64,000 nucleotides of DNA from Actinomycetota bacterium (lineage in GTDB: Bacteria > Actinomycetota > Thermoleophilia > Gaiellales > Gaiellaceae), in the NCBI GenBank assembly GCA_005883955.1, contig VAXH01000058.1:1-64000 (forward strand). Reading direction: 5' to 3'. Each line of letters opens with the position of its first letter. The stretch's first letter is position 1. Both the position numbers and the translations under genes were made by a program. Positions 1 to 64,000 of this stretch are shown here, one piece after another. The notes under the pieces are model-generated. The model was not told the origin of the DNA, did no database searches, and worked only from the letters and a program-made list of their open reading frames with translations.

Positions 1-804
1 CGCGTCCAGCCGACCGCGCGGCCGGACGTCTGGGAGGTGCAGGGCCGTGGCGAGCTGCAGCTTGCGGTGCTCGTCGAGATCATGCGCCGCGAGGGTTTCG
101 AGCTGACGGTCGGCAAGCCCGAAGTGCTGACCCGCGAGATCGACGGCAGGAAGCACGAGCCGGTCGAGCGGGTCGCGATCGACGTGCCCGAGGACTACAT
201 CGGCGTCGTCACGCAGTTGCTGTCGCTGCGCAAGGGAGCGCTGCAGCAGATGGTCAACCACGGTACCGGTTGGGCGCGGATGGAGTACCTGGTGCCCGCG
301 CGCGGCCTGATCGGCTTCCGCACCGAGTTCCTGACCGAGACCCGCGGGACGGGGATCATGCACCACGTCTTCGAGCGCTGGGGGCCGTGGCATGGCGAGC
401 TGCGGACTCGGCCGACCGGGTCGCTCGTTGCAGATCGTCGCGGCCAGGCGACGGGCTTCGCGATCGCAGCGCTGCAGGAGCGAGGCTCGCTGTTTGTCGC
501 ACCGCGCGACGAGCACTACGAGGGAATGGTCGTCGGCGAGAACGCCCGCGCCGAGGATCTCGACGTCAACGCCGCAAAGGAGAAGAAGCTGACGAACATG
601 CGGTCGGCCACAGCCGACGAACTGGTGCGGCTGATCCCGCCACGGCCGCTGTCGCTCGAGCAGGCGCTCGAGTTCATCCGCGACGACGAGTGCGTCGAGG
701 TGACGCCGAAGAGCATCCGCCTGCGGAAGGTCGAGCTCTCGGCGCAGAAGCGCCAGTCGCAGGCCTCAAGGCGAAAGCGCGAGCGGGACGCGACGCCGGC
801 CTAA
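1..804 (+). CDS. typA: TypA/BipA translational GTPase, C-terminal part (5' truncated by window edge)
   Basis: Frame open from base 1; motifs [45 protein letters not shown] typical of TypA/BipA C-terminus. Confidence 0.95.
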
Positions 805-817
805 AACCCGCGGCCCG

Positions 818-934
818 TCAGTGTTCGAAGGCGCCGCCGGCCTTCTTCTTCGCCTTTTTCTCCTGGCGCTTTTCCTTCAGCGTCTTCTGTGCAGCCTTCT
901 TCGCTAGCTGCTTCGGTTTCTGCTGGCCCTTCAC
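818..934 (-). CDS. Small Lys-rich protein (38 aa, GTG start): VKGQQKPKQLAKKAAQKTLKEKRQEKKAKKKAGGAFEH
   Basis: Not in ORF track; GAGGAG Shine-Dalgarno about 5 nt upstream of GTG; coherent basic peptide, convergent to typA. Confidence 0.6.
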   Translation of the reverse strand: MKGQQKPKQLAKKAAQKTLKEKRQEKKAKKKAGGAFEH

Positions 935-1208
935 GAGGCTCCTCTCGTCGGCTTGCTGGGTTCCATTCAAGCCCAATCGCAACTTTTCCTCCAGTCGGCC
1001 GGCGCGAGCCTGACCCCAGGTCGCGGCTGACGAGAACTCGTTTCTGACACGGTTTGGTCACACTTTGTGGCCTTTAAAGCCAGGTGTCCGACACTGGTTT
1101 TCGGCAAGCGGAAAGCGTGTCTAAGGTGGGACGATCTTTCCACCCCGAGCTCGCGCGCCGCTCTTGACATGCTTGACGCTTGACGGTCCTGACGGCTACG
1201 CTCGATCC

Positions 1209-1712
1209 ATGACAGCGGCACTCGCGGAAGCTGCGAAGACCTTCGAGCAGACGCTCTCCGAGCTCGGCATCACCGGCAGAGAGCGCGAGGTCGATCCCTC
1301 GGCCCTCGGCCGCCGCGCCGCTCTGCTCGCGGCCTCGGACGTTGTCTGGCACAAGCACCTCGGCCCCATGTACTCCTCGAAGCAGGTGCGCGAGGTGATG
1401 GGACGCGGCACGCGGCAGTCGGTCAGCGAGCTGGCGAAGCGCGGCCGCCTGCTGGCGCTCCCCGAGGAGGACGGCCGTCTCGCGTTCCCCGGCTTCCAGT
1501 TCGGACGAACCGGCAAGCGGCTGCCGGCGCTGGAGCGGATCCTCGAGATCTTCAACGGGGCGGTCGAGACGCCGTACACGGTCGCTTCCTGGTTCGTCAC
1601 GGCCGAGCCGCGGCTCCAAGGAAAGACCCCCGCCGCCTGGCTGCGGGCCGGCCGCCCGACCGAGCCGGCGCTCGAGGCAGCAACGCGATACGCGCAGCGC
1701 CTGCGGCGGTAG
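1209..1712 (+). CDS. DUF2384 / MbcA-ParS-Xre type antitoxin
   Basis: C-terminal ...LERILEIFNGAVETPYTVASWFVTAEPRLQGKTPAAWLRAG resembles the antitoxin toxin-binding domain; immediately upstream of a RES gene. Confidence 0.8.
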   Translation: MTAALAEAAKTFEQTLSELGITGREREVDPSALGRRAALLAASDVVWHKHLGPMYSSKQVREVMGRGTRQSVSELAKRGRLLALPEEDGRLAFPGFQFGRTGKRLPALERILEIFNGAVETPYTVASWFVTAEPRLQGKTPAAWLRAGRPTEPALEAATRYAQRLRR

Positions 1713-1715
1713 CGC

Positions 1716-2294
1716 TTGAGCCCGCTCGGGCTCCCGCCCGACGAACTGAGCCGGTTCCCGTCGTTCGACGTCGACCGCCGCCGCTCGCTCTACCGCATCC
1801 ACCGCAACAATGTCGGGCCTTGGTGGTTTTCAGGTGACGGCTCGGGACGATTCGACCTGCGCGACGGCCGCGGATCGTGCTACCTCGCCGTCACCCCGCT
1901 CGGCGCGTTCATCGAAGTCTTCCGTGTAGCGACCGTTATTCCCGAAGCGGAGGTTGATGCGCGCTCGCTGAGTAGCCTGGTCCCCCCGACGCGAACGAGG
2001 CTCGCCGACTGCACCGTCAGCGCCGCGCGGAAGTTCGGGATCACCGGCGCGATCCATACGCAGCCGGATTACACCGTTCCGCAGGCGTGGGCGGAGGCAT
2101 TCGCGACCGTCGGCTTCGGGGGCATTCGCTACCGCCTCAGCCACGACCCGGCCCAGCGCGAGCTCGGGATCGTCTTGTTCGGGGCGGCGGGCGAGCAGTC
2201 GTTGTCCGTTCGGCGGACAGAGCCGGTCCCGGCGAGCGTGATCGAAGCCGCGCGCCAGCGGTTCGGCCTCGTCGTGGCTCCTGCCCCGACCTAA
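1716..2294 (+). CDS. RES domain toxin (TTG start)
   Basis: YRIHRNNVGPWWFSGDGSGRFDLRDGRGSCYLAVTPLGAFIEVF... matches RES fold (R, E, S residues); starts 3 nt after antitoxin stop. Confidence 0.8.
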   Translation: MSPLGLPPDELSRFPSFDVDRRRSLYRIHRNNVGPWWFSGDGSGRFDLRDGRGSCYLAVTPLGAFIEVFRVATVIPEAEVDARSLSSLVPPTRTRLADCTVSAARKFGITGAIHTQPDYTVPQAWAEAFATVGFGGIRYRLSHDPAQRELGIVLFGAAGEQSLSVRRTEPVPASVIEAARQRFGLVVAPAPT

Positions 2295-2307
2295 CTACGA
2301 TCGCCGG

Positions 2308-3438
2308 ATGCGACGACGGCCGAACAGGCTCGACCGGCTCCCTGAGCAGTACTTCGGAGCGCTGCTCGCTCGCGTCACCGCTGCGGCGGCACTCGAAGGC
2401 GAGGCGATCGTCGACCTCGGGCGCGGGAACCCGGAGACCGGACCGCCCCAGCACGTCGTCGACACGCTCGCCGAGGCGGCCAACCGGCCCACGGCCCACG
2501 GTTACGCGCCGTTTCGGGGGCTCCCCGAGCTGCGGGCCGCGATCGCCGACCGCTACGCCACCGTCTACGGCGTCGAGCTCGAGCCGGACACTGAGGTCGC
2601 GATCGTGCCGGGGACGAAGACGGCGATTGTCGAGCTCTCGCTGGTGCTCGCGGAGCGCGGCTCGACGGTCGTGCTTCCCGATCCCTGGTATCCGGATTAC
2701 CCCTCCGGGCCGGCGCTCGCGGGCGCGGCGCTGGCGACAGTCCCACTCGATCCGCTCGACGGTTGGCAGCCCGACTTCTCCCGCGCGCCGCGCGAGGACA
2801 TCGCAGCCCTTTATCTCAACTACCCGTCCAACCCGTGCGCGGCGGCCGTGCGCGACGGAACGTTCGAGCGCGCAATCGACTACGCGCGCGAGACTGACGC
2901 AGCCCTCGTTCACGACTTCGCGTACGCCGACCTGCTCTTCGACGGCCGCAAGCCCCGCAGCTTTCTCGCGACGCCGGGAGCGAAGGACGTCGGCGTCGAG
3001 ATGTTTTCGATGTCGAAGTCGTACGGAATGGCCGGCTGGCGGCTCGGCTTCGTGCTCGGCAACGCAGAGATCGTCGAGCGGATCAACCTGCTGAATGACC
3101 ATTCCCGCGTCGGCATCTTCCGTCCGGTCCAGGAGGCCGGGATTGCCGCGCTGACCGGCCCGCAGGACTCCGTCGCCGAGCGGGCGGCGACCTACGAGCG
3201 GCGCCGCGACCGAGTGCTCGAGGTCGTGGACGCGGTCTCGGAAGGCACGTTCTACGTCTGGTTCAAGCTGCCTGAGGGCCTGACGAGCAAGCAGTTGCTG
3301 ACCGAGCATCGGCTGGCGCTGGCCCCCGGCGAAGGCTTCGGCCCGAGCGGCGCCGGCTGGGCGCGAATCTCGCTCGCGGTCACGGACGAGACCCTCGAGG
3401 TCGGGCTGGAGCGCTTGCGGTCGGCACTGCCGAGCTGA
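2308..3438 (+). CDS. Pyridoxal-phosphate aminotransferase class I/II
   Basis: Fold-type I aminotransferase motifs: NYPSNPC, SMSKSYGMAGWRLGF (PLP Lys). Confidence 0.9.
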   Translation: MRRRPNRLDRLPEQYFGALLARVTAAAALEGEAIVDLGRGNPETGPPQHVVDTLAEAANRPTAHGYAPFRGLPELRAAIADRYATVYGVELEPDTEVAIVPGTKTAIVELSLVLAERGSTVVLPDPWYPDYPSGPALAGAALATVPLDPLDGWQPDFSRAPREDIAALYLNYPSNPCAAAVRDGTFERAIDYARETDAALVHDFAYADLLFDGRKPRSFLATPGAKDVGVEMFSMSKSYGMAGWRLGFVLGNAEIVERINLLNDHSRVGIFRPVQEAGIAALTGPQDSVAERAATYERRRDRVLEVVDAVSEGTFYVWFKLPEGLTSKQLLTEHRLALAPGEGFGPSGAGWARISLAVTDETLEVGLERLRSALPS

Positions 3439-3498
3439 CCCTCACTTCATTTCGTATAGTGCCCTCACTTCAAAAACTAAAGCGAGGAGGGCGCGAGC

Positions 3499-3990
3499 AT
3501 GAGCGTGATCGACGAGCTAATCGGAAACGCAGGTTCGTACGCTGATTCCTTCGACAGCGGTGACCTGCCGCTGCCTCCCGCGAAACGGATTGCGATCGTT
3601 GCGTGCATGGACGCCCGCCTCAACCCCTACGGGCTGCTCGGGCTGCACGAGGGGGACGCGCACGTGATCCGCAATGCCGGCGGCGTCATCACCGACGACG
3701 AGATCAGATCGCTGTCGATCTCACAGCGGCTGCTTGGAACCGAGGAGATCATGCTCATCCACCACACGGACTGCGGAATGCTGACCTTCGGCGATGACGA
3801 GTTTCGCCGTCAGGTCCAGGAGGACACCGGCATCAAGCCGGAGTGGGCCGCGGAGTCGTTCACCGATCTCGAAGAAGACGTCCGTCAGTCGATCGCGCGG
3901 ATCAAGGCGAGCCCCTTCGTCCCGAACAAGGAGCACGTCCGCGGCTTTGTCTACGAGGTGGAGACCGGAAAGCTGCGGGAAGTGAATTAA
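3499..3990 (+). CDS. Beta-carbonic anhydrase family protein
   Basis: CMDARLNP and HHTDCGM zinc-ligand motifs. Confidence 0.9.
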   Translation: MSVIDELIGNAGSYADSFDSGDLPLPPAKRIAIVACMDARLNPYGLLGLHEGDAHVIRNAGGVITDDEIRSLSISQRLLGTEEIMLIHHTDCGMLTFGDDEFRRQVQEDTGIKPEWAAESFTDLEEDVRQSIARIKASPFVPNKEHVRGFVYEVETGKLREVN

Positions 3991-4049
3991 GAGTCGCAAC
4001 GGGTTGTAGTGCAGAGAGGGACAGTCCCATTCGGGGCCAGTCCCTCCTC

Positions 4050-4475
4050 CTACTCCGCGGTCAGCCTGACCGCGCCGTCGTCCTCGAGCGTCCAGTGGGG
4101 ATTGTGGGCAACCTCCCAGGGGTGGCCGTCGGGATCGATGAAGACGCCTGAGTAGCCGCCCCAGAAAGTCTCCGCCCCGCGCCGCGGGATCGTCGCGCCG
4201 GCGGACTCTGCTTCGGCCAACACGGAGTCGACCTCAGCGGGCGAGCGCGCGTTGTAGGCCAGCGTGATCCCTCCCCAGCCGCCCCTGTCCTCGACAGCCG
4301 AGTCTTCCGCTAGTTGCTCGCGCCCCCAAAGCGCCACGATCATGCAGCCCGCCTGGAAGAAGACGACGTCGTCGGCCGGCGCGGCGCCCGACTTCCAACC
4401 GAGCGCCTCGTAGAACCGGCGGGACCGCGCCAGGTCGCGGACGCCGATGGTGACGAGGCTCAGACGCTGGTCCAT
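4050..4475 (-). CDS. VOC/glyoxalase family protein
   Basis: LSLVTIGVRDLARSRRFYEALGW ... GYSGVFIDPDGHPWEVAHNP. Confidence 0.85.
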   Translation of the reverse strand: MDQRLSLVTIGVRDLARSRRFYEALGWKSGAAPADDVVFFQAGCMIVALWGREQLAEDSAVEDRGGWGGITLAYNARSPAEVDSVLAEAESAGATIPRRGAETFWGGYSGVFIDPDGHPWEVAHNPHWTLEDDGAVRLTAE

Positions 4476-4486
4476 GACGGGTATTT

Positions 4487-4801
4487 CTAACGGGCGACGA
4501 ACTTCCGTGCCTCGCGCATGTAAGCGGCGCACGCATCCTCGTCGGCCGGGCTCAAGCCGACCCACTCTCTCATCGGCCGGCCCTTGCCGGCATCGAAGGC
4601 CCGTCCCTCGCCGCTCCCGATCAGCTCGGTTACGCGATCTGCCGGCAGCTTGACCACGAGCTGACCGTGCGCCACGAAGGCGAAGAACTTCCCGGCACCC
4701 GGATCCCTGAGCCCTGTGGCCGAGAGCATCTTGCCTCGCTCGACGCCCCGCAGTCGCTTTGCGGCGCGGTCGAAGAGTACGTCGACGTCAGTACTCGTCA
4801 T
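4487..4801 (-). CDS. TfoX/Sxy N-terminal domain-like protein
   Basis: FDRAAKRLRGVERGKML...KFFAFVAHGQLVVKLPADRV pattern. Confidence 0.6.
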   Translation of the reverse strand: MTSTDVDVLFDRAAKRLRGVERGKMLSATGLRDPGAGKFFAFVAHGQLVVKLPADRVTELIGSGEGRAFDAGKGRPMREWVGLSPADEDACAAYMREARKFVAR

Positions 4802-5383
4802 GGCGTCGCACCCAGGACTGGCTTTGGTCGCCCTCGTCTCGCCCTTTCGGGACGAGGTCGAGATAGTTGTAGGCAGTGTTGAGGAGGTCGATTCCGCGCG
4901 CGTATGCCGAGTACGTGTGGAAGGTCGAGCCGTCGGCCTTCGCAAACACGCTCATGCCCTCGCGGTCGGGGATCCTCGGCGGCAGAGAGCCGTAGTTGTA
5001 GATCTCCTGATCCTGCTGCTCCGGTGTAAACGCGACCCCGTAGTCGAAGTTGAAGTCCGTCCCGCCCGACGAGACCCAGTGGAAGTCCCACCCCATCCGC
5101 TGCCGGTAAGCCTCCAAGCTCTCGATCGGCGCCCGCGAGACGGCAGCAAAGGAGACGTCTCGCGCGTTCAGGTGGATCACGTTCGGATTGAAGTTGTCGG
5201 CCCAGAACGAGCAGCTCTTGCAGCCGGCTTCATCGTCCGGCCCGAACATGAAGTGGTAGACGATCAGCTGCCCGCAACCGTCGAAAAGGTCGCTCAAGGT
5301 CTCCTTGCCGTCGGGTCCGTCGAATCCTTGGCGAGCAGCTCCCTGCGCGCCTCGAGCCACTCGTCGTGGCCGACGACGTTCAC
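4788..5383 (-). pseudogene. DUF899 (thioredoxin-like) family gene, interrupted by an apparent internal deletion/frameshift near 5325
   Basis: GTG at 5383 opens VNVVGHDEWLEARRELLAK, overlapping the upstream stop (GTGA); the body FDGPDGKETLSDLFDGCGQLIVYHFMFGP continues in another frame. Confidence 0.7.
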
Positions 5384-5844
5384 ATGCCCTCCGGCCCGCG
5401 GTCTTCGCCGGGGTCGTCGCCGCGACCGGCGATCACCAGCCGCGAAAGGTAGTGATCCCAACCGTGGGCGTGACTCTGGGCAGCCTCCGCGCTCGGGAGT
5501 CCGTAATGGCGGAACTTCAGCGTCGTCCCTTCACCGCTCGGCTCGAGCTCGAACTCGATCGTGCTCGACCCCTCCGGCACAGGGTTCTCCTGCCCGCCCT
5601 CGGCCTCCCAGCCGAACGTGTGGACGAGCCTTCGCGGCGGGTCGAGCTCGACGAACTCGCCGCTCGCGATGTGTCCCTGGATCACGTCGACGCGATACTG
5701 GCCGCCGGGGCGCGGGTCGAGCCAGGCCCGGCTCCCGAACCAGCGCGACAGCTTCTCCGGGTCGACGAGGAACTCCCAGACGGTCTCGGGGCTGGCGTCG
5801 ATCGCGAGCTCGCGCTCAACCGTCGTCTCAGTCGTCGTTTCCAC
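5380..5844 (-). CDS. SRPBCC/AHSA1-family protein
   Basis: ETTVERELAIDASPETVWEFLVDPEKLSRWFG. Confidence 0.85.
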   Translation of the reverse strand: METTTETTVERELAIDASPETVWEFLVDPEKLSRWFGSRAWLDPRPGGQYRVDVIQGHIASGEFVELDPPRRLVHTFGWEAEGGQENPVPEGSSTIEFELEPSGEGTTLKFRHYGLPSAEAAQSHAHGWDHYLSRLVIAGRGDDPGEDRGPEGM

Positions 5845-6145
5845 GCTTCTTCTCCTCCTTTTCTGCCTCGCGCTTGAGTGCGCTGAGGCGCTCGTCCCAG
5901 AACTCCTCCAGGAATTCCTTCAGCTCGGCGAGCCCTTCCGGGCGGGCCCGGTAGAGCCGCCTCGTGCCGTTGCGTCGCTCGCTCACGAGCCCCGCCTCCT
6001 TGAGGACATTCAGATGCTGGGAGACCGCCGGCCTCGTCACGTCGAAGTGCGCAGCGATCTCGCCTGCCGAGAGCTCGCCCTCGCGCACCAGCGTGAGGAT
6101 CTGGCGTCGGCGGGGAGCGGCAATCGCTTTCACGGCGGCTTCCAC
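5828..6145 (-). CDS. ArsR-family transcriptional regulator
   Basis: RRRQILTLVREGELSAGEIAAHFDVTRPAVSQHLNVLKEAGLVSERRNGTRRLYRA winged HTH. Confidence 0.9.
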   Translation of the reverse strand: MEAAVKAIAAPRRRQILTLVREGELSAGEIAAHFDVTRPAVSQHLNVLKEAGLVSERRNGTRRLYRARPEGLAELKEFLEEFWDERLSALKREAEKEEKKRGNDD

Positions 6146-6191
6146 GGCCGCATATTTAAGCAGACGCTAACGTAAGACGCAACTTAAATTC

Positions 6192-7133
6192 TTGCGGCCA
6201 AGGAGCACTGAATACGGTTGCGGCGTGCGAGAAGGAAAGGCTCCGTTCGTGCTCAACGGCGAGGTCGCCGAGACGTGGTACCGAATCGACGGCGACCTCA
6301 GCCCGGGCGACGCCGATGCGCCTGCCCCGCTGATCACGCTCCACGGCGGCCCCGGCGCGACGCACGACTACCTGCTCGTCCTCGCGAACCTCGCGCAGGA
6401 CGGCCGCGCGGTCGTCTTCTACGACCAGATCGGCAACGGTCGGAGCACGCACTATCCCGAACGCGGCGCCGACTTCTGGACGGTCGACTTGTTCGTCCGA
6501 GAGCTTCACAACCTCGTCGAGGCGCTCGGGATCGCCGACCGGCACCACGTGCTCGGCTCCTCCTGGGGCGGCTTTCTCGGGCAGGAGTACGCGCTGACGC
6601 GCCCACCCGGACTGAAATCGCTCGTGCTGACAGACACCGCGGCATCGTTCCCGGATTTCCTCGCCGAGGCGAACCGCCTGCGCGGCGAGCTGCCGCCGGA
6701 GGTCGAGGCGACGCTCAAGCGCCACGAGGAGGCGGGGACGACCGACGATCCGGAGTACGAAGAGGCCTGCATGGTCTTCTACCGCCGTCACCTCTGTCGC
6801 CTCGATCGGTGGCCGCAGGAACTGATCGATGCGTTCGGGTGGATCGAAAAGGACCCGACCGTCTACCACACGATGAACGGCCCGAGCGAGTTCCACGTGA
6901 TCGGCTCGATCAAGGACTGGCAGGTGAAGGACCGGCTCGGCGAGATCGAAATCCCGACGCTGCTCACCTCGGGCCGCTACGACGAGGCAACGCCCGCGCT
7001 GCAGGAAACCCTGCACGATGGCATCCCGAACAGCGAGTGGGTGCTGTTCGAGGAGTCTTCGCACACGCCCTTCGTCGAAGAGCCGGAGCGGTACAGGCAG
7101 GTCGTTGGCGAGTGGCTCGCGAGGCACGACTAG
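6192..7133 (+). CDS. Proline iminopeptidase-family alpha/beta hydrolase
   Basis: HGGPGATHDY, YDQIGNGRS, GSSWGGFLGQEYA motifs; start may be GTG 6225. Confidence 0.9.
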   Translation: MRPRSTEYGCGVREGKAPFVLNGEVAETWYRIDGDLSPGDADAPAPLITLHGGPGATHDYLLVLANLAQDGRAVVFYDQIGNGRSTHYPERGADFWTVDLFVRELHNLVEALGIADRHHVLGSSWGGFLGQEYALTRPPGLKSLVLTDTAASFPDFLAEANRLRGELPPEVEATLKRHEEAGTTDDPEYEEACMVFYRRHLCRLDRWPQELIDAFGWIEKDPTVYHTMNGPSEFHVIGSIKDWQVKDRLGEIEIPTLLTSGRYDEATPALQETLHDGIPNSEWVLFEESSHTPFVEEPERYRQVVGEWLARHD

Positions 7134-7227
7134 GGTCGATCGGCTTTCACGGCAGTCCCCCGCAAGCAAGCGCTGAGGACACGGCTGAAGCTCCCCTGTT
7201 CGGGGGCTGCCCTACGACGCCCGGCGG

Positions 7228-7380
7228 TTAAGTGGCTTGATTCGCGAAGACGCGGCGGGTCCTGCGGATCGCGTATGCGATCGCAAGGGCAAACAGCGGC
7301 AGGACGATCTCGAGCGCGTACAGCCCGAGCAGTCCGTACAGGAGCAACGCCGTTCCACCAAACCCTCCTAGCGCAACTCG
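7228..7380 (-). CDS. Small membrane protein (hypothetical)
   Basis: ALLLYGLLGLYALEIVLPLFALAIAYAIRRTRR hydrophobic segments; start uncertain. Confidence 0.4.
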   Translation of the reverse strand, partial: RVALGGFGGTALLLYGLLGLYALEIVLPLFALAIAYAIRRTRRVFANQAT

Positions 7381-7621
7381 CGGGCGACCTCCGCCGCGAT
7401 CCGCCGGGCCAGCTTGTCCGCCCCGCCGCGTCCGCGGCGGCGGCGGGGCGGCGGGATCGGAATGTCCTCGAGTCTCGGCGCCGGATGGCCGTTCTCGATC
7501 CGCAGCCGCTCGATCAGCTCGGATGCCGCCTCGCGCGTCTTCGGGAACTCCTCGCCCGCTTTCTCGCACAGCGCCGCGGCCAGCGCGTAGATCTGCCGCA
7601 CGGTCGGTCGCACGGCGTCAA
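7368..7621 (-). CDS. Hypothetical protein
   Basis: Coherent C-terminal part of ORF 7368..7844 (VRPTVRQIYALAAALCEKAGEEFPKTREAASELIERL...); start uncertain. Confidence 0.45.
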
Positions 7622-7665
7622 TCCAAGCAGAGACCGTGCGATCCAACTGTGCGAAACTGTGCCTT

Positions 7666-8655
7666 TCAGGCCTCGCGGCGATGCGAGGCGGCGAGCTCCG
7701 GGAGCGCAGACTCGTCGATTGCGTCTGCCGGCACGACGGCCACGCGAATCGGCGTCTTCGCCCAGACGGTCGCTGTCCGCTTGCCGCCTTCGAGCAGCGC
7801 GCGCTCGCCGAGCAAGGCGCCGGGACCGATCTCGGCCACGACATCGCCTTTGACTTCGATATCGACGATCCCGTCGAGGAGCAGGAAGAGCTCCCCGCCT
7901 TCCTCGCCCTCGGTCATCAGCGCCTGCCCCTGCTCGAGGTTGCGCCGCTCGAGGCGCTTGCCCTCTCGCATGATCGAGGCCGAAAGCTCGCGCTCGAGGC
8001 CGGACTCGACCGCGGTCGTCAGCGCCGGCGAATCCTCCACGCCCCACGGCGTGTTCTTGCCGTGCGATTTCTTGTACCACTCGCCGAAGTCGATAGTCCC
8101 GGATTTCTCGACGAGCTTGCCGTCGTCGTCGTAGAGCCAGTGGCGCGGGAACGGGCTCGCGCCTTCGAACGAATGCTCGGCCGTGCCGTCCGAAGTGATC
8201 GTCAGGGCGAGCGTCGTCCACGCGGAGGCTGACTTGATCCGGAAGAACGGCGGGCCGCTGACGCGCCTCGGCGCGGGCAGACCCATATGGCCGCCGGCGG
8301 ACTGCCTGAACTTGACCCAGCCGTCGCCGACCTCGGGCTCCGACTGGAGCAGCGGATACTGCACGGCCGGAAACGCCAGCTCGCGCCGCCCGAGCTTGAT
8401 CCGGGTGACGCCGATATAGCCGCCGCCGGAGTAGCCGTAGAGCGACGGCTTGCCGTCGTCGAACTCGACCCATGCACGCAGCTCGTTCGCCTCGCGGAAG
8501 GCGTCCGCCTCGCGAAGAGCCTCGAGGTCTTCGAGCTTGTCCGGCGGCGGCTCGTCGTAGTGGGCGACGCCCATCTCGAACGGGAGCTTCGGCATGCCCG
8601 AGATCGCCTCGGACGGAATCCAGGTGATCGACGTGACGGACTTCTCGATTCGCAT
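7666..8655 (-). CDS. Cyclic-nucleotide-binding-domain protein with N-terminal unassigned domain
   Basis: EQGQALMTEGEEGGELFLLLDGIVDIEVKGDVVAEIGPGALLGERALLEGGKRTATV = cNMP-binding fold. Confidence 0.75.
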   Translation of the reverse strand: MRIEKSVTSITWIPSEAISGMPKLPFEMGVAHYDEPPPDKLEDLEALREADAFREANELRAWVEFDDGKPSLYGYSGGGYIGVTRIKLGRRELAFPAVQYPLLQSEPEVGDGWVKFRQSAGGHMGLPAPRRVSGPPFFRIKSASAWTTLALTITSDGTAEHSFEGASPFPRHWLYDDDGKLVEKSGTIDFGEWYKKSHGKNTPWGVEDSPALTTAVESGLERELSASIMREGKRLERRNLEQGQALMTEGEEGGELFLLLDGIVDIEVKGDVVAEIGPGALLGERALLEGGKRTATVWAKTPIRVAVVPADAIDESALPELAASHRREA

Positions 8656-8744
8656 GGGCGAACCCCTCTCTGGCTGCGGATGTCGTTGCAGGCCAAAGCT
8701 AAACCGGCCGGGCTGCCCCCGTCTAGTCCCGAACCCGAGCCGGG

Positions 8745-8915
8745 TCAGTCGGTCGCGGAGCGGCGCCCGCGCAGGAACGCGAACGCGCCGGCCACTGCGG
8801 CGACGACTACTGCGATCAGCGACTTGTTCGGCTTGCCGCCTTCGACCGACGGGGTCACGTCGCGCGCCTTCTTCTTGCCCGCGCGCTTTGCGACCTTCCA
8901 GACCGCCCAACCCAT
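8745..8915 (-). CDS. Small membrane protein (hypothetical)
   Basis: SLIAVVVAAVAGAFAFLRGRR TM helix; N-terminal basic region. Confidence 0.5.
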   Translation of the reverse strand: MGWAVWKVAKRAGKKKARDVTPSVEGGKPNKSLIAVVVAAVAGAFAFLRGRRSATD

Positions 8916-9057
8916 GACCGCATTGCGTCTATTGATCACGCTCACGAGAATCGCCCTACCCACACCGGCCCGGGCCTAACCAAACCCAGAGCAGGAAAAG
9001 TCCGGGGCCGGCGGGCGGGCGCGGCCCCGGAACGGGACGAGGGCACATCCCGTCTCG

Positions 9058-9282
9058 TTAGACGCCGCCCGGACGGAAAACTTGCAGCGAGTTCGGAACG
9101 GGGACCAAGCGAAGGCTCCGAAGCGCCGCGCGCTGCTGTTGCTGGAAGCGGGCGAAGCCTGCGCACCCGATGCAATCGCGCAAATGTGCACGCAACACCC
9201 GGCGCTCTCTCCAGGACAGTCTCCCGTCCAGGTCGCGCAAGATCGCACGCTCTGCATGGAGGCCGTGCGCCCCAGGCGCCAT
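9058..9282 (-). CDS. Putative zinc-finger (zf-HC2-like) anti-sigma mini-protein, no TM segment
   Basis: LDGRLSWRERRVLRAHLRDCIGCAGFARF, H-x3-C-x2-C; directly downstream of a sigma factor gene. Confidence 0.55.
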   Translation of the reverse strand: MAPGAHGLHAERAILRDLDGRLSWRERRVLRAHLRDCIGCAGFARFQQQQRAALRSLRLVPVPNSLQVFRPGGV

Positions 9283-9327
9283 TGCTCTAGCAGATGCTGA
9301 ATTGCAGCGTTTCTTGCTGGTGTCGCC

Positions 9328-10512
9328 TTATCTCACGGCCGGCGGAGGTGGCAAGGTCGGAACGGTGACGGTCGCTGACGTGACGGGCGTCGTCACAGTC
9401 ACGCCAGGCGGCGGGCTCGTCGGCACCGTCGGCACGGTCGGCACCGAAGGCACCGGCGCCACCGTTGGCACCGCGGCCACGACGCCGGCGACGGTTTGGG
9501 TCGGCGAGGTCGAGACCGCAGAAATGGCAGACGTTCCGTTGACAGGCTGGGCGGCCTCGGAGCGGACGTTCGGTGAGGACGGATCATTTATGGGCGCGAC
9601 CCGGAGCGCGCCGGGCCCCGAGACGGCCCGCCCCGGATGCCGGAAAACTGAGTCATTGAGGGAGCCCTTCCGCCTACCAACCGCGGGCCGCCGGAGCACG
9701 CTTGGGGCAAAGAGCCGCAGCTGCTTCTGCGACTGACCGAGGCCAGACGTCGGCGATTCGGGGGTTGCAATTGCGTTGGCCGCTTTGAATCCCAAACCGC
9801 CGGCAACGACGCTCGTCGCAACGAGGGCGGCGACTTTGAGTGCCAGCTCCGAACCAAGGGCTACCCCTCCCACCGCGATCAGGCCGCTGCTCGAGCCGCC
9901 GAAAAGGGATCCCAGCGAGGCAGGAACCGGAGCGACGCTGAGCGCGCCTGCCAGCGTCTTGCGCCGCTCGCGGAGATTGCCGCGGGCACGAAAGAGCAGT
10001 CCCTCCACCGCGGGGACGGTGATGCCGAGCACCTCGGCGATCTCGGCGTAGCTGCGATCCTCGACCTCGCGCATCACGATCGCGGCGCGCTGGCTGAAGG
10101 GCAGCTTCGCGAGCGCAGCCAGGACCTCCTCGAGCGAAGGCCTCTCGTCGTCGCGGGTGGCCGGCTCAGCTGCGCGCTCGAGCGGAACCTCCTGGGGCCG
10201 GCGCCCCGACTGGCGCCAGCGCATCCGGCAAACGTTGTGCGCGATCTTGATCAGCCAGTTGTGCGGCTTCTCGGGCCGCTCGCCACGCTGGAACGCGCGG
10301 TAGGCGTTCAGGAACGTCTGTTGCGTGACGTCCTCGGCATCCGGCGAATTACCGAGCACCGCGAGCGAGTATTGGTAGACCTCGGCGACATGCTCGCGAT
10401 AGAAGCTTTCGAAGGCAGCGTCGAACGAATCCTTCCGGCTCCGTGCCCTCGACGCGAGTTTTAGAGACAGGTTTTTACGGCGCCCGCCCCGCGCCGCCCT
10501 AGCTGCCTCCAT
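9328..10512 (-). CDS. ECF (sigma-70 family) RNA polymerase sigma factor with C-terminal hydrophobic segment and Thr/Pro/Val low-complexity tail
   Basis: Region 2 (SPDAEDVTQQTFLNAYRAFQ) and region 4 (LPFSQRAAIVMREVEDRSYAEIAEVLGITVPAVEGLLFRARGNLRERR); extension AALVATSVVAGGLGF... then VPTVAPVPSVPTVPTVPTSPPP. Confidence 0.85.
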   Translation of the reverse strand: MEAARAARGGRRKNLSLKLASRARSRKDSFDAAFESFYREHVAEVYQYSLAVLGNSPDAEDVTQQTFLNAYRAFQRGERPEKPHNWLIKIAHNVCRMRWRQSGRRPQEVPLERAAEPATRDDERPSLEEVLAALAKLPFSQRAAIVMREVEDRSYAEIAEVLGITVPAVEGLLFRARGNLRERRKTLAGALSVAPVPASLGSLFGGSSSGLIAVGGVALGSELALKVAALVATSVVAGGLGFKAANAIATPESPTSGLGQSQKQLRLFAPSVLRRPAVGRRKGSLNDSVFRHPGRAVSGPGALRVAPINDPSSPNVRSEAAQPVNGTSAISAVSTSPTQTVAGVVAAVPTVAPVPSVPTVPTVPTSPPPGVTVTTPVTSATVTVPTLPPPPAVR

Positions 10513-10567
10513 GGTTCGCTAACGTCGCAGGCCTAGCCGCGGATACGCGCCGCGGTTTACAAACGCG

Positions 10568-11879
10568 TCAGGCAGTCGCCTTTGCGCGCGTTCTCGCCGG
10601 AATGTGGATCGGGCGACCGAGCGCGACGAGGCCCGCTTCTTTGATCGCCTCGGACAGCGTCGGGTGTGCAGCCATGCCGTCCGCGACCGTCTCCACCGTC
10701 GCCTCGGCGTCGATCGCGACCACCCCGGCTTCGATCAGATCGGTCACGTGCGGGCCGACCATCACCAGGCCGAGCAGCTCGCCGTAACGGGTCTCGTGGA
10801 TCGACTTCACCCAGCCGACCGTCTCGTTCTGCATCACGGCGCGAGCATTCGCGACCCACGGGAACATGCCGGTCGCGATGTCGTCGCCGTACTGCTCCCG
10901 GGCCTCGGCCTCGGTCAGGCCGACGCCGGCGATCTCGGGATCGGTGTAGATCGGGCGGGGAACCGCCCGGTTGTCGACGATCGCATGGTGGCCGGCGGCG
11001 TTCTCCGCGGCGACCTCGCCCTCCCGGAAGGCGGTATGCGCGAGCTGCCAGTAGCCGGCGCAGTCGCCGACGGCGTAGATATGTCTCGCGGTTGTCCGGC
11101 GGTGCTCGTCGGCAGCGATCCCTTTCCGCTTGTCGAACTCGACACCGATCCGCTCGAGGCCGAGGTTCTCCACCGTGGGGCCGCGGCCGACGGAGACGAG
11201 CATCAGGTCGCACTCGATCGTCTCCCCGTCGCCGAAATGGACAGGCGTCCTCGTCCTCCGCCGGGATCAGCCTCGGCAGCATCTCGATGATCGTCACCTC
11301 CGAGCCGAAGCGCCGGAAGATCGAGGCGAACTCGCAGCCGATGATGCCGCCGCCGAGGATGACGAGCCGCCTCGGCACCTCGGTCTGCGCAAGCAAACCC
11401 TCCGAGTCGACACAGCGCGCGGAGTCGAGGCCCTCGATCGGCGGCCAGAGCGGAAACGAGCCGGTCGCGACGATCGCGGACTTGAAACTCACGTCCTCCG
11501 CGCCCTCGACCGCGATCGTGTTCGCGTCCGTGAAGCGGCCGGCGCCCTTGACCCACTCGACGCCGTTGGCCTTGAAGAGGCTCGCGACGCCCTGGGTCAT
11601 CTGGTGGACGACCTGCGACTTCCACTCGTTGGCCGTCGCGAAGTCGAGACTCGGCGCGCCGACCTGGACACCGAGCTTGGCGAACGTGTGCTCGGCTTCC
11701 TTGATCGCAAACGCGGTCTGCACCCAGGCTTTCGTCGGGATGCAGCCGATCCGCAGGCAGGTGCCGCCGAGATCCGGCTCCTTCTCGATGCAGACGGCCC
11801 TGAGGCCGAGCTGGGCGGCTCGGATTGCCGCGGTGTAGCCACCGGGACCGCCGCCGAGGACTGCGACGTCACATTCCAT
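10568..11879 (-). pseudogene. lpdA: Dihydrolipoyl dehydrogenase (E3), split into two frames near 11243
   Basis: ATG 11879: MECDVAVLGGGPGGYTAAIRAAQ...GGTCLRIGCIPTK...IIEMLPRLIPAEDEDA, then the other frame VHFGDGETIECDLMLVSVGRGP...VGDCAGYWQLAHTAFREG...HPTLSEAIKEA; central part missing. Confidence 0.85.
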
Positions 11880-11949
11880 CGGGTTGATCCTACTGACAGC
11901 ACAGCGTCTGCGGTCATGCAGCGCTTTGCTTGGCAGAGGTGTGCCAAAA

Positions 11950-12006
11950 GGCTCAAGTGAGCCAGCTTTGCGGCCGATTACGGAGGAGACCTCCCTCGAT
12001 CGAGGG
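11950..12006 (+). promoter_or_regulatory. Structured leader: three consecutive hairpins upstream of the 12038 gene
   Basis: GGCTC-AAGT-GAGCC (11950-11963), GGAGG-AGA-CCTCC (11982-11994), CCCTCGATCGAGGG (11993-12006). Confidence 0.4.
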
Positions 12007-12037
12007 ACTGTCGCTATCCCAGCAAGGAGGCTTTGAG

Positions 12038-12520
12038 ATGAGCAAGCTACTGACTCCAAAGCGCGCCGCACTCCTGGCGGTTCCGGTCGTCCTCGTCGCT
12101 GTCGGAATCGCGATCGCCGCGTGGAACGTGACCGGAAACGGCACGGGGTACGCCAAGGCCGGCACGTCCTCGTCGCTGACGCTTGGCGACGCCTCGGCTA
12201 GCACGGTTGCCGATCTCTATCCGGGCGCGACCGGCAACGTCAAGATCGCGGTGACGAATCCGAACTCGTTCCCGGTCCTGATCACAACCGTCTCGCAGAC
12301 GGCCAGCACGTCGATCACTTCCGACAAGGGAGCGTCCTGTAACTCATCGACCGGTGTCACGTTCACGACTCAGTCCGGTCTTTCGCTCGCGCTCGCCGCC
12401 AGCACGACGAGCACGTTCACCCTGACCGGCGCCGTCGCGATGAGCAACGCGTCGGCGAACGCGTGCCAGGGCGCCGTGTTCTCGATTCCCGTCGACGTCA
12501 CGGCCGTCAGCAACGCGTAG
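12038..12520 (+). CDS. Secreted/surface protein (signal peptide; Ser/Thr-rich)
   Basis: MSKLLTPKRAALLAVPVVLVAVGIAIAAWNVTG...; AAGGAGG SD upstream. Confidence 0.65.
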   Translation: MSKLLTPKRAALLAVPVVLVAVGIAIAAWNVTGNGTGYAKAGTSSSLTLGDASASTVADLYPGATGNVKIAVTNPNSFPVLITTVSQTASTSITSDKGASCNSSTGVTFTTQSGLSLALAASTTSTFTLTGAVAMSNASANACQGAVFSIPVDVTAVSNA

Positions 12521-12523
12521 GAA

Positions 12524-12943
12524 ATGCGCCGCCGGGGACGAGCACTGCTCGCCGCTGCCATGGCCGCAGGAGCTGCGGTCACGGCCGCCCACGCTCTGGG
12601 CCGGGCGCCCGCGTGGTCCTCGAACGCTGCACCGAAGCGCTTCTCCATCACTGGTCACGTGGACAGCCTGGTGCCAGGAAGTCGGTTGGCGCTCGTTCTG
12701 CGGATCCGAAATCCCTGGTCTCGGAGGATCCGGGTCACGTCCGTCGGAACCAGGATCGCTGCGTCGGGACGCCCCTGTCCGCTCCGGAACGTTCAGATCG
12801 GCAGGTTCCGGGGCTCGCTCGCGGTCGGACCGCGGTCGACCCGAAGGCTGATTCTGAGAGCGAGCCTGCGCCCAAATGCGCCGGCAGCGTGCGAGGGCGC
12901 CACCTTCGCGCTGACGTTCTACGGAACGGCGGTACGTCGATGA
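12524..12943 (+). CDS. Secreted hypothetical protein
   Basis: Signal-peptide-like N-terminus; in-line between two secreted-protein genes. Confidence 0.6.
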   Translation: MRRRGRALLAAAMAAGAAVTAAHALGRAPAWSSNAAPKRFSITGHVDSLVPGSRLALVLRIRNPWSRRIRVTSVGTRIAASGRPCPLRNVQIGRFRGSLAVGPRSTRRLILRASLRPNAPAACEGATFALTFYGTAVRR

Positions 12944-13350
12944 GGGTCGCGCTGAGCGTCTTCGTCGCGATTTTGGCCGTGACCGTGGGTTCGGCCTCCG
13001 CAAGCTGGCAGCCAGCCGGGAACGGTGTCGGCTCCGCACGCTCGAAGGCGATGCCCGCCTCGGCTGCCGCGAAGCCGACGGCGATAGTGAGCTCGCACGA
13101 CGTCACCGTTAGCTGGACGGCAAGCACCTTCGCGAACGGCGGAGCCATCCCCTCGTACGTCGTCAAGCGGTACGACGCGCTCGGGAACGTCCAGACTGTC
13201 GGCGCGGCCTGCAGCGGCCTGGTTTCCGCGACGAGCTGCACCGAATCGGGCGTGGCCACCGGGACCTGGAAGTACAGCGTCACCCCGGCGGCCGGCGTCT
13301 GGCGGGGCGTCGAAGGGCCACCGAGCGATCCCCTGATCGTGACGATTTGA
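12940..13350 (+). CDS. Secreted protein with fibronectin-III-like segment
   Basis: ATGA overlap with upstream gene; MRVALSVFVAILAVTVGSASAS...TWKYSVTPAAGVWRGVEGPPS. Confidence 0.6.
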   Translation: MRVALSVFVAILAVTVGSASASWQPAGNGVGSARSKAMPASAAAKPTAIVSSHDVTVSWTASTFANGGAIPSYVVKRYDALGNVQTVGAACSGLVSATSCTESGVATGTWKYSVTPAAGVWRGVEGPPSDPLIVTI

Positions 13351-13354
13351 GCGT

Positions 13355-13810
13355 CTAGAGCGCCGCCCGCATGACGACCGCGCCGTCGTCCTCGCGCACC
13401 GGTTCGAAGCCGTAGCCCTCGTAGAGGTGCCGGGCCGGGTTGTCCTTCGCGACGCTGAGGCTGATCGCCTCGAAGCCGTCCGTGCGCGCGCAGTCGAGGA
13501 GCGCTGCGAGCAGCTCGTGGCCGTAGCCACGGCCGCGGCGGCTCGGGACGACCGCGATCGCGAGCTCCGGCGTCCGTTCGTCGATGAACCCGAAGCCGGC
13601 GTCCTCCTGCGTGAACAGTCGGTACCAGGCGGCGCCGACCGGCACGAACTCGTCGAAGATGATCAGCGAGCGGTCTCCCGGACGGCCCCAGCCGTTGACG
13701 TAGCGGGTCAGCGGTGGCTCCTCGTCGCCGACGGGGGTCCGCCAGTAGAAGGCGTGGCGGAGCATGTCGCGGAGGAAGGGGACGTCGCGCGCGCCGCCGG
13801 ACCGGATCAT
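13355..13810 (-). CDS. GNAT acetyltransferase
   Basis: ELAIAVVPSRRGRGYGHELLAALLDCAR...LYEGYGFEPV. Confidence 0.85.
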   Translation of the reverse strand: MIRSGGARDVPFLRDMLRHAFYWRTPVGDEEPPLTRYVNGWGRPGDRSLIIFDEFVPVGAAWYRLFTQEDAGFGFIDERTPELAIAVVPSRRGRGYGHELLAALLDCARTDGFEAISLSVAKDNPARHLYEGYGFEPVREDDGAVVMRAAL

Positions 13811-13820
13811 CGGCGCGAGT

Positions 13821-14687
13821 TTACGGCGGCGGGAGCCCGAGCTCGCGCGCGGCCCAGGGGAGCGCGATCTCGGCCTGGCGGCGCTGGAACTCGCGGACGC
13901 GCGGCGCGGTGGGCGGCGGCGGCAGGCCGGCGCGCGACGCGAAAAAGCCCGCTATCAGGGCCGCAAATCCTTCGCTTTCGGACACGAGCTCCCACGGTTC
14001 GGGGCCGCCCTCGAGCCTCAGGCTCGGCAGCCAGGCGACCAGGTCGAGCAGCGGATTGCCGATGTGAACGAGGTTCCAGTCGACGAGAACGGCCCGCCCC
14101 TCGCGCAGGCAGAGGTTGTCGCTGCGGACGTCGAGGTGCAGGAACGCTTCGCCTTCGAGCATGCACGTTCGTCCGGTTTCGAGCAGAGTCGGGAGCGCCA
14201 GCTCGAGCCAGGCCGGCGTGCAGAGGCCGGTCGAAAGCAACGGCTCGGCATCCTCGGCGACGAGCTCCCAGCCGTTCAGCCACTCCCGCTCGGCCGAGAT
14301 GCGGGGGAGATGGTGTGGCGGCGGCGTCGTGTGGAGCTCGTCGAGGGAGGCGCGCACCGCCTCGATCTGCCCGGCCAGCCACGGCGGCGGCCAGTGCGCG
14401 TCGCTCAGGTCGGCGATCGCAAGCAACGTCTGCTCACCGTCGTGCCAACCGACGAGCTCGGGGATGAACGGCGCCTCGACGGCCGCGTAGACGCGGTGCT
14501 CCTGTCGCAGCCACTCGGCTGCAGTGTCGTCGAGTGCGACCTTGACGAACGTTTGCCGTCCGTCAGCGAGCTCGACCCGCCAGTGGGCCGAGTTCGTCCC
14601 GTAGCCGCCGCTTCGAACCCGGCGTCGCTCGACCGGCGCGGCGCCTGTCGCGGCCTCGAGCTCAGCCTCGGGAAAGCTCTTCGGCAA
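13821..14687 (-). CDS. Aminoglycoside phosphotransferase/APH-family kinase
   Basis: FLHLDVRSDNLCLREGRAVLVDWNLVHIGNPLLDLVAWLPSL; TTG start inferred. Confidence 0.8.
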   Translation of the reverse strand: MPKSFPEAELEAATGAAPVERRRVRSGGYGTNSAHWRVELADGRQTFVKVALDDTAAEWLRQEHRVYAAVEAPFIPELVGWHDGEQTLLAIADLSDAHWPPPWLAGQIEAVRASLDELHTTPPPHHLPRISAEREWLNGWELVAEDAEPLLSTGLCTPAWLELALPTLLETGRTCMLEGEAFLHLDVRSDNLCLREGRAVLVDWNLVHIGNPLLDLVAWLPSLRLEGGPEPWELVSESEGFAALIAGFFASRAGLPPPPTAPRVREFQRRQAEIALPWAARELGLPPP

Positions 14688-15006
14688 GCTGGATGCGGTT
14701 GCCGTCCGGGTCGAAGACGTCGAGCAGGCGCATCTCGCCATGGAGCTCGAGCACCGTTCCGACCTCGACGTCCTCGCCGCGGAGGCGCTCGGCCTCGACC
14801 TTGATGTCGGCGACGTCAACTGTCGCGACGCCGGTCTCGTCATACGGCTCGCCCTCGGCGATCGCAATCTCCATCTCGCCGTGGACGAGTCTCGCCCAGC
14901 GGCCTTCATCGTCGAGGTAGGTCTCCACGAAGCCGAGCTTGTCGGTGTAGAAGGCGCGGGCGGCCGCGAGGTCGCGCACGTGGTACCAGACCCGAACTGG
15001 GCTCAC
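14662..15006 (-). CDS. VOC/glyoxalase family protein
   Basis: VSPVRVWYHVRDLAAARAFYTDKLGFVETYLDDEGRWARL...VFDPDGNRIQLAEE; GTGA overlap with E2 stop. Confidence 0.8.
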   Translation of the reverse strand: MSPVRVWYHVRDLAAARAFYTDKLGFVETYLDDEGRWARLVHGEMEIAIAEGEPYDETGVATVDVADIKVEAERLRGEDVEVGTVLELHGEMRLLDVFDPDGNRIQLAEELSRG

Positions 15007-16173
15007 AGCATCAGACCGGGCTCCTCGAGGAAGGCCTTGACCGTCCTGAGGAAGTCCGCCGCCGTGGCGCCGTCCAGCGAGCGGTGATCGCATGTCAGCG
15101 TCAGGGTCATCAGCGGGCGCGCCTCGAAGCCCGTCTCGGTCGGCACGACCTTCGACTCGATCGCGCCGACCGCGAGGATCGCCGCCTGCGGCGGGTTGAG
15201 CACGGCGACGAACTGCTCGACGCCGAACATGCCGAGGTTCGAGATCGTGAACGTGCCGCCGTCGAGATCTTCCTGGCGGAGCCTGTTGTCTCGCGCGCGC
15301 GCCACGATGTCGGCGCGCGCGGCGGCGAGCTCGGCGATCGTCAGGCGCTCGGCCTGGTGGATCACCGGGACGACGAGGCCGGCCTCGATCGCGACCGCGA
15401 TGCCGACGTTCGCGCTGGGATGGAGCTCGATCGCGTCTTCGGCCCAGAGCGCGTTGACGGCGCGGTGACGCATGAGCGCGGCCGGACATCGCGATCTGGA
15501 AGGCCGGCGCCTGCCAGGCTTCGGTCAGGCGGCGGGCGATCGTGCGGCGGACCGACGTCAGCGGGATCCGTTCGACGTCGCCGGCGGGAACGGGAGCGGT
15601 CGGGGCGGGCGCGCTCGGGCCGCCCGCGGCGGCGCGCTCGACGTCCTCGGCGACCACTCGGCCCTCGGGGCCTGTTCCCTTGAGCGATCCGAGCTCGATT
15701 CCGCGCTCGCGCGCAATCCTGCGTGCGAGCGGCGAGGCCTTGATGCGCGCACCCGCACCGTTGCCCTGCGCAGGCTGACGGATCTCAGCGATCTGCTCGG
15801 CAGCCGTCGCCTGGCGGCCGCGCTCACGCTCCGGCTCGCGCGCGGCGCCGGGAGATCCTTCCTCCTGCGAGGTCTCCTCGACCTGCTGCGCCGTCGAGGC
15901 TTGGACGGCCGAGATGTCCTCGCCCTGCTCACCAATGATCGCGATCGTCGTGCCCACGTCGGCGTCGCCTTCGGCGACTGTGATCTTGAGCAGGACGCCG
16001 GAGGCCTCGGCCTCGACCTCCTGGGTCACCTTGTCGGTGTCGAGCTCGTAGAGCGGCTCGCCCTTCTCGACGTGATCGCCCTCGGCCTTGAGCCACTTGA
16101 CGATTGTCCCGGACTCCATCCCCTGCCCGAGGCGGGGAAGCTTTACCTCGTCAGCCATGTCTCCCCCCGGCAC
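15003..16173 (-). pseudogene. 2-oxoacid dehydrogenase E2 (dihydrolipoamide acyltransferase), frameshifted with apparent deletion near 15487
   Basis: Lipoyl domain (ELDTDKVTQEVEAEASG), E3-binding domain (SPLARRIARERGIELGSLKGTGPEGRV), ...AWQAPAFQIAMS; catalytic part continues in another frame MRHRAVNALWAEDAIELH...LTLTCDHRSLDGATAADFL. Confidence 0.85.
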
Positions 16174-16200
16174 GGCCGGGGTCTGACCCCAGACATGACC

Positions 16201-17184
16201 TCAAGCGCCACGTTGCACCGTCCGCTGGATCGCCTCGAGCACGTCCTTGGCGTGCGGGACGACGTACTCCTCCATCACCGGCGCGAAGGGCAGCGGCGCG
16301 AATTTCGCGCCGACCCGCTCGACCGGCGCGTCGAGCCAGTCGAAGGCCTGGTGCTGGACGACAGCCGCGACCTCGGCTCCGAAGCCCATGCGCGTCACCG
16401 CCTCGTGGGCGACGACGCAGCGGTTTGTCTTCTTGACCGAGGTGGCGATCGCGTCCTCGTCGAGCGGCTGCAGTGTCCGTGGGTCGATGACCTCGACCGA
16501 GACTCCCTGTCGCTCGGCCTCCTCCGCGGCGGCGAGCGCCTCGTGGACGAGCCTGCCGGTCGCGACGACGGTGACATCCTCGCCTTCGCGATGCAATCGC
16601 GCCTGGCCGATCGGGATCGGCTCGATCTCCTCCGGCAGCTCCTCCTTGAGCCCGTAAAGCGTCCTGTGCTCGAAGAAGACAACGGGGTTGTCGTCGTAGA
16701 TCGCAGACCAGAGGAGCCCGCGGACATCGCCAGGAGTCGATGCGAAGACGACCTTCAGCCCCGGCACGCCGACGAACCAGGCCTCGACTTGCTGGGCGTG
16801 CTGGGCGCCGGGCGACCAGCCTGCGCCTCCCTGCGTTCGTATCGTCAGCGGCACCTTCAGCTGCCCGCCCGACATGTACCGGTGCTTCGCGGCCTGGTTG
16901 ACGATCTGCTCCATCGAGATCGTCAGGAAGTCCTCGTACATCACCTCGACGACGGGGCGCATGCCCTGCATCGCGGCGCCGATTCCAGAGCCGACGATCG
17001 CCATCTCGGAGATCGGCGTGTTGCGGACGCGCTCAGGGCCGAACTCGTCGAGCATCCCTTGGGTGACGCCCATCGAGCCGCCCATCTCTGCGATGTCCTC
17101 ACCCATGATGAAGACGTCCTCGTCGGTGCGCATCGCCTGGGAGAGCGCATCGCGGACAGCCTCGCGGTAGCTCAGCTCAGGCAT
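16201..17184 (-). CDS. 2-oxoacid dehydrogenase E1 component beta subunit
   Basis: MPELSYREAVRDALSQAMRTDEDVFIMGEDIAEMGG...PISEMAIVGSGIGAA. Confidence 0.92.
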   Translation of the reverse strand: MPELSYREAVRDALSQAMRTDEDVFIMGEDIAEMGGSMGVTQGMLDEFGPERVRNTPISEMAIVGSGIGAAMQGMRPVVEVMYEDFLTISMEQIVNQAAKHRYMSGGQLKVPLTIRTQGGAGWSPGAQHAQQVEAWFVGVPGLKVVFASTPGDVRGLLWSAIYDDNPVVFFEHRTLYGLKEELPEEIEPIPIGQARLHREGEDVTVVATGRLVHEALAAAEEAERQGVSVEVIDPRTLQPLDEDAIATSVKKTNRCVVAHEAVTRMGFGAEVAAVVQHQAFDWLDAPVERVGAKFAPLPFAPVMEEYVVPHAKDVLEAIQRTVQRGA

Positions 17185-17213
17185 CTGAGGCGCCGCTTGT
17201 CGGTGCCGATCTC

Positions 17214-17259
17214 AGGACGTGCGGGCTTTGCCCGCGCGTCCGTCTGCGCCGGCAACCGG
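17214..17259 (+). repeat. Double-hairpin extragenic repeat, divergent copy between E1-alpha and E1-beta
   Basis: GGACGTGCGGGCTTTGCCCGCGCGTCCGTCTGCGCCGGCAACCGG. Confidence 0.45.
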
Positions 17260-17276
17260 AAACGATTGCGTCGACG

Positions 17277-18248
17277 TTACGCATAGACGTTTTTCAAGGC
17301 GTCCTCCGGCTTCGGATCCGTGCCGGCCTTCGCGAAATCGACCGAGGCGTCGACGAGCTCCTGCACTTCCCTGTCGAGCGTTTCGTACTCCCCGTCCGAG
17401 AGACCGAGCTTCTCGCGCAGGAGCTCGATCGGATCGGCGGTCTCCTGGAGTCGATGGAGCTCGTCCTTGTCCCGATAGACCTGCGGATCGCCGATGTAAT
17501 GCCCGACGAGGCGCTGGGTTTCGCAGAGCAGGAACACCGGGCCCTTGCCGTCGCGCGCATGCTTGAGCGCGCGGGCGGCGACCTTGTTCACCTCCTCGAC
17601 GTCCTGGCCGTCGACCTTCATCGACTTCATCCCGAACGCCTCGGCGCGCTTGCTGAGGTCGCGGATCGGCGAGTGCTGGCTCTCCGGCGTCGATTCGGCC
17701 CAGTGGTTGTCCTCGCAGACGAACACGGCCGGAACCTGCCAGAGCTGAGCGAGGTTGAGCGACTCGTGGAACGTGCCGATGTTCGTCGCCCCATCGCCGA
17801 AGAAGGCGACTGCGACCCGCGGCTCGCCGCGGAACTTGAAGGCAAGCGCGGCGCCCACGATCGCGGGCAGACCGCCGCCGACGACGGCATTCGCCCCGAG
17901 ATTCCCGCGCTCGACGTCGTAGAGGTGCATCGAACCCCCGTAGCCGTGCGAGCAGCCCTCGACCTTCCCGTAGAGCTCGGCCATCAGCTCGTTCGGGTGC
18001 GTGCCCTTGGCAAGCGTGTGGCCGTGCGCGCGATGCGTCGACGCGATCACGTCTCCGTCGGCGAGCGCGCGGCAGACGCCGACCGCGACCGCCTCCTGTC
18101 CGATCGCGACATGGAGGAACCCCGGTAGCTCTCCGGCACGGAAGCGCTCCTCGACCTTCTCCTCGAAACGCCGGATCAGGAGCATCTCCCTGAAGAACTC
18201 GCGCAGCGCCTCCTCCGAGACCCCGCGGCGCTGCTCGACTTTTGCCAC
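17277..18248 (-). CDS. 2-oxoacid (pyruvate) dehydrogenase E1 component alpha subunit
   Basis: TPP motif GDGATNIGTFHESLNLAQLWQVPAVFVCEDN. Confidence 0.92.
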   Translation of the reverse strand: MAKVEQRRGVSEEALREFFREMLLIRRFEEKVEERFRAGELPGFLHVAIGQEAVAVGVCRALADGDVIASTHRAHGHTLAKGTHPNELMAELYGKVEGCSHGYGGSMHLYDVERGNLGANAVVGGGLPAIVGAALAFKFRGEPRVAVAFFGDGATNIGTFHESLNLAQLWQVPAVFVCEDNHWAESTPESQHSPIRDLSKRAEAFGMKSMKVDGQDVEEVNKVAARALKHARDGKGPVFLLCETQRLVGHYIGDPQVYRDKDELHRLQETADPIELLREKLGLSDGEYETLDREVQELVDASVDFAKAGTDPKPEDALKNVYA

Positions 18249-18272
18249 GGGCGTGATAGTACGCTCCGCGCA

Positions 18273-18914
18273 ATGTCCCTCGTCGAGCAGTTTCGGCCCC
18301 TCGCGAGCAGCCTTCCCGACGGCTGGCAGTCGGCTCGGTTACGCCTGCGCGTCGCCGACGAGGGGGACTCTGCACGCGCCGCCGCGCTGCTCGGGCCGAC
18401 CAATCCAGGCCAACGCGGGAGGGTGATCAACTTCGCAACCGCGCGTCACGGCGCGGGAGTCGGCCCGGACCGGATCCGCGGGCTGTTGCGGCGGTTGGAC
18501 ACGGAAGGCATCCAGGGCGAGCTCGAGCTCGTCGGAGTCGAGGCGGCGCCTGCGCTGGCGAACAGCGTGCGTCCGACCCTCGCCGGCGCCTGGGACGAGG
18601 CGGTGGCGACGATGCCGCCCGACTGGAGCGACCTCTACGCGGAGGTCGAGCTGACCTCGAGCGACTACATCGAGCCCGGTGCGCTGCGGCTCAGCCCGCT
18701 GAACCCGACGCGACCCGATGCCCGCCCGCTCTTCCGCTTTCGCGCGGCGCGAAGGTTCGGCTACGGCGGCTCACCGGAGATGGTGCGCCGCTGTCTGGAG
18801 CGGCTCGACGAGGCCGGAATCCGCGGCGAGCTGCGGATCCTGAACGTGATGTCGGACTCGTATCCCATCAAGACGCAGGGCCCGGTCTGGTATGCGGCCG
18901 GGAAGGTCATCTAA
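18273..18914 (+). CDS. Conserved hypothetical protein
   Basis: Full ORF with internal repeat (RIRGLLRRLDTEGIQGELELV / MVRRCLERLDEAGIRGELRIL). Confidence 0.7.
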   Translation: MSLVEQFRPLASSLPDGWQSARLRLRVADEGDSARAAALLGPTNPGQRGRVINFATARHGAGVGPDRIRGLLRRLDTEGIQGELELVGVEAAPALANSVRPTLAGAWDEAVATMPPDWSDLYAEVELTSSDYIEPGALRLSPLNPTRPDARPLFRFRAARRFGYGGSPEMVRRCLERLDEAGIRGELRILNVMSDSYPIKTQGPVWYAAGKVI

Positions 18915-18970
18915 GCGGTCTGACCGGCAACGTCGGCCATGCTCTCGGGGCAATGTCACCGGCCAGACCG

Positions 18971-19444
18971 CTAGACCATCGCAGCGCCCAGCTCGGCCGC
19001 GACCGATTTCGCCTCGGCCGGACCGCTCGTGATCACGAGGCAGGTGTCGTCGCCGGCGAGCGTGCCGATCACCTTCGCGTGCTCGACGCGGTCGAGCGCC
19101 CGGGCGATCGCCGGTGCCGAGCCCAGCTCCGACTGAACGACGACGATGTTCTGAGCCTGCACGGCCCGGCGGCCGAACTGCGCCAGGATCGCCTTGAGCG
19201 ACTCGCGCGGGTCGCTACGACTCCCCCGCTCGGGCAGGACGTAGCGCGGCCGACCGAGCACGTCGCGCGTCTTCTCGAGCCCGAGCTCGCGGATGTCCCG
19301 CGAGATGGTCGCCTGCGTGACCTCGCAGCCGGCGCTTCTGAGCGCCCCCTGCAGCTCGTGCTGGCTCCCGACGCGGCGGCGACCGACTACGCTGGCAATC
19401 AAGCGCTGCCGCTCGCGCTTCGGGAGTTGCCGAAGCTCTTGCAT
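18971..19444 (-). CDS. argR: Arginine repressor ArgR
   Basis: RQRLIASVVGRRRVGSQHELQGALRSAGCEVTQATISRDIRELGL...GTLAGDDTCLVI. Confidence 0.92.
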   Translation of the reverse strand: MQELRQLPKRERQRLIASVVGRRRVGSQHELQGALRSAGCEVTQATISRDIRELGLEKTRDVLGRPRYVLPERGSRSDPRESLKAILAQFGRRAVQAQNIVVVQSELGSAPAIARALDRVEHAKVIGTLAGDDTCLVITSGPAEAKSVAAELGAAMV

Positions 19445-19501
19445 ACGGCGAGAATAACTATCCAGGTTTCAACCAACGGAAGGCGAGGCAAGCAACCGAA
19501 G

Positions 19502-19630
19502 ATGCTGCGCAAGCTGCTCTGGTCGAGTCTGTACGCAGGTCTCGCCGCAGGCTCCGCCATGGCGGCGCGGCGAGCGGCTTCGGGAATCTGGCGCCTGGCG
19601 ACGGGCGAACCGCCGCCGAGCAAGCGATGA
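19502..19630 (+). CDS. DUF4235-like small membrane protein
   Basis: MLRKLLWSSLYAGLAAGSAMAARRAASGIWRLATGEPPPSKR. Confidence 0.6.
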   Translation: MLRKLLWSSLYAGLAAGSAMAARRAASGIWRLATGEPPPSKR

Positions 19631-20001
19631 GCAAGGCCGATCTCCTCGTCGAGCGCGGTGCCGAGCGGCTCGAAGATCTCTCGCGCAAGGCCGCAGCGAA
19701 GGGCGGCTTCGCGGCCAAGCTCGCAGACGAGCTGGCCGAGGACGCGGCCTTCCTGCGCAAGCTGAAGCCGAGTCTGATCAAGGCGCGTGCGAAGGGCCGC
19801 GCGCCGATCGCCCGGGCCGAAGACCGAGAGCCGCAGGCGCCGAGCGCGCCCCGGAGCGCAGCTCCACGGCCCAGGCCGAAGGCGAGAAAAAGTCGCCGCG
19901 GGGGACCGAACCCGTTCCTCGTTGCCGGCGTCGCGCTTGCCGCCGGCATCGCCATCGCAAAGGTGATCGACTGGAGAGGACATGCCCACCCGCGAGACTG
20001 A
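19627..20001 (+). CDS. Hypothetical protein with C-terminal TM segment
   Basis: ATGA overlap with upstream gene; NPFLVAGVALAAGIAIAKVIDWRGHAHPRD. Confidence 0.6.
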   Translation: MSKADLLVERGAERLEDLSRKAAAKGGFAAKLADELAEDAAFLRKLKPSLIKARAKGRAPIARAEDREPQAPSAPRSAAPRPRPKARKSRRGGPNPFLVAGVALAAGIAIAKVIDWRGHAHPRD

Positions 20002-20383
20002 GGCCAACGCCGGCGTCGGGCCGGCCGCGAAGCAGGTCGCCGAGCACGCGAGCAGTCTGGCTCGCCTCGAGCTCGAGCTCGCGCTCCTCGAGCTGAAGCG
20101 CAAGGCGGCCGCGCTCGGGATCGGGATCGGGCTCGGCTTCGGAGCGCTCCTGTTCGTCCTGTTCGCGACGGGCTTCGCCTTCGCGACGATCGCTGCGGCG
20201 CTCGCGACGGCGGTGTCGACCTGGCTGGCGCTGCTGATCACGACTGGGATCGTGTTAGGGCTCGCCGGGGTGCTCGCGGTCGTCGGGGTCGTACTGATCC
20301 AAAAGGGGCGGCCTGTTCCCGAGCAGGCGATCGAAGAAGCGAGGCGGACGACGGAGGCGTTGAAGAGCGATGGCAACCCATAA
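19982..20383 (+). CDS. Phage holin superfamily III / DUF1469-like membrane protein
   Basis: SLARLELELALLELKRKAAALGIGIGLGFGALLFVLF... Confidence 0.7.
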   Translation: MPTRETEANAGVGPAAKQVAEHASSLARLELELALLELKRKAAALGIGIGLGFGALLFVLFATGFAFATIAAALATAVSTWLALLITTGIVLGLAGVLAVVGVVLIQKGRPVPEQAIEEARRTTEALKSDGNP

Positions 20384-20660
20384 CGGACGCACAGCAGCTC
20401 AGGTCCGCCGCGACATCGAGGCGGAGCGCGAGCAGCTCGCGGAAGCGGTCGAGGATCTCCGCGGCGGGCTCGCCCACGTCACCGACATCAGCGGCAAGCT
20501 GCGCTCGAACCTGCCGCTCGTGGCGGCCGGCGCGCTCGGGGCCGGCTTCTTCCTCGCGGGCGGTATCGGCGCGACGATGAGGTTGCTCGCAAGGCGCGGC
20601 CGCGAAGGGACGACAAAGGCGAAGCTCGGCCCCTTCTCCGTCGTCGACCGCGACGACTGA
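20370..20660 (+). CDS. DUF3618-like protein
   Basis: RTAAQVRRDIEAEREQLAEAVEDLRGGLAHVTDISGKLRSNLPLVAAGALGAGFFLAGG. Confidence 0.65.
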   Translation: MATHNGRTAAQVRRDIEAEREQLAEAVEDLRGGLAHVTDISGKLRSNLPLVAAGALGAGFFLAGGIGATMRLLARRGREGTTKAKLGPFSVVDRDD

Positions 20661-20668
20661 CGCGGTAG

Positions 20669-21273
20669 TTACGAGGCGGCGACCACCACGAAGCTGGCGC
20701 GCAGGCGCTTGTGCGCGTCGGACCTGTACGTGCCCTTTCCGGCCGCGAAGGTGACCTTCCACGTCCTCGTTCCGCGGAACTCCACGCCAGTTTTCTTGTT
20801 GACGCCGACCGCGGTCAGGTGGAAGTTGTCCGACTTCGTCAGGTCCTTGACCTTGATGCTGTACGCACCCGCGGTGAGGCGCTTCACGCGCGCACCCGAG
20901 GCGGTCTTCAGGGAGATCGTCGTCTTCGGCCCAATCTGCGCCACGAGCTTCTTGACCGGCGGCGGGGTCACGACCAGGTCGCTTGTTCGGGCGTCTCGAC
21001 GGCTGTCGCCTGATCGACGCCCGGACCGCTCAAGTGGAAGTTGTGCAGCGTCGCGTAGTCGTGGACCACGATCGTGTACTGACCGGGGTCGACATGCGTC
21101 ACCTTTGTTCCGGTCGAATCGGCGAGCGAGATCTGGTACGCCTCGGGTGCGGTCGCCGAGCCGACGGTAGCGGTCAGTAGCGGCGTGACCGCGCCGCCGG
21201 CGCCGACCGAACCGGGAACGATCAGGCCGACTGCGGCCACCGAGGCGATGAGGAACAGACGGACGTGATTCAC
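20669..21273 (-). pseudogene. Secreted two-domain cupredoxin-like/heat-labile-type protein, broken near 20985
   Basis: Two similar halves, each with HNFHLSGPGV / DNFHLTAVGV; first ORF stops at ATWS* and the second starts in another frame VVTPPPVKKLVAQIG; end of domain 1 missing. Confidence 0.65.
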
Positions 21274-21395
21274 GGAAATCTCCCTTTCGACCTTAAACAG
21301 GCGCTGACGTCGAGTGCATACGACCCGGGGCCGGGATTGGTTTGTCGAGCGAGCATCGGTTAGCTGAGAGCGTCGTTCCGATTTAGACTCGTCAT

Positions 21396-21812
21396 GTGCG
21401 GCTGGGCGGAAACCAGAAGATCGACCTGATCCGCAAGGTGCCCCTGTTCGCGCGCTGCTCGCGGGCGGAGCTGAAGGAGATCGCGCTTCTCGCGGACGAG
21501 ATCGATCTCCACGAAGGCAAGGAGATGACGCGCGAGGGAGAACCTGGCCGCGAGTTCTTCGTCCTGCTCGAGGGCACGGCAGACGTCAAGAAGAACAGCC
21601 GGAGAGTGAACACGCTCGGGGCGGGAGACTTCTTCGGCGAGATCGCCCTGGTCTCGCGCGAGCCGCGGACGGCGACCGTGACCGCGACGTCGCCGGTGCG
21701 CGCGCTCGTGATCACCGATCGCTCGTTCAGACGACTGCTCGATGACGCGCCGCAGGTCCAGACCAAGGTGATGGAGGCGATGGCCGAGCGCCTCGCGCCG
21801 GAAACGCTGTAG
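21396..21812 (+). CDS. Cyclic nucleotide-binding (Crp-like sensor) domain protein
   Basis: KVPLFARCSRAELKEIALLADEIDLHEGKEMTREGEPGREFFVLLEGTADV...GDFFGEIALVSREPRTATV. Confidence 0.85.
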   Translation: MRLGGNQKIDLIRKVPLFARCSRAELKEIALLADEIDLHEGKEMTREGEPGREFFVLLEGTADVKKNSRRVNTLGAGDFFGEIALVSREPRTATVTATSPVRALVITDRSFRRLLDDAPQVQTKVMEAMAERLAPETL

Positions 21813-21818
21813 GTCGCG

Positions 21819-24101
21819 TTACGCGCTGCGCAGGATCGCGCCGAAGCGTTTGGCGAGCGCGTCGGCGATCTTTTCGCGCAGCGCCGCCGCGTCCTCGTCC
21901 GAGAGCGTCCGCTCCGGGGACTGGAAGGCCACGCTGAACGCGATCGACTTCTTGCCTTCGCCGACCTGCTCGCCGCGGTAGACGTCGAAGATCTCGACCT
22001 CGCGCAGCTCGGGTCCCGCCGCCTCGCGCGCGGCGTCGACGAGCTCGCCCGCCTCGATTTCCTCGGGGACGACGAACGCGAGGTCCTGCCGGACCGCCGG
22101 ATAGGTGATCACGTCCTCGTAGGCGACCGGCTCGCGAGACTCGGAGAAGAGCAATTCGAGGTCGAGCTCGACCGCGCCCCACTCGCCGGGGAGGACGCGG
22201 GGATTGAGCTCGCCGAGGACGCCGGCTGAGGTTCGCGCCGTCTTGCCGGGGTGCAGGAGGTGGTGCTCTCCCCGCTCGAATCGCGGTTCGGCCTTGAGAG
22301 CCTCGTAGACGGTTTCGACAACCCCCTTCGCACGCGCGAAGCCGCCCTGCGCGATGGCGGCCAGATGCAGTCGCTCGTTCGGAAGCTCACCGTTCGAGAA
22401 GTAGACGCGGGCGATCTCGAACAGGGCGATCCGGCCGGCTCCGGCGTCCACGTTGCGCCGCGCCGCCTCGACGAGGCTCGGGAGCAGCGACGTCCGGAGC
22501 GCGGTCAGCTCGACGGCGATCGGCTCGGGCAGCTTCCACGCCGTCTCGTCGTCGGCGACCAGCGAGGGCGTGTACGTCTCCGCGAAACCAAGCCCGACGA
22601 GCGCCTCCTCGACCCGGCGGCGCAGCCGTTGCTCGCGCGTCAGTGACCCGAACATCGCGCGCCGCAGGGGCAGGGTGAAGGGCACGTCCTCGAGCCGGAA
22701 ACGGGCGACCTCCTCGACCACGTCGATCTCGCGGCTGATGTCTCGTGCGCGCCACGTCGGCACGACGACGTTGCCGCCGTCGCGGTCAAAGCCGAGGCGG
22801 CCGAGCAGCATGTACTGATCATGCTCGGGTGTCTCGAGCCCGATCACCTCGTCGGCCCGCTCAGGCCGGAAGCAGACGACGGGACGCTCGGGCAGCCCAG
22901 CGTGCACGTCTGCTTGCGCCGTCCAGTCGGCGCCGGCGAGGTCCCGCAGGAGCTGTGTGGCCAGCTCGGCGGCCGGTGCGGCGAGATAGGGGTCGACCCC
23001 CTTCTCCCAGCGGTTCGAGCCCTCGGTTCGCAGGCGCAGGCGCTCGGAGGTCCTGAAGATCGTGAACGGCTCGAAGTTCGCCGCCTCGAGCAAGACCTTG
23101 GCCGTGCTCTCGCCGATCTCGGTCTCCTCGCCGCCCATGATCCCGGCCAGCGCGATCGCGCGCTCGGCGTCGGCGATCAACAGATCGTCTGGCTCGAGTC
23201 GGCGTTCGACGCCGTCGAGTGTTCTGAGCTTCTCGTCGTTCCGGGCCCGGCGGACGACGATCCGGCCGCCGCCGAGCGTGTCGAAGTCGAACGCGTGCAG
23301 CGGGTTACCGAGCGCGAGCATCACGTAGTTGGTGATGTCGACGACGTTCGCGATCGGCCGCATCCCGGCGGCGAGCAGACGCGCCTTGAGCCAGAGCGGC
23401 GAGGGCCCGATGCGGACGTTCTCGAAGAGGCGCCCGATGTAACGGGGGCAGCCCTCGAAGTCGGCGACCTCCACTTCTACCTGCCGGTTCGGGACCGGTC
23501 CGGGGTCAGACCCCGGCCACGGCCCCAGGGGCACCGCCTGCAGCGCCGCGACCTCACGTGCGATGCCGTAGACGGCGAGCAGGTCGGGTCGGTTCCCGGT
23601 CGGCTCGAGCACGAGCACGTCCTCCACTAGCGGCAGGACCTCGGCCAGTGGCGTCCCCGGCTCGGGCCCCTCGGCGAGCACCATGATCCCGGCGTGGTCG
23701 GGGCCGAGTTCGACCTCGTCCTCGGCGAGGATCATGCCGTCGGAGAGCTCGCCGCGGACCTTGCGGCGCTCGAGCTCGAGCCCGCCCGGCAGGACAGCAC
23801 CGGGCAGCGCCACCGCGACCGTCGCGCCGGGCCCAAAGTTCCAGGCACCGCAGACGATCTGCCGGGGCTCGCCCTCGCCGATGTCCACGCGGCAGAGCTG
23901 GAGCCGGTCGGCGTTCGGATGCTTCTCGGCCTCGAGCACGCGCCCGACCCGGAACCGCTCCAGGTTGCCGTCGGCGTCCGGGACCCCGATCCGCTCGAGC
24001 CCTTCGACCTCGGCGGTCGCGATCGACAGCTTCTCGGTCAGCTCGTCGATCGGCATCTCGATCGGCACGTACTCGCGCAGCCAGCTGAGCGGCACCCGCA
24101 T
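21819..24101 (-). CDS. pheT: Phenylalanyl-tRNA synthetase beta subunit
   Basis: MRVPLSWLREYV...EKHPNADRLQLCRVDIG...PTGNRPDLL...GSNRWEKGVDP... Confidence 0.97.
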   Translation of the reverse strand: MRVPLSWLREYVPIEMPIDELTEKLSIATAEVEGLERIGVPDADGNLERFRVGRVLEAEKHPNADRLQLCRVDIGEGEPRQIVCGAWNFGPGATVAVALPGAVLPGGLELERRKVRGELSDGMILAEDEVELGPDHAGIMVLAEGPEPGTPLAEVLPLVEDVLVLEPTGNRPDLLAVYGIAREVAALQAVPLGPWPGSDPGPVPNRQVEVEVADFEGCPRYIGRLFENVRIGPSPLWLKARLLAAGMRPIANVVDITNYVMLALGNPLHAFDFDTLGGGRIVVRRARNDEKLRTLDGVERRLEPDDLLIADAERAIALAGIMGGEETEIGESTAKVLLEAANFEPFTIFRTSERLRLRTEGSNRWEKGVDPYLAAPAAELATQLLRDLAGADWTAQADVHAGLPERPVVCFRPERADEVIGLETPEHDQYMLLGRLGFDRDGGNVVVPTWRARDISREIDVVEEVARFRLEDVPFTLPLRRAMFGSLTREQRLRRRVEEALVGLGFAETYTPSLVADDETAWKLPEPIAVELTALRTSLLPSLVEAARRNVDAGAGRIALFEIARVYFSNGELPNERLHLAAIAQGGFARAKGVVETVYEALKAEPRFERGEHHLLHPGKTARTSAGVLGELNPRVLPGEWGAVELDLELLFSESREPVAYEDVITYPAVRQDLAFVVPEEIEAGELVDAAREAAGPELREVEIFDVYRGEQVGEGKKSIAFSVAFQSPERTLSDEDAAALREKIADALAKRFGAILRSA

Positions 24102-25126
24102 CAGAATTGCCTCAAGACGCGAAGGTCGCCGTCCCAGAGCAGCCGGATGTCCGGGATGTTGTGCCGCAGCTGAGCCGCCCGTTCGAGTCCGCAGCCGAAG
24201 GCGAACCCGGACCAGCGCTCCGGATCGACGTCGACGTTCTGGAACACCTGCGGATCCACGACGCCGGCGCCGCCCATTTCGAGCCAGCCGCTGTACTTGC
24301 ACGTCCGGCAACCCACGCCGCCGCAGATCCCGCACGAGACGTCCGGTTCGATCGACGGCTCGGTGAAGGGGAAGAAGTGCGTGCGAAAGCGCACTTGCCG
24401 CTCAGGGCCGTAGAGCGCGCGCATCACATGGAGGAGCGTCCCCTTGAGGTCGGCGAGCGTGATGCCCTCGTCGACTGCCAGGCCCTCGAACTGGTGGAAG
24501 ATCGGATAGCGCGTCGCGGTGATCGCGTCGCGGCGGTAGACGCGTCCGATCGAGACCATGTAGATCGGCGGCGCCTGCTTCTCCAGGACGTGGATCTGCG
24601 ACGGCGAGGTCTCGGTGCGCAGGAGATGCGTCTCGTCGAAATAGAAGGTGTCGCGCGGCGATCGCGAGGAATGGGTCGGCGCGAAGGCGAGCTTGTCGAA
24701 GTTGTACTCGACGGTCTCGACCTCCCGGTCGTCCCAGATCTCGTAGCCGAGGCCGAGAAACGAGTCCTCGACGATTCGGCGGACCTGTGTGATCGGGTGA
24801 AGGTGGCCGACCGCGAGCTGCTCGCCGGGCAGCGTGACGTCGACGAATTCGTCGCGTAGGCGGTGATCGAGCTCCTCGTCCTCGAGGCGCTGCTCGCGCT
24901 CCGTGACGGCGGCTTCGAGGCGCTCGCGGATGCCGTTGAGGAGCATGCCGCTCTCGCGATCCCGAACCCCGCGCAGCGCCTGAGCGAGCTCACTCTTGCG
25001 GCCCAGGTAGCGGACGCGCGCGCCGTCGAGCTCGGGAGGGCTGTTGGCGGCGGCGAGGGCGGCGCTCGCCTCGCGCTCGTACGCCTCCCAGTCCACGGCG
25101 GCGACTGTAGCTTCGTTTTCGGTCAA
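24101..25126 (-). CDS. pheS: Phenylalanyl-tRNA synthetase alpha subunit
   Basis: GHLHPITQVRRIVEDSFLGLGYEIWD...RVYRRDAITATRYPIFHQFEG... Confidence 0.97.
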   Translation of the reverse strand: MTENEATVAAVDWEAYEREASAALAAANSPPELDGARVRYLGRKSELAQALRGVRDRESGMLLNGIRERLEAAVTEREQRLEDEELDHRLRDEFVDVTLPGEQLAVGHLHPITQVRRIVEDSFLGLGYEIWDDREVETVEYNFDKLAFAPTHSSRSPRDTFYFDETHLLRTETSPSQIHVLEKQAPPIYMVSIGRVYRRDAITATRYPIFHQFEGLAVDEGITLADLKGTLLHVMRALYGPERQVRFRTHFFPFTEPSIEPDVSCGICGGVGCRTCKYSGWLEMGGAGVVDPQVFQNVDVDPERWSGFAFGCGLERAAQLRHNIPDIRLLWDGDLRVLRQF

Positions 25127-25195
25127 GAGTCCTCCTCGTTCGACGGTGCCGGACGCTCAGGCCCCGGCTCGGAACGGGAGGTCAGGCGGTGCGGC

Positions 25196-25225
25196 CCAGG
25201 CCCCCGGTTCCGTTCCGGGGCCTGG
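25196..25225. terminator. Strong hairpin in pheS/methyltransferase divergent intergenic region
   Basis: CCAGGCCCCCGG-TTCCGTT-CCGGGGCCTGG, 11-bp stem with one bulge; no clear T tract. Confidence 0.35.
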
Positions 25226-25271
25226 TAAAGAGGTTCTGCGCGGTCGCCTTCACGCCTGGAAGCATAACGGC

Positions 25272-25976
25272 ATGAGCACCTACGACGCGATCGCGCGCCT
25301 GTACGACCCCTGGAGCCGGAGCGTGACCGAGGACGTTTCGTTCTATGTCGCGGAGGCGCGGCACGTCTCGCCGGGGCCGGTCGTGGAGCTCGGGGTCGGG
25401 ACCGGGCGGATCGCGGTGCCGGTGGCCGCCGAGGGGATCCGCGTCATCGGGGTCGATTCCTCGCCGGGGATGCTCGAGGTCTGCCGGGAGCGGGCGGAAA
25501 GCGCGGGAGTCGCCGGATTGCTCGAGCTCCGGCTGGGCGACCTGCGCGACCCGCCGGTCTCCGAACGGGTCGAGCTCGTGCTTTGCCCGTTCCGCTCCTA
25601 CCTGCATCTCCGCACCGACGAGGAGCGACTCGGGGCGTTGCGCGCGGCGCGAGAGTTGCTCGGTCCGGGCGGGCGGTTGATCTTCGACGTCTTCGCGCCG
25701 GGCGAGGACGACATCGCCGACACCCACGGCCGCTGGCTCGAGCGGGAGCCAGAGATCTTCGAACGCGCGGACTGGGACACCGACACCCGGACCTTGACGC
25801 TCTCGGTTCGAGGACCGACCGGCGAGGCGACGATGGCACTGGCGTGGCTCTCGGCCGACGAATGGCGCGGGCTGCTCGAGCGGGCCGGCTTCGAGGTCGA
25901 GGCACTCTACGGCTGGTTCGACCGCCGCCCGTTTACGGGCGGCGAAGACATGGTCTGGCTCGCGCGCCGCATCTGA
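25272..25976 (+). CDS. SAM-dependent class I methyltransferase
   Basis: VVELGVGTGRIAVPVAAEGIRVIGVDSSPGML. Confidence 0.88.
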   Translation: MSTYDAIARLYDPWSRSVTEDVSFYVAEARHVSPGPVVELGVGTGRIAVPVAAEGIRVIGVDSSPGMLEVCRERAESAGVAGLLELRLGDLRDPPVSERVELVLCPFRSYLHLRTDEERLGALRAARELLGPGGRLIFDVFAPGEDDIADTHGRWLEREPEIFERADWDTDTRTLTLSVRGPTGEATMALAWLSADEWRGLLERAGFEVEALYGWFDRRPFTGGEDMVWLARRI

Positions 25977-26006
25977 AACCGCCATACCGAACGGACAGGT
26001 GACCGG

Positions 26007-26423
26007 CTAGAGCAGCTCGATCTCGTCGCCGACAGCGACCTCGCCGCTCTCGACGACTCGCGCCAGCATGCCGCGCTTGCCCTGCAGCTCGGCGCGGAGA
26101 CCGTCGCGGAGCTCGTCCATTCGGTGGCACGGGTCGCAGACCATCGTGATCTCGAACTCGGCCTCACCGGCCCGAAGCCGCTGGCCTACCGCCCACTGTT
26201 CGACGTCCGTGCCCTCGACGGTGATGTTTTCGCGGATCGCGCCGGGCTCGACGTTCACGGAATCAAGGTGCTCCTTGGAGACGAAGAGGACCTCGCGCTT
26301 CGGCGGGTTCGCATGCGCGCAGCCCTCCAGACCCTGGCCGACAATTGCCTGCCGGCGCTCGTGTGAATCGGAACGGCCGCTCTTGCGAGCAGGTGAGGTG
26401 AAGACGCCGACAACGCTTGCCAT
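26007..26423 (-). CDS. MOSC-domain protein
   Basis: GLEGCAHANPPKREVLFVSKEHLDSVNVEPGAIRENITVEGTDVEQW. Confidence 0.8.
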   Translation of the reverse strand: MASVVGVFTSPARKSGRSDSHERRQAIVGQGLEGCAHANPPKREVLFVSKEHLDSVNVEPGAIRENITVEGTDVEQWAVGQRLRAGEAEFEITMVCDPCHRMDELRDGLRAELQGKRGMLARVVESGEVAVGDEIELL

Positions 26424-26435
26424 CAACGAACGAGT

Positions 26436-27107
26436 CTAGTCAGAGCGGCGGCTCCACTCGAAGAGCGCGATCGCCCCTGCCGCGGCGACGTTGAGCGATT
26501 CGGCCGGCCCGGGAGTCGGAATCGTGGCCACCACGTCGCACCGCGCCAGCACCTCTTCGGGTAGCCCTTCGCGCTCTGCCCCCACGACGAAGACCGTGAC
26601 ATCGCCGAACTCGACCTCGGACAGCGGCTTCCCCCCGTGCGCGACCAGGCCGACCCTCTGCCCCACCGCTTCCCCGAGCGGCACCCGAAAGACCGCACCC
26701 GCGGAAGCACGCAGAGCCTTCGGCCCGGTCGGGTCGGCGGAGCCGGGCGAGAGCTCGATCGAAGCCCCGAACGCATCCGCCGTCCGAATCAGCGTCCCTA
26801 CGTTCCCGGGATCGCCGACGCGCCAGAGCGCAAGCGCGGCGGGTCGAGCCTCGTTCACCGGCAGATCCTGTCGCCGAAAGACCGCGATCGCGCGCGCCGG
26901 ATGCGGGAGCGTCGACACCTGCGCCAGCAGCTCAGGCGTCACCGTCTCACCCGCGACCAAGAGCTCGACCGGCTCGAGACCGGCTTCGAGCGCGGCGTCC
27001 ACGAGATCTTCGCCCTCGGCGAAGAACAGCCCGAGCTTGTCGCGCCAGCGGCGTGCGTGCAGCTTGCGGACGAGCTTCAGCGTCTGGTTCTGCGGCGACG
27101 TGATCAC
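26436..27107 (-). CDS. TrmH/SpoU-family RNA 2'-O-methyltransferase
   Basis: ALWRVGDPGNVGTLIRTADAFGA...VFVVGAEREGLPEEVLARCDVVATIPTPGPAESLNVAAAGAIALFEW; GTGA overlap with upstream stop. Confidence 0.9.
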   Translation of the reverse strand: MITSPQNQTLKLVRKLHARRWRDKLGLFFAEGEDLVDAALEAGLEPVELLVAGETVTPELLAQVSTLPHPARAIAVFRRQDLPVNEARPAALALWRVGDPGNVGTLIRTADAFGASIELSPGSADPTGPKALRASAGAVFRVPLGEAVGQRVGLVAHGGKPLSEVEFGDVTVFVVGAEREGLPEEVLARCDVVATIPTPGPAESLNVAAAGAIALFEWSRRSD

Positions 27108-28069
27108 TCGACCCACTCCAACCACGCGCCGTGGTAGTCGGCGTGCGCGACGACAGACGACTCGTGCGCCGGCCAGAGCCTGACTTTCAGCGCCCACTCG
27201 TGCTCAGGCGGGCGCCGCGATGACCCAGCCGAGATCCAGCCGAGCGGGCGCTCGGCGCCGGCCTCTGCGAGCGCCTCGTAGACACGCCGACGGGAGTCGT
27301 CAGGAACGTAGCCGAGCACTGAGGTCTGCCAGACGACCGTGAGCGCAGCCTTGCTTCGGTTGGCCAGCACTCGCGGCAGCTCGTCGGCGATGTCGCCGCG
27401 AATCAGCTGCGGCGGGGCCTCACGCAGCGTCTGGATCGCGCGATCGAGCAGCTCGAGTCGGTGCACCTGATCGCCCCAGATGAACGACTTCAAATGCAGC
27501 GCGCCTTCGTCGGTTGTCACATCGACCGGCGCGAGGTCGATGCCGACCCGACGCCCGATGCGAGGCCGAAGCTCCAAAAGCTCCGGCGGCACCGGCCGCC
27601 GTTCCCGGCCACGCAACGTGAGCGCCGCGTCTTCGGGACCCCAGTCCCCCGCTTCGTACACGTAGCGATAACGGTCCCACATCAGATTCAAGCCCGCGCT
27701 AGGCCCGAGCTCGACGAGGTCGAGCCGCGTGTGGCCGCTCAGGCGCGCGAGCTCGAGGAAGCACGGGAGCAGGACCCAGCACCGCTGCACCTCGTTCGTC
27801 TGCACAGGCCGATCGGCAACGGCCCGCGAGAGGAAATCGGCGTGTTCTTCGAGCGCCCCCTCGATGTCGCCCCACGACGCCCGGCCGCTCAGGACGAGCG
27901 CATGCAGCCCGCCAAGAAGCCGCAGCGGTGCGTCCCACGCCGGCTCGGCGCCCACGATGGGGTCAATTCGAGGGTCGTCGGCAAACCGCCGACACAACTC
28001 CGCGTAAAGCGGTGACCGCGGCGCCGACGACTCGGCCTGGTCGAGAAAGACCTCGCGCTTGGAGCTCAG
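27104..28069 (-). CDS. DUF2332 family protein, probable CTG start overlapping rplT stop
   Basis: [21 protein letters not shown]...[23 protein letters not shown]; in-frame N-terminus [29 protein letters not shown] reaches back to the rplT stop (CTGA). Confidence 0.75.
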
Positions 28070-28425
28070 CTTGCGAGCGCCGACTTCGCCTGCTCGGCGA
28101 TCGCAGCGAAAGCTTCCGGGTCGGACACGGCCAAATCCGCCAAGACCTTCCGATCCAAGCCGATCTCAGCCTTGCGGCAGCCGGCGATGAACTGGTTGTA
28201 CGAGAGCCCGTTCTGACGCGCCGCGGCGTTGATTCGCAGGATCCAGAGCCGGCGGAACTCGCGCTTGCGGTTCTTCCGGTCGCGGTAGGCGTAGGCGAGC
28301 GAGTGCTCGACCTGCTCCTTCGCCTGGCGGTAGGTCGAATGCTTGAGGCCCCAGTAGCCTTTGGCCTGCTCGAGAACCTTGCGGCGCTTCTTGCGCGCGT
28401 GAACGGATCGCTTGACGCGCGGCAC
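28066..28425 (-). CDS. rplT: 50S ribosomal protein L20
   Basis: [26 protein letters not shown]...[21 protein letters not shown]. Confidence 0.98.
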
Positions 28426-28623
28426 TTACTTCATCCCCAGCAGCTTCTTGACCGACTTGACGTTTGACTCGTCGAGCGCAACGTCCTTGCTGAAGCCTCG
28501 CTTCTTCTTAGCCGACTTCTTCTCGAGCAGGTGACTCTTCATTGCTCGCCGGCGCATCAGCTTGCCCGTTCCGGTCACCTTGAACCGCTTCTTCGCGGCG
28601 CTCTGTCTCTTGATCTTCGGCAT
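28426..28623 (-). CDS. rpmI: 50S ribosomal protein L35
   Basis: MPKIKRQSAAKKRFKVTGTGKLMRRRAMKSHLLEKKSAKKKR. Confidence 0.97.
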   Translation of the reverse strand: MPKIKRQSAAKKRFKVTGTGKLMRRRAMKSHLLEKKSAKKKRGFSKDVALDESNVKSVKKLLGMK

Positions 28624-29191
28624 CTGTTTTCGTCACTCCCGCGTTTTTCGTGGGCCCGAGCAGCATCGTCATGTTTCGCCCGTCGAGGAGCGGCTGCTGC
28701 TCGACCTGGCCGATCTCCTTGACGTCCTCCGCCAGCCGGATCAGCAGGTCCCGCCCACGCTCCGGATGCGTCGTCTCGCGACCCCGGAACATGATCGTCA
28801 CCTTGACCTTGGCGCGCTGGTTGAGGAAACGCTCGACGTGTCCCTTCTTGGTGTTGTAGTCGTGGATCCCGATCTTGGGCCTGAACTTGATCTCCTTGAC
28901 GTTGACCTGGGACTGGTGCTTTCGGGCGAGCTTTGCCTTCTGCTCCTGTTCGTAGCGGTACTTGCCGTGATCCATGATCCGCGCGACCGGCGGATCTGCC
29001 TGCTGCGCGACGACGACGAGATCGAGGTCGTGATCCCGCGCAATATCGAGCGCCTCATCCTTCGTCTTGATGCCCAACTGAGAGCCGTCTTCGCCGATCA
29101 GCCGGACCCGCGAGGCGCGGATGTTTTCGTTCAGCGCCTCGTTCCGCGGCGGCCGCGGCGGATCGGCTGTGAACCGTCGCCGGGGCCTCAA
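28508..29191 (-). CDS. infC: Translation initiation factor IF-3 with C-terminal extension overlapping rpmI
   Basis: NENIRASRVRLIGEDGSQLGIKTKDEALDIA...HVERFLNQRAKVKVTIMFRGRE...MTMLLGPTKNAG; start uncertain (TTG). Confidence 0.93.
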   Translation of the reverse strand: MRPRRRFTADPPRPPRNEALNENIRASRVRLIGEDGSQLGIKTKDEALDIARDHDLDLVVVAQQADPPVARIMDHGKYRYEQEQKAKLARKHQSQVNVKEIKFRPKIGIHDYNTKKGHVERFLNQRAKVKVTIMFRGRETTHPERGRDLLIRLAEDVKEIGQVEQQPLLDGRNMTMLLGPTKNAGVTKTDAEDQETERREEAVQGDRNGQADAPASNEESPAREEVG

Positions 29192-29231
29192 GAACTTCTC
29201 ACCAAGCTACTAGCTCCTCCTTCTAGACGAC

Positions 29232-29254
29232 AAAACCGCTGCGTGCAGCGGCCC
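29232..29254 (-). terminator. Rho-independent-type terminator/attenuator between thrS and infC
   Basis: Minus strand: CCGCTG-CACG-CAGCGG followed by TTTTG. Confidence 0.6.
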
Positions 29255-29342
29255 GTTTCCTCGTCCTTTTCGACTCGGTTGAACCCCCAATAGGCTCTCG
29301 GCCCTGAGGGTGAGGAACGGGTCCGCTCCTACTTTTCAGGCT

Positions 29343-31232
29343 TCAGAGGGTAGCAAGGTCTTTCAGGAGCTCGTCAAGGCTTTTCGTGGACTGCGCTCCG
29401 TGGCGCTCGCGGATTGCGAGCGAGGCGTCCGACTCGCGGTCGCCGTAGACGATCACGTAGGGAATCTTCTCCAGCTCGGCGTCGCGGATGCGCTTGTCGA
29501 CCGTGTCGTCGCGCTCGTCGACCTCGATGCGGTAGCCGGGCTCGCGCAGGCGATCGGCGAGCGCGTGGGCCGCTCCACGGTGGTCGGCGCCGACCGGCAG
29601 CACGAGTAGCTGCACCGGCGCGAGCCAGAACGGGAACTCGCCGCCGTAGTGCTCGATCAGGATGCCGATGAAGCGCTCGAGCGAGCCGAGCAACGCGCGA
29701 TGGATCACATACGGCGTGTGTTCCTGGTTGTCGGCGCCCATGTAGGCGAGCTGGAATCGGGCAGGCATCTGCGAGTCGAGCTGGATCGTGCCCATCTGCC
29801 AGGAGCGGCCGAGCACGTCCGTCATGTGGAGATCGATCTTCGGGCCGTAGAACGCCCCGTCGCCTTCGTGGACGAGATAGTCGATGCCGCGGCGGTCGAG
29901 CGCGTTTCGCAAAGCGCTCTCTGTGAAGTCCCACTCCTCGTCGGTCCCGAGCTTCTTCTCCGGTCGCGTCGAAAGCTCGAACCGAGCCTCCATCCCGAAG
30001 AGGTCGTAGAGATACGAAGCGAAGTCGAGGCAGGCGAAGATTTCGTCCTCGATCTGGTCGGGGGCGCAGAAGATGTGTGCGTCGTCCTGTGTGATGTGCT
30101 TGACCCGCAAGAGACCGTGCAGCGTCCCGCTCGGCTCGTCGCGGTGCAGGGTCGACGACTCCGCAAAGCGCATCGGAAGCTGGCGGTAGCTGCGCAACTG
30201 GCTGCCGAACAAGAGCATGTGACCGGGACAGTTCATCGGCTTGAGCGCCAGGCGCTTCTCGTCCTCGTGCTGCTCGACGAAGAACATGTTCTCCGCGTAG
30301 TTGTCGTAGTGACCCGAGGTGACGTAGGTGTCGATGTCGTAGAGCAGGGGCGTCTTCACCTCGAGGTAGGAGCGCCGCTGGTTCTCCCGGCGCCGGAGCT
30401 CCTCCAGCTCGTTCCAGATCACCATCCCCTTCGGATGCCAGAACGGCGAGCCCGGAGAGTGCTCGGAGAGGTGGAAGAGGTCGAGCTGCGTCCCCAACCG
30501 GCGGTGGTCGCGCTCGCGCGCCTGCTCAAGGCGCTCCAGGTAGGCGTCCAGATCGGCCTGGTCATAGAAGGCCGTCCCGTAGATCCGCGTCAGCTGCTTG
30601 TTGTGCTCGTCGCCGCGCCAGTAGGCGCCCGCGAGCCCGGTCAGCTTGACCGCCTTGATCGGGGCGGCATTTTGTAAATGCGGCCCCCGGCAGAGGTCGG
30701 TGAAGTCGCCCTGCGTGTAGAAGGAGATGTCGCCGTCGGCGGTATCGACGAGCTCGACCTTGTAGGGCTCGTCCTCGGCCTCGAAGCGGCGCCTCGCCTC
30801 CTCGCGCGATACCTCCTCGCGATTCCACTCGCGCCCCTCGGCGATCTCCCTCAGCAGCTCGGCCTCGATCCGCTCGAGATCGGCCTCCGAGATCGGCTCC
30901 GGGAAGTCGAAGTCGTAGTAGAAGCCGTTCTCGATCGGGGGGCCGATCGCGATCTTGACACCCGGATAGAGGCGGCGGACGGCCTCGGCGAGCAGGTGCG
31001 CGGTCGAGTGGCGGAGCACATAGAGCGCGTCCGGGTCATCCTTGTCCCTCGTGGTCAGGATCTGGATCTTCTGGCCGTCCTGAAGCGGCAGGCGCAGGTC
31101 CTGGACGTGGCCATCCGATCGAACGAGAACCGCCTGCTCGGCAAGCTTCGGTCCGATCGCGGCTGCGGCATCCCGCCCCGTCGCGCCGTCGGGAAGTTCA
31201 AGTTCGGAGTTGTCGGGAAGGACGACTTTCAT
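29343..31232 (-). CDS. thrS: Threonyl-tRNA synthetase
   Basis: YVLRHSTAHLLAEAVRRLYP, MNCPGHMLLF, FQLAYMGADNQEHTPYVIHRALLGSLERF. Confidence 0.97.
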   Translation of the reverse strand: MKVVLPDNSELELPDGATGRDAAAAIGPKLAEQAVLVRSDGHVQDLRLPLQDGQKIQILTTRDKDDPDALYVLRHSTAHLLAEAVRRLYPGVKIAIGPPIENGFYYDFDFPEPISEADLERIEAELLREIAEGREWNREEVSREEARRRFEAEDEPYKVELVDTADGDISFYTQGDFTDLCRGPHLQNAAPIKAVKLTGLAGAYWRGDEHNKQLTRIYGTAFYDQADLDAYLERLEQARERDHRRLGTQLDLFHLSEHSPGSPFWHPKGMVIWNELEELRRRENQRRSYLEVKTPLLYDIDTYVTSGHYDNYAENMFFVEQHEDEKRLALKPMNCPGHMLLFGSQLRSYRQLPMRFAESSTLHRDEPSGTLHGLLRVKHITQDDAHIFCAPDQIEDEIFACLDFASYLYDLFGMEARFELSTRPEKKLGTDEEWDFTESALRNALDRRGIDYLVHEGDGAFYGPKIDLHMTDVLGRSWQMGTIQLDSQMPARFQLAYMGADNQEHTPYVIHRALLGSLERFIGILIEHYGGEFPFWLAPVQLLVLPVGADHRGAAHALADRLREPGYRIEVDERDDTVDKRIRDAELEKIPYVIVYGDRESDASLAIRERHGAQSTKSLDELLKDLATL

Positions 31233-31353
31233 GGCAGAGCAGGATACTTCCGAGCCTCGGGAAGACGACCGCAACGACGATCTCGAAGAATCGCCGGTGC
31301 CGGACCCCGAAGCGACGGACGGCGACGCCGAGGACGACCCCGAGGCCGACTAG
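31231..31353 (+). CDS. Small acidic protein (40 aa): MAEQDTSEPREDDRNDDLEESPVPDPEATDGDAEDDPEAD
   Basis: Not in ORF track; ATG shares CATG with thrS start; stop shares CTAG with convergent GNAT gene; GGAAGG SD-like upstream. Confidence 0.5.
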   Translation: MAEQDTSEPREDDRNDDLEESPVPDPEATDGDAEDDPEAD

Positions 31354-31752
31354 CCGAGGCGCAGATGCCAGACCACGTCGTCCGCGTTCGGGCGCACGCC
31401 GCCGATCGCCTCGTAGAAGGCCATCGCGCCGGCGTTCGACTCGTTCGTGAGCACGAATGCATCGCGAAAGATCGTTCTCGCGCGCAAGCTCCGCGAGGCG
31501 CTGCATCAGCGCCGTGCCGACCCCTTTGCGGCGGAACTCATCGTGCACGCCGATCTCGTAGACGAACAGGTGCGCGGGGTCTCCGTGACGACGCGGCAAC
31601 ACGTGCGCGAGCACGAAGCCGATCGGCGTGGAGTCCTCGAAGGCCGCGAGGAAGAGCGTTCGCTCATCGGCGAGGAGCTCGGTCTGCGGCTCACGCTCGG
31701 CGAGCTCCCGCACAACGTCCTCGTCGCCGAGCCCGAGCCGACGGACGTTCAC
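31350..31752 (-). pseudogene. GNAT acetyltransferase with frameshift near 31461
   Basis: VNVRRLGLGDEDVV...YEIGVHDEFRRKGVGTALMQRLAELARENDLSR, then the other frame AFVLTNESNAGAMAFYEAIGGVRPNADDVVWHLRLG*. Confidence 0.75.
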
Positions 31753-32098
31753 GTGAACGCCGCGTCGCGGACGTTGGCCGGCGCCTTCAGCCAGTAACTC
31801 TCGCGCAGCCATTCGAGCGCGGCCGTCAGCGTCTCCTCGTCCGTGACCGTGGCCGTGATCCAGCCGTAGCGGCCGACGTAGCGGGCGGTGCTCACGTACG
31901 GGAGCAGGTGCGCGATCTCGCGCTCCTCGGCGGTCAGCTTCAGCGTCACCTGCACCGCCTTCGGCTCTACCGTGAGCCAGGCAAAGACTTTGTTCGAGCC
32001 GACCTTGAAGACCGGGAAATCGCCCCACGGGTGATCCTCGTAGGTCTCGGGAAACGAGAGCGCCAGCTCCCGAATTCGAGTCTCGATGGCGGTTCCCC
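31749..32098 (-). CDS. MmcQ/YjbR-like family protein
   Basis: ETRIRELALSFPETYEDHPWGDFPVFKVGSNKVFAWLTV...YGWITATVTDEETLTAALEWLRESYWLKAP; 5' end approximate. Confidence 0.75.
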
Positions 32099-32177
32099 GC
32101 ACGGCGTCATTCTCGCCGTTTGGCCAGTCAGTCGGTGGGGTACCCATACGATTTCAAAGCGGTAAAAGGAGGATCCA

Positions 32178-32594
32178 ATGGCGAAGAGCGTCCAGGAATT
32201 GATGACTTCGAATCCGTGCTCGATCGACGCGGACAAGTCCGTCGCTTACGCCGCGAAGATGATGCGCGACGAGAACGTCGGTCTCGCACCGATCGTCGAG
32301 GGGAAGCGGCTCGTCGGCACGGTCACCGATCGCGACATCGCGATCCGCGTCGTCGCGGAAGGCAAGGATCCGGAGTCGACCAGGGTGACGGAGATCGCTT
32401 CGACCGACCTCGTGACCGTGGATCCGCGGCAAGATCTCGACGAGGCACTCCGGCTGATGGCGAAGCATCAGGTTCGTCGCCTGCCGGTGGTCGAGGACGA
32501 CGGCCGGCTCGTCGGCGTCGTCGCCCAGGCGGACGTCGCGCGGAGCGCCCACGACGCCCGGACCGGCGAGCTCGTCGAAGAGATTTCCAAGTAG
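32178..32594 (+). CDS. CBS domain-pair protein
   Basis: MAKSVQELMTSNPCSIDADKSVAYAAKMMRDENVGLAPIVEGKRLVGTVTDRDIAIRV... two CBS motifs. Confidence 0.92.
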   Translation: MAKSVQELMTSNPCSIDADKSVAYAAKMMRDENVGLAPIVEGKRLVGTVTDRDIAIRVVAEGKDPESTRVTEIASTDLVTVDPRQDLDEALRLMAKHQVRRLPVVEDDGRLVGVVAQADVARSAHDARTGELVEEISK

Positions 32595-32618
32595 GGCGCT
32601 GAGCCGCTCCAAGGAGAA

Positions 32619-32674
32619 CGGCCGAGCCGGTGAAGCCGACTCGGCCTCCTGGTCGGCGTCGCAAGCGAACGCCT
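32619..32674 (+). repeat. Double-hairpin extragenic repeat, degenerate copy
   Basis: CGGCCGAGCCGGTGAAGCCGACTCGGCCTCCTGGTCGGCGTCGCAAGCGAACGCCTC. Confidence 0.6.
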
Positions 32675-32726
32675 CAGAGGCGGTCCCGGCTCCCCCCTTC
32701 GTCTCCGGCAGCATCAGACGCTTACA

Positions 32727-32746
32727 GGGCGGCCTCCGGGCCGCCC
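32727..32746 (+). terminator. Terminator-like hairpin
   Basis: GGGCGGCC-TCCG-GGCCGCCC perfect 8-bp stem; weak T content after. Confidence 0.5.
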
Positions 32747-32821
32747 TCGTCGTTCAACGCTTACACACTTTTTACGGTTTTGTGCAGCAAGACTTTGCAT
32801 TCAGACGTCATATGTTGAGTC

Positions 32822-33022
32822 ATGGCGAAACCGGATCCCCGCGTCGACAGCCTCGAGCGCGAAATCGCGGCTCTCGTCGAGCAGCGTCAGACGCTTCGCG
32901 CCTCGGGCGCCGAGGCTCACGACCTCGAGCGCAACCGGCGCGAGATCGTCGCCCGGCAGCACGAGCTCTCCAGCACGCTGATCTCGATCTACGCGCCGCA
33001 ACCGGCTTTCGCTCTCGCCTAA
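32822..33022 (+). CDS. Conserved-looking small coiled-coil protein
   Basis: MAKPDPRVDSLEREIAALVEQRQTLRASGAEAHDLERNRREIVARQHELSSTLI; preceded by AT-rich promoter-like region. Confidence 0.6.
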   Translation: MAKPDPRVDSLEREIAALVEQRQTLRASGAEAHDLERNRREIVARQHELSSTLISIYAPQPAFALA

Positions 33023-33090
33023 GACTCCCCGTTTGACGCCGAGCAGGGGCGGCAAGACCGGTTCGTACCGACGTACGGAAAGGAGCTCTC

Positions 33091-33327
33091 GTGCCGAACA
33101 AGCGGCCTAGCGTCAAGAACGAGAAGCAGTACGAGAAGCTGAAGGAAAAGGGGATGTCGAAGGAGCGCGCGGCCAGGATCTCCAACTCGCCGGGCTCCTC
33201 GAGTCGCGGCGGCAAGAAGTCGGGCTCATCCTCGTCCTCACGCTCGAACTCCAAGCAAGGCGGAACGACCGCTCAGAAGAAGGCCGCAGGCCGCAAGGGC
33301 GGCAAGGCGGCGGCGCGGAAGTCGTAG
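33091..33327 (+). CDS. Small basic protein (DUF7218-like)
   Basis: MPNKRPSVKNEKQYEKLKEKGMSKERAARISNSPGSSSRGGKK...; AAGGAG SD. Confidence 0.7.
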   Translation: MPNKRPSVKNEKQYEKLKEKGMSKERAARISNSPGSSSRGGKKSGSSSSSRSNSKQGGTTAQKKAAGRKGGKAAARKS

Positions 33328-33348
33328 CCCAGGCGCTCGGCCAAAAGA

Positions 33349-33379
33349 GAGGGCGGCCCCTGCGACGGAAGCCGCCCTC
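33349..33379 (+). terminator. Terminator-like hairpin after the small basic protein gene
   Basis: GAGGGCGGC-(13 nt)-GCCGCCCTC. Confidence 0.45.
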
Positions 33380-33500
33380 GATTGCGCCTGCTGGTTCGAG
33401 GAGCAAGGAGGTCAGCGGCGAGCCACCCTGAACCTGCTCCCGGACGAATCATCGTTAAGCGATCTAGTCCTGCATCCCCCTTTTGGGCGACTCGGGCTGA

Positions 33501-34250
33501 TTGACCCAGGCGGACTACATTCGCACCGTGTCCGAGCCGCTGCTCGAAAATCCAAGGGCTCTGAGCGAGAAGATCGCAGGAGCTCTGGGCGGTAGACCTG
33601 TTGAGCACGAAGGGCTGAGCGGATTCCTGAACTCGGAATTCGACCGCTTTCTCAACCAGCTCTTCGCGTCCGAGAAGGTTGCCCCGCAACACGCCGTTGC
33701 GGCGCTCGGGGGCCGGCCCGGCTTCGTCTGGCTCGGAGAGAGGCCGAACTCCGAAGACCTCGGCCGGTTGCGATTGCTGGAGATGTACGGGATGGCGGCG
33801 ACGACCGCGGTCCGCCCAGAGCGGCGGCTTCCGCAGGGTGAGACTGGCGAGGTGAGATCACGGGACGATCTCGACGGTTGGTTCGGGGTCTACTCCGAGG
33901 TGTTCGGCGCCGATCCGAGCGCGCGCGACGAATGGACCCGGATCCACGACACGCTCGGCCCGTCCGGCGACGGCTCGCTGCTGCTCCTGCTGGCGCGGGT
34001 CGACGGCTCGCCGGCGGCCACCGGCGCGGTGTTCTTCCAGCCCGACGCGGCCGGTCTCTACTGCTTCACGACACTGTCGGGGATGCGCCGCAGGGGATTG
34101 GCCTCGGCGCTCGTCGACGCCTGCCATGAAGCGGCGCGGGCGAGAGGCATCGAGCGCGCGGTCTTACAAGCCACGAACTCGGGCAGACCGGCCTACGCGA
34201 GAGCCGGCTACCGCGAGGAACGATCACTTCCGGTTTTGCTCTCCCCGTAG
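33501..34250 (+). CDS. GNAT acetyltransferase
   Basis: GLYCFTTLSGMRRRGLASALVDACHEAARARGIERAVLQATNSGRPAYARAGYREE. Confidence 0.85.
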   Translation: MTQADYIRTVSEPLLENPRALSEKIAGALGGRPVEHEGLSGFLNSEFDRFLNQLFASEKVAPQHAVAALGGRPGFVWLGERPNSEDLGRLRLLEMYGMAATTAVRPERRLPQGETGEVRSRDDLDGWFGVYSEVFGADPSARDEWTRIHDTLGPSGDGSLLLLLARVDGSPAATGAVFFQPDAAGLYCFTTLSGMRRRGLASALVDACHEAARARGIERAVLQATNSGRPAYARAGYREERSLPVLLSP

Positions 34251-34287
34251 CCTTGACGCCGAGAGTTTCCGCTCGTACCTTCGTCCG

Positions 34288-34920
34288 GTGACACGCTCAG
34301 TCGTCTGCATCTCCCACGCCGCCGGGGCCGGCGGCGAACAAGTCGGCCGGCTCGTCGCGGAGCACCTCGGCTTCCTCTACGTGAACGAGGAGATCGTCGC
34401 CAGGGCGGCTGCCAAGGGAGGCCTCGATGCGGCAGACGTGGCGGACGAGGAGCGACGGAAGTCGCTCGGCACGCGTGTGCTCAACGCGATCGCGCAGGGC
34501 GGCGGCGAGGCGTGGGCGCTGGGCGCCAGCGGTCCCCTCGGCTCCCGCGAAGAGCAACTGGACAGCGACGACATCCAGTCACTGATCCGCGAGACGATCG
34601 AGCAGACGGCAGCGCGCGGCAAAGCGGTGATCGTCGCGCATGCCGCCTCGTATGCAATCGGCCGCGGCGATGCGGCCCTGCGCGTCCTCGTCACGGCATC
34701 GCCCGAGACGCGCGCAACTCGTGTCGCCGGTGCGGGAGAACTCGATCAGGCGGAGGCAGCTCGCGCCGTCAAGGAATCGGATGCGGGCAGGGCCGACTAC
34801 CTGAAGCGCTTCTACGGGATCGGCGAGGAATCGCCCACCCACTACGACCTCGTGCTCAACACTGACGCTGTTTCGATCGAGCAGGCCGCCGAGCTGATCT
34901 CCCAGGCCGCCTCCGGCTAG
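34288..34920 (+). CDS. Cytidylate kinase-like family protein
   Basis: VCISHAAGAGGEQVGRLVAEHLGFLYVNEEIVARAA...ADYLKRFYGIGEESPTHYDLVLNTD. Confidence 0.8.
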   Translation: MTRSVVCISHAAGAGGEQVGRLVAEHLGFLYVNEEIVARAAAKGGLDAADVADEERRKSLGTRVLNAIAQGGGEAWALGASGPLGSREEQLDSDDIQSLIRETIEQTAARGKAVIVAHAASYAIGRGDAALRVLVTASPETRATRVAGAGELDQAEAARAVKESDAGRADYLKRFYGIGEESPTHYDLVLNTDAVSIEQAAELISQAASG

Positions 34921-35939
34921 CCGCGGCCGCGGCGCAGGCTCCAGCGCAGCCGTAGCTCGCGGCCACCGGTCAGGCCCGAGGGGCGCAGGATCAGCACGAG
35001 CGCCATGATCGCGGCCAGAAAGACCAGCCGCGTGCCCTGCCAGAGCGTGAACGTTAAGACCACGTGGACATGGGATTGCTCCGCCCGGCTGAGGAACGAG
35101 TCGAGCCCGCTGACGCCGAGCGCGCCGATGACCGCGCCCCAGAGACTCGTCAGCCCGCCGACGACGAGCATCGCAAGCGTCAGGAACGTCAGCTCGAGGT
35201 AGACCTGCTCGGTCGTGATCGACCCGAGCAGGTGGACGTAGAGCGCGCCGGCGAAGCCGGCAAGTGCGCCTGAGAGGGTGAAGGCCAGCAGCCGCTCGAG
35301 GTGGATGTTCACCCCCACGCTCCGAGCGACCGCCGGGTCCTCGCGGGAGGCGCGCAGGAGCCGGCCGCGGCGGCTTCGCTGGTAGAGGAATGCGACCACG
35401 ATCGCGACCAGCGCGCCGAGCGTCGCCTGCAGGGCACCGGTCGTCTCGGGTACCAGCGCGAGGGTGGTTGCGCCGGGGCCGATCTTCGTCCACTCCCTCA
35501 ACACGTTGTGCGTGATCTCGAGCACGGCGAACGTCGCGATTCCGGCGGCCAGGCCCGAGAGCCGCATCAGCGGCAGACCGACGACGAAAGCGAAGACGCC
35601 GCCGAGGCCCGCGGCGAGCAGGAGTGACGGGACGTTGCCGACAGAGTGGTCTCGCAGGAGCGGAAAGACGCTCGTCAGTACGCCTTTCTTCGAGTCGACG
35701 GGCACGGTCATGACGCCCGCCGCGAAGGCACCTACGGCGACGAAGCTGATCTGCCCGAAGGAGAGGACTCCCGAGATCCCGACGAAGACGTAGATCGCGA
35801 CCACGATCGCGACGAAGACGAGCGCGTTCAGGAAATAGACCTCGTTCGAGGCGGAGGCAGTCGTGGCGAGGGCGCCGACGAGGATGACGATCACCGCGGG
35901 GCCGAGCAGCTCGGTGAGCGTGTCGAGCCGCCGGCTCAT
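34917..35939 (-). CDS. livM: Branched-chain amino acid ABC transporter permease (LivM type)
   Basis: GVLSFGQISFVAVGAFAAGVM...FTLSGALAGFAGALYVH...; only the 3' half of ORF 34917..36911. Confidence 0.9.
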   Translation of the reverse strand: MSRRLDTLTELLGPAVIVILVGALATTASASNEVYFLNALVFVAIVVAIYVFVGISGVLSFGQISFVAVGAFAAGVMTVPVDSKKGVLTSVFPLLRDHSVGNVPSLLLAAGLGGVFAFVVGLPLMRLSGLAAGIATFAVLEITHNVLREWTKIGPGATTLALVPETTGALQATLGALVAIVVAFLYQRSRRGRLLRASREDPAVARSVGVNIHLERLLAFTLSGALAGFAGALYVHLLGSITTEQVYLELTFLTLAMLVVGGLTSLWGAVIGALGVSGLDSFLSRAEQSHVHVVLTFTLWQGTRLVFLAAIMALVLILRPSGLTGGRELRLRWSLRRGRG

Positions 35940-36847
35940 ACCCGCTCCACGGCGGCCCTGCGCCCCCAGGCGAAGAGTCCCGCAGGCCGCAGCAGCAGGA
36001 CGACGATCACCAGCGCGTAGACGACCGACGGCAGGAAGACCGTCTTGTCGGTCGGGAGTGCAGCGTTGACGAGGACCGAGACGAAGCCGATCGCGAAGCC
36101 TCCGAGCGTCGCCGTCCAGAGGCGGTCGATGCCGCCGACGACGACGCCGACGAGGACGATGATCGTGTCCTCGAGGGCGAAGTCCGGCTGGACGAAAGGG
36201 TTCTGGACGGTGAGCAGAACGGCCACGGCGCCCGCGAGCAGGCCGGAGACGACGACCGCGAAAGCGATCACGCGGTTGGCACGCACACCGAGCAGCCGCG
36301 CGGTGCGGAAGTCGCTCGCCGCCGCCCGGGTGTGGAGCCCGATCGTCGTCCGGGCGAGCACGAGCGCCAGCGCCACGAGCGCACCAACCGCAACACCGAC
36401 GGCCACGAATGTCACCTTGCGGACGTCGACCCCGCCGACACTGACCGCCTGGTTCAGCGGCGCGACCGAGCTCGCGATCTGGCCAAGCGTGCCGTCGCGA
36501 AGATCGATGATCAGCGCCAGCGCCTGCAAGAAGAACGAGACCGCGAAGGTCGTCACGAGCATCACCGCCGGCGAGGAGCCACGAAGCGGGCGGAAGACCA
36601 GCCGGTCCATCGCGAGCGAGAGGGTGACGACGACCGCGAAGCAGGAGACGATGCTCGCCGCCACGGGCCAGCCCGACGTGTAGGCGAGGGTGTAGGCGCC
36701 GGCCATGATCAGCTGTCCGTAGGCGAAGTTGACGAGCCGCAACACTCCGAACACAAGCCCGATCCCGACCGCCATCAGCGCGTAGATCGCCCCCTGCCCG
36801 AACGCGTCGCCGAGCGTCTGGAGGTCGACTGAGGCGATTGTGCTCAT
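35936..36847 (-). CDS. livH: Branched-chain amino acid ABC transporter permease (LivH type)
   Basis: GAIYALMAVGIGLVFGVLRLVNFAYGQLIMAGAYTLAY. Confidence 0.92.
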   Translation of the reverse strand: MSTIASVDLQTLGDAFGQGAIYALMAVGIGLVFGVLRLVNFAYGQLIMAGAYTLAYTSGWPVAASIVSCFAVVVTLSLAMDRLVFRPLRGSSPAVMLVTTFAVSFFLQALALIIDLRDGTLGQIASSVAPLNQAVSVGGVDVRKVTFVAVGVAVGALVALALVLARTTIGLHTRAAASDFRTARLLGVRANRVIAFAVVVSGLLAGAVAVLLTVQNPFVQPDFALEDTIIVLVGVVVGGIDRLWTATLGGFAIGFVSVLVNAALPTDKTVFLPSVVYALVIVVLLLRPAGLFAWGRRAAVERV

Positions 36848-36929
36848 CGGCCAACCCCGTGAGCGGTTCGGTGGACCTCGAGACGAACTCCGAACCGAGG
36901 TCTCCAACCAAACTGGACGCGTAGCGTGC

Positions 36930-37646
36930 TCACGAGGCGAGGTAGGCGGCGATGATCTTGTCGGTGTCCTCGGCGTCCGCGGGGCCGAGCGTCATCTGCA
37001 GCTCGCCGCCGACAAGGACATGCGTCCGGTTGGCGAGCGCGACGGTGCGCTGGGCGCGCTGCTCGACCAGCAGGATCGTCGTTCCGACCTCACGGATCTC
37101 CGTGAACGCCTGGAAGATCCCGTCGACGGCGAGCGGCGCCAGACCCAGGGAAGGCTCGTCCAGGAGCAGGATGTCGGGGCGCGCCACCAGCGCCCGCCCG
37201 ATCGCGAGCTGCTGCTGCTGCCCGCCCGAGAGCGCTCCTGCCTGCCGCCGCCGGAACTCGGCCAGGATGGGGAAGAGCTCGAAGGCGGGACCCAGCGCGT
37301 CGCCGATGTACGCCTGCCGGCGCGCAGCGAGGCCGAGGCGGAGATTCTCCTCGACGGTGAAGTCGCCGAAGATCCGCCTGCCTTCCGGGACGAGCGCAAT
37401 GCCGGCGCGGGCGATCGCCTCGGCCGAGCGGCGTCTTAGCGACTGCCCGTGCAGCCGGATCTCGCCGCGATGAGCCGGCAGCAGGCCCATGATCGCGTGC
37501 AGCGTCGTCGACTTCCCGGCCCCGTTCGGGCCGATCAGGCCGACGATCTCCCCCTTGCCGACAGACAGCGTCAGGTCCCGGACGGCGGAAACGCTCCCGT
37601 AGCGAACCTCGATCCCGTCGAGCTCGAGCGCCGCCGCTTCAGGCAT
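36930..37646 (-). CDS. livF: Branched-chain amino acid ABC transporter ATPase (LivF type)
   Basis: GLIGPNGAGKSTTLHAIMG, LSGGQQQQLAIGRALVARPDILLLDEPSLGLAP. Confidence 0.93.
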   Translation of the reverse strand: MPEAAALELDGIEVRYGSVSAVRDLTLSVGKGEIVGLIGPNGAGKSTTLHAIMGLLPAHRGEIRLHGQSLRRRSAEAIARAGIALVPEGRRIFGDFTVEENLRLGLAARRQAYIGDALGPAFELFPILAEFRRRQAGALSGGQQQQLAIGRALVARPDILLLDEPSLGLAPLAVDGIFQAFTEIREVGTTILLVEQRAQRTVALANRTHVLVGGELQMTLGPADAEDTDKIIAAYLAS

Positions 37647-38415
37647 CCGTCGCCACCGCGGTCTCGCCGAGATAGGCCGCGGCGACGTTCAGGTCACCGC
37701 GAATCTCCTCGGGCGTCCCGGCCGCGAGTGTCCGGCCCTGGTCGAGCACGTGGATGCGGTCGCAGACGCCCATCACGAGCGCCATGTTGTGGTCGATCAG
37801 CAGTACGCCGGCTCGATGGTCGTCGCGGACGGAGCGGACGACCTCTGCGAACTCGGGCACTTCGGCCTCCGGCAACCCGGCGGCGGGCTCGTCCATCAGC
37901 ACGAATGCCGGCTCGGTGACGAGGGCACGCGCAACCCCGAGCCGGCGCTCGTCGCCCTGGGCGAGCGAGCCGGCCCGTACGTCGGCCAGCTCCGTCAGGC
38001 CCAGTCGCCCGAGCAGCTCCTGGGCCCGCCGCCGCGCCTCGCGCGCTCCCACGCCGACCCCGAGCGCGGCGACCTCGACGTTCTCCCGTACGGAGAGGGC
38101 CCGCAGCGAGCGACTGTGCTGGAACGTCCGGGTCAGCCCCGAGCGCGCCCGGCGATGCGCGCTCCAGCCGGTGATCTCGCGACCGCGGAGCTCGACCGTC
38201 CCGGAAGTCGGCAGGTCGAAGCCGGTCAGCACATTCACGAGCGTCGACTTGCCGGCGCCGTTCGGCCCGACGAGGCCGACGACCTCCCGACTGTGCAGCT
38301 CCAGGGTGACGTCCTGCAGTGCCTGGACACCCTCGAATGACCTCGAAACGGCGGAGGCCCGAAGAATGTCTTCGGGCCTCCCTTCGATCCCACTTGCCGG
38401 CGCCGGATCTCCCAA
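37639..38415 (-). CDS. livG: Branched-chain amino acid ABC transporter ATPase (LivG type)
   Basis: GLVGPNGAGKSTLVNVLTGFDLPTSGTVELRG. Confidence 0.93.
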   Translation of the reverse strand: MGDPAPASGIEGRPEDILRASAVSRSFEGVQALQDVTLELHSREVVGLVGPNGAGKSTLVNVLTGFDLPTSGTVELRGREITGWSAHRRARSGLTRTFQHSRSLRALSVRENVEVAALGVGVGAREARRRAQELLGRLGLTELADVRAGSLAQGDERRLGVARALVTEPAFVLMDEPAAGLPEAEVPEFAEVVRSVRDDHRAGVLLIDHNMALVMGVCDRIHVLDQGRTLAAGTPEEIRGDLNVAAAYLGETAVATDA

Positions 38416-39621
38416 CTAGAGCTTGGGGATGACCTTCGCCCGCACCAGGCCCTTGAGCTTGGCCTTGTTGTTGTTGATCTCGATCACGCGGTAGTCGCGC
38501 CCGAAGACGGTGTGCAGCTTCGCCGAGAAGCTGATCCTGCCGCCGAGCACGGGGACGCGCTTGAACTTGACGAGCTGCGCGGCAAGCGCGGATCCCTTGG
38601 TGGAGCCGTGAGCCCGCTTGATCGCAATCACTATCCCGTCGATCGCGTCCGCACCGCCGAGGAAGCCGCCGGTGCTGGGCGGCGAGCCTGCCGCCTTCAG
38701 GGCCGCGATCATCGAGCGGACCGGAGCCGACGGGTCGTCGCCGAAGACCGATGCATAGGTGACGAAGTAGTAGTTCGTGACCTTCGGGTTGTTGGTCACC
38801 CAGTAGGTCCCGTCACCGGCCCAGGAATTGATGATCGGCGTCTTGTTGCCGAGCGACCGAAGGCCGGAGACGAACGCGGGCAGCTCGCCGAACGAGGTCG
38901 ACGTGACGTAGACGGCGGCCTTGTGGCTGTTCAGGCGGGTGACTGCGCTGTTGACGTTGTTCGCACCGGTCGCGTACGACTCGCGGTCGACGATCTTGCC
39001 GCCGAGCTGCCTGAACCGCTTGTCGAAGGCCTGGACGACGTTCTTGAAGTAGACGAGCAGCGTGTTGGTGCCGAGCCCTGCCGTCTTCCAGCCGCGGCTC
39101 CACGCGTACTGCGCCATCGCCGAGCCCTCGTCCTGCGCGACGTTCCCGAAGCTGAACGCGAGCTTCCCCTTGGCGGCGAAGCGCTTCGGCCCCATCTGAT
39201 CCGTGCCGATGCACGGTGCCACAGCGAGCACGCCGCGGTTGATCGCCGCCTGCACTACCGGGGTCGCGAAGTCGACGTCGCAGGTCGTGAAGATGATGTT
39301 GGCGCCCTGGCCGAGCAGGCTGATCGCGCAGGCCTTGGCCGTGGTCGGATTGTTGTTCTGCGTGTCGCACGTCTTGATCACGAGCTTCCGCTTGGTAACG
39401 CCGCCCTTCGCGTTGATCTGCTTGACGCGGATCTTCGCTGCGGCGAGCGCCGGATCGTCGAATGGGGCCATCTGGCCCTTCGCGTCGAAGGCCCACCCGA
39501 TCACGATCGGCTTCTTCGCGTCGGTGGCGGCGTGACCGCCTGTCGCTCCCGCGATCGCGGCGACTGCAACAACCGCTCCCAGGAGTACCGCCAGACCTCC
39601 CCACCTGGTCGTCCGCTTCAC
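38416..39621 (-). CDS. Branched-chain amino acid ABC transporter substrate-binding protein
   Basis: Signal peptide then periplasmic-binding-protein type 1 (Leu/Ile/Val) architecture; adjacent to the liv genes. Confidence 0.88.
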   Translation of the reverse strand: MKRTTRWGGLAVLLGAVVAVAAIAGATGGHAATDAKKPIVIGWAFDAKGQMAPFDDPALAAAKIRVKQINAKGGVTKRKLVIKTCDTQNNNPTTAKACAISLLGQGANIIFTTCDVDFATPVVQAAINRGVLAVAPCIGTDQMGPKRFAAKGKLAFSFGNVAQDEGSAMAQYAWSRGWKTAGLGTNTLLVYFKNVVQAFDKRFRQLGGKIVDRESYATGANNVNSAVTRLNSHKAAVYVTSTSFGELPAFVSGLRSLGNKTPIINSWAGDGTYWVTNNPKVTNYYFVTYASVFGDDPSAPVRSMIAALKAAGSPPSTGGFLGGADAIDGIVIAIKRAHGSTKGSALAAQLVKFKRVPVLGGRISFSAKLHTVFGRDYRVIEINNNKAKLKGLVRAKVIPKL

Positions 39622-39665
39622 TGCGCCTCCTCTCGTATGTCCCGCCCCTGCTGTTGTAGAACTTA

Positions 39666-40481
39666 CTACGGTCGCGCCCGATTTACGGTTGCGGTCGACA
39701 GGAGCTCGCGCAGCTTCTTGACGCCTTTTGTCGCGAGTTCGCGGGGATCCTTCTGCCAGAGCGAGCCGGGCAGCTCCGCGTCGGAGAAGATCTCGAGGTC
39801 GAAGAGTCCGTCCCAGCGAAGCGCTTGGAGGATCGGCCCGAACTCGATCGCGCCGTCTCCGGGGAGCACGCGGTCATTGGTGTTTCGCGTCGGTTCCCGC
39901 CAGTCCGCGAGGTGGACGCCGTAGATCCGGTCGCGATGGCGGTCGACCTGTTCGAGCGGCTCGCGCCAGAGATGCCAGGTGTCGTACATCAGGCCGATGT
40001 CGGCCCCCGACTCGTCGATGAGGGCGGCCGCCTCGTCGAGAGAGCTGACGATCGACCAGAAGTGCGCGAATTCGCGCTGGATGGGCTCGAGGACGACGCG
40101 GACGCCGGAGCGCTTCCCTTCGTCGGCAATTTCTCGTAGGCCGTCGACGATCGCTTGATGGTCGTCTCCGGGTCCGGTCAGGAAGAGCACGCAGGGCGGC
40201 TCGAACGGCGCGAGGCGCCTGATGCCGGCGCACATCGCTTCGACGCGCCGTGCGGGGTCCTCCGGCCCCTCCATCAGCGGTAAGGGCAGGATCGATGGCA
40301 CCGCCGGCACAGCGGTCGCCGCTGCGAGCCCGCTGTTTCTGAACCGCTCGAGCGAGTCCTCGGCGAGCTTGAACTCCCAGATCCCGATTCCGTCGGCTCC
40401 GGCCACGCGGTAGACGTCGAGATCGTCCGCGAAGGAGGCAGAGACCGTAGTGATCTGGGAGATCGAGACTCGGGCGTTCAT
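39666..40481 (-). CDS. Sugar phosphate isomerase/epimerase (AP endonuclease family 2 TIM barrel)
   Basis: VLEPIQREFAHFWSIVSSLDEAAALIDESGADIGLMYDTWHLWREP...GVHLADWREPTRNTNDRVLPGDGAIEFGPILQAL. Confidence 0.88.
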   Translation of the reverse strand: MNARVSISQITTVSASFADDLDVYRVAGADGIGIWEFKLAEDSLERFRNSGLAAATAVPAVPSILPLPLMEGPEDPARRVEAMCAGIRRLAPFEPPCVLFLTGPGDDHQAIVDGLREIADEGKRSGVRVVLEPIQREFAHFWSIVSSLDEAAALIDESGADIGLMYDTWHLWREPLEQVDRHRDRIYGVHLADWREPTRNTNDRVLPGDGAIEFGPILQALRWDGLFDLEIFSDAELPGSLWQKDPRELATKGVKKLRELLSTATVNRARP

Positions 40482-42091
40482 CGGCCGACGCGTCTCCTTA
40501 TCCGCTGGAGGAGGGGCGGCTCGAGCAGGCCTCTCGCGACGAGCGTTCCCGAGCCGGCGCCGAGACCCGGCCCCGGGTGGGTGCTGGCGCCGATCTGCCA
40601 CAAGCGCCGGACCGGAGTCGCGTGCCCGGGACTCGCCGGGAACGGCCGCCAGAGCAGGTTCTGGTCGAGCGCGAGCGAGCCTGAGTACGGGTCGCCATGG
40701 CGGAGGTTGATATTCGCTGCCTGTAGGTCGGCAGGCGAGAGCACGACGCGCTTGCGGATCGCCGACTCGAGGTTCGGCACCTGCGCGGCTATCCGCGCCT
40801 GGATCCGGTCCGCGTATCGCTCTCGCAGCTCCTCGGTCCAGGTGCCGCTCTTGGTGTCGAGCTCGCCGGCCGCATCGCCCTTGACGTGCCAGGGCAGCTC
40901 CTGAAGCTGGATCCAGAGTAGTCCGGCTCCGTCCGGCGCCCGCGAGGGATCCATCGTCAACGGCTGGCCGACGACGACGGTCGCCTCGGCCGGCAGGAGC
41001 CCGCGCTCGGCCTCGTTCACGGCACGCGAGACGCCGTCGAGCCCGGGCGTCAGGTGGACGATCGCCGCGCGAGCGAGGCGCTCGTCTCCCTCCCATCGCG
41101 GCGGCTCCGATAGTGCGAAGTGGATCTGCATCGCGGAGCGCCCGTACCGAAACCGCCGGCCGCCATCGGCGAACGCCGGCGCCTCGTCTTCGAGCAGGCA
41201 CCCGTAGAGCTGGGTTGGCGTCACGTTCGCGATTACGGCGCGACGGGCCGTCACGTTCTCGCCGCCGGCGAGCCGGACGCCGACCGCCTCGCCGTCTTGG
41301 ACGAGGATGCGGTCCACATCCCGCCCCGTCTCGCAGACGCCGCCGTGGTCGCGAATCAATTGCACGAGTGCGTCGACGAGCCGCGCACCTCCGCCGCGCG
41401 GGATCGGCATCCCGCCCTCCTGAATCGCCACGACGATGACCTGCGTCATGAACCCGGACAGCGCCGCGTCGGGGCCGAGCCCCGTGTGCAGCACCCAGGG
41501 GGCGAGCAGCCCGTGAGCCCGCTCGGACGCGAAGGTGGAGGTCAGCCAGTCGCGGCTCGAAGCGAGCACGTTCCCCGTGAGCTCGACGAGTCCGCGGCGT
41601 CCGAGCCTGCGGTAGGCCTTCAGCCCGAGCGCGAGCCCGTCGCGCGACCAGAGTTCGGTCCCGAGCACGCCGAAGGCGAGATCGGCATTCGGAACGAAGC
41701 CGTCGAGCACCCGCCGCCAGGCAGCCCCGTCGCCCGCGACATGACGGTCGAGCTCCTCCGCGTTCGCGTCCGCGCTGCGGAGCAGAAACGCCGCCTCGCC
41801 GTCCGGATAGAGCGTCGCAGTTGGATACTCGGTGTTCCGGTACTCGAGCCCGCGAGCCGCCAACTCGTCGCCGAGCTCCGTGTGCGCCGCGCCGCCGACC
41901 CAGAGCGGATGCCAGGCGCTGAAGACATCGTGCTGGAACCCGGGGTCGGTGAGCTCCGCCGTCTGAATGGCCCCACCAAGGTGCTCGCTGCGCTCGAGCA
42001 CGCAAACGTCCCACCCGCCCCGCGCCAGCAGCGCGGCGCAAGCGAGCGAATTGATGCCGCTGCCGACGAGGATCGCGTCGTGGTCGGTCAC
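40478..42091 (-). CDS. NAD(P)/FAD-dependent oxidoreductase, phytoene-desaturase-like
   Basis: DAILVGSGINSLACAALLARGGWDVCVLERSEHLGGAIQTAELTDPGFQHDVFSAWHPL; ATGA overlap with downstream gene. Confidence 0.88.
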   Translation of the reverse strand: MTDHDAILVGSGINSLACAALLARGGWDVCVLERSEHLGGAIQTAELTDPGFQHDVFSAWHPLWVGGAAHTELGDELAARGLEYRNTEYPTATLYPDGEAAFLLRSADANAEELDRHVAGDGAAWRRVLDGFVPNADLAFGVLGTELWSRDGLALGLKAYRRLGRRGLVELTGNVLASSRDWLTSTFASERAHGLLAPWVLHTGLGPDAALSGFMTQVIVVAIQEGGMPIPRGGGARLVDALVQLIRDHGGVCETGRDVDRILVQDGEAVGVRLAGGENVTARRAVIANVTPTQLYGCLLEDEAPAFADGGRRFRYGRSAMQIHFALSEPPRWEGDERLARAAIVHLTPGLDGVSRAVNEAERGLLPAEATVVVGQPLTMDPSRAPDGAGLLWIQLQELPWHVKGDAAGELDTKSGTWTEELRERYADRIQARIAAQVPNLESAIRKRVVLSPADLQAANINLRHGDPYSGSLALDQNLLWRPFPASPGHATPVRRLWQIGASTHPGPGLGAGSGTLVARGLLEPPLLQRIRRRVGR

Positions 42092-42328
42092 GAACGCGAT
42101 CGTATGCTGGCCTCACGCGGTCAGGCGCGTCGGACAGCCCGCGCCAGGCGGGGTTTATCGAGCCGGCGGCACAGCCGGCAGCCGTGCTGGACGAGTCCGC
42201 TTAGGCAGGACGCCGCGACGGCTGCCTCCCCTGCGGCTGGACACGAGGGGACGCCGGGGGGATGATCCGCGCGACGGTAGTGCTCTTCCGAGCGGCCCGG
42301 AGAGCGAATCCGAGCCGAAGGGGAAAAA

Positions 42329-43255
42329 ATGAACAATGAGAAAGGGCAGCCCGATGAGCCGAAGGGCGGCGACACAGACCAGGAGCACTCTTTCGGCGAG
42401 CTTCGAAATTATGTGCCCGCGGAAATCCTGAACGTCTCCTTCCCTGCAGCGGTCCGCGGCTACGACCGACACGCCGTCGACGCACACATCAAACGTGTCA
42501 ATCGCCTGCTCGCCGAGATGAAGGTGAGTGCCTCACCGCGCGCGGCGGTCAGGCACGCGCTCGAACAGACCGAACTACAGGTCAGGGGCCTGCTCGAGCG
42601 GGCGCGGGAAACGGCAGACGAAATCACGACGAGCGCGCACCGCGAAGCGGAAACCGAGGCGGACGGAATCAGGGCAAAAGCGGCGGAGTTGCTCGTCAAC
42701 GCGACTGCCGAGGCGGAGGCAACCAAGACCGAAGCCGGGAAGCTTCTCGCTGACTCGAGAGCTGAAGGAGAGACCGTGCTTGCGAACGCAAGGGCAGAGG
42801 CAGAAGACATCCTCGTTCGCGCACGCCTCGAGGCAGAGAGCACCGTCAAACGTGCGCGCGGCGAGGCCGACGAGCGCCTTCAGCAGCTACAGGCCGAGCT
42901 CTCTTCTCTACAGGATCAGACGGAGGCGCGGATGCGCGCATTTCAGGCCGATACCGCCGAGGTTTGGGAGCAGCGTGGTCAGCTGCTCGAACAGATGCGC
43001 GAGATGGCGAGCAGGCTCGTCGAGTTGGCCGATGCGGCAACTGACCGAGAGCCCGACGAGCCGGACCTGCTCGAAGCGTTGGAACCAAAGGCTGAAGGAG
43101 AGCCTCGAGCTTCCGAGCGTGGGGAGAACGACTCGACAGTAGCGCTGGTCGAGGCCGACGAGGCCGCTGAGGGCGAGGATCGCACGGCCGCCAAGCAAAC
43201 CCCGGGCGGCGGCCGGTCGAAACAGACGGTCAAGACGACGCGGCGACCGAGCTGA
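42329..43255 (+). CDS. DivIVA-domain-like long coiled-coil protein
   Basis: EILNVSFPAAVRGYDRHAVDAHIKRVNRLLAEMK followed by long heptad coiled coil. Confidence 0.75.
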   Translation: MNNEKGQPDEPKGGDTDQEHSFGELRNYVPAEILNVSFPAAVRGYDRHAVDAHIKRVNRLLAEMKVSASPRAAVRHALEQTELQVRGLLERARETADEITTSAHREAETEADGIRAKAAELLVNATAEAEATKTEAGKLLADSRAEGETVLANARAEAEDILVRARLEAESTVKRARGEADERLQQLQAELSSLQDQTEARMRAFQADTAEVWEQRGQLLEQMREMASRLVELADAATDREPDEPDLLEALEPKAEGEPRASERGENDSTVALVEADEAAEGEDRTAAKQTPGGGRSKQTVKTTRRPS

Positions 43256-43271
43256 CGGTCCGGTTCGCGGT

Positions 43272-43793
43272 CTAGTAGATGAAGCTCACGGTTCCGGCTA
43301 CTCGCGCCTTGTAAGCGACGCAGCGGCCGAGGAGCCGGTGCCGGTAATGGGTCAGGGTCACACTGAAGTTGCCGGTGCCGTTCGACGTCGTCGGCGTCGA
43401 GACGGCCTTCAGCGCGTCGGCCACGAGATACTTCTGGTTCGTGCAATTCGCTCCACGGTCGAGCGTCGTGATCTTGCCTCCGTGGTGGGTGAAGGTCCCG
43501 ACGACGGCATCGACGGAGCTGCCGGGACCGCGAATCGCCATCGCAAAAGAGCCGCCGTTGACGTAGGTCGGGTCGGAACCGAGCCGGTCATGCTTCACTG
43601 TCGCGTTCCAGTACGCCGTGCCGCCCGCGTCCCCACTGCCGTTGCCTGCGAACGAGCCGACGGTTGAAGTGAACGCGTACTCGTAGCCCACGACCTTGAA
43701 GCTGGTAGACACGGGCGCCGAGGAGGCAGCTGCGGGAAGCGCCACTGCCACGAGGATGAGAGGTACGACGAGTAACGCGGGGGTCATTGCCAT
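43272..43793 (-). CDS. Secreted hypothetical protein
   Basis: Signal peptide MAMTPALLVVPLILVAVALPAAASSAP. Confidence 0.6.
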   Translation of the reverse strand: MAMTPALLVVPLILVAVALPAAASSAPVSTSFKVVGYEYAFTSTVGSFAGNGSGDAGGTAYWNATVKHDRLGSDPTYVNGGSFAMAIRGPGSSVDAVVGTFTHHGGKITTLDRGANCTNQKYLVADALKAVSTPTTSNGTGNFSVTLTHYRHRLLGRCVAYKARVAGTVSFIY

Positions 43794-43848
43794 AGGTCGC
43801 CTGATAAGACCCGCTTTCGGCAGGCGAGTTAGGAATGATGCTCTCTTG

Positions 43849-44097
43849 TCAGGCAGCGTCACGTCGCTGTTCTCTCTCAATTTCGGCGAGTAGCACGTCG
43901 GCCGCCTGTGAGTTGTCGATTCGGACAAGGCGGCCGAGAGGGCCCCGTCGCTCCCACCAAACGGCCCGCATTCCCGCATCCGCGAGCTGCTGCGCGCAGT
44001 ACACGCAGAGTCTCACGTGCCGGTCCGCCTCCGCGCTCGTTGCTCCAGCGACATAACGGCGGATGTCCGCGTCGGTCAGGTGGGCGAGCAGCTGCAC
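43849..44097 (-). CDS. zf-HC2-like mini-protein (no TM)
   Basis: LTDADIRRYVAGATSAEADRHVRLCVYCAQQLAD, H-x3-C-x2-C. Confidence 0.5.
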   Translation of the reverse strand: MQLLAHLTDADIRRYVAGATSAEADRHVRLCVYCAQQLADAGMRAVWWERRGPLGRLVRIDNSQAADVLLAEIEREQRRDAA

Positions 44098-44169
44098 GAA
44101 TAGGTGATTCCACGTCCATGCACGCTTGACACGCTAAAAGCCGAGTCTACGACGCAGCGAGCATCGTGA

Positions 44170-44361
44170 CGAGGTACGGCGGGTGGGGGCAACCTCAACT
44201 ACGTCAACGGCAAGTACGAGTTCAGTGACACCGAGTTCTTCACCAACATCCTCGCCCCGAGCGGCGGTGTGGTTGCGAAGGTCGCCGGTGTCGAGCACAT
44301 GGGCTCGGGCGGCAGCAACTTCTCGTTCACGTTCGGCCAGTGCGAGGCGCCGCAGGACTAA
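44170..44361 (+). pseudogene. C-terminal remnant of a secreted protein (no start codon or 5' part)
   Basis: Open frame after TGA: GGGNLNYVNGKYEFSDTEFFTNILAPSGGVVAKVAGVEHMGSGGSNFSFTFGQCEAPQD*; no upstream start. Confidence 0.5.
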
Positions 44362-44508
44362 GCGCAGCTCCAAGCGGCTGGGGATGCCAACAGCGTCTCG
44401 GATCCCCAGCCCATCGTCGATGCCGAATCCGACCAAAATCCGCCAACACACGGTTTGAGGCCCCGGAATGGCCTCTCTTCTTGGCTCAAACCCGCTTGGT
44501 TGAGCCGA

Positions 44509-44581
44509 TGGGCGGTACTGGGCTCGAACCAGTGACCCCCAGCTTGTCGAGCTGGTGCTCTCCCAACTGAGCTAACCGCCC
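44509..44581 (-). tRNA. tRNA-Val (anticodon GAC)
   Basis: Minus strand GGGCGGTTAGCTCAGTTGGGAGAGCACCAGCTCGACAAGCTGGGGGTCACTGGTTCGAGCCCAGTACCGCCCA; cloverleaf folds; no encoded CCA. Confidence 0.88.
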
Positions 44582-44692
44582 TGGTTGGCTCAGTTTAGCC
44601 GAGCGAAAACGCGACCGTTCGTCGCCGCGACCGACCTGTGCGGGCGCGGCTCGCCCAGGCAGCGCAACGCCGTGCCTTCTACCCGATCCAAG

Positions 44693-46852
44693 TCAGCCGA
44701 CGCGTTCGAGCGGCGCGTAGTCGAGCATCAATCGCCGCTCAGCGTCCTCGCCCGCGAACCGGACCGTGACGACGCCGCCGGGCTCGATGCGGGTGACGAT
44801 GCCCTCGCCGAGCGTCTCGTGGCGGACCGTGTCGCCAGTCGAGAGCTCAGGGACGTTCTCGCGGGGCGCGATCCCGCCGCCGCCGGCCGACGCATACGAC
44901 GACCACGACGCCGGACGGAGCCGCTCACGCTCCACACCCTCCTCGGGGAGCTCGTCGAGGAACCGAGAGGCCAGGTTGTAGTTCCGGTTCCCCCAGAGCG
45001 AGCGCGCGCTCGCATGCGTCAGCACGAGCCGCTCCTTCGCGCGCGTCATGCCGACGTAGGCGAGCCGGCGCTCCTCCTCGAGCGTGTTCTCCTCCAGCGA
45101 ACGCGAGTGCGGGAAGATCCCCTCCTCCATCCCGATCATGAAGACGGCCCGGAACTCGAGGCCCTTCGCGTTATGCAGGGTCATCATGGTGACGAGCGAG
45201 CCCTCGCCACGCATCGCGTCCTGATCGGAGTAGAGCGAGATCTCCTGCAGGAAGCTGGAGAGGTTCGGCTCGTCGGCCTGTTCCTGGTACTCGCGCGCGA
45301 CCCCGACGAGCTCCTGCAGGTTCTCGATCCGGCCCTGCGACTCGATCGTGCGCTCGGCTTCGAGGGTCGTCAGGTAGCCGCTGCCCTCGAGGGTTCGTTC
45401 GATCAAGTCGGGCACATCGAGCTCGAGCGCTCCCGACATCAGCGACTGCATCAGGGTCCGGAACTCGCGCACCGCCTTCAGCGGCGCCGCCCCCACTCCG
45501 GCCTCCTCGCCGAACTCGAACGCCTCCCAGAGCGAGACCCCTTGCGCGTCGGCGTAGGTCTGCAGGCGCGCCAGCGAGGAGTCGCCGATCCCGCGGCGCG
45601 GCCGGTTGACGATCCGCTGGAGCGAAACGGCGTCGTAGGGGTTGTCGATCACCTGCAGGTACGCGATCACGTCTTTGATCTCGGCGCGCTCGTAGTAGCG
45701 AGGGCCGCCGACAACCTGGTAGGCGATCCCCTGGCGGACGAGGATGTCCTCCAGCACCCGCGATTGCGCATTCGTGCGGTAGAAGACGCCGATCTCACTG
45801 CCGTTGAAGCCCTCCTCGACGAGGCCGGCGATCTCGGCGGCGACGAAGCGGGCCTCGGCGTGCTCGTCCTCGACCTCGTAGACGCGGACCGGCTCGCCCT
45901 CGCCGAGCTCGGAGAAGAGGTTCTTCGGCTTGCGCTCGCGATTGTTCGCGATCACCTGGTTCGCGGCACGGAGGATCGTGTTCGTGGAGCGGTAGTTCTG
46001 CTCCAGCGGGATCGTCCGCGTCCCGGGGAAGTCGCGTTCGAACTCGAGGATGTTGCGGATGTCGGCGCCGCGGAAGGCGTAGATGGACTGGTCCGGATCC
46101 CCGACGGCGAAAAGGTTCCTGTGCTCTCCGGCCAGGAGCTGGAGCAGCCGGTACTGGGCGTGGTTGGTGTCCTGGTACTCGTCGACGAGCACGTAGCGGA
46201 AGGCCTTGCGCCAGCGCTCGAGCGCCTCGGGGAAGCGCTCGAGCACGTCGACGGTCAGAAAGAGCAGATCGTCGAAGTCGACGGCGTTCGAGCTGAAGAG
46301 ACGGCGCTGATAGAGCTCATAGGTATCGGCGACCGTCTGGTCGTAGAACGAGGCGACACGGGTCTTATACTCGTCCGGGCCGACGAGGTTGTTCTTGGCT
46401 GCCGAGATCTGCGCGTGGATTCCGCGCGGGACGAATCGCTTCGGGTCGCGCTCGAGTTCCTCCAGGCACGCCTTCGTGAGCCGGATCTGATCAGCCTGGT
46501 CGTAGATCGTGAAGTTCGTGCGGTAACCGAGGCGGGGCGCCTCGCGCCGGAGGATGCGGCCGCAGGCGGCGTGGAAGGTCAGGATCCAGAGCCCGCGCGC
46601 ACTCGGGCCGAGCAGGTCCTCCAGCCGCTCCTTCATCTCGTTGGCGGCCTTGTTCGTGAAGGTGATCGCGAGGATCTCGTTCGTCTTGACGCCGCAGGCC
46701 GTGATCAGGTGGCCGACGCGGTGGGTGAGCACGCGCGTCTTGCCGGAGCCGGCGCCGGCGATCACGAGCAACGGGCCTTCGGTCTCGAGCACGGCCTCTC
46801 GTTGAGCCGGATTCAGGTCGGCGAGGTAGGTGTCGGGCGAGGTGACGGACAT
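44693..46852 (-). CDS. pcrA: UvrD/PcrA-family ATP-dependent DNA helicase
   Basis: LNPAQREAVLETEGPLLVIAGAGSGKTRVLTHR, VLVDEYQDTNHAQY, MTLHNAKGLEF, RRLAYVGMTRAKERL. Confidence 0.95.
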   Translation of the reverse strand: MSVTSPDTYLADLNPAQREAVLETEGPLLVIAGAGSGKTRVLTHRVGHLITACGVKTNEILAITFTNKAANEMKERLEDLLGPSARGLWILTFHAACGRILRREAPRLGYRTNFTIYDQADQIRLTKACLEELERDPKRFVPRGIHAQISAAKNNLVGPDEYKTRVASFYDQTVADTYELYQRRLFSSNAVDFDDLLFLTVDVLERFPEALERWRKAFRYVLVDEYQDTNHAQYRLLQLLAGEHRNLFAVGDPDQSIYAFRGADIRNILEFERDFPGTRTIPLEQNYRSTNTILRAANQVIANNRERKPKNLFSELGEGEPVRVYEVEDEHAEARFVAAEIAGLVEEGFNGSEIGVFYRTNAQSRVLEDILVRQGIAYQVVGGPRYYERAEIKDVIAYLQVIDNPYDAVSLQRIVNRPRRGIGDSSLARLQTYADAQGVSLWEAFEFGEEAGVGAAPLKAVREFRTLMQSLMSGALELDVPDLIERTLEGSGYLTTLEAERTIESQGRIENLQELVGVAREYQEQADEPNLSSFLQEISLYSDQDAMRGEGSLVTMMTLHNAKGLEFRAVFMIGMEEGIFPHSRSLEENTLEEERRLAYVGMTRAKERLVLTHASARSLWGNRNYNLASRFLDELPEEGVERERLRPASWSSYASAGGGGIAPRENVPELSTGDTVRHETLGEGIVTRIEPGGVVTVRFAGEDAERRLMLDYAPLERVG

Positions 46853-46871
46853 CGGCTCTAGGCTAGCGGCC

Positions 46872-47234
46872 GTGGGTTACGCGTTTTCGACGCTGGACGA
46901 GCTCGGCGACGGCGTCGTCCGCAAGATCCGGCCCCGGCTCGGGATCACCGCGTTCGGCGCGAACGTTTGGGTGCTGGCGCCCGGTGTCGAGTCACGGCCG
47001 CACTTCCACGAGCTGCAGGACGAGCTCTACTTCGTCCACCGGGGGCGGGCGCTGTTTCGGCTGCCGGGCGAGAGACGTGAGCTGGGCCCGGGCGGCCTGT
47101 GCCACGTCGAGGCGGCGACGCCGCGCCAGATCGTCAGCGTCGGCGACGAGGATCTCGTGCTCGTCGTGGTCGGCGCCAAGGACGGGTACGTCGGCCGCGA
47201 CGGGCAGCCTGCCGATCCGTCGCAGCTCGGTTGA
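46872..47234 (+). CDS. Cupin-domain protein
   Basis: SRPHFHELQDELYFVHRGRALFRLPGERRELGPGGLCHVEAATPRQI. Confidence 0.85.
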   Translation: MGYAFSTLDELGDGVVRKIRPRLGITAFGANVWVLAPGVESRPHFHELQDELYFVHRGRALFRLPGERRELGPGGLCHVEAATPRQIVSVGDEDLVLVVVGAKDGYVGRDGQPADPSQLG

Positions 47235-47251
47235 CAGCGTCCTTTCGAGGC

Positions 47252-47271
47252 GTGTCCTCGTGCCTGGCACC
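47252..47271 (+). repeat. Palindromic GTGCCTGGCACC element, copy 1
   Basis: GTGTCCTCGTGCCTGGCACC. Confidence 0.55.
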
Positions 47272-47342
47272 AAAACGGCCCAGGGACATGGCCTGGCCCT
47301 CGCCGGGTTTCTGCCTCTTTGGGGCGGAAATGGCGGTTCGGA

Positions 47343-47368
47343 GTGTCTCCGTGCCTGGCACCGGGACA
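47343..47368 (+). repeat. Palindromic GTGCCTGGCACC element, copy 2
   Basis: GTGTCTCCGTGCCTGGCACCGGGACA; arms GTGTC...GACAC extend the hairpin. Confidence 0.55.
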
Positions 47369-47387
47369 CGCCACGAGGGGGCGGTTG

Positions 47388-48569
47388 CTAGTCCGACCGG
47401 GACAGGCTCGCAAGTACCGTCAGCACAAGACCCGCGACGGCGGCGCTGAAGGCGATTCCCGCCCCACGGAGACTCCAAGCGTGCGCCAAGACGCCGACGC
47501 CGATCACCGGCAGCGAGAGGCCGACGTACATGACGACGAAGAAGCTCGACGCAATCTCGCCGCGCTGAGCGACCGGAGCACGCTGGTTGATCGCCGCTAG
47601 GCCGGCGCCGATCACGAAGCCCTGGCCGAGGCCGACTACCGAAGCCGAGGCGATCAGCGCAGCGAGTGACTCGATTCCCAGCGCGAGCGCGAGCAGGCCG
47701 ACCCCGCCCACCAAGAGTGCGCAGCCAACGACGAGCGCCCGTCGGTCAGACGAGCGCGAGACGAGCAGTTGGCCGACGATCGAGGCGCTGAAGAGGATGA
47801 AGACGATCGCACCCGCAAGCGCATGGCTCTTGCGGCCGAGGATCGCCCCCAGAAAAACCGGCGCCACCGAGCTGAAGACTCCCGCCACCGCGAAGCTGCC
47901 GAAGCCGGCTGTCGCACCGCGGATGAAGACGCTGCGCACCTGCGACGGCACACTCAACCGTTGGAGGCGTAGTCGAAACGCGGTTCGCTCCACGGTTTCC
48001 GGCGTCACCAGCAGGCCGAGCACCGCCGGCCCGAGCAACACGAGGTCGACGATGAAAGGCAGTCGCAGCGGCGAGCCGAAATGGTCGGCTAGCTCGCCTG
48101 CGAGGAGCGTCCCCAGCCCCAACCCGCCGAGGTTCACGACGACGGCGACCAGGCTGCCCAGCCGTCTGTTCCCTCCCGGCGCCAGGTCGACGAGCATCGC
48201 GGTCGCCGTCCCCGTGAAGACGCCGGCCGAGAACCCGGAGACGACGCGCCCGGCGAAGATCGGCGCCAGCGAGCCGGCGAAGACGAACAGGAACGCGCTC
48301 ACCGCCGAGAACGCGAGCCCGATCAGCAGCACCGGCTTGCGCCCGATCTCGTCGGAGAGGTTCCCGAACACCAGCAGCCCCGCGATCACGCCGAAGGCGT
48401 AGACGGCGAAGATCACGGTCACCATCAGCTCGCCGAAGGAGTAGCGCCGCTCGAAGAGCGGATAGAGCGGCGTCGGCAGCGTCGTGCCGATCATCGTCAC
48501 CAGGAACGCGTAGGCGACGAGACCGAAGCCCATGTTCCTGCTGACGACCGCCCGCACCACGGGTAGCAA
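47388..48569 (-). CDS. Major facilitator superfamily transporter
   Basis: 12-TM hydropathy; LSDEIGRKPVLLIGL MFS motif A-like. Confidence 0.9.
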   Translation of the reverse strand: MLPVVRAVVSRNMGFGLVAYAFLVTMIGTTLPTPLYPLFERRYSFGELMVTVIFAVYAFGVIAGLLVFGNLSDEIGRKPVLLIGLAFSAVSAFLFVFAGSLAPIFAGRVVSGFSAGVFTGTATAMLVDLAPGGNRRLGSLVAVVVNLGGLGLGTLLAGELADHFGSPLRLPFIVDLVLLGPAVLGLLVTPETVERTAFRLRLQRLSVPSQVRSVFIRGATAGFGSFAVAGVFSSVAPVFLGAILGRKSHALAGAIVFILFSASIVGQLLVSRSSDRRALVVGCALLVGGVGLLALALGIESLAALIASASVVGLGQGFVIGAGLAAINQRAPVAQRGEIASSFFVVMYVGLSLPVIGVGVLAHAWSLRGAGIAFSAAVAGLVLTVLASLSRSD

Positions 48570-48631
48570 AGCGGACGGCGAGTCCTCCCGCTTCGCTAGC
48601 CGCAGCCGGGCGACTCCTTCGGCCGCGTTTA

Positions 48632-48689
48632 GACGGTCGCGGCGGCAAAGCCGCCACGGCCTCCAGTCGGCATCGCAAGCGACGCCTTA
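48632..48689 (+). repeat. Double-hairpin extragenic repeat copy
   Basis: GACGGTCGCGGCGGCAAAGCCGCCACGGCCTCCAGTCGGCATCGCAAGCGACGCCTTA. Confidence 0.7.
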
Positions 48690-48707
48690 GAGTCGTCCGT
48701 CGCAGTC

Positions 48708-49337
48708 GTGAGGATTCAGCCGATGAGGAGCGAAACTGCGCGGGCCGAGGCCTTCAGCGATGGCGTTTTTGCGATCGCGATCACGCTGCTGATCATCGAG
48801 GTCCATGTTCCGGCGCGCGAGCACGCGGAGACGCTCGGCCACGAGCTGCTGCGGATCTGGCCGTCCTACCTCGGTTACCTGACGAGCTTTCTGACGATCG
48901 GCGTCATGTGGATCAACCACCACTACGTCTTCGAGTTGATCGCGCGGATCGACCGGACGATGCTGCTCCTGAACACGCTCCTGCTGATGCTGATCGCGTT
49001 CGTGCCGTTTCCGACCGCAGTGCTTGCACAGTTCGTCGAGACCGGTGGCGCCCGAGCCGCGGCGGTGCTCTACGGCGCGACGCTGACCCTGACCGCGATG
49101 ACCTACTTCGCCTGGTGGCGGTACGCCTCGGCCGGCCGGCGCTTGATCGGCGAGCAGGTGCCCGACGAGGCGGTCGACGACATCACCCGCGCCTACACAC
49201 CGGGGACGCTGCTCTACGGCGGAGCAGCGTTGGTGGCGTTCCTGCAACCGTGGGTGAGCGCGGCGCTCTACCTCGGGATCGCCGTCTTCTACGCCCTCCC
49301 GCTCGCGCATTGGCGCGCGCGGCTGGCGCGCAGCTAG
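48708..49337 (+). CDS. TMEM175-type (DUF1211) putative K+ channel family protein
   Basis: ETARAEAFSDGVFAIAITLLIIEVHVP ... GVMWINHHYVFELI. Confidence 0.88.
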   Translation: MRIQPMRSETARAEAFSDGVFAIAITLLIIEVHVPAREHAETLGHELLRIWPSYLGYLTSFLTIGVMWINHHYVFELIARIDRTMLLLNTLLLMLIAFVPFPTAVLAQFVETGGARAAAVLYGATLTLTAMTYFAWWRYASAGRRLIGEQVPDEAVDDITRAYTPGTLLYGGAALVAFLQPWVSAALYLGIAVFYALPLAHWRARLARS

Positions 49338-49341
49338 CTGT

Positions 49342-50307
49342 CTAGGCCTTGTTCGGCCGGAGCGCGGCACGCGAGAGCTGCGGGACGCGGTTGCCGTAGA
49401 GCGCAAGCCCGACCAGGGCGGCGGTTGCCGTTGCGAGCGTGACCACGAAGGGGGTCATCAGGCTCGCGGCAACGGCATGGGAGCCCGAGTAGCCGGCGAT
49501 CGCGAGGGCGCCGAGTGCGGCTCCCTGGTAGACGCCGACGTTGCCTGGGAGCAGCGGAGCCGTGTTCGCGAGGCCGGTGATCAGCATGTAGAGCAGTGCC
49601 GCGCCGACGCTCAGGTGGATGCCAACGGCGTGCAGGCAGAAGAGGATTCCGAACCAGCGGGCGAGCCAGGTGACCATCAGGATCGAGCCGGCCCGCAGGA
49701 GCACTCCGCGCGGTGCGGCCGCTCCGGCCAGGAACGAGGTGATGCTGATCGGCAGCCGGCGGCCGAGGAAGCGGTGGAGCACCGCGGCCAGGGCGAGCGC
49801 AGCCACACAGCCTCCGATCCCCGCGACCATCGTCCAGCGGGCCCAGGCCGGAACCGGCAGGAAGAGCGTCGCGCCGGCGCCGAGAAGGGCGAAGGCGATC
49901 ATCTCGAGCAGGTGCGCGCAGAGCAGCGAGCCGCCCGCGCGCGAGAAACCCGGGTATTTCGTTCCCGATGTGACCTTCAGGACGGCGACCTTCGAAGCCT
50001 CGCCCAGGCGTCCGGGCAGAACCGTGTCGAGGAAGGAGCCGATCGAGCTCGAGGCGTAGATCGCGCGGAAGCCGACGGGATGGCGCACGGTCGACGACCA
50101 CGCCAGCGCGCGCAACGGCTGCACCGCCGCGCAGATCGCAAAGCCAGCTGCGAGCAGCTTCCAGTCCGGACTCGCGGCCGCGTGAAAGCCACCGTTGCTC
50201 GCGAGGCGCACGAGCGCGTAGCCCGCGACGGCCGTCGCCAGCAGGAGGAAGCCGAAGAGATAGCGACGACCCATCATCCTTTTGAGCAATCGACGTTCTA
50301 GACGCAC
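49342..50307 (-). CDS. Lysylphosphatidylglycerol synthase TM-region (UPF0104) protein
   Basis: Multi-TM; YASSSIGSFLDTVLPGRLGEASKVAVL; AALLYMLITGLANTAPLLPGNVGVYQGAALGAL. Confidence 0.8.
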   Translation of the reverse strand: MRLERRLLKRMMGRRYLFGFLLLATAVAGYALVRLASNGGFHAAASPDWKLLAAGFAICAAVQPLRALAWSSTVRHPVGFRAIYASSSIGSFLDTVLPGRLGEASKVAVLKVTSGTKYPGFSRAGGSLLCAHLLEMIAFALLGAGATLFLPVPAWARWTMVAGIGGCVAALALAAVLHRFLGRRLPISITSFLAGAAAPRGVLLRAGSILMVTWLARWFGILFCLHAVGIHLSVGAALLYMLITGLANTAPLLPGNVGVYQGAALGALAIAGYSGSHAVAASLMTPFVVTLATATAALVGLALYGNRVPQLSRAALRPNKA

Positions 50308-50382
50308 CGCGAGACCCCTTGATGGGGGACTTACCCAGACCTTGCATTGCTCCCGGCCGTGCCGGGTTTTCCGGCCGGGGCT

Positions 50383-50438
50383 TGGCGGCCGCAGCAGCCG
50401 CTACGGCCTTTGGGCCGGCACCGCAGGCGACGCCTTAG
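50383..50438 (+). repeat. Double-hairpin extragenic repeat, degenerate copy
   Basis: TGGCGGCCGCAGCAGCCGCTACGGCCTTTGGGCCGGCACCGCAGGCGACGCCTTAGC. Confidence 0.55.
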
Positions 50439-51148
50439 CCCAACCTTTGCTCAAGAGCCCGCGTGAACCAGGTCACAGCCGACTCGAGTGCGTCGGGATC
50501 ATCCGACTTGAGTACGACTTCAACGTGGGGCCCGTGTGCGCCGAAGCTTGGATACGAGCCTACACGGACTTGGGGGTAGATCTCTAGTGTTTGCCTAAGA
50601 ATCGCGACGATCCGGCTCTCGGTCGTGCGGTAGGTGCGGCGCCAGGACGAGATCGGCGGGCCCGCTCGCAGCTCATTCTCGATCGTCTCGTACATCGCTT
50701 CCATCTCGGCCGGCAGGCCCGGGAGGACGTAGACGTTTTGGAGCAGGAAACCGGGCGCGCCGCCGAGCGGGTTGGCGAGCGGGCGGCTGCCGGCGGGGAG
50801 CATCGCCCAGCGGGCCGCGTATTCGGGGTCGTTGGGGAAATTGGCGCGCAAGCCGGCCGCAACCTGCGCGTACTCGGTCTGCTCGGCGCCGAAGGCCGCC
50901 GCGACGGCCTCGCGCGTGACGTCGTCGGGCGTGCCCCCCAGGCCGCCGGTGACGACAACGAGGTCGGCCCGGTCGCCCTGCTCGCGTAGCGTCGTCGCGA
51001 TCTCCTCGATCTCGTCCGGCACGACTGCGATCAGGCGGACAGCGATGCCGGCCGCCTCCAGGCGGCGAGCGAGCCAGCTGCCATTCGTGTTCTCGACGTC
51101 GCCGGAAAGGAGCTCGTTGCCGATCGTCACGATCGCGGCGGTCGCCAT
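50435..51148 (-). CDS. CinA-like/molybdopterin-binding domain protein
   Basis: AAIVTIGNELLSGDVENTNGSWLARRLEAAGI...LVVVTGGLGGTPDDVTREAVA...PGFLLQNVYVLPGLPAEMEAM. Confidence 0.9.
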   Translation of the reverse strand: MATAAIVTIGNELLSGDVENTNGSWLARRLEAAGIAVRLIAVVPDEIEEIATTLREQGDRADLVVVTGGLGGTPDDVTREAVAAAFGAEQTEYAQVAAGLRANFPNDPEYAARWAMLPAGSRPLANPLGGAPGFLLQNVYVLPGLPAEMEAMYETIENELRAGPPISSWRRTYRTTESRIVAILRQTLEIYPQVRVGSYPSFGAHGPHVEVVLKSDDPDALESAVTWFTRALEQRLG

Positions 51149-51167
51149 CGTCGGCCAGTATGGCTTC

Positions 51168-52091
51168 GTGGAGATTCGTCCGTTCGATGCCGCAGACAGC
51201 TCGGCCGCGGCCGAGCTCGTCCGACCTTTGCAGCCGGGCATCCTCGTCACCCCCGCCTACCTCGCCCATCGCGAGCGCTCCGAGCCCGAGCGCGCGCAGC
51301 GTCGCTCATGGCTCGCGCTCGAGGGAGGCGAGATCCTGGGCTTCGCCACCTCGGCGGTCAAGTGGGACGAGCCCGGGTCGGTCGGCCGGTTCTGGATCGG
51401 CGTCCGGCCGGACCGGCGTGAACGTGGGATAGGAGCCGCACTGTATGAGCTCGCGGAACGCCATGCCGGCGCGCTAGGGGTGCAGCGCGTGACCGTCGAG
51501 GTCGACGACGACCAGGACGGGCGCCGATTCGTCGAGGCGCGCGGCTTCGAACCCGTGTCGGCGGAGTTCATCTCGTCGCTCGATCCGCGGATGGCCGACC
51601 TCGGCGAGTTCGACGACCTCATGGCCGAAACCTCGGCCGCCGGCTTCGAGTTGACGACGCTGCAGGCGATGGCTCGCCGGCGCGACGACCTCACCGAGTT
51701 CTACGAGGCTGCGGGGGCGTGGCCGCCCGGAGGCGGGAATCGAATCACGGCCGAGGATCTGTGGCGGTTCATCTTCGAGCGGCCCGACCTGTCGTGGGAC
51801 GGCAGCTTCGTGATCCTCGACGAGCAGGGTCGGCTCGTTTCGCTGGCAAGCCTAGTGGTGGATCGTGCTAACCGGCGAGCCGAGAACGACTGGACCGCGA
51901 CCTTGCCCGACGTGCGCGGCCGCAGACTGGCGCTGCTCGGGAAGCTCGCGACGCTTCGCTGGGCTCGCGATGCCGGAATCCGCGAGATCGTCACCGCCAA
52001 CGACGATGACAATGTGCCGATGCTGACGCTCAACCAGCGCCTCGGTTACCGTCGCCTGTACGCGCAGGTCGAGCTCGCGCGGGCGCTCTAG
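51168..52091 (+). CDS. GNAT acetyltransferase (two tandem domains)
   Basis: VGRFWIGVRPDRRERGIGAALYELAERHA; ...AGIREIVTANDDDNVPMLTLNQRLGYRRL. Confidence 0.85.
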   Translation: MEIRPFDAADSSAAAELVRPLQPGILVTPAYLAHRERSEPERAQRRSWLALEGGEILGFATSAVKWDEPGSVGRFWIGVRPDRRERGIGAALYELAERHAGALGVQRVTVEVDDDQDGRRFVEARGFEPVSAEFISSLDPRMADLGEFDDLMAETSAAGFELTTLQAMARRRDDLTEFYEAAGAWPPGGGNRITAEDLWRFIFERPDLSWDGSFVILDEQGRLVSLASLVVDRANRRAENDWTATLPDVRGRRLALLGKLATLRWARDAGIREIVTANDDDNVPMLTLNQRLGYRRLYAQVELARAL

Positions 52092-52906
52092 GACGAGAGC
52101 GGAAAGGCTTTCCGCGCCAGTGCCGGCAGCACCTGCGCCGTCACCCAGACCGGCGTCGTCGTATAGCGCGTCGAGTAGCGGAAGCTGCCGTCGGGCCGGT
52201 GGAGGCGCTCGAGATACCCCAGCGCGCCGCGCGGTGGGGGCTTTCCGGCGGCAAGAAAGGCCTGGACGGCCCAGGCCGTCGACTGTGCGTCGGAGCCGCG
52301 CCCGAGCGTCAGCTCAAAGCCACCGTCGCGGTTGCGGAAGCGAAGGAGGAACCGCAGCGCGCGCTGAATCGGGCGGCCGGTAACTCGCGCGGCGCGAAGC
52401 GCTTCGACGACGGTGGCCGTGTCGTTCGAGTCGGCCGCGCCGGTCGTCCAGCCCCAGCCGCCGGCACGAGTCTGGCGAGCGAGCAGCCAGCGGATCGTGC
52501 GGCGGTGAACCGGCGCGCCGACCGCTCGAAGGGCGAGCACGCTCCAGGCCGTGCCGTTGACGAGCGGGCCAACCGAGCCGTTCGGGCGTTGGAGCGCGCG
52601 TAGCCGCCTCAAGGGGCGGTCGGAGTTCTGGCCCAGAGCGTTCTCGGCGAGTACGACGAGGGCGAGCCCGGCGGCGCTCGTGAACTCGGATTCGTGCTGG
52701 ACGAGATAGCCGGCAGTTGCGCCACTCGGACTCGCACCAGCCGCGCGGAGGCCGAGGACGGCCCAGGCCGTGAGCTGCGGATACGCGGGAGAGCCGGCCT
52801 CGGCGAAGCCGCCGCTTTCGAGCTGGTGTGCTTGCAGGAAACGGATCCCGCCTGCCGTCGGCGACGCGGCGACAGCCGCGGCTGCGGCGAGCGCGACGAG
52901 CCTCAC
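52088..52906 (-). CDS. Secreted alpha6-alpha6 barrel protein (prenyltransferase/squalene-oxidase repeats), transcobalamin alpha-domain-like
   Basis: Repeats GGFAEAGSPAYPQLTAWAVLGLRAAG / NGSVGPLVNGTAWSVLALRAVG / GGWGWTTGAADSNDTATVVEALRAA / GGFELTLGRGSDAQSTAWAVQAFLAAG; signal peptide; GTGA overlap with upstream S-component gene. Confidence 0.8.
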   Translation of the reverse strand: MRLVALAAAAAVAASPTAGGIRFLQAHQLESGGFAEAGSPAYPQLTAWAVLGLRAAGASPSGATAGYLVQHESEFTSAAGLALVVLAENALGQNSDRPLRRLRALQRPNGSVGPLVNGTAWSVLALRAVGAPVHRRTIRWLLARQTRAGGWGWTTGAADSNDTATVVEALRAARVTGRPIQRALRFLLRFRNRDGGFELTLGRGSDAQSTAWAVQAFLAAGKPPPRGALGYLERLHRPDGSFRYSTRYTTTPVWVTAQVLPALARKAFPLSS

Positions 52907-53577
52907 GTCCAGACGACCTCGGTCCGGAGGCGCCTCCCGTAGCGCTCGAGCAGTCGGCGCAACTCGGGTCCGGCGACGAGCGCTATCACGACGTTGCCGA
53001 TCGCATGCGCGGCGTCGAACCAGAAGCCGCGGCCGAGCTGGACCGTCAGCGCGGCCCAGGTGTGCGGGTAGAAGCTGTACCACTCCCAGACGTCCATCAG
53101 CCCGCTGAAGGCGAAGCCGAGGACGAAACAGAGGAGCGCGAACGGAACGCGGCGTCGGACGAGCGGCGCAGCGAGGGCGCCGGCGACCCCGCAGCCGCCC
53201 CAGGCCAGCATCTGCCACGGCGTCCAGGGGCCCTGCCCGAGGAAGAAATTCGAAGCCAGCGCGGCGAGCGCGCCGACCCCGAAGCCCGCGCGGGCGCCGA
53301 GTGCGGCGCCGGCCGCGACCGCGATCACCGTCACGGGCTGAACACCGGGGATCGCGGCGAAGAGGACGCGCCCGCCTGCTGCCGCCGCCGCGAGGGTGGC
53401 GACAAGGGTGAGTGTCTTGCTCACCCCGAGGCCGGGATCGAGCCACGCTGCGCCTGCGACGAGGAGCGCCGCGGCAAGCAGGAGGAGCGCCAGCGCTCCT
53501 TGCCTCGGCGTCGTCGCCGCCCAGGCGGCAGCCGCAAAGGCAATCGCGGCGGCGAACGTGATCACCGCCCTAGGCAT
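52903..53577 (-). CDS. ECF transporter S component (substrate-specific membrane subunit)
   Basis: Multi-TM; GARAGFGVGALAALASNFFLGQGPWTPWQMLAWGGCGVAGAL; position in ECF operon. Confidence 0.82.
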   Translation of the reverse strand: MPRAVITFAAAIAFAAAAWAATTPRQGALALLLLAAALLVAGAAWLDPGLGVSKTLTLVATLAAAAAGGRVLFAAIPGVQPVTVIAVAAGAALGARAGFGVGALAALASNFFLGQGPWTPWQMLAWGGCGVAGALAAPLVRRRVPFALLCFVLGFAFSGLMDVWEWYSFYPHTWAALTVQLGRGFWFDAAHAIGNVVIALVAGPELRRLLERYGRRLRTEVVWT

Positions 53578-54934
53578 GCACGAGCTCCCGGTCGAGCGCG
53601 AGTGAGACGATCCGGTCGGCCACCGCCCTTGCGAACGCCTCGTCGTGGGTAACGACGAGCGTGGCGCGCCTCCTGTTCGCCCTCAGTAGCGCGGCAAGCT
53701 CGTGCTTCCGCTCGGGGTCGACGCCGCGCGTCGGCTCGTCGAGGACGAGCAGATCGGGCTCGGGCGCGAGCACCGCCGCGAGCGCGAGCCGCTCGCGCTC
53801 GCCGCTCGAGAGGTCGCGCGGGTGACGAGCCTCGTGGCCGGCGAGCCCGACGGCGGCCAGTGCCCGGCTCGCGGCCGCCAGGTCGCCGTGGACACCGACC
53901 GAGACCTCCTCGTCCGCACGCTCGCGCAGGACATAACGGCCAGGATCCTGCGAGAGGTAGGTGGCCCGGCCCCGGCGGTCGACGCGGCCGCTCTGCGGCT
54001 CGAGCAGCCCGGCCGCGAGCTTCGCCAGGGTGGTCTTGCCGGATCCGTTCGGGCCGACGAGCGCAACGATCTCGCCCCGCCGCAATTCGAGGCTGGCGTC
54101 GTCGAGGACGAGCAGGTGGTCTTCGTAAGCGTAGGAGACTCCGTCCAGGCGAGACGTGACTTCGCCGAAGTGATGTAGGTGTACACCTACATCACCACCG
54201 GCCGAAACGAAGAGGGGATGGTGCTCTTCCAGCCAGGCCCGGGCCCGGCCGACCGGGCCGTCGAACGTCAGACGCCCGTCGTCGAGCAACAGCACCCGGT
54301 CGCAGAGCTCGAGCGGCAAGGCCGGCCGCTGCTCGGACAGCAGCACCGCCGTGCCGCGCTCCCGGGCGAGCCGTAGGGCCAGCTCGAGCAGCGCCTTGGC
54401 GCCCTCAGGGTCGAGCTGCGATGTCGGCTCGTCCAGGAGCAGGAGCCGCGGCTCGAGCGCGAGCGTCGCAGCCAAGCACACACGTTGCAACTCGCCGCCG
54501 GAGAGCTCGGCCACTAGCCGCCCGGAGAGATGCTCGGCACCCACCGACGCGAGCGCCGCGAGCGCGCGCGCCTCGATCTCCTGCGGTGGCGTGCCGACGT
54601 TCTCCAGGCCAAAGGCGACCTCGTTGAGGACGCGCGTGAATACGACCTGATCCTCGGGATCCTGGAACAGCGTCGCGACGGTTCCCGCCAGCTGAGCCGG
54701 GCCGTGCCGCCGTGTGTCGAGGCCGGCGAGCTCGACCCGGCCCGAGAAGCGCCCGCCGTGGAAATGCGGAACGAGCCCCGCGAAGGCGCGAAGCAGTGTC
54801 GACTTGCCGGAGCCGGAGCAGCCGAGCACCAACGTGACCTCTCCCGGGGTCAGACCCACGGACACGTCCCGAAGAGCCGGGACGGTCGAGCCCGGATACG
54901 CGAAGGAAAGGCTTTCCGCGCGCGCTAGAGCCAC
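53570..54934 (-). CDS. ECF transporter fused double ABC ATPase (EcfA-A')
   Basis: Two complete ABC modules: GCSGSGKSTLLRAFAG/LSGGELQRVCLAATLALEPRLLLLDEP and GPNGSGKTTLAKLAAG/LSSGERERLALAAVLAPEPDLLVLDEP. Confidence 0.92.
   Translation of the reverse strand: MALARAESLSFAYPGSTVPALRDVSVGLTPGEVTLVLGCSGSGKSTLLRAFAGLVPHFHGGRFSGRVELAGLDTRRHGPAQLAGTVATLFQDPEDQVVFTRVLNEVAFGLENVGTPPQEIEARALAALASVGAEHLSGRLVAELSGGELQRVCLAATLALEPRLLLLDEPTSQLDPEGAKALLELALRLARERGTAVLLSEQRPALPLELCDRVLLLDDGRLTFDGPVGRARAWLEEHHPLFVSAGGDVGVHLHHFGEVTSRLDGVSYAYEDHLLVLDDASLELRRGEIVALVGPNGSGKTTLAKLAAGLLEPQSGRVDRRGRATYLSQDPGRYVLRERADEEVSVGVHGDLAAASRALAAVGLAGHEARHPRDLSSGERERLALAAVLAPEPDLLVLDEPTRGVDPERKHELAALLRANRRRATLVVTHDEAFARAVADRIVSLALDRELVHA
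54170..54195. repeat. Perfect 26-bp inverted repeat inside the ATPase gene (inter-module linker)
   Basis: GTGATGTAGGTGT|ACACCTACATCAC, 13+13 with no loop. Confidence 0.9.
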
Positions 54935-55623
54935 AGCACCCCCACGACCACGGCGAGCGCAGCGCCCGCCAGCGCCAGCGGCTCGCGGAGCCCCCAGCGT
55001 GGCTGCGGGAGCCGGGTCGCGTCCGGGCGTCCGAAGCCCCGAGCCTCCATCGCCTCGGCGAGGCTCAGGCTCCGCTCCAGCGAGCCCGCAAGGAGCGGGG
55101 AGAGCAGTCGCGCCCGCCCGCGAATCCCTTCGGGCTCGACGCCGCGGCCGCGCAGAGCCTCCACCAGCCCGGCCGCGTCCCGCTCGAGCGCCGGGACGAG
55201 CCTCGTCGCGAGCGCGACCGCGAGCACGGAGCGCCGCGCGAAGCCTGCTGCCTGCACCAGCCGGTCGTGGTCGAGCCAGAGGGCGTACGCAGAGAAGGCG
55301 AGCGAGACAGCGGCCAGACGGCAGGCGTTGAAGAGCGCGCCCGACAGCTCGGTCGACGTCACGTCGAGGGTCCCGACCACGGGGATCGTCGGCCCGCTCC
55401 AGAACACCGTCCCCGGCAGGCGTTCGACAAACGGCGTCAGCACGAACAGCGCCGAGGCCGAGCCCAGCGAACCGATCAGGTACGGCCAGCGGCGCGAAAC
55501 CGGGGCACGCAGGCAGACGACGAGCAGCACCGCCGCCAGCGCCGCCACCGAGGCGGTGTGCCTGGCCAGCAGCGCAGCCGCTGCCAGGCCGAACAGGAGC
55601 GCCGCTGCCGGAGCCGGCCTCAC
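54925..55623 (-). CDS. ECF transporter T component
   Basis: ALWLDHDRLVQAAGFARRSVLAVALATRLVPALERDAAGLVEALRGRGVEP...LAEAMEARGFG (EcfT A-R-G coupling motifs). Confidence 0.88.
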   Translation of the reverse strand: MRPAPAAALLFGLAAAALLARHTASVAALAAVLLVVCLRAPVSRRWPYLIGSLGSASALFVLTPFVERLPGTVFWSGPTIPVVGTLDVTSTELSGALFNACRLAAVSLAFSAYALWLDHDRLVQAAGFARRSVLAVALATRLVPALERDAAGLVEALRGRGVEPEGIRGRARLLSPLLAGSLERSLSLAEAMEARGFGRPDATRLPQPRWGLREPLALAGAALAVVVGVLWL

Positions 55624-56303
55624 CGCAGCCCCGAGTAACGGAAGCGGACCAGCTTCGGGTCGGCGAGCAGCCGCCGCGCCGCCGTCGGGCCGATCACGAA
55701 GCGCACCGGCCCCCCGGCGCCAGAGGTCGTCGCCGACAGCGGCACGTCGGCCTTCGTCAGGAAGAGGACGTTCGCGTCGCCGATCCTGTCCGCGGTCACC
55801 GCCTTCGCGTGAATCAGCTTCCCGAGCGCGCGCGCCCGCGGCTCGAGCGCCTTCGAGTCGTAGACGATCGCCGCCGTGCGAGTCTTGCCCGCGTAGCCGT
55901 GCAGGAACGGCTCCGGAAACGCGCCGACCACGATCGGGACGTGGATGGCGTGCTTCCACGAGCGGTAGTCCCACCACTCGACGTCGCCGGGATGGAGGGT
56001 GTAGTCGGCGGCGCCCCGATCGGCCTCGTACCCGTTGACGAAGTAGAACCAGTCCCGCCGGCCCGAGCGGTCGCCCGAGACGCCCTTGATCGACTGGACG
56101 AAGCGGCCGCCGTAGCTCGTCCTCACCTTCACCGCGTGCTGGAGCGCCTGCATCGCGGTCTGCCCCGCCTTGACCTTGTCGACGAGCAGGACCTTCTGCC
56201 CGCGGTCGCGGGTGATCCAGAGCGTCGCGCTCCCGTTGGTGTGGGAAGAGCCGCAGCCCGCGAGGGCAGTGACGACAAGCCCGGCGGCCGCCACGCGCCT
56301 CAC
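55620..56303 (-). CDS. DUF4430-domain lipoprotein (transcobalamin beta-domain-like)
   Basis: Lipobox LAGC; TAMQALQHAVKVRTSYGGRFVQSIKG...RRDWFYFVNGYEADRGAADYTLHPGDVEWWDYRSW. Confidence 0.75.
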   Translation of the reverse strand: MRRVAAAGLVVTALAGCGSSHTNGSATLWITRDRGQKVLLVDKVKAGQTAMQALQHAVKVRTSYGGRFVQSIKGVSGDRSGRRDWFYFVNGYEADRGAADYTLHPGDVEWWDYRSWKHAIHVPIVVGAFPEPFLHGYAGKTRTAAIVYDSKALEPRARALGKLIHAKAVTADRIGDANVLFLTKADVPLSATTSGAGGPVRFVIGPTAARRLLADPKLVRFRYSGLR

Positions 56304-56911
56304 CGGCCGCTGTACGTCCGCGAGCGGATCGCCCCGGTCTTCGCGACCCGGATCGTGTAGCGGCCGAGCCGCGCGCAGACCACGCCAGTCGCCGAGCTGA
56401 CCCGTCGTCCGTTCAGCGTGTAGACGACGCCGCGCACACGCGAGGCACGGCCGGCGTCGTTACGGCCGGTCGCGAAGAAGCACCGCTTGCCCTTGACGAT
56501 CGAGGTCTCGACCTCCAACGTCAGCGGCCCAGCCGGGCCGCTGAAGGTCGCCCAGTACCAGAGCACCGTGTCGCCGTCTTTGACCGTCACGTGGTCGGCG
56601 CCGACCGGCGGGACGATCCCGTTTACCTTGAAGATCCAACCACTCGAGCCACCGGCCGGATAGCGGCCGATCTGGTCGACATACGGGCCGAACGCGGTCG
56701 ACGCTACGTGGTAGTAGAACTCGCCGGCCAAACTGGCCGCCTCGAGCGCGTCGAGCGCGTTGGCCTTCACGTTCAACGTCGGCTCGGTGGTGCCGAAGAT
56801 CGTCTGCGTCTTGCCTTCGACGCGAACGTGCACGCGTGCGGCGAATGCCGCGGGGACAAGCACGAACAAGGCAGCGAGCACTGCCAACAGGCTGAAAGAG
56901 CGTCGGTACAC
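56300..56911 (-). CDS. Secreted DUF4430-domain protein (transcobalamin beta-domain-like)
   Basis: Signal peptide; NALDALEAASLAGEFYYHVASTAFGPYVDQIGRYPAGGSSGWIFKVNGIVPPVGADHVTVKDGDTVLWYW. Confidence 0.8.
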   Translation of the reverse strand: MYRRSFSLLAVLAALFVLVPAAFAARVHVRVEGKTQTIFGTTEPTLNVKANALDALEAASLAGEFYYHVASTAFGPYVDQIGRYPAGGSSGWIFKVNGIVPPVGADHVTVKDGDTVLWYWATFSGPAGPLTLEVETSIVKGKRCFFATGRNDAGRASRVRGVVYTLNGRRVSSATGVVCARLGRYTIRVAKTGAIRSRTYSGR

Positions 56912-56944
56912 GAATCCTCCTTCCGCGAGGGGTTCGGGTTCGGG

Positions 56945-57095
56945 CGAACGACAGGTCTTCTGACTCGGGGCTCCCTCTACCGCCGCCTTCCCGGCTCTCG
57001 CCAGTGGCTCTTGGCGGGAGAGCGTCTCCCCTCACAGCGGCGGGACCGTCCCGGATTTGCACCGGGTTCCCTTACCGCTCGCCTTTCGGCCGAGA
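56945..57095 (-). promoter_or_regulatory. Cobalamin (AdoCbl) riboswitch
   Basis: Minus strand: GGTAAGGGAACCCGGTGCAAATCCGGGACGGTCCCGCCGCTGTGA...AGCCACTGGC...GGGAAGGCGGCGG...GAGTCAGAAGACCTGTC; B12-box and P3-P6 motifs read directly. Confidence 0.95.
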
Positions 57096-57108
57096 CTACC
57101 ATCCCTCC

Positions 57109-57471
57109 GTGTCGAGCTCACGTCTCTCGGCCTGGCTGCCGGTGATCGTCTGGGCCGCGGTCATCTTCGCGCTCTCGTCGATTCCCCACCTGGGCACCGG
57201 CCTCGGCACCTGGGACACGATCCTGCGCAAGGGCGCGCATGTGACGGAGTACGCGGTCCTCGGCCTGCTGCTGCTACGGGCCGTCGGCCGCGAGCTGCCC
57301 GCCTTCCTGCTCAGCGTCAGTTACGCGATCACCGACGAGCTCCATCAGCACTTCGTCCGGGGGCGGCACGCATCGCCCGTAGACGTCGCGATCGACTCGA
57401 CCGGCGTCCTGATCGGGATCGTTCTCTTCCACCGGGCAAGGCGTGCGGTCACGGATCGACCGGCCCCATGA
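57109..57471 (+). CDS. VanZ-like family protein
   Basis: WLPVIVWAAVIFALSSIP...KGAHVTEYAVLGLLLLRA...ITDELHQHFVRGRHASPVDVAIDSTGVLIG. Confidence 0.9.
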   Translation: MSSSRLSAWLPVIVWAAVIFALSSIPHLGTGLGTWDTILRKGAHVTEYAVLGLLLLRAVGRELPAFLLSVSYAITDELHQHFVRGRHASPVDVAIDSTGVLIGIVLFHRARRAVTDRPAP

Positions 57472-57494
57472 GCTCCGCTCGTATCATTAGGCGC

Positions 57495-57907
57495 ATGAAG
57501 TGGCGCCTGAAGTGGGCCCTCGGGGTTGCGGCCGCCTTGGCGATGACACTGCCCGCTCCTGCGCTCGCGAAGGGTCTGACCGAACGCCTTCAGGTCTTCC
57601 CCTCGCACCCACGCGTCGGGCGCCTGGTTACGGTTCAGCTCCGGCCCTACGCGCTCGACTCGCCGACCTTCCTGGGGCAAGACTTCGCCTGGCGGGTGAC
57701 TGCGCGCTCCCAAGGCCATCGTCTTCGCATCGCGCTGGTTCGTCAGACCCGCGACCCGTACTTGTGGAGCGCAAGGGTTCGGTTCCGCTCGCCGGGGCGT
57801 TGGAAGATCTCGGTCGAAGGCGATCAAGCGAGCCCGATGAAGTTCGATGTGCCGGTGCGCCGGCAGCCCCTGCCCCACCGCGAACCCGGATCCGCGAGGG
57901 GGTCTAA
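57495..57907 (+). CDS. Secreted hypothetical protein, 3' end uncertain (possible frameshift)
   Basis: Signal peptide MKWRLKWALGVAAALAMTLPAPALA; coherent to about FDVPVRRQPLP. Confidence 0.55.
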
Positions 57908-58284
57908 GCCGGATCGGCTTCGTCGGGACCGCCTGGGGGCCCGGACCGGTCTACCCCGCAGGCTTGGGCAACGACTTGCCGGTCCTGAGTTACTCGTATC
58001 CGCCGCCTCCCGACAGCGGATGGGGCGACTGGGGCGGCAACAAGGTCAATTGGGTCCGCGACCTGGCGTACATCGGGCCGGTCCTGATTCGCGGGCTTCG
58101 GCTCGACGGGCCAGATGAGCTTCGCTTCAACGAGGGCTGGCTTCCGTCCTTGTCCATGCGCCAGAAAGGTCGAACAAATCCCTCCTACACGCGCGTCCGT
58201 AGTCCAGGTTGTTACGCCTACCAGGTCGACGGAACGAGCTTCAGCTACACGATCGTCTTCGAGGCAAAGCCCTTCGGTTCGTAG
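57890..58284 (+). pseudogene. Coding remnant lacking start (secreted-protein body)
   Basis: LSRIGFVGTAWGPGPVYPAGLGNDLPVLSYSYPPPPDSGWGDWGGNKVNWVRDLAYIGPVLIRG...; no plausible start codon or signal peptide in this frame. Confidence 0.5.
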
Positions 58285-58293
58285 TATTGGAGC

Positions 58294-58518
58294 GTGCCCG
58301 AGCGCAAACCTCTGGACGACCGTCAGCTCGACGCCGTGCTCGAGCGCCTCGACAAGCTCGTCGACGAGATCCACGTGCTCAACCGGCGTCTCGACCACGC
58401 CGAAGGCTTCGCCCGGGTTGCGCACGAGCTGCGGACCCTGAACGAGTCGCTGCAGGCGATCGCGTACGCGGCGCTCGGCCAGCAGGGCCCGCAGGTGCGT
58501 CGGCGCCGGGCGGGTTGA
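58294..58518 (+). CDS. Small coiled-coil hypothetical protein
   Basis: MPERKPLDDRQLDAVLERLDKLVDEIHVLNRRLDHAEGFARVAHELRTLNESLQAIAYAALGQQGPQ. Confidence 0.55.
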   Translation: MPERKPLDDRQLDAVLERLDKLVDEIHVLNRRLDHAEGFARVAHELRTLNESLQAIAYAALGQQGPQVRRRRAG

Positions 58519-58740
58519 GACGAACGCCCGGGCGAAGCCCGGACGTCCTCCAGGTCGGCGTCGCAAGCGACGCCTTGGGCCGCGCTCGGCCAGCAGGGCC
58601 CGCGGGTGCGTCGCCGCCGGGGGGTTGAGACGGACGCCCGGGCGAAGCCCGGACGTCCTCCAGGTCGGCGTCGCAAGCGACGCCTTGGGGCCCGCAGCTG
58701 CGTCGCCGCCGGGCGGGTTGAGGCCCACGCCCGGGCCTCG
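58471..58740 (+). repeat. Tandem repeat, period about 111 bp (2+ units): 3' end of the 58294 gene plus double-hairpin element
   Basis: GCGCTCGGCCAGCAGGGCCCGC...GGTTGAGACGNACGCCCGGGCGAAGCCCGGACGTCCTCCAGGTCGGCGTCGCAAGCGACGCCTTGGG at 58471 and 58582; degenerate third unit from about 58688. Confidence 0.85.
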
Positions 58741-58806
58741 CGCGTGCGGCCGTTTTAACCCGGTTGTTGGGCCGAGGCGCCGCAGGTGTGCTCGGCCGCG
58801 GGCCGG

Positions 58807-59886
58807 CTAAGACAGCTTGTAGATCGCGCCTTGCAGCGAGACCGCATACAGCGCACCGTTCGCCGCTTGGCCGAACGACGAGAGTTGGGAGACCCCGCTC
58901 GACTCACGCCGATTGTCGAGGGCCTTGCCGCCCGAGATGCGCAGGCTCCAGATGACCCCGCTGCAGTAGTCGCCGTAGAAGTAGCGGCCTTTCGCGGGCG
59001 GCACCGCGCTACCGCGATAGACATAGCCGCCGGTGACAGAGCAATTCCCGCCTCCGTGGCTGTAAACCTGCACCGGCTTGACGAGCGCGCCATGATGGTT
59101 CAGTCGCGAGGGCTTGTACGGGGCGAGGCCCTCGTATGCCGACCAGCCGTAGTTGACGAGACCGGTTGCAGAGCGCGGCCGGTAGTCGATCTCCTCCCAG
59201 GAGTTCTGGCCGACGTCGCCGATGTAGAGGTCGCCGTTCGCCCGGTCGAAAGAGAAGCGCCAGGGGTTCCGCAGACCGTAGGCGTAGACCTGCCAGCTGC
59301 CGTTTTTCAGCCGCAGCAGCTTCCCGAGCTTGCGCGAGAGATTCTGCGAGTTGTCCGGTGGATCGCCGCCCGAGCCGCCGTCACCCGTGCCCGCGTAGAG
59401 CAGCCCGTCGGGACCGAACTCGAGTTGCCCGCCGTCGTGGTTGTCGTTCGCGCGGTGGTTGACGACGAGCAGCGTCCTGCGCGAGGCCGGAACAGCCCGC
59501 CCGGCTCGCGAGAGGAACGAATCGATCTCGACATCGCCGCTCTTGTTCGTGTAGTAGACGTAGAGGCGGTGGTTCTTCGCGTAACCGGGGTGGAAGGCGA
59601 CGGAGAGCAGCCCCTGCTCGGTGTACCCGCTTTCGACGCGGCTGCGGATGTCGAGGAACGCGCGCCTCTTTCCGCCTGCCAGGATCACGATGCGGCCGGA
59701 ACGCTCGACGACGTAGAGGCGGCCGGGCTCACTCTTCGGCTGCGCCACGTACACCGGCTGGACGAAGCCGGAGGCAACCTGCCGGAAGCTGTATTCGGCG
59801 CGCTTCGAGCCGCCCGACGCCGACGACACGAACGCGGCGACGACTCCGGCGAGGGCCGCGGCTCCAACCACGCCTACGGGGCTCAC
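58807..59886 (-). CDS. PQQ-dependent sugar (glucose/sorbosone-type) dehydrogenase
   Basis: QGLLSVAFHPGYAKNHRLYVYYT...NDNHDGGQLEFGPDGLLYAGTGDGG...YGLRNPWRFSFDRANGDLYIGDVGQNSWEEID. Confidence 0.92.
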   Translation of the reverse strand: MSPVGVVGAAALAGVVAAFVSSASGGSKRAEYSFRQVASGFVQPVYVAQPKSEPGRLYVVERSGRIVILAGGKRRAFLDIRSRVESGYTEQGLLSVAFHPGYAKNHRLYVYYTNKSGDVEIDSFLSRAGRAVPASRRTLLVVNHRANDNHDGGQLEFGPDGLLYAGTGDGGSGGDPPDNSQNLSRKLGKLLRLKNGSWQVYAYGLRNPWRFSFDRANGDLYIGDVGQNSWEEIDYRPRSATGLVNYGWSAYEGLAPYKPSRLNHHGALVKPVQVYSHGGGNCSVTGGYVYRGSAVPPAKGRYFYGDYCSGVIWSLRISGGKALDNRRESSGVSQLSSFGQAANGALYAVSLQGAIYKLS

Positions 59887-61304
59887 GGCAGGCGAAAGAT
59901 GTCGAGGACGCCGCTCGTGCTGTGGTCGTTCGCATTTCCCTCGGGCACCGCGACGCGGCCGTCCGCCACGATCGGACTGCTCCAGTGCGCCGCGCCGTCG
60001 GTGTTGAACGAGGCGAGGAGCTTGCCCGTCGACGGGGCATACACGTTCAATGAGCCGTTGTAGACGTAGAGCAGTCCGCCGGCGACAACCGGGCTCGTGC
60101 CGGCCTCGCGGCGGTGCCAGGAGAGGTGCAGCCGGCCACCGCTGAGCAGGTAGCAGTCGAGGCCGGAGCTCGTCGCGACGAACAGGCGCCTTCCCGACAC
60201 CGCCGGAGCCGCGAAGACCTCCGCCCCGCCAGGCGCCGTGACCGTCTGCAGCTCGCCCCCCGTTGCACCGAGCCGGCCGCCGAGGCGGGAGAGGCTGAGC
60301 AACCGGAGCTTGCCGTCCTTTCCTCCCTGCACGGCGTATCCGCCGATGAGTGCCGGCGCGGTGCTGCCGAGATCGACGTCGCCGCTCTCCAGGCTCGCCT
60401 GGTTGCGAGGGGTCCAGTTGCGGAGCAGCCCGCCGGCGTTGCGTGTCAGCATCAGGGCGCTGTCCCCCCAGTTGTGTTTCCCGTCGAAGGCGCCGTTGCC
60501 GGTCGCTACGAGGAGCGTCCCCGATCCCGGCACCACCACGACGCCCGACCTGGCCCAGATCGCCGAGTCACTGTGCGCACAGCTCGAAGGTCTCAGCAGC
60601 CGATGCACGTTCGAGCAAAGGGAGTTCCAGATGTGAACGATGTGGCCGGTAGCGGCATTGATCGCGACGACGTGCCCCTGGTAGGGAGGTGCGTCGCCCA
60701 CATAGCCGCCGGTGCCGATCAGGACGAGTCCGCGCGAGAAGTTGAGCGAGGTCCCAAGCTTCTCCCGTTGCGGCAGGAGCGTGACGCGGACCGGCCAACC
60801 ACGAGCCTCGGCGCCGCTCGCGACGGAGAGCTTGTGCATCCGTCCGTCCGGCGACGCGGTGTAGATGAACTTGCGGTTCGGATCGGCGACCGGAGTCGAG
60901 TTCGTGATCCGGTACGAGCCTGCCAGCGAGGAATAGCTGCTCGGCGTGAACCGCCAGAGAATTGCCCCGGTCTCAGCATTGATGGCGATCGTCCGCCCGT
61001 ACGACGTCGTCATGAAGAAGGCATCGTGGCGAGCTCCGTGAATCTGGACGCCGCGGAGGTAGATCGGCGACGCGTCCACCGTGCCAGGGAGCGTCACCCG
61101 TTGGCGGCGCAGCCGTCCCACATTTGCGGCCGTGATCCCGGTGTTCTTCGGCCCGGCGTTGTGGCGGGCGGCGTCGTAGCCGAAGCGGGTCCAGTCCCCC
61201 CCGAGCTCAGCTCGCCGCCCGACAGAGGCTGATCCGCAAGCCACGAGCACGAGGGAGAACGCCAGCGCGACAAGGAGAGGGCGATGCCACACGATGCAAC
61301 GCAT
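59883..61304 (-). CDS. PQQ-binding-like beta-propeller repeat lipoprotein
   Basis: Lipobox LVAC; repeated outer-propeller strands (TIAINAETGAILWRFTP, VVAINAATGHIVHIW, LYVYNGSLNVYAPSTGKLLASF). Confidence 0.82.
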   Translation of the reverse strand: MRCIVWHRPLLVALAFSLVLVACGSASVGRRAELGGDWTRFGYDAARHNAGPKNTGITAANVGRLRRQRVTLPGTVDASPIYLRGVQIHGARHDAFFMTTSYGRTIAINAETGAILWRFTPSSYSSLAGSYRITNSTPVADPNRKFIYTASPDGRMHKLSVASGAEARGWPVRVTLLPQREKLGTSLNFSRGLVLIGTGGYVGDAPPYQGHVVAINAATGHIVHIWNSLCSNVHRLLRPSSCAHSDSAIWARSGVVVVPGSGTLLVATGNGAFDGKHNWGDSALMLTRNAGGLLRNWTPRNQASLESGDVDLGSTAPALIGGYAVQGGKDGKLRLLSLSRLGGRLGATGGELQTVTAPGGAEVFAAPAVSGRRLFVATSSGLDCYLLSGGRLHLSWHRREAGTSPVVAGGLLYVYNGSLNVYAPSTGKLLASFNTDGAAHWSSPIVADGRVAVPEGNANDHSTSGVLDIFRLP

Positions 61305-61330
61305 GGTGCCCGATGAGAGCGGAGTGGCGA

Positions 61331-61999
61331 CTAGTTCTTGAGCAGCACCCGGCGGAGCTCGTCCTCCTTGCCGGGCTGGAGGATCGCGAGCACCTGGTCG
61401 CCCGGTTGCAGCTCGGTCGAGCCGATCGCGATCTCCGATCTGCCGTTGCGGGTGATCGAGATCAGCCGCGAGCCGTCGGGTAGCTTCAGCTTCTCGACAC
61501 GCTTGCCCGCCGCCGGCGCGCTCTTGTCGATCTGGACCTCGACGATCTCGAGGTTCTCCTTGCGGAGCTCGAGCAGGTGGATCAGATCGTGCTCGGGAAC
61601 CTCGTGCTCGATCAGCGCCATGATGCTCGCGGTCGCCGACACCGTCGCCGAGATCCCGAGCAGGTCGAAGTGAGCCTGGTTGCGAGGATCGTTGACGCGC
61701 GCGACCACCTTGCCGACGCCATACTTCTCGCGCGCGAGCTGGCAGATGATCAGGTTGTCCTCGTCGTCGCCGGTAACCGCGACGACCACGTCGGGCGGCC
61801 GCGCGATCCCGGCCCGGTCGAGCACGTGGATCTCGGTCGCATCGCCCATCTGTACCTGGTGCTCGAATTCGTGTTCGAGCCGTTCGTAGCGGTCTCGCCG
61901 CTGCTCGATCAGCGTCACCTCGTGGCCATGGCCGTCGCGCAGCAAGCTCCGGGCGAGGTTCGCACCGATCTTGCCGCCGCCTGCGATCAGGACGTACAC
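61331..61999 (-). CDS. TrkA-family potassium uptake protein (NAD-binding RCK)
   Basis: [30 protein letters not shown]...; C-terminal RCK-C. Confidence 0.9.
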   Translation of the reverse strand: [222 protein letters not shown]

Positions 62000-62003
62000 G
62001 CGT

Positions 62004-62438
62004 TTATGTAGTCGTGACCGGCTCGCGCGAGGGGATCTCGCAGGCGCGTGCGGCGTCCATCAGCTCGCTGATCGCCGTCTTCGTCGGGCAGATCGTACGC
62101 AGGCCCAGGGTGCGGTAGAAGTCGGCGCGCGCGGGATCGAGGATGCGGACGACGACGCACTGGTTGTCGAACCTCTTCATCGCGACCTGCGCAACGACGA
62201 GGTTCGTGTTGTCGCCGTTCGTGGCGACGACGACGGCGTCGGCGTCCTCTATTCCCGCCTCGCGGAGGACGTCGACGTCCATCCCGTGGCCGAGCACAAA
62301 GCCGCCGCGCCAATTCTCGCCGAGGCGCGTGAGCGCCTCTTCCTTCTCGTCGACTGCGGTTACCTCCCAGCCCTCCTCGGCGAGCTGGAGCGCCACATTC
62401 GACCCCACACGGCCACAGCCGATCACCAGTGCCTTCAC
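62004..62438 (-). CDS. TrkA N-terminal (RCK-N) domain protein
   Basis: VKALVIGCGRVGSNVALQLAEEGWEVTAVDEKEEAL...GIEDADAVVVATNGDNTNLVVAQVAMKRF. Confidence 0.9.
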   Translation of the reverse strand: MKALVIGCGRVGSNVALQLAEEGWEVTAVDEKEEALTRLGENWRGGFVLGHGMDVDVLREAGIEDADAVVVATNGDNTNLVVAQVAMKRFDNQCVVVRILDPARADFYRTLGLRTICPTKTAISELMDAARACEIPSREPVTTT

Positions 62439-62452
62439 CCGCTCACCATAGC

Positions 62453-64000
62453 TCACGTCGTGGCGTATGCAGGCTCTTCTTCCTCGTCCTCCAGCACCCC
62501 CTGCGGGAAGGCAACAACGAGCACCTCGCAGGGCGCCTTCTTCAGCACGTACTCGACCGTCGGCGAGAAGAAACGGGACTGACGGCGCCACTTCGGCGCC
62601 GAGCCGAGCACGATCAGATCGACGCCGAGCTCCTTCGCTTGGGTGACGATCGCCTCGCCGATCGAGCGCGCACGTACCGTCTTTCCCTTGACCTCGACCC
62701 CGTGATCGGAGCCGAGCAGCTGGGCTTCGGCCAGCGCCGCCGTGGCCTGCTCTTCCTCGTCGGCCAGTTCCTCGTCTAGAGGCCGTTCCATCGGCACCCG
62801 GACGACGTGGAGCGCCCAGACGGAGGCTCCCGACTCCTGGGCTAGCTTGACTGCGGTCGCGACCATCTCCTCGCCGATCGGGCCGAGCTTCAGCGGCACG
62901 AGGATGCTCGAGTACTGCGCTTCGGTCAAGTCGAGGTGCTCGTCCGCCGAGACGACCCGCTCGGTCAGCTTTTCACCGCGCGAACGGCGGAGAACGACGT
63001 ACATCACCAGGCCGGCCGCCAACCAGACCGGCCCGCCGTAGCGCGCTCCCGCGTGCGTCGCGAGCGCGAGGATCCAGACGACGGCGGTCAGGAAAGCGCC
63101 GACGACCGCCGGCAACGGGACCCGGCCCCAGTTCAGCGGCACGCGGTAGGGCCGCCGCTTGGCCGGGTGGCTGAAGCGCAGCTTGATCACTGCCAGCTGC
63201 GCCGCGGTGAAGGCGAGCAGGACGCCGAAACTGTAGAGGCTCGCGAGGAAGAAGACCGGATGCCTGAGTGCAGCTCTCGTTGCGACAAGCAACGCCATCG
63301 AGATCAGCGCTGCCGCGATGATTGACTGCGGGGCGATGACCGAGCGGCGGCTGAGGCGCCCGAAGACGCGCGGCAGCTGTCCGTGCTCGCCCAGCGAGTA
63401 GGCCAGACGGCCGAAACCCGAGATCGAGGTCGCCGCCGCCGTCAGCAGGATCAGTGCTCCCGTCGTGCCGACGAAAACCTGCAGCGGCGCGCCGATCACG
63501 CTCGGAAGGTGGTCCCGAAGGCGCGCGACGATTCCCATCAGGGGCGCCTTCGCCCAGGTTCCGCCGAGCTGCGTGCCGTGCGCGGCCGGAAACGCCGAGA
63601 GCCCGACGACGGCGATTGCCGCGTAGAACAGGACGACGAGGCCGATTGCCCCGAAGAGGCTCCGGGGAAGGTCGCGGCCGGGGCGCCGTACCTCCTCGGA
63701 GAGGTTCGCGACCGTCTCGAGACCCGTGTACGCGAGCATCGCCAGCGGCAACGCAAAAGCAATCGAGTGCCAGGTCGGGTTGCTGCCGAGCGACGTCCCC
63801 TGGTGGAGGGCATGCGGGGAGAACAACAAGGTGAGCCCGAGGATGACGAGCAGCAGCTGAGTGGCCAGATCGACCAGCGCGATCACGAGCGCGAAGCGGA
63901 AGATGCGCTTGTTTCGAAGCAGGCGGAAGACGGCGATGGCCGCGATCGCGCCGCAGCCGGCGACCACGTCCCACGGTTGGTTCACGTTGGTGAAGAGCGC
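62453..64000 (-). CDS. APC-family amino-acid permease with C-terminal universal stress (Usp) domain; 5' end beyond window
   Basis: Multi-TM core with YTGLETVANLSEEVRRPGRDLPRS; C-terminal ILVPLKLGPIGEEMVATAVKLAQESGASVWALHVV...GVDLIVLGSAPKWR. Confidence 0.9.
   Translation of the reverse strand, partial: ALFTNVNQPWDVVAGCGAIAAIAVFRLLRNKRIFRFALVIALVDLATQLLLVILGLTLLFSPHALHQGTSLGSNPTWHSIAFALPLAMLAYTGLETVANLSEEVRRPGRDLPRSLFGAIGLVVLFYAAIAVVGLSAFPAAHGTQLGGTWAKAPLMGIVARLRDHLPSVIGAPLQVFVGTTGALILLTAAATSISGFGRLAYSLGEHGQLPRVFGRLSRRSVIAPQSIIAAALISMALLVATRAALRHPVFFLASLYSFGVLLAFTAAQLAVIKLRFSHPAKRRPYRVPLNWGRVPLPAVVGAFLTAVVWILALATHAGARYGGPVWLAAGLVMYVVLRRSRGEKLTERVVSADEHLDLTEAQYSSILVPLKLGPIGEEMVATAVKLAQESGASVWALHVVRVPMERPLDEELADEEEQATAALAEAQLLGSDHGVEVKGKTVRARSIGEAIVTQAKELGVDLIVLGSAPKWRRQSRFFSPTVEYVLKKAPCEVLVVAFPQGVLEDEEEEPAYATT

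Follow-up and report, generated by a model that had tools for sequence, protein, structure and literature searches.

The closest described transporter is ECF-CbrT of Lactobacillus delbrueckii (PDB ID: 6FNP), which transports cobalamin and cobinamide and whose ECF module is common to several S components (PMC5997447). Outside the ECF family, B12 is captured by the human carriers transcobalamin, intrinsic factor and haptocorrin, which pair a β-domain fold with an α/α barrel, and by the BtuG surface B12-binding lipoproteins of Bacteroides (PMC6143338). Within the 64,000-nucleotide stretch of DNA analyzed here (the window), an operon of six genes resembles each of these in part. It shares with ECF-CbrT a CbrT-like S component, an ECF module and a link to B12, but it carries EcfT and a fused EcfAA' in its own operon, under a riboswitch, and adds three extracytoplasmic proteins and, in many relatives, a fusion of the S component to one of them. 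Like the human carriers it encodes a β-domain fold (D1) and an α/α barrel as a pair; unlike in human transcobalamin the two are separate genes, joined in a single polypeptide only in a distant relative (L104), the barrel is closer to terpene cyclases and has no transcobalamin α-domain match, and the system is bacterial and coupled to an ABC-type importer rather than to endocytosis. With BtuG, which belongs to other organisms and another envelope, it would share a lipoprotein that captures B12 at the surface and is linked to a transporter.

The operon is very probably a cobamide importer. We consider it likely that it serves B12-repressed uptake through the CbrT-like ECF transporter, with D1 and the barrel as a two-part capture device and D2, a second DUF4430 protein, as an accessory. 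ECF-CbrT is known; in the open literature searched we found neither its combination with a capture module of transcobalamin type nor the fusion of S component and barrel, and the papers there on DUF4430, CbrTUV, BL0693 and SCO2321-2325 did not describe the six-part system.

A riboswitch-headed operon with a CbrT-like ECF transporter

The leader of the operon (56933..57101, minus strand) matches the cobalamin riboswitch covariance model RF00174 from 57101 to 56933 over its full length (model positions 1-189), with 101.8 bits and E = 2.6e-24 in cmscan against a gathering threshold of 31.5, which bears out the riboswitch that an earlier note on this DNA had recognized. It is the sole RF00174 match in the genome bin searched (2.56 Mb, 86% complete). 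Below it, on the minus strand, lie D1, D2, EcfT, fused EcfAA', the S component and the barrel in that order, with successive overlaps of 4, 4, 10, 8, and 4 nt. The six overlapping genes had likewise been claimed earlier, and their intact frames, each with one terminal stop, and their Pfam families agree with that account. Reading of the flanking sequence places a divergent VanZ-like open frame at 57004..57471 (plus strand), the 5' end of which overlaps the riboswitch on the opposite strand, and a CinA/MoaB-like protein at 50435..51250 (minus strand), two genes downstream of the operon.

Both the EcfT (PF02361) and the tandem ABC_tran parts of an ECF transporter are present. The transmembrane coupling subunit EcfT (54925..55623, minus strand) matches PF02361 CbiQ with 41.9 bits, and the fused EcfA-EcfA' ATPase (53570..54934, minus strand) matches ABC_tran in two stretches with 182 bits; its best NCBIfam match is an ECF transporter ATPase, at 266 bits and under the family cut-off. 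The S component (52903..53577, minus strand) has no Pfam family above cut-off (DUF6580 scores 25.8 versus 27 bits). A profile built from 23 homologs and compared with the PDB identifies 6fnp_A, the CbrT chain of ECF-CbrT, as its best match with E = 5.2e-26, the runner-up standing at E = 0.005. The transporter had been proposed as an ECF system; that assignment holds, and its S component is now tied specifically to CbrT, a homology that connects the operon to B12 without recourse to the riboswitch.

The extracytoplasmic proteins and their conservation

D1 (56300..56911, minus strand; PF14478, 45.2 bits) is a secreted DUF4430 protein with an FGPYV motif. A profile of 19 homologs compared with the PDB ranks transcobalamin-2 first, weakly (E = 0.07), with a GPY motif common to the two. 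D1 adopts the transcobalamin β-domain fold: in a Foldseek search of the PDB with its AlphaFold (AF2) model (pLDDT 92), the β domains of transcobalamin, haptocorrin and intrinsic factor occupy 17 of the 19 top places, and the other two belong to 3u7z, a Ruminococcus gnavus protein. The Foldseek list includes 5np4, by its PDB title the isolated human transcobalamin β domain with bound cyanocobalamin, and a free β domain can therefore hold cobalamin. D2 (55620..56303, minus strand; PF14478, 54.3 bits) is a DUF4430 lipoprotein with a C-terminal extension and a lipobox, LAGC, in which Cys17 is at least 90% conserved among 30 homologs. It is a DUF4430 type different from D1, and its profile returned a single weak match from the PDB and none to transcobalamin. 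Of the earlier suggestion of transcobalamin β-like DUF4430 proteins, the part concerning D1 stands and the part concerning D2 is weaker. The profile of a further DUF4430-like protein, which fills a gap, gave nothing meaningful against the PDB.

The last gene (52088..52906, minus strand; SQHop_cyclase_C 40 bits, Prenyltrans 30 bits) encodes a barrel protein predicted to be secreted or membrane-tethered. Its AF2 model is an α/α toroid (pLDDT 94.9, pTM 0.91). The best 50 PDB matches of the model are all terpene cyclases or prenyltransferases, and the best sequence-profile matches are likewise of these kinds, including squalene-hopene cyclases. PF01122, the transcobalamin α domain, gave no match to the barrel at E ≤ 1 in a Pfam search, and none in 27 genomes in a search run without a positive control. 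With terpene cyclases and prenyltransferases as the nearest displayed neighbors and no PF01122 match, descent from the transcobalamin α domain is left unsupported. The confident toroid model upholds the α6-α6 barrel of the earlier note, and on this model the protein has the right kind of fold, whereas its identity as a transcobalamin α domain is weaker. Two motifs, QST[AS]W and TPxWVTxQ, are nearly invariant across 112 sequences, which suggests a binding surface on the barrel. The protein bears an N-terminal hydrophobic segment or, in relatives, is fused behind a hydrophobic linker, and it therefore probably acts outside the cell.

We scanned public genomes and collected 80 loci, mostly labeled as Thermoleophilia or one of its orders. 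All six parts (D1, D2, T, AA', S and barrel) are present at 37 of the 40 loci that extend 5 kb or more beyond the barrel on its upstream side, the remaining three having the barrel alone. Among relatives with sufficient sequence on that side, most have RF00174 ahead of the operon, L069 being an exception. Relatives share the arrangement much more often than chance would allow, in line with the co-conservation of barrel, DUF4430 and ECF genes under B12 riboswitches that had been anticipated. The S component and the barrel form a single open frame in 37 of the 80 loci, with one hydrophobic segment and an Arg-rich patch at the junction; natural fusions include L175, from Svornostia abyssi, and L164. 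Such a frame agrees with a barrel anchored to the S component on the outer side of the membrane. In a separate set of relatives with enough flank, 23 have both D1 and the barrel, four have neither and one has D1 only (Fisher p = 2.4e-4, uncorrected for phylogeny). Three loci of the same family (L037, L041 and L045) have a reduced operon of riboswitch, short D2 (a DUF4430 lipoprotein), EcfT, EcfAA' and S component; D1 and the barrel are missing from these operons, and the pair is thus dispensable in some such systems.

At L050 D1 is present and no barrel was detected in the ∼6 kb that follow the S component, and at L137, L138, and L194 there are solitary barrel homologs, with the other five genes not detected nearby.

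A different division of labor would have the ECF-CbrT system import B12 that D1 and D2 bind by themselves, the barrel being a scaffold or docking platform for the S component. The cyanocobalamin-bound isolated β domain in the PDB, the relatives that keep a short DUF4430 lipoprotein and lack both D1 and the barrel, and the want of a specific transcobalamin match for the barrel are all consistent with binding of this kind. We nevertheless regard it as unlikely, because D1 and the barrel are present or absent together, and because the two near-invariant motifs suggest that the barrel contributes a binding surface of its own.

Relation to BtuFCD and the compound imported

The genome encodes a B12-dependent NrdJ (568 bits) and a mutase-type B12 domain. 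In the genome bin (86% complete), cobQ, taken as a marker of B12 synthesis, was not found over cut-off, and neither was a FecCD/BtuC permease found. We compared the distribution of full-length FecCD across 20 genomes of the family with completeness of 91 to 98%: it occurs in one of the 12 genomes that have the S component versus seven of the eight that do not (p = 7.7e-4, uncorrected), and G007 is a family genome with both transporters. A cobalamin-class riboswitch is present at all eight full-length FecCD loci. The one FecCD locus read (L196:3171-5958, plus strand), in a sister genome without the ECF system, has a row of BtuF-, BtuC- and BtuD-like genes below the riboswitch. In the family, the ECF system and riboswitch-controlled BtuFCD are almost mutually exclusive, as expected of two systems that substitute for each other. 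Like the ECF operon, BtuFCD is riboswitch-controlled B12 uptake and fills the same niche in the sister genomes, but its binding protein and membrane subunits are unrelated to those of the operon.

The same distribution bears on whether the operon could import some other B12-regulated compound, for instance cobalt or a precursor of the lower ligand like dimethylbenzimidazole. Cobalt transporters also stand under B12 riboswitches (PMC2667541), and EcfT is a match to the CbiQ family. Such a substrate is nonetheless very improbable: the S component is related to CbrT, which in tests imports cobalamin and cobinamide (PMC5997447), the distribution of the operon mirrors that of BtuFCD, and with no cobQ over cut-off in the genome, a supply of cobalt or of a lower ligand by itself would probably be insufficient.

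A slimmer chance still is an enzymatic role for the barrel, such as that of a secreted hydrolase or terpene cyclase-like protein modifying either the cobamide or a lipid of the membrane. This role is in keeping with squalene-hopene and other terpene cyclases as its nearest displayed sequences and folds, but it is disfavored by a degenerate class II cyclase DXDD motif, which reads D-S-N-D here, is strict in only 23 of 112 barrel homologs and carries Asn in third position in 62 of 112, and by the probably extracellular location.

Proposed capture mechanism and distant relatives

For cobamide capture by D1 and the barrel followed by ECF import, we propose the following course. B12 would repress the operon through the riboswitch. 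EcfT and the fused EcfAA' would energize the CbrT-like S component, through which the cobamide would cross the membrane. Outside the cell, the secreted D1 and the toroid, which would be kept at the membrane next to the S component, would form the two-part device. They would sandwich the cobamide in the manner of transcobalamin with its two domains, and the captured molecule would be handed to the S component; D2 may act as an accessory anchored receptor. The hand-over, part of the original proposal, is supported by the S-barrel fusions with their hydrophobic segment, and from these we infer delivery itself. Closure of D1 and the barrel on B12 in the manner of transcobalamin is well motivated, and we infer it by analogy with the human protein. 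To the stricter version, a bacterial two-part transcobalamin in which a free β protein and a toroid, carried on the S component or fused with it, close around cobamides and load the ECF importer, we would give even odds.

If the proposed uptake route is correct, ECF-type B12 importers would gain extracytoplasmic capture proteins, a bacterial counterpart of transcobalamin would be at hand, and it would be explained how B12-requiring soil Thermoleophilia may obtain B12. The two-part transcobalamin, if true, would give mammalian B12 carriers and bacterial import a mechanism in common, and perhaps a β-domain ancestry as well. A function would also be suggested for part of the DUF4430 family, seldom mentioned in the open literature searched, and for the NCBIfam SCO2321 family.

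Other Actinomycetota, among them genomes that encode a SCO2321-family protein, have T, AA' and S side by side with a barrel protein and a DUF4430-like protein. The Streptomyces SCO2321-type cluster (NCBIfam NF053823) shares with the operon the barrel, a predicted membrane-anchored DUF4430-like protein, EcfT, EcfAA' and the S component; it differs in that the barrel gene comes first, no cobalamin riboswitch (RF00174) was found near the cluster in Streptomyces-type relatives, and its NCBIfam name states no function. Two loci with a SCO2321-family protein, L092 and L093, have these five parts in such a cluster, with no RF00174 found nearby. The substrate of these clusters may differ from that of the operon. 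In a more distant actinobacterium (L104:7056-8612, minus strand), a single polypeptide encoded downstream of a cobalamin riboswitch combines a barrel with a DUF4430-like domain, in the domain order of transcobalamin and with a hydrophobic C-terminal stretch.
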